From positions 1 through 27,758 of IMG/VR virus record IMGVR_UViG_3300030430_003209: a stretch of 27,758 nt of DNA, one strand, 5' to 3'. The notes under the pieces were generated by a model. That model made no database searches. It was not told the DNA's origin and was given only the letters and a program-made list of their open reading frames with translations. Positions 1 to 27,758 of this stretch are shown here, one piece after another. This DNA comes from a virus. Each line of letters opens with the position of its first letter. Within the stretch, counting starts at the first letter, position 1. The position numbers and the translations under genes are program-made.

Positions 1-3000
1 AAAATAGATGCTAACAAAAAGTTCTTAATGGATGATCTTAGAACTAGTGAAAAAGCTATAAATAAAATATTAGGTTTAGAACAAAAAGCATATAAAACAA
101 AACAAGAGTTTTTAGACGCATATAATGCTAAAACAGGTAAAAATCTCACGCTAGAAGACATGAAAGGTGTAGATGGTTTAATTGTAGATAACGAAATAAT
201 GATTAATGTTGAAACAGCTGCAGAAAACAATGCTGTTACAGTAGGATCACACGAATTATTGCACGCTATAGTTAAGTCATCAATAACTGGTGAGGTTAGA
301 AACGTAAAAGATGTTAATGGTAACACTGTTGAAACAGATTTAACTGAAGAAGGCGCTGTATTAATAAAAGATTTTTTAGGTACTTTAAACGCAAAAGAAA
401 AAGCAGTTGTACAAAAAAGAATAGATGATAACTACAGATATAATAGAGATAAAGATGGTAAAATAATATCTGAAAAAGCTTTTGAGCAATATGCTGAAGA
501 ATATTTAAACGCTTATGCTGATGCTGCTATAAAAAACGAACTTACTGATAGTATTTTAGTTAAAATAGGTAAGTTTTTATCTAAAATATTTAACAGGGGC
601 AATAGAGGTTATAAAAATTTAGAGTTTAAAACTGGAGAAGATGTAAAAGCATTTTTAAAAGCATACGTGTCAGACAGAAAAAAAGGTAAGTTTAGACAGC
701 AGTTTGTTGAAATGGCACAAGAAGGTGTTAAACAAGGACCTACTATAGAAAAAAAGTCTTTAACTGCTAATCAAAAAGCTAATATTAAAAAAGAAGTTGA
801 CAAACTTGGTCAAGTAGATAAAGATGGTAATAATCTTAGAGAGAAAGGTAAAGGTAACTTCTATTATCAAGCAGAGGCTGACGATATTATCAAAGAGCTG
901 AGAAAAAAACGTACAGATAAAGATCTTGGTTTAGAAAACGAAGCTTATTTAGACAATTTAATAGCTTCTAAATATAAAGTTAGACCAGTTCCAGAAGCAT
1001 TTGTTGATGATGTATTTAGCCAATTAATACCAGATATAAGAGGTTTTAAACCAGAAGAAAACGATAGCTTACTTGGTTATTTACAAGGTAGAATTCGTTT
1101 TAGAGCTGATGATGTTTATAAAAAAATATACGAGAAAAAAGGTCCAAAAACAACAGTTGATATTGGTAAAACAACAAAAGAAGGCGAAGTAAAAGTACAA
1201 GTTGCGGCAGAAGAAGATGTTAGAACTAAAGCTTTTGAAACAGAAGATATATCACCTCAAGCAGAAGCTAGAAGAAAAGCTCAAGCAGCAAAAAAGAAAG
1301 AAGATAAAAAATCAGAGCTTCGACAAGCAATAGGTATTAAAGACGGTAGCGATGCTTACAATGCTGTATTAGAAACAGCTCGTAAAGTATTAATTAGGGC
1401 TTATGATGCTGGTAAAACAGCTAGGCAAATACAAAGAGATTTAACCAGTGAAGCTTCTGCTTATTTGTTTAAACAGGTTAAAAACATGCTTGGTACTAAA
1501 AGAAATTATATTGGTAATATAACTAAGTTTAGAGTACCGCTTATTAACTCTATGTTTACCGCTGATTTAGTACAGCTAGAAAGAAATGTACCGGATAACG
1601 AAAGAGTTTTTACTAAATTTGTAGGTAAACTGACTAGTAAAAAAGAAGTGCAAGAAGCTGTTGATAACAATCAACTACCACCATCTGCTTTAAATACTAT
1701 AGACAAAGGACAATCTGTAAATTTATATCAAAAAATAAATCAAGTTGATTTTATTAAAGACAAAAAAGGTAATATTGATGAGTCAATAAAAGAAAATAAA
1801 ACAGCTCAAAAACAAGAAGATGATTTTATAGCGTTTTTTGATCAACCACTTATAAATCCTAAAACAGGTGCTAGATCAGGTCTTAGAGGTACTAGAAAAG
1901 ATCAATTAGCTAAGTACGTAGCAGCATCATTAAACTATGATGCTACAATGCAAGTAGCTCAAGAACCTGAAGTTGCTGAAAAAAGACAACAAATGGCTGA
2001 GTTAAGAGGTGAAACTATGGATGATACTGATATACAAGTTTTATCTGCTACTATAAATAGAGATCCTAATATTAAGTTTCATAAGTCAAGTAAAAAGCCT
2101 GTTGTAGATAAAAACTTAGCATATCATATAAAAGAAGTTTTAGGTTTAGATAATATAATAACAAAAGATGATTTTGAAGATTATTCTAAAGATTTAGTTT
2201 TTAAAGTACCTGGTCAAGGAGTTACTATAAATTCACCTATGTCTGATAAAGATAAAGCTTTATTTGCTAGAGAAGCTTTTAGAATTAGAAACGAGGGTGA
2301 ATATGAAAGAAATAATGATAGAGACCTTGATAATTTTCTTATAAATGGTATTGAAAAAGCTAGAAAAGACGGTAAAGTTAAAACTAGAGGTAAGATTTTA
2401 GAAGACGCTAGTAAAGATATTGTAAATAAAAATACTAAAGGCGAGCTAACAGATGGATATGGAGATATTTCTATAAGTTATCCTGGCGTTACATTTAATT
2501 TAGAGGTAAAAGGAGGTTTTGCTCAATGGGTTAGTAGAACTTTAAACTCTGTAGGAGATACGCTTAGTTTTACAACTAAAAATAACACTATAGATGAAAC
2601 TACTGGAAAACCATTTGAAGAAGCTATTATTAAAAAAGTTTTAGAAATTAGAAAAGAAATTAATAATTTTTTAGCTGAAAATAATATTGAAACTATTAAA
2701 GACTTTAATAAACCTTTACAGGTTGGATCACAGCAGTTTGAGGCGTTAAAAGCGTTTAAAAATAGTTTTCAGGTAGATACTACTGTTAGTTTAGATTACG
2801 TAATGCAAGATTATATTTTAAACAATTATTCTGGTAATAACGCGCAAAGTTTGTTACTAGTAGATTTTAACGCTTATTTAATGGAAACTGATAGTGAATC
2901 ATATAGAAACGCTAAAGTTGCTGTTGATATGTTTAATGAAGGTAAATCTGTAGAGCAACAAATAATACCTTTGCAACTTAACAAAGAAACAGATGCTATA

Positions 3001-6000
3001 ACTGTACATATTAGTTTTCAAGTTTCTGATGCTGGTCTTATAAATCATAGGTTTAGACCTAAGTTAGACGATAATCAATTTATAAAATCTAACGTTAATT
3101 TATTTAAAGACGCTAAAGTGGCTAAAGAATTTGGTCAAGCTTTAGATAAAGCTGCGGAACAAATAGCTTTAACAAAACAAAGTAAATCAGCTGCAAATAT
3201 TAGAAGTATTGAAAAATATAGCAAAACATCTAGAGGTATGTCTGCTTTTGATTTTGACGAAACATTAATTGACAAAGGTGATAATTTTATCATAGCTACT
3301 AGTCCTAGTGGTAAAGAAATAAAAATAACTAGCGGGCAATGGCCAATAAAAGGACCTAAGCTAACAGAGCAAGGGTATAAGTTTGATTTTACTGATTTTG
3401 TTAATGTTAGAGGCGGCGTTGAAGGACCTTTATTACAAAAGCTTAGAAACAGAATAAAAAAATACGGTGCTAAAAACAACTACATACTAACTGCTAGGCC
3501 ACCAGCAAGTGCTACCGCAATACATGGTTGGCTTAAAACAAAAGGTATAAACATACCGTTAGAAAACATTACTGGTTTAGGTAATAGTACTGGTGATGCA
3601 AAAGCACTTTGGATAGCTGGTAAATATGCAGAAGGTTATAACGATATATATTTTGTTGATGATGCTTTGCCTAACGTAAAAGCTGTAGCAGATGTAATAG
3701 ATCAGTTAGATATTAAAGGTAAATCTGTACAAGCTAAAATTAAGTTTAGTAAATCAGTAAATGATCAGTTTAATGATATAATAGAGCAAACTACTGGTGT
3801 TGAAACAGAAAAACGTTTTTCAGATGTACAAGCTAATCTTAGGAGTAGAAAAGGTAGGTATTTTAATTTAGTACCACCATCCGCTCAAGATTTTGCTGGT
3901 TTATTATATAACTTTTTAGGTAAAGGTAGAACAGGAGAACAACAGTTTAAGTTTTTTAAAAATACTTTAATAGATCCTTTTGCCAAAGGTATAAACGAAC
4001 TTAACACGGCTAGACAACGTACAATGGAAAAGTACATGGAACTAGTAAAAGGTTTGCCTAAAGTAAAAAAGCAGTTAACTACTGAGTTAAAAAAGTTTAA
4101 AGATATACCTAGTTATATAGAGAACTACAATGTTGATCAAGCGGTTAGAGTTTATTTATGGAATAAAAACGGTATTGAAGTGCCTGGTATGACAAAAAGA
4201 GACACTAAAGCTTTAACTGATTTTGTAAAAAATAATCCAGATATACAGTCTTTTGCTGATGCTGTTGGTACAATATCAAAAGAGCAACAAAGCTTTACTG
4301 AACCTGGTGAATATTGGTTAACAGAAAATATAAAATCAGATTTGTTTAGTGATGGTGCTTTAGGTGATGCAAGATCTAAGTATTTAGCAGAGTGGCAAGA
4401 AAACGTAGACCAAATGTTCAGTCCTGAAAACATGAACAAAATAAAAGTTATATACGGTACTAAATTTGTAGAAGCTTTACAAGATATATTATACCGTATG
4501 AAGACTGGTAGAAACAGACCTACTAACAAAAGCAGATTAACTAATGAGTGGTTAAACTGGGTAAATGGTTCTGTAGGTGCTATCATGTTCTTTAACATAC
4601 GTTCTGCTGTGTTACAAACTATATCTTCTATAAACTATATAAACTGGAGTGATAACAACCCACTTAACGCTGCGGCTGCGTTTGCAAACCAAAAGCAGTT
4701 TTGGAAAGACTTTAGCTTTTTATTTAACTCTGACTTTTTAAAACAAAGACGTGCTGGTAACCAAAGAGGTGTTAACGAGCAAGAGTTAAGTGAAGCTGTT
4801 ACTGGTAAAGGCGCTTTTGAACAAGCTAAAGCTGCAATAAGATATTTACTTAAAATAGGTTTTTTACCTACACAAATAGCTGATAGTTTTGCTATTGCTT
4901 CTGGTGGTTCTACGTTTTATAGAAATAGAATTAAAAAATATGTTAAAGATGGCGTGGCTCAAGAGCAAGCAGAAAAACAAGCTTTTTTAGATTTTCAAGA
5001 AATAACAGAGGTGTCACAGCAGTCTGCAAGACCTGATTTAATATCACAACAACAAGCAGATGCTCTTGGTAGATTAATTTTATCTTTTCAAAATACACCA
5101 ATGCAATACGGTCGTATTATGGATAAAGCATTTAGAGATATTATAAACCGTAGAGGTGATACTAAAACACATGTTTCTAAAATAGCTTATTATGGCGTAG
5201 CACAAGGTATATTGTTTACGGCTTTACAGTCTGCTTTATTTGCTTCTTGGGGTGATGAAGACGATGAATTAAGAGATAAAAAAACACAAAGGATGTTAAA
5301 CGGTATTGTTGACTCTTGGTTATCAACTTTTGGTTATGGTGGTAAAGGTGTCGCTACATTAAAAAACACGTTGTTAGAATATCAAAAACAAAGAGCTAAA
5401 GATCTTGATGAAGAGTTTATGACTAGACCTGATCACACTTACACTATATTAACAGCACTTAGTTTTTCACCACCTATTGGTTCTAAGCTTAGAAAAATAT
5501 ATTCATCTATACAAACTGAAAGATTTAATAGAGATATAATGCTAGAAAGAGGTTTTAAAGTTGACAACCCTGCTTTTAGTGCTATAGGTAATGTTATAGA
5601 AGCTGTTACTAATTTACCATTAGCTAGACTTTCTAATAAGCTTCGTAATTTAGAAAACGCTTTAGATAGTAGAAATGAAACTTGGCAAAGAGTTGCTTTA
5701 GCATTAGGTTGGAATACTTGGGATTTAGGTATAAAAGATCAAGATATAGAAGCTTTAGGTGAAAACATAAAAGAAAGAAAGAAGCAAGAGAAAAAAATGG
5801 AGAAAATAAAAAACAAGTATCCAGGTAAAACTAAAGAAGAAATAGATATAATTATAAAAGAAAAAGAAATATTTGATTTAAGTAAAAGAGAGCAAGAAAA
5901 TATAATAAAACAAAATAATTTAAATCCTAAAGATTATAAACTAGAAAAAGATAGAGTTGATATTATAATTAAATTACGTAATAAAGATGCGGAAAAAATA

Positions 6001-6210
6001 GACAAACAACTAACTAATATTAAAAATTACAAACCAAGCAAATCAGAACAAAGAGAATTAGATTTGTTTAAAATGAATAAAAAAGATCAAGTTGATTTAT
6101 TAATATACTATGGTTTATCTTCAAAACAAATAAAAAAGCTCAAATACGAAGAAGATAGAGTTAAAAAAATTATAGATCTTGAAAATAAAATAAAAAGTAA
6201 AAATCGTTAA
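1..6210 (+). CDS. Giant multidomain (polyvalent-type) phage protein, 5' end outside window
   Basis: The frame is open to the window edge; the first internal ATG is at 28, giving 2060 aa (numbering below from that Met). Visible modules: an HExxH zinc-metalloprotease motif (H75-E-L-L-H79) with a possible third ligand in an AEEYLNAYAD stretch near residue 155; a Lys/Glu-rich linker (about 250-440); a possible PD-(D/E)XK core (D813...E826-x-K828); and a HAD-type phosphatase domain with DFDET (D1075, D1077, T1079), ILTARPP near 1153-1159 and FVDD (D1211, D1212). Hydrophobic segments lie near 1516-1538 and 1719-1740, and a charged helical tail contains a repeated unit. Large proteins combining a metallopeptidase with other enzymatic domains are known in phages as polyvalent proteins, proposed to enter the cell with the DNA. 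Virion packaging and injection are inferred here. The HAD and HExxH calls are firm; the nuclease call is tentative. Confidence 0.85.
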   Translation, partial: KIDANKKFLMDDLRTSEKAINKILGLEQKAYKTKQEFLDAYNAKTGKNLTLEDMKGVDGLIVDNEIMINVETAAENNAVTVGSHELLHAIVKSSITGEVRNVKDVNGNTVETDLTEEGAVLIKDFLGTLNAKEKAVVQKRIDDNYRYNRDKDGKIISEKAFEQYAEEYLNAYADAAIKNELTDSILVKIGKFLSKIFNRGNRGYKNLEFKTGEDVKAFLKAYVSDRKKGKFRQQFVEMAQEGVKQGPTIEKKSLTANQKANIKKEVDKLGQVDKDGNNLREKGKGNFYYQAEADDIIKELRKKRTDKDLGLENEAYLDNLIASKYKVRPVPEAFVDDVFSQLIPDIRGFKPEENDSLLGYLQGRIRFRADDVYKKIYEKKGPKTTVDIGKTTKEGEVKVQVAAEEDVRTKAFETEDISPQAEARRKAQAAKKKEDKKSELRQAIGIKDGSDAYNAVLETARKVLIRAYDAGKTARQIQRDLTSEASAYLFKQVKNMLGTKRNYIGNITKFRVPLINSMFTADLVQLERNVPDNERVFTKFVGKLTSKKEVQEAVDNNQLPPSALNTIDKGQSVNLYQKINQVDFIKDKKGNIDESIKENKTAQKQEDDFIAFFDQPLINPKTGARSGLRGTRKDQLAKYVAASLNYDATMQVAQEPEVAEKRQQMAELRGETMDDTDIQVLSATINRDPNIKFHKSSKKPVVDKNLAYHIKEVLGLDNIITKDDFEDYSKDLVFKVPGQGVTINSPMSDKDKALFAREAFRIRNEGEYERNNDRDLDNFLINGIEKARKDGKVKTRGKILEDASKDIVNKNTKGELTDGYGDISISYPGVTFNLEVKGGFAQWVSRTLNSVGDTLSFTTKNNTIDETTGKPFEEAIIKKVLEIRKEINNFLAENNIETIKDFNKPLQVGSQQFEALKAFKNSFQVDTTVSLDYVMQDYILNNYSGNNAQSLLLVDFNAYLMETDSESYRNAKVAVDMFNEGKSVEQQIIPLQLNKETDAITVHISFQVSDAGLINHRFRPKLDDNQFIKSNVNLFKDAKVAKEFGQALDKAAEQIALTKQSKSAANIRSIEKYSKTSRGMSAFDFDETLIDKGDNFIIATSPSGKEIKITSGQWPIKGPKLTEQGYKFDFTDFVNVRGGVEGPLLQKLRNRIKKYGAKNNYILTARPPASATAIHGWLKTKGINIPLENITGLGNSTGDAKALWIAGKYAEGYNDIYFVDDALPNVKAVADVIDQLDIKGKSVQAKIKFSKSVNDQFNDIIEQTTGVETEKRFSDVQANLRSRKGRYFNLVPPSAQDFAGLLYNFLGKGRTGEQQFKFFKNTLIDPFAKGINELNTARQRTMEKYMELVKGLPKVKKQLTTELKKFKDIPSYIENYNVDQAVRVYLWNKNGIEVPGMTKRDTKALTDFVKNNPDIQSFADAVGTISKEQQSFTEPGEYWLTENIKSDLFSDGALGDARSKYLAEWQENVDQMFSPENMNKIKVIYGTKFVEALQDILYRMKTGRNRPTNKSRLTNEWLNWVNGSVGAIMFFNIRSAVLQTISSINYINWSDNNPLNAAAAFANQKQFWKDFSFLFNSDFLKQRRAGNQRGVNEQELSEAVTGKGAFEQAKAAIRYLLKIGFLPTQIADSFAIASGGSTFYRNRIKKYVKDGVAQEQAEKQAFLDFQEITEVSQQSARPDLISQQQADALGRLILSFQNTPMQYGRIMDKAFRDIINRRGDTKTHVSKIAYYGVAQGILFTALQSALFASWGDEDDELRDKKTQRMLNGIVDSWLSTFGYGGKGVATLKNTLLEYQKQRAKDLDEEFMTRPDHTYTILTALSFSPPIGSKLRKIYSSIQTERFNRDIMLERGFKVDNPAFSAIGNVIEAVTNLPLARLSNKLRNLENALDSRNETWQRVALALGWNTWDLGIKDQDIEALGENIKERKKQEKKMEKIKNKYPGKTKEEIDIIIKEKEIFDLSKREQENIIKQNNLNPKDYKLEKDRVDIIIKLRNKDAEKIDKQLTNIKNYKPSKSEQRELDLFKMNKKDQVDLLIYYGLSSKQIKKLKYEEDRVKKIIDLENKIKSKNR

Positions 6211-6249
6211 AAACAAGTGATTGTATAATATATATATATAAAAAGCAAA

Positions 6250-6561
6250 ATGGCAAAAGAATTAAATGAAGATACAGCGTTTAAATTAAGCATAAAAACT
6301 ATAATAGGTGCTGGTTTTGCAATAGCAACAATAGCTGGTATGTGGTTTACATTACAAGCTGATATAGCAGAAGCTAAAGAGCTACCAGCTAATGAGTGGA
6401 ATCCTGAGTGGGAAGAAAAACTACCTGATGCAGAGGTAACACGTATGGAGTTTGATATGAAAGATCAAATGATACGTAATACTATTATGACTACACAAGA
6501 AGATGTTAAAGAAATAAAAGAGTCATTAGAAAAAATAGAAGATAAATTATATAATAGATAA
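6250..6561 (+). CDS. Small single-span membrane protein with coiled-coil tail, holin-like candidate
   Basis: 103 aa. One hydrophobic helix lies at about residues 15-36 (IIGAGFAIATIAGMWFTL), followed by an acidic Trp-containing segment and a C-terminal amphipathic helix (about 70-103) with heptad-like spacing. It starts 39 bases after the giant gene, following a TA-repeat stretch, and its stop codon abuts the next ATG. Small one-span proteins near structural genes are often holins or virion-associated membrane proteins, but no family motif identifies this one. A probable endolysin lies about 6 kb downstream, so a lysis role is possible but not supported by adjacency. Confidence 0.75.
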   Translation: MAKELNEDTAFKLSIKTIIGAGFAIATIAGMWFTLQADIAEAKELPANEWNPEWEEKLPDAEVTRMEFDMKDQMIRNTIMTTQEDVKEIKESLEKIEDKLYNR

Positions 6562-6885
6562 ATGAAAAAAGTATTGTTATTATTGCTGTTGCCTGTATTT
6601 AGTTTTAGTCAAATAAAAGTAATACAATTTAACGCTAGTTGGAACAAAGCCAATGACGTTTCTTGGGTGCAAAGTTTAAAAGACTGCAATACAATAAGTT
6701 ACACAGATGTTGCCAAAGATGTTAACGCACAAAAAAAATATAAAATAGCAGCCGTACCTACTATTATAATATTTAAAGACGGTGAAGAAGTAGCAAGATT
6801 TCAAGCTGATCTTAGCTTTACAATGGTAGCTACAAAAGAAGAAGTACAAGAAGAAATAGATAATCAATTAATGAGTGATTTTTAA
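6562..6885 (+). CDS. Exported thioredoxin-fold protein lacking the CxxC active site
   Basis: 107 aa. An N-terminal signal peptide (MKKVLLLLLLPVFSFSQ) is followed by a short thioredoxin-like domain: IKVIQFNASW matches the strand leading to the active site, and AAVPTIIIFKDGEEVARF matches the cis-proline loop (P66) and following strands. Where thioredoxins have WCGPC, this protein has W27-N-K-A-N, so both redox cysteines are absent; the only Cys is C42. It cannot work as a normal disulfide reductase and may be a binding or scaffold protein in the host envelope. It directly abuts its neighbours on both sides. Its signal peptide closely resembles that of the next gene, suggesting duplication of the export signal. 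Confidence 0.75.
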   Translation: MKKVLLLLLLPVFSFSQIKVIQFNASWNKANDVSWVQSLKDCNTISYTDVAKDVNAQKKYKIAAVPTIIIFKDGEEVARFQADLSFTMVATKEEVQEEIDNQLMSDF

Positions 6886-9030
6886 ATGAAAAAGATTTTA
6901 ATATTATTGCTGCTACCTATATTTAGTTTTACACAAAACTGTGTGCCAACGTTAGTAGCTACAGATACATGTATGTATGGTTATGCTAGAACATGGGTTG
7001 AGTGGCAGCCATTAGACAGCGGTTGTGTTATAGCTAACGTTCATAGAGGTACACCTTATAATACTTATAGTTGGGCATGGGGTAATCAAAGCCAAACTAA
7101 TTTTTCTTTTTATAATAACTATAGCCCGGGTGATCCTTTTGCTAGTTCAGAAGGCTTTTGGATGGTTTTAGAGATGGCTGACGGTACTTTTACTGATACA
7201 GTATATGCTAATGAATTTACATGTATTGAAGGTTGTATGGATCCGTCATATGATAATTATAATCCATTAGCTAATATACCTGATGTTTGCTTAGCGATAC
7301 CACCACCGCAAGATGATTGTTTAGACACTACAAAAACATCTATAACTATTGAGTTTACACCAGATACATATGCCGGTGAAACATCTATGCGTATATTAAA
7401 TCAAGATGATAGTGTTTTATATGATATACCACAAGGGTTTTTTGGTAGTATAGGTACTGGTAATATGTACACAGAAACAATATGTGTGCCAATAGGTGAT
7501 ACAGTTGAATTTATGATATATGATTCGTGGGGCGATGGTATATGTGGTAGTTGTTTTGGTGGTATTGATGGTTATGCTTTAATTACAGACGAGTGCGGTG
7601 ATACTATATATAGCTTAACGCCAGGTGATAATTTAAACTTTGGTCACGGCGATACATCAGATGTATTTGTAATGAAAGACTGCAGCTGGATACCTGTTGT
7701 TGGTTGTCCAAATCCTGGTTATTTAGAGTTTAATCCGTCTGCTGATATAATGAACCCAGCTTTATGTGTAACACCTAGAGTCGTAGGTTGTATGGATAGT
7801 ACTATGTTTGATTTTAATCCTACAGCTAACACACCACTTATGGAAGATACTTGTAGTTATGTACTAGAGCTTACAGATGGTGGTGGTGATGGTTGGTTAG
7901 GTGCTTACGTTGTAGTAAATCAATTAGGTAACTCGTATGGACCTTACACTAATATAAGTTCTTTTATTGAAACTATAAACTTAGAATTAAAATCAAATCA
8001 CCCAGTTACAATTAGAGCTTACTCACAAACAAGTTCTGATGCTACTATAGATCAAATAGGTTTTAGATTAATAAATCCAGAAGGTGTTGTTATAGCTTCA
8101 GGTGGTACAAATCCTTGGAGTGACAGAATAATGTTATTTCCAGATAAGTATATAGCTTTACCAAACTGTCCTACTATATGTACGCCTTATGTTTATGGTT
8201 GTATGGATGTTACAGCTTATAACTATGACATTACAGCAAATACTAGCGATGGTAGTTGTTATTATGCGCCTGGCTGTACAGATCCGCAGTATTTAGAGTA
8301 TTATACTCAAGGTTATGTAGCTGATTATAATAACGGTGATTGTAAAACAGAAGCTATATGGGGTTGTACTGATAGTACAGCATTTAATTATGACAGCTTA
8401 GCTAATTTAGATAATGGCGGTTGTACACCTGTAATACTTGGTTGTATGCAGCCTTTAGCGTTTAATTACGATGCTAATGCTAATACAGATGACGGAAGCT
8501 GCGTACCTTATATATATGGCTGTATAGACCCTACAATGTTTAACTACGATCCAACTTGTAATACTGATGATGGTAGTTGTATACCTTATAGTTACGGTTG
8601 TACAGACTCTACGGCTTTTAACTATGATCCACAAGCAAACGCTGACAATGGTTCTTGCATTGAAATAATACATGGCTGTATGGATGTTAACGCTTATAAT
8701 TATGATTTAGCTGCTAATATTAATGATACTACCGCTTGTTTATATGACGCAGGTTGTATTACTGGTGCAGGTATACCTTATTGGCTTAACGACGAGTGTT
8801 ATGCTTGGGTTATAGATGTAGATGCTTATTGTTGTGAAAACGAGTGGGACAACATATGTCAAGCTACTTATGATTATTGTCAAGGTACTTGGATAGGTCC
8901 AATACCGAAACGTATTGCTAATTTAGTAGCTGTTACAGATTTACTAGGTAGACCAGCTAAAATAACTAAAAACAAACTGTTAATCTTTATATACGATGAC
9001 GGTACAACAGAAAAGAAACTTGTAAAATGA
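6886..9030 (+). CDS. Secreted Cys-rich repeat protein with T9SS-type C-terminal sorting domain
   Basis: 714 aa. A signal peptide (MKKILILLLLPIFSFTQ) is followed by isolated GCMD/GCPN repeats near 115, 273 and 300, two beta-rich modules with FMIYDSWGDGIC- and LTDGGGDGWLG-type motifs, then about seven near-tandem repeats (about 438-618) of the form GCxDxxAFNYDxxANxDDGSC. A Cys-rich CCENEWDNICQ module comes next. The last ~39 residues (about 676-714) contain VTDLLGRP, an LLIFIYDDG strand and a basic end. This fits the type A sorting domain that directs proteins through the type IX system of Bacteroidetes to the cell surface. The repeats are common in marine Bacteroidetes secreted proteins. The gene probably came from a host; export to the infected cell surface is inferred, perhaps for adhesion or receptor masking. 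It overlaps the next gene by ATGA. Confidence 0.85.
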   Translation: MKKILILLLLPIFSFTQNCVPTLVATDTCMYGYARTWVEWQPLDSGCVIANVHRGTPYNTYSWAWGNQSQTNFSFYNNYSPGDPFASSEGFWMVLEMADGTFTDTVYANEFTCIEGCMDPSYDNYNPLANIPDVCLAIPPPQDDCLDTTKTSITIEFTPDTYAGETSMRILNQDDSVLYDIPQGFFGSIGTGNMYTETICVPIGDTVEFMIYDSWGDGICGSCFGGIDGYALITDECGDTIYSLTPGDNLNFGHGDTSDVFVMKDCSWIPVVGCPNPGYLEFNPSADIMNPALCVTPRVVGCMDSTMFDFNPTANTPLMEDTCSYVLELTDGGGDGWLGAYVVVNQLGNSYGPYTNISSFIETINLELKSNHPVTIRAYSQTSSDATIDQIGFRLINPEGVVIASGGTNPWSDRIMLFPDKYIALPNCPTICTPYVYGCMDVTAYNYDITANTSDGSCYYAPGCTDPQYLEYYTQGYVADYNNGDCKTEAIWGCTDSTAFNYDSLANLDNGGCTPVILGCMQPLAFNYDANANTDDGSCVPYIYGCIDPTMFNYDPTCNTDDGSCIPYSYGCTDSTAFNYDPQANADNGSCIEIIHGCMDVNAYNYDLAANINDTTACLYDAGCITGAGIPYWLNDECYAWVIDVDAYCCENEWDNICQATYDYCQGTWIGPIPKRIANLVAVTDLLGRPAKITKNKLLIFIYDDGTTEKKLVK

Positions 9031-10142
9031 AAAAAATATTAATATTAATTTTAATAGTTTTAACTTCATGTGCTACGCCAAAAACTTGTTGTGGTCAATT
9101 TAGTTATAAAGGTTATGACTATGATATTAAAAATATATTAACTAATCAATTAAAGTTTTCTACAGTATACGCGGCTGTTAACGGTGGTACCTCTATATCT
9201 GATGTTAAAACGTTTTCTGTGATAGATGGTTTACAAACATCAACAATAGAAACTCCTTTTGATTATTCTCTTACAATAGGTATAAGAAAAATAGCTAGAT
9301 TTGGTTATGAAAATAAAGCTCAAACATTTTATGATGGTACAGAATCTAATTACACAGATGCTGCTACTGTAGGTAAAGTTCAAGGTTTTGAATATTTGTT
9401 TGAAATAGATTATGCTAGGCAGCAAGGTGTTGAATATATAGATCAACATCATTTCATTAGATATAGTTCTGATGACAACTGTGATGGTCCACTTTGTGTT
9501 GATCATTTTGCTGCTAAAGTAGAATATTTAAAGGATGGTTTTGCTGACGTTGAATATTTTGAATTATCAGAAAGGTACCGGTTCAAAAAAGATAAACATC
9601 TAGCATTTAGTATAGGCGCCGTGCATAGACTAGCAGAACCATACGGTTATGATCCGCTAAAAGACTGGATCTTGGATAATGGTAATTTGCATTACACTTA
9701 CTTAGCAATACAAGAAGGATATACTGTAGATGTATATAATAGTGAGTATAAAGATCCAAGCGGAACAACCGTAGCTAATAGTTCTGATGTTTGGAAAGAA
9801 GTTGTTATACCACAAGTACTTGCTGATTATACAGAAAAGAAAAGAAACGAATTAAATATAGTTATACAGCACTCTATAGTATTAGGTTTTGATTATTATA
9901 AATATAGTAAAGCTAAATGGCTACACGTTTGGGGTAATTTATTACCTTATCACTATAACGATGGTAGTGAGTTTAGTTATCATAATTATGTAGATGGTCA
10001 ATGGTACGATTATTCTGGTGGTATTATATTTGGTCAAAAACTAGATAAACAATTAGGTATTTTTGCTGAAGCTAAATATAGTAAATACTGGAACAGAGAG
10101 TGGTATGATTTTAAAATAGGTTTAAACTACGTAATAAGATAA
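9027..10142 (+). CDS. Predicted outer-membrane lipoprotein, beta-rich, unknown role
   Basis: 371 aa. The N-terminus is a lipoprotein signal peptide (MKKILILILIVLTSC) with lipobox L12-T-S-C15. The rest is rich in Tyr and alternating hydrophobic/polar residues, and the C-terminus (GGIIFGQKLDKQLGIFAEAKYSKYW..YDFKIGLNYVIR) resembles paired beta-hairpins of an outer-membrane barrel. It overlaps the T9SS-tagged gene by 4 nt, so the two are probably co-translated. Phage-encoded lipoproteins sometimes block superinfection at the receptor; that role is only a guess here. No enzyme motif was seen. Confidence 0.8.
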   Translation: MKKILILILIVLTSCATPKTCCGQFSYKGYDYDIKNILTNQLKFSTVYAAVNGGTSISDVKTFSVIDGLQTSTIETPFDYSLTIGIRKIARFGYENKAQTFYDGTESNYTDAATVGKVQGFEYLFEIDYARQQGVEYIDQHHFIRYSSDDNCDGPLCVDHFAAKVEYLKDGFADVEYFELSERYRFKKDKHLAFSIGAVHRLAEPYGYDPLKDWILDNGNLHYTYLAIQEGYTVDVYNSEYKDPSGTTVANSSDVWKEVVIPQVLADYTEKKRNELNIVIQHSIVLGFDYYKYSKAKWLHVWGNLLPYHYNDGSEFSYHNYVDGQWYDYSGGIIFGQKLDKQLGIFAEAKYSKYWNREWYDFKIGLNYVIR

Positions 10143-10143
10143 T

Positions 10144-10539
10144 ATGCCAGGAAGTGTAAGACAAAATAATATGTTTGAAGCATCACCTTTTGATTTTAAG
10201 CAACAAGGTAATCCTTTTCCTGTTACTAGTTGCGGTAGACGTAGAAACTTAGGTTCACCACTGTTTAAAGCAGAGCCACGAAGAACTATTGGTCGTGGCA
10301 AAAACTTTAATAAAGTTGCTAAAGATAAAAGTGCTAGAGGCGGAGCTGCAGGTGGTGGTATGACTGAAAAAGGCGTAAGAGAATATAGGCGTAAAAATCC
10401 TGGTAGTAAATTAAAAACAGCAGTAACTAGTAAAAATCCATCAAAAAAAGACGCTGCTAGACGTAAGTCTTTTTGCGCTAGATCAAGAAACTGGAAAAGT
10501 GAAAGAGGTTTAGCTGCAAGAAGAAGATGGCGTTGTTAA
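10144..10539 (+). CDS. Small very basic phage protein (resembles a marine-phage domain family)
   Basis: 131 aa, strongly Arg/Lys-rich. The N-terminal part has QQGNPFPVTSCGRRRN, and the C-terminal half has EKGVREYRRKNPGSKLKTAV, then KKDAARRKSFCARS and GLAARRRWRC. That C-terminal pattern resembles a conserved domain of unknown function seen in marine phages and some large viruses (I recall it as DUF6321; not checked). It begins one base after the lipoprotein stop. The charge suggests nucleic-acid binding, perhaps as a packaged virion protein. It opens a run of basic genes reaching 12626. Confidence 0.75.
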   Translation: MPGSVRQNNMFEASPFDFKQQGNPFPVTSCGRRRNLGSPLFKAEPRRTIGRGKNFNKVAKDKSARGGAAGGGMTEKGVREYRRKNPGSKLKTAVTSKNPSKKDAARRKSFCARSRNWKSERGLAARRRWRC

Positions 10540-10551
10540 AATAAAAAAAAT

Positions 10552-10776
10552 ATGAATAAAGAAAAACTAAAAAAAATAGCTAAAGAGTTAGAAAAAGCTA
10601 GTAACACACATGCTAATCAAGCTGAAAAAATAAATTCTTTGTTAAAGAAAAAATCACCTGCTTTAATAAAATTAAGTGCTAGTTGTAAAGCTGCTGCTAA
10701 ACGTAAATTTAAAGTTTATCCTAGTGCTTATGCTAATATGTGGGCAGCAAGAACACAAAGAAAAGGTAAGTGCTAA
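10552..10776 (+). CDS. Small basic hypothetical protein
   Basis: 74 aa. A Lys-rich helical N-terminus (KEKLKKIAKELEKASNTHANQAEKI) is followed by LSASCKAAAKRKFKVYPSAYAN and a WAARTQRKGKC end. The KRKFKVYPSAYAN segment is familiar from short hypothetical proteins of marine phages. No catalytic motif was seen. The stop codon abuts the next ATG. It probably binds nucleic acid or is a minor virion component, inferred from charge and neighbours only. Confidence 0.7.
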   Translation: MNKEKLKKIAKELEKASNTHANQAEKINSLLKKKSPALIKLSASCKAAAKRKFKVYPSAYANMWAARTQRKGKC

Positions 10777-11049
10777 ATGTATATTCAAAGTAATAATCCG
10801 TTTAAAAAGCGCATGGGTGATTTTAAACACTCTGATGCGCCAGATGCTAAAGGTAAGTTTAAAAGTTTATCACCATCAGCTCTTGCTAGTTGGATGATTA
10901 AATCTCGTAAAGGTAACTTATCTAGAATTATTAGTAGTTTAAACCAACAAGTTGTTTTTAATAGAGGTAAAAATCCTAGTTATGCTCGTAAAATGAAAAC
11001 TACTATGAATATAGTTAGAAAACGTATAGGTAAAAAGAAAGATGAGTAA
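10777..11049 (+). CDS. Small basic hypothetical protein with NPFKK N-terminus
   Basis: 90 aa, rich in Lys, Arg and Ser. It begins MYIQSNNPFKKRMGDF, closely matching the start of the gene at 12342 (MYVQKGNPFKKV). A central SLSPSALASWMIKSRKGNLSRIISSLNQQV stretch is probably helical. The end overlaps the next ORF by 8 nt (11042-11049). Function unknown; it belongs to the basic-protein run. Confidence 0.65.
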   Translation: MYIQSNNPFKKRMGDFKHSDAPDAKGKFKSLSPSALASWMIKSRKGNLSRIISSLNQQVVFNRGKNPSYARKMKTTMNIVRKRIGKKKDE

Positions 11050-11497
11050 AGCATATAGAGGTGTTTTAAAAGCTAGAATAAGTAAACTGTATGGTGGTAA
11101 TGTTACAGTTACAAAAGCTAGAAAACTAAAAGCTCGTAAAGGAGCTACAGCTAGAGATAAACAACTAGCTAATTGGTTTATAAACATGCAAACTAATAGA
11201 CCTTCACCTGTTAAACGTAAAGATCCTGTAGTTGGTACAGGTAAAAAACCAAAAGGTAGTGGAAGGCGTTTATACACTGATGAAAACCCTAAAGATACTG
11301 TACGTATTAAATTTGCTACACCAGCTGATGCTAGAGCGACCGTAGCTAAAGTAAAAAGAATAAAAAAGCCTTATGCACGTAAAATACAGATATTAACTGT
11401 AGGCGAACAGAGAGCTAAAGTAATGAAAAAAACACAAGTTGCAGCAATATTTAAAAGAGGTAAAGAAGCAATAAGAAAAGCAAGAAAAAATGTTTAA
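11042..11497 (+). CDS. Basic hypothetical protein, probable DNA-binding virion component
   Basis: 151 aa, very Lys/Arg-rich. Notable segments are VTVTKARKLKARKGATARDKQ, GTGKKPKGSGRRLYTDENPK, and a less charged middle (DTVRIKFATPADARATVAKV) that may form a small alpha/beta fold. It overlaps both neighbours by 8 nt, indicating translational coupling. No characterised family was recognised. The composition suits nucleic-acid binding. Confidence 0.7.
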   Translation: MSKAYRGVLKARISKLYGGNVTVTKARKLKARKGATARDKQLANWFINMQTNRPSPVKRKDPVVGTGKKPKGSGRRLYTDENPKDTVRIKFATPADARATVAKVKRIKKPYARKIQILTVGEQRAKVMKKTQVAAIFKRGKEAIRKARKNV

Positions 11498-12032
11498 AGA
11501 TTTTGACATATCAAGTTTTAAAAAAATGAAGCCACCAGGTGATAATACATTTGATACTTCACAAGAAGTTAAAGCTTTAAATAAAATACCTTTAAAAAAA
11601 GATTTTGTAAAAAAGTTTGATAATATAGAAGCTGCTTTTGCTAAAACAGCTAAAGAAAACAACGTAGAAAATTACGACAAAAAAATACCAGCTAAACTTA
11701 TTAAAGAGTCAGCACCAATAATATTAGAGTTAAAAAAACATTTTAATAGGCCTAGACCAAAAGTGTTAGCTAAAAAAATGAATATTAAAATGAATGATTA
11801 CGAAATGTCTTCTATGAAAACACCTTCGTATCCTTCAGGACACTCTGTTCAAGGCATATTAATAGCTAAAGTTTTAGGTGATAAATACCCTAAAGCTAAA
11901 TCAGCTTTTGTTAAAACAGGTGAAAATATATCTTATAGTAGAAGGGTTGCCCACGCTCACTATAAGTCAGATAGTAAAATGGGCGAAAAACTAGGTAACT
12001 CAATGTATAAACATATAAAAAACAAAATTTAA
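11490..12032 (+). CDS. PAP2-superfamily (class A-type) acid phosphatase
   Basis: 180 aa. The three PAP2 motifs are complete and correctly spaced: K82-x6-R89-P90, P115-S116-G117-H118, and S150-R151-x5-H157-x3-D161. In this family the second His is the phosphorylated nucleophile and the first His the acid, hydrolysing phosphomonoesters such as nucleotides, or lipid phosphates. No signal peptide and no transmembrane helices are visible, so this looks like a soluble cytoplasmic or virion-borne enzyme, unlike most secreted class A phosphatases or membrane PAP2 proteins. It overlaps the preceding basic gene by 8 nt. Its substrate is unknown. Confidence 0.9.
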   Translation: MFKDFDISSFKKMKPPGDNTFDTSQEVKALNKIPLKKDFVKKFDNIEAAFAKTAKENNVENYDKKIPAKLIKESAPIILELKKHFNRPRPKVLAKKMNIKMNDYEMSSMKTPSYPSGHSVQGILIAKVLGDKYPKAKSAFVKTGENISYSRRVAHAHYKSDSKMGEKLGNSMYKHIKNKI

Positions 12033-12033
12033 A

Positions 12034-12342
12034 ATGAAAAAAGATCCTGCAATGAAAATGAAAAAGGCTGCTATGAAAATGAAAAAAGCACCAACTAAGT
12101 TTAATGCAAAATTAAAAGCAGCTAGTAAAGCTGGTAAGTTAAGTGGTAAGTTTAAAGCAGCTGTTGACGCAGCACCTGTTAAAATGAAAAAAATGAAAGC
12201 TTCTGCTGCAACTATGAAAAAAGCAGCTATGAAACTTAAAAAAGAATCAGCTATGAAGCTTAAAAAATCAGGTATGATGATGAAAAAAGCTGCTATGATG
12301 ATGAAGAAAGCATCTGCAATGAAAATGAAAATGAAAAAGTAA
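12034..12342 (+). CDS. Lys/Met/Ala-repeat protein, histone-like
   Basis: 102 aa, of which about 35 are Lys and 19 are Met, most of the rest being Ala. It is built of imperfect repeats such as AMKMKKA, AMKLKKE and MMMKKAA, with no aromatic residue except a few Phe in the middle. There is no globular-fold signal. Such composition suggests DNA compaction in the virion or in the cell, by analogy with histone H1-like tails. The stop overlaps the next ATG (TAATG). It sits between the phosphatase and another basic gene. Confidence 0.7.
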   Translation: MKKDPAMKMKKAAMKMKKAPTKFNAKLKAASKAGKLSGKFKAAVDAAPVKMKKMKASAATMKKAAMKLKKESAMKLKKSGMMMKKAAMMMKKASAMKMKMKK

Positions 12343-12626
12343 TGTACGTTCAAAAAGGTAACCCCTTCAAGAAAGTAAAAAAAACAAAAGCTAAAGGCGG
12401 AGGCACTACTAAAGTGTGTCTGCCTAAAGCTAAAATTGCTAGTATGAGTCAAGCTGAAAGGCAAAAAGTTATACGAGCTAAACGTGCTGCTGGTAAAGCA
12501 GGTAAATATAGGCGTTCTAGCAAAAGCTTTGTTACTGGTACTAGTAGTGGTGGTAGTTTAAAAACTTGGGTAAAACAAGACTGGAGGCAAGTAGCTAATC
12601 CAAGTAAAAAATGTGGTGAAAAATAA
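12342..12626 (+). CDS. Small basic phage protein with Cys pair
   Basis: 94 aa. It starts MYVQKGNPFKKVKK, then has a conserved-looking block TTKVCLPKAKIASMSQAERQ and ends SLKTWVKQDWRQVANPSKKCGEK. The block and the Trp/Cys end are familiar from short hypothetical proteins of marine phages, but I cannot name the family with confidence. C45-region and C-terminal Cys residues could bind metal. It overlaps both neighbours by a single base. Function unknown. Confidence 0.7.
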   Translation: MYVQKGNPFKKVKKTKAKGGGTTKVCLPKAKIASMSQAERQKVIRAKRAAGKAGKYRRSSKSFVTGTSSGGSLKTWVKQDWRQVANPSKKCGEK

Positions 12627-13096
12627 TGGAAAAAATAAGTAAACATATAAGCTATAAAGAAGGTGTGTATAGCACAACAGCATTACGTAAGGATATAGCT
12701 AATAATCCTAACGAAGAGCAATTAAATAATATGAAGTTAATTGCTGAAAAAATATTTGAACCACTTAGAGCTTGGGTTGGTGGACCAATAAAAATAAATA
12801 GTTTTTTTAGAGGTGCTGATTTAAATAAAGCAATAGGTGGTAGTACTAGATCACAACATTGCAAAGGTCAAGCTATGGATATTGATGACACATTTGGATA
12901 TAAAACAAACGCAGAAATGTATCATTATATAAAAGATAATTTAGAGTTTGATCAAATGATATGGGAGTTTGGTGACGACAATAACCCTAACTGGGTACAC
13001 ATTAGTTACGTATCACATCGACCTAATAGAAAAAAATTAACTATTGCTTATAAAGAAAACGGTAGAACTAAATATAAACACGAAGCACATAAATAA
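12626..13096 (+). CDS. M15-type peptidoglycan peptidase, probable endolysin
   Basis: 156 aa. The zinc-site pattern of M15 D,D-/L-Ala-D-Glu peptidases is present: SQH78-x6-D85 (SxHxxGxAxD), E114 in MIWEFGD as catalytic base, and H125 in NPNWVHISY. The family cleaves peptide crosslinks in peptidoglycan. There is no signal peptide, so it would need a holin or other access route to the periplasm, as usual for phage endolysins. It overlaps the preceding basic gene by one base and precedes the beta-rich virion genes. A tail-associated role is an alternative. Confidence 0.88.
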   Translation: MEKISKHISYKEGVYSTTALRKDIANNPNEEQLNNMKLIAEKIFEPLRAWVGGPIKINSFFRGADLNKAIGGSTRSQHCKGQAMDIDDTFGYKTNAEMYHYIKDNLEFDQMIWEFGDDNNPNWVHISYVSHRPNRKKLTIAYKENGRTKYKHEAHK

Positions 13097-13102
13097 AATA
13101 AT

Positions 13103-13522
13103 ATGGCAACAACTACAGCAACAATAACAATAAACAGTACAGACTTGTTAACAGATGAATTATCTTTATCAACTACATGTACACTAACACAAACAGGTTC
13201 AGACACAGGTGTAGAAGATACAACTGGTTTAAACAGAAAAAAGATAACGTCAACAGCAAAAGGAACTGCTAGTGGTCAAATAACATTATATACTGCAGAT
13301 GATTTTGCAGCTATACCATATTTGTATATTAAAAACTTAGACACTACAGCTGGTAATAAAATATTCATATACGACGACACTACTACTGGTGATCCACTAC
13401 AGTTTCAATTAGATGCTAATGACTGGGGTTTTATACCTATGCATGGTGATAAAACATATAAAGCATACGCTACAACAAATCCTACTTCTATAGAATTTAT
13501 GGTAATAGGTAAAGATCAATAA
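13103..13522 (+). CDS. Small Thr-rich beta protein, probable virion component
   Basis: 139 aa. Starts MATTTATITINSTDLLTDEL and continues with alternating hydrophobic/Thr strands, ending SIEFMVIGKDQ. It is clearly related to the next gene (13552), which shares the MATTTAT start, a TGL(N/A)(R/K)K segment and the xxEFMVI end, so the two are tandem paralogues. No enzyme motif. The composition and place suit a head-decoration, neck or fibre-base protein. The ATG follows AAATAAAATAAT without a Shine-Dalgarno sequence. Confidence 0.75.
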   Translation: MATTTATITINSTDLLTDELSLSTTCTLTQTGSDTGVEDTTGLNRKKITSTAKGTASGQITLYTADDFAAIPYLYIKNLDTTAGNKIFIYDDTTTGDPLQFQLDANDWGFIPMHGDKTYKAYATTNPTSIEFMVIGKDQ

Positions 13523-13551
13523 ATAACAAACAAATAAATAAATAAAAAAAC

Positions 13552-13953
13552 ATGGCAACAACAACTGCAACTTTAACAATTAGTAGCGCAGATTTAACTA
13601 GTAATCCTTTATCTATAACTACTAGCTCTACGCTTTATAAAGCTGGAACTACAATAGGTTTAGAGCAAACTACAGGTTTAGCTAAGAAAGTATACGCTGC
13701 TGCTCAGAGTAACACTACGCTTATTAGTGCTGGTGATTATGCTGATGACACTCACTCTAGAATATATATAAGAAACTCAGGTAGTTCTACTACTGATTTT
13801 TTTACTGTAACTATTGCTAGTGGTAATAGTGTTATAGGTAGATTATATGGTGGTGACTTCTTGTTCATTCCTTATGAAGGAGAAGAAGACATAGATATAT
13901 CTTCTAGTGCAACTAATATGGAACTAGAATTTATGGTTATAAACGAAGGATAA
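13552..13953 (+). CDS. Small Thr/Ser-rich beta protein, paralogue of preceding gene
   Basis: 133 aa. Begins MATTTATLTISSADLTSNPLS and ends NMELEFMVINEG, parallel to the product of 13103-13522. The predicted content is almost all beta strand. The 29-nt gap before it is pure A/T-rich spacer (repeated AAATAAATAA). A probable structural protein, perhaps forming a mixed oligomer with its paralogue; the exact position in the virion is unknown. Confidence 0.75.
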   Translation: MATTTATLTISSADLTSNPLSITTSSTLYKAGTTIGLEQTTGLAKKVYAAAQSNTTLISAGDYADDTHSRIYIRNSGSSTTDFFTVTIASGNSVIGRLYGGDFLFIPYEGEEDIDISSSATNMELEFMVINEG

Positions 13954-13954
13954 T

Positions 13955-14281
13955 ATGGCTTTTACAGCCTTACACAATATAGACTCATCTGTAGATGGTC
14001 AAGAAGTAGAATTAATAGCAAGAGGAGAAAACGCTGGTAATTTAAAATCTATACTATTGACTAATATAGATAGTGCTGCTATAACAGTAGATCTTTATAT
14101 TTTTGATGCTTCAACTGGTACGAAATACCATTTACTTTTTGGTGTATCTTTACCAGTTGGCGCTTCTTTATTATTAGATAATAGCAGTATGTTATCTTTT
14201 AATAATACTTCAAATGGTTTTTCGTTAAACTTAAAATTAGGTAGTGCTTCAGATTTAATAAACGTTTTAATTAAAAAATAA
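13955..14281 (+). CDS. Small beta-rich hypothetical virion protein
   Basis: 108 aa. Composed of short strands (VELIARGENAG, SILLTNIDSAAITVDLYIFD, LPVGASLLLDN) that resemble a jelly-roll or decoration-type fold. It starts one base after its neighbour's stop. The ITVDLYIFDASTGTKYHLL segment and the GASLLLDN turn are similar to short phage structural proteins I have seen, but no family name can be given. Structural role inferred from the neighbourhood. Confidence 0.7.
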   Translation: MAFTALHNIDSSVDGQEVELIARGENAGNLKSILLTNIDSAAITVDLYIFDASTGTKYHLLFGVSLPVGASLLLDNSSMLSFNNTSNGFSLNLKLGSASDLINVLIKK

Positions 14282-14283
14282 TT

Positions 14284-14445
14284 ATGAAATTTATAGGTCA
14301 ATATATACAAGGTTTTATATCTAGATTTAGAAATACTGTTTTTTTTGAAACAGATACTATTATGATGAGTGATTTACCTACATCAGATCCTGGTGTAGCT
14401 GGTCAACTATGGAACGATAGTGGTACTGTAAAAGTATCTTCATAA
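14284..14445 (+). CDS. 53-aa tail-fibre-like mini-protein
   Basis: The ORF ATG..TAA encodes 53 residues. The start (MKFIGQYIQGFISRFRNTVF) resembles the N-termini of phage tail-fibre or receptor-binding proteins that continue FRNDVYLE, and the end (LPTSDPGVAGQLWNDSGTVK) resembles a motif common near fibre C-termini. The long shaft expected between them is absent. It starts two bases after the preceding stop and lies 14 bases before the next gene. It may be a deletion remnant or a real small adaptor; the reading frame is intact. Confidence 0.6.
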   Translation: MKFIGQYIQGFISRFRNTVFFETDTIMMSDLPTSDPGVAGQLWNDSGTVKVSS

Positions 14446-14459
14446 TTAATATAAAATAA

Positions 14460-14858
14460 ATGAGTGCAAGAAGAACATTTTTAAAAAACAAAAATAGTAA
14501 AAGATTACTTACTAATTTAAAAAAACCTAATGCTATTAGTTTAAATGGTTATTTTCCTTTATATAAAACAAAGCAAGAAGCTATAAATGTTAGTCCTGAA
14601 CTAGACTTTCATGTTCATGTAATAGAAGATGTAGAGTACTATATGCCTAACGGTTTAGTAATGAATGTTACACAGTTTCATGGTAATCACAATGATGAAA
14701 TAGTAATTAAATCTATAGATGCAGCAGCAGAAGAAGTTGTTGAAACAGTAGAAGAAGCTGTTGATATAGAAGTTCAAGAAGTTGTTGAGCCAGTAGTTGT
14801 TCAACAACAAGTAACAACACCCGTTAATACAACTATTCGTACAAGCGGCGGATATTAA
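14460..14858 (+). CDS. Hypothetical protein with acidic Val/Glu-rich tail, virion-associated candidate
   Basis: 132 aa. A basic start (MSARRTFLKNKNSKRLL) is followed by a compact segment GYFPLYKTKQEAINVSPE, then HVHVIEDVEYYMPNGLVM, FHGN and a low-complexity tail of Val, Glu and Gln repeats (about 85-118). The YKTKxEA...YYMPNG pattern is reminiscent of small domains attached to phage fibre and tail proteins. No catalytic motif. Position next to the fibre-like mini-gene suggests a tail role, with low certainty. Confidence 0.65.
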   Translation: MSARRTFLKNKNSKRLLTNLKKPNAISLNGYFPLYKTKQEAINVSPELDFHVHVIEDVEYYMPNGLVMNVTQFHGNHNDEIVIKSIDAAAEEVVETVEEAVDIEVQEVVEPVVVQQQVTTPVNTTIRTSGGY

Positions 14859-14876
14859 CATTATAAATTAAAAAAT

Positions 14877-15128
14877 ATGACAGAATTTAGTAAAAAATTT
14901 TTAGCTAAATCACCTTTAAGAGGTGGTTTATTAGCACTAGGAAGAGTTATAATGTCACCAAGAGCTAATACATCTAGATTTATACCAAGTCAAGATTCTA
15001 AAAGTAAAAGAACATATTCATACAGTATAAAAGACGTAATGAAAGACGCAAAAGCTGGTGTAGATAAAAAAGAAATTTTAAAAAAATTTAAAGAGTCTAT
15101 GACTGCAGGACCACAATATTACTTATAA
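14877..15128 (+). CDS. Small basic hypothetical protein
   Basis: 83 aa. It starts MTEFSKKFLAKSPLRGGLL, followed by a Ser/Arg-rich linker and a helical KDVMKDAKAGVDKKEILKKF stretch, ending MTAGPQYYL. It is the last gene of the plus-strand block; the terminator hairpin begins 3 bases after its stop. No family recognised. Confidence 0.65.
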   Translation: MTEFSKKFLAKSPLRGGLLALGRVIMSPRANTSRFIPSQDSKSKRTYSYSIKDVMKDAKAGVDKKEILKKFKESMTAGPQYYL

Positions 15129-15130
15129 AA

Positions 15131-15160
15131 AAAGGGAGCAATTAAGCTCCCTTTATTTTT
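15131..15160. terminator. Bidirectional intrinsic terminator between convergent blocks
   Basis: A perfect 9-bp stem, AAAGGGAGC (15131-15139) with GCTCCCTTT (15146-15154), encloses a 6-base AATTAA loop. An A-run precedes it and TTTATTTTTTT follows, so each strand reads a hairpin followed by a U-rich tract. It lies between the plus-strand stop at 15128 and the minus-strand stop at 15178, so it can end both transcripts. Confidence 0.92.
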
Positions 15161-15177
15161 TTAACTTGTTTTATAAA

Positions 15178-17043
15178 TTATGTAATCTCACAAGAACCAC
15201 CAGCACAAGCTAATTCACCTGATAGATCTGTGTTGTCTGTATCTTCAACAATTTTTGTTAAATCAATATCTTGTAACGTTTTAGTCATTTCATCATACTT
15301 AGCTTTTGTAATATCTTCAAACGGTGCTTGAGTATAAGTACCACCATCATATGGTAATACAGATAAACCATTGTAAGTATTTCTGTTTTTCCACATCCAC
15401 TCGCCAGCAGGTTCCCAGTCTTTTTCTTTCAAACTTATTGTAGCAGACACGTTGTGTGTATTGCTACCTGTTTTGTGACCAGTAGCAACCCAGTCTGTAG
15501 CTACACGTTTAACACGTTCTAATAAATCAAAAGCAGACTCAGTTCTAATTATAGAACCTTTTGGCGCTGCTTGTGGTATTTCTATAACAGCAGTATCATG
15601 AGGCCTAAAATATTCATCTTGTATAAGCTCTGGATGGTTTTTAGATAAATAATTATATATAGGTTCGTTTTTGCCTACACGCATCCTACGAATATAATAT
15701 TTATTATGCCATGCATGTATACCAGATGAAGTTCCAAGTACAAGAGATGTTGTTCCTGCAGGTTTAACGCATGTCGTGCGTGCTGCTTGGTTTATCCCTA
15801 TTATTTTTGCTATTCTTCTGTTTTCCGCTTTTACTATATTTGCAGCTTCCTTCATATCCAGCTGGAGCACAGCGGCACTCCCTATTCCTGTCATTGACAC
15901 ACCTATAAGCGCGTCGCGTTCTGTTGTCTCTTGCCATATTTCTCTTAAATAATGAAACTCTGTATAACCTGCTTGTAATGTGCCTATAAATGCAGCAGCT
16001 TTAACTCTTAAATTAAAATCATCTTGATCAACTACATTTGATACGTTTACTTCGCATAAGTTACAAAACTGAAAAGGTCTTAGTGCTATTTCACAACACG
16101 GGTTAGTACCCCAGTCTTTGTCATTATTAAAATATATGCCAGGCTCACCAGAACCAGATAACTCTATACGCTTCCATAAATCTAAGAAAAACTCTTTAGT
16201 TATCTTATGTCTCATTAATACAGCAGAGTTATTAGCTCTACCACGTTGTGGGTTTATTTCCCACCAGTTACCTGATTTACAAGCTATCATTTCTTCATCA
16301 TATGCTGAAAACAAAGATATAAGAGCTGCTCTACGTATACCACCAGCAAGTACTGCGTCAGCTATGTGACATACAATATCATGTACTTCTATACTCTTAA
16401 GTTTATCACCATCTTGTTTAGCATCTAATATTCCTTTAATTTTTAATAAACACTCTTTTAGTGGTTGAGGCCCTGGAGCTTTACCGCCAGACGTAACGAG
16501 CCTTGCACCCTTTGGCCTAATATCCGAATAATCAAATTTTATCTTAGATGATCTCTTAGAGCCTAAATAAGACTTAATTAAAACCTTTATTGCGTCAGAC
16601 CAACCTTCAATACTGTCACCTATTACAAACCTACGTTTTCTAACACTATGAGGTTTAATTATTTCTGGTAGCTTCTTTATGTTATGGAGTTGAACAGAGT
16701 AACCCACGCCACAACCAGATAATAAAAGGAACATACACTCGCTAAAGCTATCAATGTGATCAATAGGTAAGTAAGCGCAGTTGTATAATCTATTCGGACT
16801 AATCTCAATTGGCTTACCACCAAACTGAAGACTACGCATAGATGGTAAAACTTTCTTTTTATATACGAAATCATAATTTGTTTCTATTTGTTCTTTTAAA
16901 CTAGGGTATTTTCTTATATGCATTTGCTTGTTACGATCAACTAATTCTTGCCAAGTTTCTCGCCTTTTTAACTCAGGTACATATTTAGCATATTTCATAT
17001 GTACTGTTATATCTGATAATATTTTATTGTTTATTTGTTTCAT
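15178..17043 (-). CDS. nrdJ: Class II (adenosylcobalamin-dependent) ribonucleotide reductase, monomeric type
   Basis: 621 aa. Reduces ribonucleotides to deoxyribonucleotides using coenzyme B12. Landmarks match the Lactobacillus leichmannii enzyme: C89 in RLYNCAYLP (C119 equivalent), NPC316-C-E318 (thiyl-radical Cys C408 and E410), and C327 in FCNLCEVN exactly 11 residues later (C419). The C-terminal redox pair C613-x4-C618 (CAGGSCEIT) matches C731/C736. At 621 aa it is shorter than the 739-aa bacterial enzyme, consistent with compact phage forms. The start at 17043 overlaps the endonuclease gene by 20 nt. It is the last gene of the minus-strand block. It supplies dNTPs without a second subunit and depends on host cobalamin and thioredoxin. 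Confidence 0.93.
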   Translation of the reverse strand: MKQINNKILSDITVHMKYAKYVPELKRRETWQELVDRNKQMHIRKYPSLKEQIETNYDFVYKKKVLPSMRSLQFGGKPIEISPNRLYNCAYLPIDHIDSFSECMFLLLSGCGVGYSVQLHNIKKLPEIIKPHSVRKRRFVIGDSIEGWSDAIKVLIKSYLGSKRSSKIKFDYSDIRPKGARLVTSGGKAPGPQPLKECLLKIKGILDAKQDGDKLKSIEVHDIVCHIADAVLAGGIRRAALISLFSAYDEEMIACKSGNWWEINPQRGRANNSAVLMRHKITKEFFLDLWKRIELSGSGEPGIYFNNDKDWGTNPCCEIALRPFQFCNLCEVNVSNVVDQDDFNLRVKAAAFIGTLQAGYTEFHYLREIWQETTERDALIGVSMTGIGSAAVLQLDMKEAANIVKAENRRIAKIIGINQAARTTCVKPAGTTSLVLGTSSGIHAWHNKYYIRRMRVGKNEPIYNYLSKNHPELIQDEYFRPHDTAVIEIPQAAPKGSIIRTESAFDLLERVKRVATDWVATGHKTGSNTHNVSATISLKEKDWEPAGEWMWKNRNTYNGLSVLPYDGGTYTQAPFEDITKAKYDEMTKTLQDIDLTKIVEDTDNTDLSGELACAGGSCEIT

Positions 17044-17482
17044 TTATTAATTCTATTACTTTATCACACTCTTTTTGATTTTGCGGTTTATATAAGGTTA
17101 CATGTGGTAAGTTAATATTTACATACTTTTTAAACATTTTCCATCGCATTGGAAAACTTTCGTTAGCTCTACCCTTGCACTCAATTATAAATTTTTTAGA
17201 TACAAAGTCTGGTGTATATTTAATAGGTAATATTTTTTTACAACCTCTATTAACTAAATCACCTTTGCCATTGCTTTGTCTTTCATAACTTTTGTTATTA
17301 AACATAAAGCCTTCTTGTACTGTGTATGTTTCACCTTCATACTTAGCTTTAATCTTAGCTTTTTTTAAAGCTTGATACATATAACGCTCTAAACCACTAG
17401 CGAACGTAATCCCGTCAAACTTAACTTTCTTAGCTCTAACAGGACCACGTTTTCTTTTATATTTACGAACCACTGTTCTCAA
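17024..17482 (-). CDS. T7 endonuclease I-like PD-(D/E)XK nuclease (Holliday-junction resolvase candidate)
   Basis: 152 aa. A basic N-terminus is followed by FDGITFASGLERYMYQAL (E32 as upstream acidic residue), YTPDF with D92, and FIIECKG with E101-x-K103. The pattern E...PD...ExK and the following SFPMRWKMFKKY and VTLYKPQNQKECD segments match phage endonuclease I / related DUF1064-like nucleases, which cut branched DNA and in T7 degrade host DNA and resolve replication intermediates. It overlaps both neighbours by 20 nt. An unspecific nuclease of the same fold is the alternative. Confidence 0.85.
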   Translation of the reverse strand: MRTVVRKYKRKRGPVRAKKVKFDGITFASGLERYMYQALKKAKIKAKYEGETYTVQEGFMFNNKSYERQSNGKGDLVNRGCKKILPIKYTPDFVSKKFIIECKGRANESFPMRWKMFKKYVNINLPHVTLYKPQNQKECDKVIELINETNKQ

Positions 17483-17759
17483 TTAATTCTTCACGAGCAG
17501 CTTGTATATACAATATAGCATCCATAAGCTCTTCTTGTATGTCGTTTAAATAACCTAATAAATCTTTATGTTTATTTTTACGCTCTTCGTGTAATGTTCT
17601 ACCGTACTTTTCAAAACCTACGTTAGATCTACTAACAAATTTATCAACTATATTTTTAACTACTGGATCGCGAAAGCCATATGATTCTCTTATAGCAATA
17701 CCATTTTTTGCATCCATTATTTCTCTTTCACTCATATTAATCTTTTTTAAATGTTCCAT
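17463..17759 (-). CDS. MazG-like all-alpha NTP pyrophosphatase-family protein
   Basis: 98 aa, predicted all helical. The second half has VGFEKYGRTLHEER, then DLLGYLNDIQEELMDAILYI, with the EExxDA motif used by MazG/dUTPase-type enzymes to bind Mg2+. Such enzymes hydrolyse (d)NTPs to (d)NMPs and pyrophosphate. It overlaps the preceding fusion gene by 23 nt and the nuclease gene by 20 nt. It is shorter than most MazG proteins but typical of phage versions. Substrate unknown; dCTP or dUTP would fit the neighbouring synthase-fold enzyme. Confidence 0.7.
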   Translation of the reverse strand: MEHLKKINMSEREIMDAKNGIAIRESYGFRDPVVKNIVDKFVSRSNVGFEKYGRTLHEERKNKHKDLLGYLNDIQEELMDAILYIQAAREELIENSGS

Positions 17760-18552
17760 TACTCATTTTACCTGTTCTATTTTTAATCTCTTCATATGCA
17801 AGATCAATACAGTCTTCAATACTAGTACCAGCAAGTTCTGCTAAATTAGTTAATACAACTACACAATCACCAATACCGTCCATTGTAGCTTGCTTATCAA
17901 CTTTAAGCACAGCTCTACATATTTCACCAGCTTCTTCCATAAGTTTTAATGTTTGTGTTTTTGTATCGCCACCGCTATATAAACCTCTTTCGTTAGCCCA
18001 TAATCTAATTTTATCAAACCTACTAACTCTATGATCTGACATAATACCACCAGTTCTAGTTACATGGTCGTTCATATGTAAATTAGCTAAAGTATCATGA
18101 CTGTCGTGATTATCAAACCACCTAGCAAAAGCTCTATTATATACATAACATCTTTCATTTGTGTATTGTGATTTTGCTACATTACTCATAATCCACTCTA
18201 TTGATTTTCTTGTTATTGTACACTCACCAAACGGTGTATCCCATGACATACCTATGTTATCCATAAGCCTGCCTTTTAATTTTCTGACTGGACAAGGAAA
18301 AGTCGTAGTCATTTCTGTTACATTAATTTTCATTTGATTACATTTTAATTTATTATAAGGTTTTTCATCTAACTTGTAGCCGTGCAGTTGTTGCAAATAT
18401 AACTCTTTTTTTGAAATATAATTAATATCATCAGACATTTCTAATATTTCGTATTCATCTTCTGTATATCCTTGTTGTTGCTCAACACGGTGTTTTATAT
18501 TGTTCGTTACACCTATTTTTACACCCGGTATATGGTATATACAATATGTCAT
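17737..18552 (-). CDS. GIY-YIG nuclease domain fused to MazG-like pyrophosphohydrolase
   Basis: 271 aa. The N-terminus (about 1-70) reads as a compact GIY-YIG domain: CIYHIPGVKIGVTNNIKHR, with IY and KIG in place of GIY and YIG, an Arg in the following helix, and a Glu in SKKELYLQQLHGYKLD. A middle part (about 75-170) beginning VTEMTTTFPCPVRKLKGRL has no recognised family. The C-terminus (about 176-271) is MazG-like: KLMEEAGEICRA plus DGIGDCVVVLTNLAEL supply EExxE and DxxxD metal ligands. It overlaps the synthase-like gene by ATGA. Similar GIY-YIG proteins occur in marine phages (from memory). Activity of the shortened nuclease motif is uncertain. Confidence 0.78.
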   Translation of the reverse strand: MTYCIYHIPGVKIGVTNNIKHRVEQQQGYTEDEYEILEMSDDINYISKKELYLQQLHGYKLDEKPYNKLKCNQMKINVTEMTTTFPCPVRKLKGRLMDNIGMSWDTPFGECTITRKSIEWIMSNVAKSQYTNERCYVYNRAFARWFDNHDSHDTLANLHMNDHVTRTGGIMSDHRVSRFDKIRLWANERGLYSGGDTKTQTLKLMEEAGEICRAVLKVDKQATMDGIGDCVVVLTNLAELAGTSIEDCIDLAYEEIKNRTGKMSNGTFKKD

Positions 18553-19205
18553 ATTTTATCATTATATAAATGCATATTATGTGCAAAATGATAATATACA
18601 CCAGGTTCAACATTTAACTCATGTGCAACTAAGCCTTGCAACATAGAGAAACAATACTGGTCATTACAAAAGCCATACCAAAGATCGTTACTACGCATTG
18701 TAACACACATATCTAATCTATCGTGTACAATTGTAAATTGTACAGCATAAGTGCAAGGCGTATCGTGTGCATAGCTAGTTATTTCTTTACCATCGTATAT
18801 TGATATAGCTGCTTGTCTAGTTTCTGACTTTTGCCTTAATGTTTCTATTACCATATCTAGTTGAGCATTACGTTGCCACTGCCAACCATAATTAGAGTTA
18901 ACATTACCTTTGTCGTCAGCCATACGTTTCCATATCTCAGGTACTTTACCGTATATTTTACCTAGCTTTTCAATATTATTATCACCAGACAAGTACCATT
19001 GCCACTCAGCTTCAGCATACTCTTGTTTCCAATTACGTTCTCTATTTATTATTTTATTGTCTAGTGGGTTTGTTATATAAAAACCTACGTTAAACAATGC
19101 TTTAGTATCTGCAAAGTCTACACCGTTTTGTATTATTTGGTCGTGCATATATTCATATGCTTCGTTTGCATTTCTAAAGACTTTATTATTTATTGTATTT
19201 ATCAT
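18549..19205 (-). CDS. Thymidylate-synthase-fold enzyme, dCMP hydroxymethylase-like
   Basis: 218 aa. Matches the ThyA fold: NSNYGWQWQR, catalytic C151 in DTPCT, R171-S-N-D174 phosphate-binding motif and H212-L-Y214. Distances agree exactly with E. coli thymidylate synthase (C146 to R166 is 20; to N177 is 31; to H207 is 61). The residue at the N177 position is D182. In T4 dCMP hydroxymethylase this Asn is Asp, which selects dCMP over dUMP. The enzyme is therefore more likely a deoxycytidylate hydroxymethylase (or methylase) than a true thymidylate synthase. The protein stops 4 residues after the HxY motif, lacking the usual C-terminal ~50 residues. It overlaps the upstream gene by 20 nt. Confidence 0.82.
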   Translation of the reverse strand: MINTINNKVFRNANEAYEYMHDQIIQNGVDFADTKALFNVGFYITNPLDNKIINRERNWKQEYAEAEWQWYLSGDNNIEKLGKIYGKVPEIWKRMADDKGNVNSNYGWQWQRNAQLDMVIETLRQKSETRQAAISIYDGKEITSYAHDTPCTYAVQFTIVHDRLDMCVTMRSNDLWYGFCNDQYCFSMLQGLVAHELNVEPGVYYHFAHNMHLYNDKI

Positions 19206-19455
19206 AATAGTATTTATAATATTCTAATTTTTTATTTAATACACTTCTACTGTCGTACCTTTTAGGATCAACATGTGTTTTATCTTTTATTTCTATATGT
19301 ATCTGCCAATGATTTAATTCATGCTTCCAATCAGGCGTAATACTTATTTTAATACCTGTATGCATACACCAGCAAATAATTTTCATCTCTTCTTCTGACC
19401 AAGATCTTCTAGGTGCTTTTTTACTTGGTATCTTTTGCCATTTAAAAAAACCCAT
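19186..19455 (-). CDS. Small basic hypothetical protein
   Basis: 89 aa. Starts MGFFKWQKIPSKKAPRRSWS, followed by EEEMKIICWCMHTGIKISI and a Trp/His-containing middle, then a Tyr/Lys-rich helical end (KKLEYYKYYYDKYNK). The start codon overlaps the primase-helicase stop by one base, and its 3' end overlaps the synthase-fold gene by 20 nt. No family recognised; position suggests a replication or nucleotide-metabolism accessory. Confidence 0.7.
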   Translation of the reverse strand: MGFFKWQKIPSKKAPRRSWSEEEMKIICWCMHTGIKISITPDWKHELNHWQIHIEIKDKTHVDPKRYDSRSVLNKKLEYYKYYYDKYNK

Positions 19456-21161
19456 TATTCCCAGGGCATAGCTTCAGCTTCAACTTCATCTATTAAATGC
19501 GGTACAAAGCTACCAGATCTAGGCTCCCAAGTAAAATGACTTTCAGCACCGTTTTCACCTAAGTTTTGAAACTTAACTTTAAGTACTTTAACTTTAGTTG
19601 TTTTAGCTTCATAGTCTCTATGTACTAACAAACCGTGATAACTAGCATCATACCACTCACCACCACCTTTAATATTATACATAGTAGGCTCTTCCATTTT
19701 ACCATCAGAACCTTTATACATTTTAGTTGGGTGAGCAACTATAAAAGTTAATACATCATACTTTTTACAAAAAGCTTCGATCTTAGCTAAATAATCCATT
19801 GTATAACGGTTTACGTCATCTGATACTGCGTTTGTGTCTCTGATCTTATTAAACGGATCGAGGACTAAACATTTAATACCCTTACGTTTTACAAGCTCAG
19901 CACCTTTACGTAACACAGCTTCAAGACTATATTTATCCATATCAATAAAGAAATAGTTATCATTAACATGATCAGTTACTTGCTGCCATTTATCATTACC
20001 AATATCATCTACACGAGGCATATCTTGCCAATGCTTACGCATTAACTTATGAGCATGAAGATATACCGGCTGATTTTCAGGCGAAGCATACGCAGTTTTC
20101 CAACCATAGTTATTATTATAACCAACAACCATTTGATCGACAAAGTCAGATTTACCGCTACTAGGCACACCAGTGACAGTGATAAATTGCCCAGTATACG
20201 TACTAAATATTTTATCGAAATTATTGAGGCCAATTTGGAAGCCAGGCTTGAAACCATTTTTAACAAAGTCTCTAAGTTCATCTTCTACATCTTTTAATGT
20301 TGATACGTTTTCTAGCGGTACAGGGCGAGCGTTGTGTATAGCACTTTGAAGTGCGTCAGCGCCATGTTCAAGTAAATAATCATTAGCATCTTTGTTACCG
20401 TTAAAATCTATAAGATAACATACTTCCGCACCAAGACGCCTAACTAATTCACGTTGTAACATTTGACCAGGTTCATCAGCATCAACAGCTAATATAATTC
20501 TAGTTTTGTCATCAAAATAATCAATACAATTATCTAAATAATCTAAGTTATTATTGTTTAACGTAGCACCGTTAGGTACTGATATTGCGTTTGGTATACC
20601 AGCTTCATGTAATGCTAACACATCCATTTCACCTTCAACAATAACACAAGTATCATACCCAACAATACTATTTATATTATAAAATACTTTTTCAGCACCT
20701 TTAAATAATTTAAAGTTTTTTCTACCGTCTCTGTATTTTATGTTAATCAATTGATCACCCATAAAATAATTAAACTGAATAGTATTTTCTTTTTTACCTG
20801 TCTGTGGCATAAACTCTTGACCTTGACCTACGCGTAAGTCTTTAAGTGTTTGTTTTGATATGCCTCTTGTTTTAAACCACTCTTCAACTTTTGTAGATGT
20901 TTTTTTAATTTTAACATCAGGCCTAACATAAACTCTTTCGCTAGCGCCTTTACGTTGATACGTATGTAGTTGAAATGTAGTATTACAATTGTGACAAGTA
21001 CCGAGACCACGTTCCCAATCATAACTAGCACATTGTGCTTTTTGATTTTTAGGTTTCCTAGTATGCGAACACAAGGGACAAGTCCCCTGTGCTGCATTTT
21101 CTTTTAGGCCATGTTGATTGAACTTATCAATAACAAATCCATTGATCTCTTGTTTACTCAT
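19455..21161 (-). CDS. T7 gp4/Twinkle-type primase-helicase
   Basis: 568 aa. An N-terminal zinc ribbon (C28-x2-C31 ... C56-x2-C59) precedes a TOPRIM primase core with VEGEMD (E176) and a VDADEPG motif, then a RecA-like DnaB-family helicase with Walker A G331-VPSSGKS338. LVLDPFNKI is the probable Walker B, with a VAHPTK segment beyond it. The acidic end (EVEAEAMPWE) resembles the tail through which T7 gp4 contacts polymerase and SSB. The domain order and length match bifunctional replicative primase-helicases. It follows the SSB-like gene with a one-base overlap. Confidence 0.94.
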   Translation of the reverse strand: MSKQEINGFVIDKFNQHGLKENAAQGTCPLCSHTRKPKNQKAQCASYDWERGLGTCHNCNTTFQLHTYQRKGASERVYVRPDVKIKKTSTKVEEWFKTRGISKQTLKDLRVGQGQEFMPQTGKKENTIQFNYFMGDQLINIKYRDGRKNFKLFKGAEKVFYNINSIVGYDTCVIVEGEMDVLALHEAGIPNAISVPNGATLNNNNLDYLDNCIDYFDDKTRIILAVDADEPGQMLQRELVRRLGAEVCYLIDFNGNKDANDYLLEHGADALQSAIHNARPVPLENVSTLKDVEDELRDFVKNGFKPGFQIGLNNFDKIFSTYTGQFITVTGVPSSGKSDFVDQMVVGYNNNYGWKTAYASPENQPVYLHAHKLMRKHWQDMPRVDDIGNDKWQQVTDHVNDNYFFIDMDKYSLEAVLRKGAELVKRKGIKCLVLDPFNKIRDTNAVSDDVNRYTMDYLAKIEAFCKKYDVLTFIVAHPTKMYKGSDGKMEEPTMYNIKGGGEWYDASYHGLLVHRDYEAKTTKVKVLKVKFQNLGENGAESHFTWEPRSGSFVPHLIDEVEAEAMPWE

Positions 21162-21469
21162 TAAAATGGTAAGTCTGGTTCAGAAGCAGCAGGTGCAGAT
21201 GCTGGTGCTGAGTTCATATCTTTTGGAGCTGTGTCAACATTATTTCCATCAGTCCAAACAACTTTTACATTACCAAGGTAAGTCTTAGGTGCTTTAGCAT
21301 CTCTTTCTTCTTTGGTTTGTTCTACAACTACAGGGCCTTGATTACCGAACTGATCTAGGTCATTATTCAAGGTTATTGTAATTGGTAAGTATTTACCTTT
21401 TTTACCCGCATATATTTTATCTTTAGGTATTTTTGTTAAGTCAATACTTGTTTTAATAATACTAGCCAT
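21161..21469 (-). CDS. Single-stranded DNA-binding protein candidate
   Basis: 102 aa. The body (about 1-75) is beta-rich with Lys/aromatic strands (KGKYLPITITLNND, KTYLGNVKVVWTDG), as in compact OB-fold phage SSBs. It is followed by an Ala/Pro/Ser linker and an acidic end EPDLPF, the classic SSB tip that recruits partners. It lies directly between the exonuclease and the primase-helicase. I could not match a named family, so the call rests on tail, size and context. Confidence 0.72.
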   Translation of the reverse strand: MASIIKTSIDLTKIPKDKIYAGKKGKYLPITITLNNDLDQFGNQGPVVVEQTKEERDAKAPKTYLGNVKVVWTDGNNVDTAPKDMNSAPASAPAASEPDLPF

Positions 21470-21479
21470 ATAATCTTTT

Positions 21480-22244
21480 TTATAATGTTTTGCTTATGAA
21501 ATACTGTTTAGGATCAAAGTCCTTGGTCTTGTAGAACAGATCATAAGCTTCTGCTGCTCTACGCACCTTGTCTTCTCCACGTTCATAAAACTCAGGTGAA
21601 CAATCAAACATGCCTATATTATGCGTGGCTTTATCGATAACTATAAATAGCATCTCATATCCAAATAACTTACTGTAGATATAAGCCTGAGAATCATAGT
21701 TATACTTTGACGCTGACCATTTAAACTTATCAATATCAGCGGTAGTTTTTAAATCAATAACAAGTTTTTCTTCATGATTAACAATATCTGCTTTACCTTT
21801 CCATTGGTTACCGAACAACTCTGTAATCATTGGAACTTCATATTCATGTTTACCAATGTTATGATATTCCATAGTTGGATCTGAGTTTCCTAATATAAGA
21901 TCTCTACATATATCATTAGACATGACTTTTTCTCTCATTAATTCAATAGTATCTACTTCGTGCTGTAGCAGACACAGCTCGCCACCAGCAACATCTTTAT
22001 AAGCTTTTGTATTTCTTGTATTAGATTTGACAACTTTGTATTTATCAATTTTGTCAGGTTCTAATATACAAGTGTGAAAATACCCACCTATTAAAAATGC
22101 TGGTGATGGCTTGCTTGGTTCAAACGCTCGTAACGGATCTTTTAATAGTTTGCCTATATGTGAGTTAGATAAAAACTTATTACCAAACTCACCGTAGTAA
22201 TCTTCATCGTTATAGAGTCTTTTTAATATTTGCTTTTTGTTCAT
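21480..22244 (-). CDS. RecE/lambda-exo-type PD-(D/E)XK exonuclease
   Basis: 254 aa. The core reads QWKGKAD153IVNHEEKLVID164-L-K166, the D...(D/E)xK catalytic triad of RecE-like exonucleases, followed by YNYDSQAYIYSKLFG, the conserved Gln/Tyr helix of this group. An N-terminal SNSHIGKLLKDP segment and AFLIGGYFHTCILEP (with H57) are also typical. The enzyme would resect double-stranded ends for the ERF annealing protein encoded just upstream; the genes overlap by 35 nt. Together they form a phage two-component recombination system. Confidence 0.9.
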   Translation of the reverse strand: MNKKQILKRLYNDEDYYGEFGNKFLSNSHIGKLLKDPLRAFEPSKPSPAFLIGGYFHTCILEPDKIDKYKVVKSNTRNTKAYKDVAGGELCLLQHEVDTIELMREKVMSNDICRDLILGNSDPTMEYHNIGKHEYEVPMITELFGNQWKGKADIVNHEEKLVIDLKTTADIDKFKWSASKYNYDSQAYIYSKLFGYEMLFIVIDKATHNIGMFDCSPEFYERGEDKVRRAAEAYDLFYKTKDFDPKQYFISKTL

Positions 22245-22770
22245 TTGTTAATTTGTATTTAGATTCAATAGCATCAATACTACCACCTGCAGCTACATAT
22301 TCTTTAGCTTTAGCTAACTGCTCATTTGTTATAGCTGGTTTAGCCGCCTGTTTGATTTTATTTACTGCATTAGACTTACCGTGATTATTAGTTGAGTCTG
22401 CATCTGCTGTATCATCAATTAAGAATAAATTACCTAATGCATACTTTTTACCATAAGATGATGCCGCACCAAACTGCTGTGCTGTTTGCATACCTTTTTG
22501 ATTTAAGTCTACACCAACTATAGCTGTAGCGTGTATTTGATTATCACCATCAGATATTGTTGCTGTTGATTTAATTGTTGGAACAGGTTCAGTCATTATT
22601 AATTCTTCATTAAGAATAACTGTAACACCGTGTTTTAATAAAAAAGGCTTTGTAGCCTCTAAAATGTCTTCAGCTTTACGGAAGTAGTACTTACCAAAGC
22701 TGTTGTAACTAGATTTTTTAGCTTTTAATTCAGTTTGAATTGTAGCTAGTTTTTGGTTTAATTTGTTCAT
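22210..22770 (-). CDS. erf: ERF-family single-strand annealing protein
   Basis: 186 aa. Residues about 20-130 carry the ERF signature: FGKYYFRKAEDILEATKPFL, then MQTAQQFGAASSYGKKYAL and NLFLIDDTADADS. The C-terminal ~50 residues form a small helical domain (ITNEQLAKAKEYVAAGGSID). ERF proteins anneal complementary single strands during phage recombination. The 62-nt A/T-rich gap upstream, one of the few real gaps in this block, holds a TATAAT (minus strand, 22788-22793) and could contain a promoter, although no clear -35 is seen. Confidence 0.92.
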   Translation of the reverse strand: MNKLNQKLATIQTELKAKKSSYNSFGKYYFRKAEDILEATKPFLLKHGVTVILNEELIMTEPVPTIKSTATISDGDNQIHATAIVGVDLNQKGMQTAQQFGAASSYGKKYALGNLFLIDDTADADSTNNHGKSNAVNKIKQAAKPAITNEQLAKAKEYVAAGGSIDAIESKYKLTNEQKANIKKTL

Positions 22771-22832
22771 AATTTGGTTTTTGGTTTATTATATTATCTT
22801 ATATTTTTCGTTTTTATTTTGTGTGTTGTAAC

Positions 22833-23591
22833 TCACAGAAACTCAACTACTTGCGAGTAATCTACGTTATCTATAAGCTTGTTTATTGCTTGCTTTTTTA
22901 TGTTAGATATTCTTACATAAGAGCTAGTACCAGGTATACCTAGTCTATCTGCTATTTGCAATGCTGTTTTCTTTTCACAATCAAGGCCATAGCTCATACG
23001 TATAACATCATATTCTTTAGGTGTTAAATATAGTTTTAACAGACTTAATATATATGATGTAAATATCTCTTGATTATAATCTTTTTCTTGAGCCATATTA
23101 TTTATACGCTCATAGTTTTTATTTGTTTCATCGTCTAAACTAGAAAATATAGAATTAAAAAACATAGCTACCATATCTTTGTTGTTATCAAAACCTTTAC
23201 GTATTTTGTTTAACTTATGTTCTGGTATTCTTATATTACCTCTGTTCATATCTACGCCTCTACGTATTGCGCCTTTTATACGTTTAGATAAAAAGCTTTT
23301 TAATGTTTTTTCTTGATCATCAGAGCTGTTTATTGTGTCCCACTCAATACGATCTACTGCGGCTATCAAGCCAAAGTTACCTTCTTGTATTAAATCTAAT
23401 ATACTCATACAGCCACTAGCTTGTTGTGACGTTGCAAACTTACGAGCTATATTTTCTACTAGTGGCATAAACACTGTTATTAATTCTTCTCTTGTATATT
23501 CTTCATAACTAAGAGATTTATCTAACCTTTTATAAGCTTGTTCTAAATCTTGTTTATACCTAATATAATTTTCTATGTTGTAATACTTCAC
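22833..23591 (-). CDS. Sigma-70-family transcription factor
   Basis: 252 aa. Region 2 lies at about 35-120: MPLVENIARKFATSQQASG, DLIQEGNFGLIAAVDRIEWD and FLSKRIKGAIRRGVD, covering core-binding and -10 recognition helices. A region-3-like GNIRIPEHKLNKIRKG follows. Region 4 is near 185-240 (LTPKEYDVIRMSYGLD, TALQIADRLGIPG, then a recognition helix). It probably redirects host RNA polymerase to late phage promoters. It overlaps the upstream HTH gene by ATGA. Confidence 0.93.
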   Translation of the reverse strand: MKYYNIENYIRYKQDLEQAYKRLDKSLSYEEYTREELITVFMPLVENIARKFATSQQASGCMSILDLIQEGNFGLIAAVDRIEWDTINSSDDQEKTLKSFLSKRIKGAIRRGVDMNRGNIRIPEHKLNKIRKGFDNNKDMVAMFFNSIFSSLDDETNKNYERINNMAQEKDYNQEIFTSYILSLLKLYLTPKEYDVIRMSYGLDCEKKTALQIADRLGIPGTSSYVRISNIKKQAINKLIDNVDYSQVVEFL

Positions 23592-24202
23592 AGCTGTTTA
23601 TTTAGTAATTCTTTTTCACGTTTTAATTCTGTACACATATTTCTATGTATTGTTCTACTAGTACAGTTTAATAGTTTAGCTAACTTGCTTATAGTTATTT
23701 TATTATTATTATTATTTATTTCCAACATACAATTATATATATCATCAGCATGTATACGTTTACTTCTACCTATTAACTCACCTACAATACGTAATTTTTC
23801 TTCTTTGCTTATACGCGTAAAAGGTTTAAATATAACTTTACGTAATTTATTTTTAGGCGGCTTGTCTAAATCTAGCATGCTAACTTCGTATACTATTTTG
23901 CGTAGCAAGTCGCTGTGTATAGCAAAACTAATAAAATTATTTGATTTATCGCATATAACTTCAGCTAATTTTAAAAAGTCATCTTGATCTAGCTGTGGGT
24001 TTAAATACCACAATACTAATAGATGCCATTTTAAAGACTTGTATGTTGTTATCTTTGCTGATGATCTAAATAGCTCATAACATTGATGTGTACCGTTTAA
24101 ATAAAACATATATACCTCGTTGTTTATATCTGGTATATCTGTTATCGGGTGCCTACGGTATACGATGCGATTATTATTTAAATAATTTAAATTATGTGAC
24201 AT
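23588..24202 (-). CDS. HTH protein, putative transcriptional regulator
   Basis: 204 aa. The C-terminal ~45 residues form a helix-turn-helix (ITISKLAKLLNCTSRTIHRN) followed by a charged helix. The N-terminal 150 residues are of unknown fold, with IKPFTRIS-like basic segments and SKRIHADDIYNCML. Stop codon and sigma-factor start overlap (ATGA), so the two are probably co-regulated. The ATG lies in an 18-nt sequence shared with 27653-27670. A role as activator, repressor or replication initiator cannot be told apart. Confidence 0.75.
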   Translation of the reverse strand: MSHNLNYLNNNRIVYRRHPITDIPDINNEVYMFYLNGTHQCYELFRSSAKITTYKSLKWHLLVLWYLNPQLDQDDFLKLAEVICDKSNNFISFAIHSDLLRKIVYEVSMLDLDKPPKNKLRKVIFKPFTRISKEEKLRIVGELIGRSKRIHADDIYNCMLEINNNNNKITISKLAKLLNCTSRTIHRNMCTELKREKELLNKQL

Positions 24203-24214
24203 TTGCCTATTACT
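24197..24214 (-). promoter_or_regulatory. Conserved translation-start element, copy 1
   Basis: On the minus strand this reads AGTAATAGGCAAATGTCA and includes the start codon of the HTH gene. It matches 27653-27670 with one substitution. The only SD-like purines (AGG) near an early start occur here, so it may set the start or be a protein-binding operator. Confidence 0.5.
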
Positions 24215-24236
24215 ATATATTATTTATAACCTATTG

Positions 24237-24341
24237 TCATAGTTGTTGCTTAGCCATTTTTTCTAATATTTTAACTAGTTTAGTTAAAGCTTTAGTTAAA
24301 TCACTAATATCCTTATACATTTGTTGTTGATTTCTATTCAT
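24237..24341 (-). CDS. 34-aa helical mini-protein
   Basis: Reads MNRNQQQMYKDISDLTKALT followed by KLVKILEKMAKQQL, an amphipathic helix with regular leucine/isoleucine spacing, likely a coiled coil. It starts one base after the stop of the 58-aa gene upstream, as in the rest of this operon. No family recognised. Confidence 0.55.
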   Translation of the reverse strand: MNRNQQQMYKDISDLTKALTKLVKILEKMAKQQL

Positions 24342-24342
24342 A

Positions 24343-24519
24343 TTAAAACTTTAATAATTGTAAATATTTACTATATTTTTTAAACAATTTATTATTATTA
24401 TTATTTATTTCACTGTTTAATGCAGCTCTAAATATATCAGCATATAAGTTATCTACATACCTTTGTACATAGTCAACATGACTTAATTTTCTATTATATA
24501 CTACTAATCGTTTAATCAT
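24343..24519 (-). CDS. 58-aa hypothetical protein
   Basis: Starts MIKRLVVYNRKLSHVDYVQR and ends KLFKKYSKYLQLLKF, with an EINNNNNK Asn-run in the middle that is shared with the HTH protein at 23588-24202. The start codon overlaps the upstream stop by ATGA, which supports it as a real translated gene. Function unknown. Confidence 0.6.
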   Translation of the reverse strand: MIKRLVVYNRKLSHVDYVQRYVDNLYADIFRAALNSEINNNNNKLFKKYSKYLQLLKF

Positions 24520-24863
24520 TTTTTATTATTTTTCTTTAATATTTTGTTAACCTCGTCCATACGAGATTTTATAATAGCACATTTTTCGTACTGTTCATCT
24601 TCTTTAAATAAATTCATAAGTGTCATAAGCTTTGCAGCTTCACCTAATGCATTTTCTTCTTCTGTTAGCTCAAGATCTTGGTAAGCCGTTGACCAAGCTA
24701 TGTCAGACTTGGACACATGATCAAACCAAGTTTCCATTGATTTTAGTTTAACCATACGGCTTACGATCTTGATTGCTAATATATTTAATCCTTCTTCACC
24801 AACTTTTAATGCATCGATTTTATCTAATATTTGTTTATTAGTTACACGTTTATTATCTGTCAT
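24516..24863 (-). CDS. Helical hypothetical protein
   Basis: 115 aa. Almost entirely helical and charged: NKQILDKIDALKVGEEGLN, then KIVSRMVKLKSMETWFDHV, LTEEENALGEAAKLMTLMNL and a Lys-rich end. No catalytic motif. The 5' end overlaps the 50-aa ORF by 11 nt and the 3' end overlaps the 58-aa ORF by 4 nt. Function unknown. Confidence 0.7.
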   Translation of the reverse strand: MTDNKRVTNKQILDKIDALKVGEEGLNILAIKIVSRMVKLKSMETWFDHVSKSDIAWSTAYQDLELTEEENALGEAAKLMTLMNLFKEDEQYEKCAIIKSRMDEVNKILKKNNKK

Positions 24864-25005
24864 TATTTCTTTTAAATTTAATTATCCATTTATTACCAAA
24901 GGCTAGTCTATATTCATTAACTAATCTAATGGCTTCTAGTCTATTATCTGCTGTGTCTATAACCTCAGCATCATTATATTCATATAATCCTATTATATTA
25001 TACAT
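24853..25005 (-). CDS. 50-aa hypothetical protein
   Basis: Reads MYNIIGLYEYNDAEVIDTAD, then NRLEAIRLVNEYRLAFGNKW and a basic end. The beta-alpha layout, with an EAIRLVNEYRLAFG helix, resembles tiny hypothetical proteins frequent in marine phages. It overlaps both neighbours by 8-11 nt. Function unknown. Confidence 0.6.
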   Translation of the reverse strand: MYNIIGLYEYNDAEVIDTADNRLEAIRLVNEYRLAFGNKWIIKFKRNNDR

Positions 25006-25207
25006 TATCTATTTTTTTTAAGTTATAATAATCTGCTACATAGTTTATATGTTTAGATGTAGTTGGACTCCACCAGCCAAACACGTGCAGCTCATCATCT
25101 TTAATCTCTGCAACTCTAGTTGAATAAGAGTATACATCTGTGCCATTTATAATACGTAAGTTTTCTTTGTACTTAGGTAATTTAATCATATCTATTGTTT
25201 TAATCAT
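24998..25207 (-). CDS. 69-aa hypothetical protein
   Basis: Contains KENLRIINGTDVYSYSTRVA, then DDELHVFGWWSPTTSKHINY, giving a likely small beta fold. Overlaps upstream and downstream genes by 8 nt. No family recognised. Confidence 0.65.
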   Translation of the reverse strand: MIKTIDMIKLPKYKENLRIINGTDVYSYSTRVAEIKDDELHVFGWWSPTTSKHINYVADYYNLKKIDNV

Positions 25208-25532
25208 CTTTTGGTGTTTTAAATTGTTTAGTAATATTCATCATTATAGCTTCTTCTATGTCATATGCATCAGTGAAGGTTAAGTTGCTGAGTTCTAGCT
25301 TGTTATCATAATTTATCTCAAACTCATAGTCAAACATACCACAGTCAAACTCATAATTTTCTAACACTGAAGTTATTGCGTCGTTAATTATATCTAATTG
25401 CTCTACTGATATTTCTGGTTTGTTAACTTCTTCTAAATCTTTTTCTTTTTCTCTTAGATCATGTTGTAATGATACTATTTTTTCTTGTAAGCCTTTTACT
25501 GTAGCTTCTAACATTTCTTTTGTTTCTGACAT
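25200..25532 (-). CDS. Acidic coiled-coil hypothetical protein
   Basis: 110 aa. The first 40 residues are a coiled coil (MLEATVKGLQEKIVSLQHDL, REKEKDLEEVN). The rest is acidic with strands around FDYEFEINYDNKLELSNL. It follows the structured non-coding stretch, with a 60-nt A/T-rich leader containing repeated TAATAATAATAA. Function unknown. Confidence 0.7.
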   Translation of the reverse strand: MSETKEMLEATVKGLQEKIVSLQHDLREKEKDLEEVNKPEISVEQLDIINDAITSVLENYEFDCGMFDYEFEINYDNKLELSNLTFTDAYDIEEAIMMNITKQFKTPKDD

Positions 25533-25592
25533 TTTATTTAATTTTATTGTTATTATTATTATCTATTAGTTATCGTTTTTAATTTGTGTAAA

Positions 25593-25717
25593 ACGAGGTC
25601 GGGCAGGTGTGGTTCTAGTATGTAATACACTTCCGTACGCTCGCTTATATCCGTCGATAGTCGGCACCACATACATACTTTTTGCTTTATCCTGCCGTTA
25701 AACCACCCTCACCTCGT
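25593..25717 (-). ncRNA. Candidate structured RNA with nested stems and pseudoknot
   Basis: A 125-nt gene-free stretch visibly richer in G+C than its neighbours. Perfect terminal pairing ACGAGGT (25593-25599) with ACCTCGT (25711-25717) stacks directly on CGGGCAGG (25600-25607) with CCTGCCG (25691-25697, one bulged base). Inside, TGTGGT (25608-25613) pairs with ACCACA (25666-25671), and AGTATGTA (25617-25624) with TACATACT (25672-25679). These two stems cross, so they form a pseudoknot or are alternatives. The minus strand is chosen because all flanking genes read that way and the 45-aa gene stops 4 bases upstream; the pairing alone is strand-neutral. I could not match a known RNA family. Confidence 0.62.
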
Positions 25718-25720
25718 ATA

Positions 25721-25858
25721 TTATTCATACCATATACCGTATACCTTAACGCCTTTAACTTCACACATTAGTTTTTTGTGTTTTATTGGTTGTTGTTTTA
25801 GTAGGCTTTTGTCCCAGTATTTAGGATTTTTGCTGTTCAGCTTCTTCTTTTTGCTCAT
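25721..25858 (-). CDS. 45-aa basic hypothetical protein
   Basis: Reads MSKKKKLNSKNPKYWDKSLL and continues with Lys/His-rich residues to MCEVKGVKVYGIWYE. The ATG lies inside the 3' end of the 43-aa membrane gene (38-nt overlap, different frame). The ORF ends 4 bases before the structured RNA candidate. Small size makes it tentative. Confidence 0.45.
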   Translation of the reverse strand: MSKKKKLNSKNPKYWDKSLLKQQPIKHKKLMCEVKGVKVYGIWYE

Positions 25859-25952
25859 ATAATTCTATGTTTTTTTCTATGTTATTAATTTCTTTTTTAC
25901 CTAGTAGGTATATTGCTACTACTACCGTTGTTATTACTATTGCTGTGTTCAT
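25821..25952 (-). CDS. 43-aa single-span membrane protein
   Basis: Begins MNTAIVITTVVVAIYLLGKK, one clear hydrophobic span, followed by a charged amphipathic helix EINNIEKNIELYEQKEEAEQ. Its ATG overlaps the stop of the 159-aa gene (ATGA), which supports translation. Tiny membrane proteins in early phage regions often act on host envelope functions; the role here is unknown. Confidence 0.6.
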   Translation of the reverse strand: MNTAIVITTVVVAIYLLGKKEINNIEKNIELYEQKEEAEQQKS

Positions 25953-26428
25953 GTTATATTATATCTATGTCCGTTAATAATTACTTTTACTTCTGGATCA
26001 CTTGTTTCGTTACTACCATCTTTATAACCAGTATTATATGCGTCTTCTGCGTGTGCATCATACTTCCAAGCAGGTATAAAATCACCACTTGATAACATAT
26101 TAGACTGCTTTATGTAGTAGTTTTTGAGACAAAAGGCTATTAAATAATCTAGTCTTTCTTGTTCATCTGGTATTAATATACGTTCTCTTGATGGCCATTT
26201 GTAGTCTTCAGTTGGTGGTACTGTTTTAGTTTTATTTAACTGCCAACTCGGGCAATAACCACCTGCTTTAGTACGCCTGACGTAACCGCTAGCAAAACTT
26301 GCGACGTGTATAGCAGCACCATACTGGTCGCGTACTGGTAGCTTGAACTCACGAGTACCATTTGCTTTTTGTTTGTCTGTAGTAACTTCTTGTATTTGTA
26401 AGAAGTCTAGTTTATTTTTTGTATTCAT
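25949..26428 (-). CDS. Hypothetical protein
   Basis: 159 aa. Features a KLPVRDQYGAAIHVASFASG segment, a GGYCPSWQLNKTK stretch, RERILIPDEQERLDYLIAFC as a probable helix, and an acidic C-terminal part. No known motif. It lies just downstream of the tRNA-like element and directly upstream of the 43-aa membrane gene, which it overlaps by 4 nt. Confidence 0.68.
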   Translation of the reverse strand: MNTKNKLDFLQIQEVTTDKQKANGTREFKLPVRDQYGAAIHVASFASGYVRRTKAGGYCPSWQLNKTKTVPPTEDYKWPSRERILIPDEQERLDYLIAFCLKNYYIKQSNMLSSGDFIPAWKYDAHAEDAYNTGYKDGSNETSDPEVKVIINGHRYNIT

Positions 26429-26446
26429 ATTATTTATTTTAGTCTG

Positions 26447-26512
26447 TGGATAGTGCGGGACTCGAACCCGCTACATTCAACTAATTGTGCCGCCTTTGCT
26501 ATCCTATTAGTT
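26447..26512 (-). ncRNA. tRNA-like element: complete T-arm and acceptor, no anticodon arm
   Basis: On the minus strand, GCGGG-TTCGAGT-CCCGC (26471-26455) is a perfect T-arm with a consensus TTCRANY loop. It is followed by ACTATCC (26454-26448) and A. Upstream, GGATAGC (26504-26498) pairs with six of the seven acceptor bases. Only 26 nt separate acceptor and T-arm, against about 42 for a full tRNA, and no 5-bp/7-nt anticodon arm fits. AACTAAT (26479-26485 on the plus strand) pairs with ATTAGTT (26506-26512), making a pseudoknot with the acceptor pairing. Options: a tRNA-like regulatory RNA, a decayed tRNA, or a tRNA-derived attachment site. Confidence 0.6.
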
Positions 26513-26517
26513 AGTTT

Positions 26518-26570
26518 GTATAAGTACCGTTCGGTACGAGCCTAGGAGATACTTACTAGTGTACTTATAC
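26518..26570. repeat. 10-bp perfect inverted repeat with internal alternative hairpin
   Basis: GTATAAGTAC (26518-26527) and GTACTTATAC (26561-26570) are perfect inverted repeats with a 33-nt spacer. A competing hairpin, GTACC-GTTC-GGTAC (26524-26537), uses part of the left arm, so only one can form at a time. The spacer also holds the palindromes CCTAGG and ACTAGT. The right arm touches the stop of the zinc-ribbon gene. No U-run follows on either strand, so it is not a plain terminator. Confidence 0.6.
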
Positions 26571-26779
26571 TAACCTAACATTGTACCATAACCTCTACGC
26601 TGAGTTAACTTTGATATGCGAGCAGCATCGCTACTTGACATTATTTGTATAGAGTTACCTGTTTTATGGTTTATTAGTGGAGCGCAACCATATGCTTCTG
26701 TAGTTGAGCAGTTAACACAGTTACTATAACCAAGATTAACTCTGCCTTGAGGTATTATATTTCCACACTTACACTTCAT
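26570..26779 (-). CDS. Small zinc-ribbon protein
   Basis: 69 aa. The N-terminal CKCGN...NCVNC pattern (two Cys pairs about 18 residues apart) forms a probable zinc ribbon, followed by TTEAYGCAPLINHKTGNSIQ and a DAARISKLTQRRGYG end. Zn-ribbon mini-proteins of this kind are common among phage early genes, but the target is unknown. Its start codon is coupled to the 51-aa gene (TAATG) and its stop sits in the inverted repeat. Confidence 0.7.
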   Translation of the reverse strand: MKCKCGNIIPQGRVNLGYSNCVNCSTTEAYGCAPLINHKTGNSIQIMSSSDAARISKLTQRRGYGTMLG

Positions 26780-26934
26780 TAGTCTGCTATTATGTAAGTG
26801 AAACCTTTGTAGTTAAACCACTCTTTTATTTCTGTACCAAATTTAGGTGGTAAACTACATACAGTGTATGGCTTGTAAGTTATGCCGTTTAAGGCTATTT
26901 TGTTTGCTTTTAAGAATTTAATTTTGTTTGACAT
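26779..26934 (-). CDS. 51-aa hypothetical protein
   Basis: Reads MSNKIKFLKANKIALNGITY, then KPYTVCSLPPKFGTEIKEWF and a short beta end. The stop overlaps the start of the zinc-ribbon gene by one base. An A/T-rich 45-nt gap precedes it. Function unknown. Confidence 0.6.
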   Translation of the reverse strand: MSNKIKFLKANKIALNGITYKPYTVCSLPPKFGTEIKEWFNYKGFTYIIAD

Positions 26935-26979
26935 AATTTTTTATTTATATTATCTGTTATTATTCGTTTTTGTATTGTG

Positions 26980-27171
26980 TTAGTCTATTTCGTCACAGTT
27001 TTCGCAAAGTGCTTCGTAGTAATAATCTTCTACTTGACCAGTATGTTTACTACCATCATATGCTACCCAGCATTTTTTATTTACTTCTTGATATCTTTGG
27101 AAGTTACCAAATTGTAAACCACAACTTGACATCATACATACTACACCTACTATTAATGTTATCTTTTTCAT
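26980..27171 (-). CDS. Small predicted lipoprotein
   Basis: 63 aa. A signal peptide MKKITLIVGVVCMMSSC has a lipobox M-S-S-C17, so it should be lipid-modified and anchored in the envelope. The mature part (about 45 aa) has three Cys residues, including an LCENCDEID end. As a short early-region lipoprotein it could act in superinfection exclusion, as other phage lipoproteins do; this is only inferred. Confidence 0.7.
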   Translation of the reverse strand: MKKITLIVGVVCMMSSCGLQFGNFQRYQEVNKKCWVAYDGSKHTGQVEDYYYEALCENCDEID

Positions 27172-27172
27172 T

Positions 27173-27442
27173 TTAATCTAAATTTAAGTTAATATTATTT
27201 GCTTTGTCTATTTGTATACAGTTAGCTATTGCATCACTAAGTAGTTCTTGTGAGTTTACATTGTTAAACCAGTCTTCTTTTTGCCATATATAGTACACCC
27301 ACTTATTTGCTTTATCTGCTGTTTCAAAATAATTATCATACTTTTTACCATAACTATCAGTTACTTTTGCGTGATAAAATTCACCTTGTTTTTTTGTTAT
27401 ACTATAACTTCTTGCCCAGATACTTTTTACTTTTTTTATCAT
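27173..27442 (-). CDS. Hypothetical protein
   Basis: 89 aa. Contains SYSITKKQGEFYHAKVTDSY, then YFETADKANKWVYYIWQ, a small beta-alpha fold rich in aromatics. It abuts the lipoprotein start by one base and follows the 48-aa gene by 3 bases. No family recognised. Confidence 0.65.
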   Translation of the reverse strand: MIKKVKSIWARSYSITKKQGEFYHAKVTDSYGKKYDNYFETADKANKWVYYIWQKEDWFNNVNSQELLSDAIANCIQIDKANNINLNLD

Positions 27443-27445
27443 AAT

Positions 27446-27592
27446 TTATTTTGTTTTAATTATATTACCATTTTTATCTCTGTACGGTGACTTACTTATT
27501 ATTTTGAAACCATCTTTAATTAAAGACTTTTCAAGATTTTTTATTACTTTGCTGGTCATATTTTTACCAGTTTTTTTGCAAGTTACTTTCAT
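27446..27592 (-). CDS. 48-aa basic hypothetical protein
   Basis: Reads MKVTCKKTGKNMTSKVIKNL, then EKSLIKDGFKIISKSPYRDK and a short Lys-rich end. It lies 3 bases upstream of the 89-aa gene and 3 bases downstream of the 20-codon ORF. Function unknown. Confidence 0.58.
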   Translation of the reverse strand: MKVTCKKTGKNMTSKVIKNLEKSLIKDGFKIISKSPYRDKNGNIIKTK

Positions 27593-27595
27593 GTT

Positions 27596-27658
27596 TTATA
27601 TTTTATTTGTTAATATTATCTTGCTCGCATCGTATTTGTATTGTGTAAAGTATGACAT
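27596..27658 (-). CDS. 20-codon ORF, possible leader peptide
   Basis: Encodes MSYFTQYKYDASKIILTNKI. Its start lies in the conserved element shared with the HTH gene (AGTAACAGGCAAATGTCA), and it ends 3 bases before the 48-aa gene. No sequence similarity elsewhere in the window. It may be a leader peptide or chance. Confidence 0.32.
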   Translation of the reverse strand: MSYFTQYKYDASKIILTNKI

Positions 27659-27670
27659 TTGCCTGTTACT
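27653..27670 (-). promoter_or_regulatory. Conserved translation-start element, copy 2
   Basis: Minus strand AGTAACAGGCAAATGTCA, matching 24197-24214 in 17 of 18 positions, including the ATG. It lies at the head of the small-gene cluster near the right edge. Confidence 0.5.
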
Positions 27671-27758
27671 CTAGTTTAATTAACTACCTTATGTCACACT
27701 TTTCACTAAGGTATATTATTTGTTTACTCAATATTTTTAGTTGAGAGGTATTGTGCTA
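27671..27758. other. Gene-free right edge with inverted repeats
   Basis: No convincing gene is seen. TACCTTA (27685-27691) is inverted as TAAGGTA (27707-27713) around a 15-nt spacer, and CTCAA (27727-27731) pairs with TTGAG (27741-27745). On the minus strand ATACCT recurs twice. This may be an operator or promoter region for the leftward early genes, or the end of a gene beyond the window. Confidence 0.35.

Follow-up and report, generated by a model that had tools for sequence, protein, structure and literature searches.

A short thymidylate-synthase-fold protein encoded beside a MazG-like protein in a viral contig is a predicted dCMP 5-hydroxymethylase

Gene organisation of the locus

The window, by which we mean the whole stretch of DNA analysed here, comprises 27,758 nucleotides (positions 1 to 27,758) of the 39.5-kb virus record IMGVR_UViG_3300030430_003209. 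A block of genes runs from a primase-helicase through an 89-aa protein, a predicted dCMP 5-hydroxymethylase, a MazG-like fusion and a 98-aa protein to a DUF1064 nuclease and a class II ribonucleotide reductase (Table 1). The predicted hydroxymethylase gene has an ATG start, and its stop overlaps the start codon of the gene for the MazG-like fusion. The latter protein consists of a C-terminal MazG-like pyrophosphohydrolase domain with the motifs EEAGE ... DGIGD, an undefined middle part, and an N-terminus which is weakly GIY-YIG-like with sub-threshold matches to T5orf172 and MUG113; these parts are kept together in most relatives. Of 81 loci, 79 contain a MazG-like gene, without exception in the same orientation as the hydroxymethylase gene; in 74 it directly follows the latter. 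At locus L018 (22-4521), unrelated small open reading frames and no MazG-like gene follow the hydroxymethylase gene. Structural modeling of the fusion yielded a poor model (pTM 0.34), which gave weak matches to MazG and dCTPase structures, none of them below an E value of 0.001. Judged from a motif recognised by eye, the 98-aa protein is possibly a second small pyrophosphohydrolase-like protein. The ribonucleotide reductase of the block belongs to class II in 40 loci and to class I (NrdB and NrdA) in 28, and in no locus do both occur together.

Table 1. Position and assignment of features in the window.
Feature	Coordinates	Strand	Basis
Primase-helicase, replication module	19455..21161	-	Pfam, PHROG
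89-aa protein, directly upstream of and conserved beside the hydroxymethylase gene	19186..19455	-	Locus comparison
Predicted dCMP 5-hydroxymethylase, 218 aa	18549..19205	-	Thymidylate-synthase superfamily; Pfam, PHROG and PDB matches, residues
MazG-like fusion, 271 aa	17737..18552	-	Pfam MazG 1.7e-5; PHROG MazG-like pyrophosphatase 1.9e-32
98-aa protein	17463..17759	-	EELMDAILYI motif by eye; unnamed PHROGs only
DUF1064 / Holliday-junction-resolvase-like nuclease	17024..17482	-	Pfam, PHROG
Adenosylcobalamin-dependent (class II) ribonucleotide reductase	15178..17043	-	PHROG 3.1e-133; TIGR02505 2e-82, under the curated cut-off
714-aa protein	6886..9030		Repeats of the GCMDxxAFNYDxxANxDDGSC type; no confident Pfam match
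2060-aa open reading frame	28..6210		FDFDETL HAD-like motif by eye; no confident Pfam match

Outside the window, at about 30537-32346 of the record (L084 2838-4647), a chaperonin pair is encoded (Cpn60, 3.2e-53; Cpn10, 2.6e-11). An ATP-dependent DNA ligase (PF01068, PF14743) was observed at locus L073 (3799-4665) and at 26 other loci; both families are among those associated with modified contigs in a sewage and coastal environmental survey (PMC8670742).

Family membership and fold

The 218-aa protein is a thymidylate-synthase-fold protein encoded by a real gene. It is matched by Pfam Thymidylat_synt (E = 8.2e-26) and by the PHROG thymidylate synthase family (E = 1.4e-41), and its top sequence match in the PDB is T4 dCMP hydroxymethylase (E = 3.2e-17), scoring 66 bits compared to 59 for MilA and 39 for 9iqc/9iqu. 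With a profile of the family, the best match to a solved structure was MilA, followed by T4 gp42. Relatives are encoded in 382 stretches of viral contigs recovered in one scan, and dN was well under dS in every comparison run (e.g. 0.055 versus 0.476), demonstrating purifying selection; thus, the open reading frame does not occur by chance. It encodes the sole member of the thymidylate synthase family found in the virus record, and each of the records of 16 relatives likewise holds one. The short C-terminus is not due to a truncation or frameshift, since 55 of 71 distinct relatives likewise terminate four residues past the corresponding tyrosine and the others at most 14 residues past it.

The AlphaFold model of the protein (pLDDT 90, pTM 0.89) was compared with solved structures by VIA-align, resulting in Z scores of 23.8 for 9iqc, 23.3-23.6 for MilA and 21.0 for T4 gp42. 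As 9iqc and MilA are tied, the modeled fold does not distinguish between folate and FAD chemistry, and this choice falls to the residues. A maximum-likelihood tree of 19 members did not resolve the deep branches and was hence not used for placing the enzyme.

Active-site residues

The residues considered are Glu67, Trp92, Ser104, Tyr106, Arg130, Asp148, Cys151, Thr152, Arg171, Ser172, Asp174, Asp182, His212 and Tyr214, among which Ser104, Tyr106, Asp148, Cys151, Thr152 and Asp182 are invariant in the alignment of 71 distinct relatives. The original prediction had been built on the spacing of four of them, which proved exact on recount: the distances Cys151-Arg171 (20), Cys151-Asp182 (31) and Cys151-His212 (61) equal those of Cys146-Arg166, Cys146-Asn177 and Cys146-His207 in E. 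coli ThyA, and the residues match column by column. Equally, the proposed cytosine-specific aspartate is borne out, as Asp182 aligns with E. coli Asn177 and T4 Asp179 and is an aspartate in 71 of 71 distinct relatives. In the environmental survey mentioned above, positions 177 and 147 best separated modified from unmodified contigs, and Asp at 177 marked the modified ones (PMC8670742); the 218-aa protein has Asp at the former position and Thr rather than His at the latter.

Several residues beyond this aspartate extend the argument. The hydroxymethylation signature of T4 gp42 consists of Ser94, Tyr96 and Asp145 (PMC6400193), and its equivalents are found here as Ser104, two residues before Tyr106, and Asp148, at position -3 from the catalytic Cys151. 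The folate-site residues Glu67, Trp92, Asp174 and Gly178 are kept, the first three corresponding to Glu60, the Trp of the W80 column and Asp171 of the T4-type enzymes, while T4 Arg177, which binds the glutamate tail of folate, is represented by Cys180. With Ser172 and Arg130, the protein has the residues typical of enzymes acting on deoxyribonucleotides. In place of the second phosphate-binding arginine (T4 Arg124), it has Gln131; the family varies between Gln, His and Arg at this position, and SPO1 gp29 also has Gln. Only four residues follow Tyr214 (4-14 across the family), in contrast to 55 in E. coli ThyA and 28 in T4 gp42, so that the thymidylate synthase tail is lacking.

The proposed use of dCMP thus gains from the Ser/Tyr/Asp signature, the Thr at position 147 and the missing C-terminal tail. 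Because both the folate-site and the signature residues are kept, in addition to the aspartate, we consider it probable that the protein acts on dCMP as a folate-dependent 5-hydroxymethylase similar to T4 gp42, which would feed hm-dCTP into the phage DNA.

Alternative activities

The aspartate alone points to a dCMP-type enzyme and makes an incomplete argument beyond that, as the same residue occurs in FAD-dependent dCMP 5-hydroxylases (5-hydroxy-dCMP synthases), by which 5-hydroxycytosine, usually glycosylated, would be introduced into the DNA. Such a synthase of the genus Mosigvirus, to which RB69 belongs, is described in PMC13390438. Shewanella phage Thanatos probably also possesses one, and its protein Thanatos062 is closely related to PDB 9iqc/9iqu (E ~1e-107). 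These enzymes belong to the same superfamily and are similarly short, and the top structural match, 9iqc, is titled a riboflavin-dependent monooxygenase with dCMP and FAD. However, according to the alignment, RB69p048 and Thanatos062 lack folate residues kept in the 218-aa protein (Trp80 to Ile, Asp169 to Asn and Gly173 to Val), they have Glu instead of Asp at position -3, and 9iqc/9iqu rank below both T4 gp42 and MilA by sequence score. With Trp92, Asp174 and Gly178 in place, an FAD-type hydroxylase as represented by AfhB, RB69 and Thanatos was rejected and appears unlikely.

The original prediction had left the product as either 5-hydroxymethyl- or 5-methyl-dCMP. Exchange of Asn for Asp shifts thymidylate synthase towards dCMP with formation of 5-methyl-dCMP, as reported in PMC8670742 citing Graves, Hardy, Liu et al. 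1992, and DNA containing 5-methylcytosine would result from a dCMP 5-methylase like that of the Xp12 lineage. AXL1 was used as a stand-in for the closely related 5mC phage Xp12, although the DNA modification of AXL1 itself is unproven (PMC9206674). AXL1 gp63 has Asn at position -3, Pro at 147 and a tail of 61 residues, and a DHFR gene lies two genes away. The 218-aa protein, in contrast, has Asp148 at -3, Thr and a tail of four residues, and a search for DHFR in the record and in the 16 relatives, several of which are fragmentary, gave no match. The residues and the tail led us to reject the methylase, which we regard as very improbable, and of the two products 5-hydroxymethyl-dCMP is favoured.

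Just as improbable is an ordinary thymidylate synthase or hydroxymethylase acting on dUMP. Superfamily membership and the names of the Pfam and PHROG families would be in line with such an enzyme, but the N177 column is occupied by Asp, and never by Asn, in every relative checked, while the dUMP hydroxymethylase SPO1 gp29 retains Asn there; moreover, the protein stays far under the cut-offs of the NCBIfam thymidylate synthase equivalog models (70 versus 327 bits). A dUMP thymidylate synthase was rejected for the presence of Asp182 in place of Asn177. Least credible of all is a ribonucleotide (CMP) hydroxymethylase like MilA, the best profile match and tied best fold match, as the CMP preference of MilA rests on Ala176 and Lys133 (PMC5175136), both absent here in favour of Ser172 and Arg130, and as the gene resides in a replication and nucleotide module.

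Proposed pathway and fate of the modified base

In the reaction proposed for a folate-dependent dCMP 5-hydroxymethylase, Cys151 would attack C6 of dCMP, with Asp182 binding the cytosine ring and donating a proton to it, and methylenetetrahydrofolate would deliver the one-carbon unit to C5. A water molecule, activated by Asp148 and held together with Ser104 and Tyr106, would then add to the exocyclic methylene to yield 5-hydroxymethyl-dCMP and tetrahydrofolate. That no DHFR was identified among the records searched would fit the release of tetrahydrofolate. Enzymes of the MazG and dCTPase types cleave nucleoside triphosphates by hydrolysis, and T4 gp56 serves as the model for the dCTPase role. 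By analogy, the 271-aa MazG-like protein is a candidate dCTPase that might hydrolyse dCTP to dCMP, thereby supplying the substrate and clearing a competitor, and the phage ribonucleotide reductase may feed the deoxynucleotide pool. Hydroxymethyl-dCMP would be phosphorylated, perhaps by host kinases, and the resulting hm-dCTP built into the phage DNA, which probably carries hydroxymethylated cytosine and might so be protected from host nucleases.

No close DNA relative was found among cultured phages. The closest cultured relative found at the protein level is gene 45 of Bacteroides phage BF503P1 (46% identity), about 4 kb downstream of a carbamoyltransferase gene (PF16861, 6.7e-34). In Lactobacillus phage ATCCB and Enterococcus phage VPE25, T4-type beta-glucosyltransferase genes adjoin the homologue or lie one gene from it. 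Such carbamoyl- and glucosyltransferases act on 5hmC (T4; PMC8670742). That the three nearest cultured relatives examined all carry transferases nearby speaks in favour of hydroxymethylcytosine being made in this branch. Near the carbamoyltransferase, BF503P1 also encodes another thymidylate-synthase-like protein (gene 40; L082 9113-9919), which appears degenerate: the Cys, the Asp at -3 and Asp177 are kept, and the Glu of the E58 column and the Trp of the W80 column are absent.

Within the record holding the window and the 16 relatives, several of them fragments so that absence weighs little, we detected neither a T4-type beta-glucosyltransferase or carbamoyltransferase nor a dNMP kinase (PF21448, PF02223; DNMK, thymidylate kinase), and the remainder of a T4-like pathway is therefore not evident. 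A dCMP deaminase was likewise not found in these records, and DNA polymerase A was not found in the 16 relatives, some fragmentary, apart from one weak sub-threshold match. Where no phage kinase or transferase was found, the question arises whether plain 5hmC is the final base; in the lineage of the window, it may be, or it may be changed by an enzyme that we did not recognise.

A gene cluster of the Kdo-sugar type occurs at eight loci (L039, L044-L046, L055, L068, L072 and L073), including two of the 16 relatives (G013 and G014), and we did not observe it in the record that contains the window. In these marine relatives with the hydroxymethylase-MazG-ribonucleotide reductase block, it lies on the same strand, 5-10 kb downstream and past the reductase. 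The cluster (e.g. L073 15028-20404) encodes JmjC/cupin, radical SAM-SPASM, short-chain dehydrogenase and cupin proteins as well as a cytidylyltransferase, a DAHP/Kdo8P-synthase-like enzyme, an unassigned protein and a weakly GT29-like glycosyltransferase. It might be speculated that 5-hydroxymethylcytosine in the DNA of these phages receives a Kdo- or sialic-acid-like sugar, for which we see a slight chance; to our knowledge, no such sugar has been described as a DNA modification on 5hmC, and a surface glycan is an equally good candidate for the target of the cluster.

Host and significance

Besides Flavobacteriaceae and Saprospiraceae, the names of the bins whose MAG contigs contain relatives include Aliivibrio, Halieaceae, Clostridia and Verrucomicrobiales. 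Given the Flavobacteriaceae and Saprospiraceae bins and a closest cultured relative that infects Bacteroides, the host probably belongs to the Bacteroidota, and the MAG bins and the phage content, rather than sample metadata, point to a marine phage group. If the prediction is correct, hundreds of viral contigs (382 matches in one scan) encode a dCMP hydroxymethylase, beside a MazG-like protein in nearly all of the loci examined, suggesting that modified cytosine is common in this group. This might help to explain restriction resistance of phage DNA or a bias in enzyme-based library methods.

Comparison with known systems

Like T4 gp42 (PDB 1b49, 6a9a), the 218-aa protein has the catalytic Cys and the equivalents of Glu60, the W80-column Trp, Ser94, Tyr96, Asp145, Thr149, Asp171, Asp179, His216 and Tyr218, and it lacks a thymidylate synthase tail. 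It differs in that the identity is approximately 36% over 129 aa, that the C-terminus is even shorter, that Arg124 and Arg177 are replaced by Gln and Cys, and that its gene neighbours encode MazG and ribonucleotide reductase and no beta-glucosyltransferase. BF503P1 gene 45 shares the active-site pattern, including the GFCNDQYCF motif, and a short C-terminus (17 residues past the Tyr), but retains both phosphate-binding arginines, and that phage possesses a second superfamily member and a carbamoyltransferase. MilA (PDB 5jnh) is similar in its fold, the Asp at -3, the Thr after the Cys and the Asp in the N177 column, and differs by Lys133/Ala176 in place of Arg130/Ser172 and by a large extra C-terminal region. 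The AfhB-type 5-hydroxy-dCMP synthases (PDB 9iqc, 9iqu; RB69, Thanatos) have the fold, the dCMP-type Asp and the short length in common with the 218-aa protein, whereas they have lost the folate-site residues that it keeps. AXL1 gp63 shares the dCMP-type Asp and a pyrophosphohydrolase gene next door; in contrast to the 218-aa protein, it carries Asn at -3, its tail is long, and genes for DHFR and dCMP deaminase lie nearby. We regard the 218-aa protein as a new member of a known enzyme type, of predicted activity, which is unusually short and consistently accompanied by a MazG partner.
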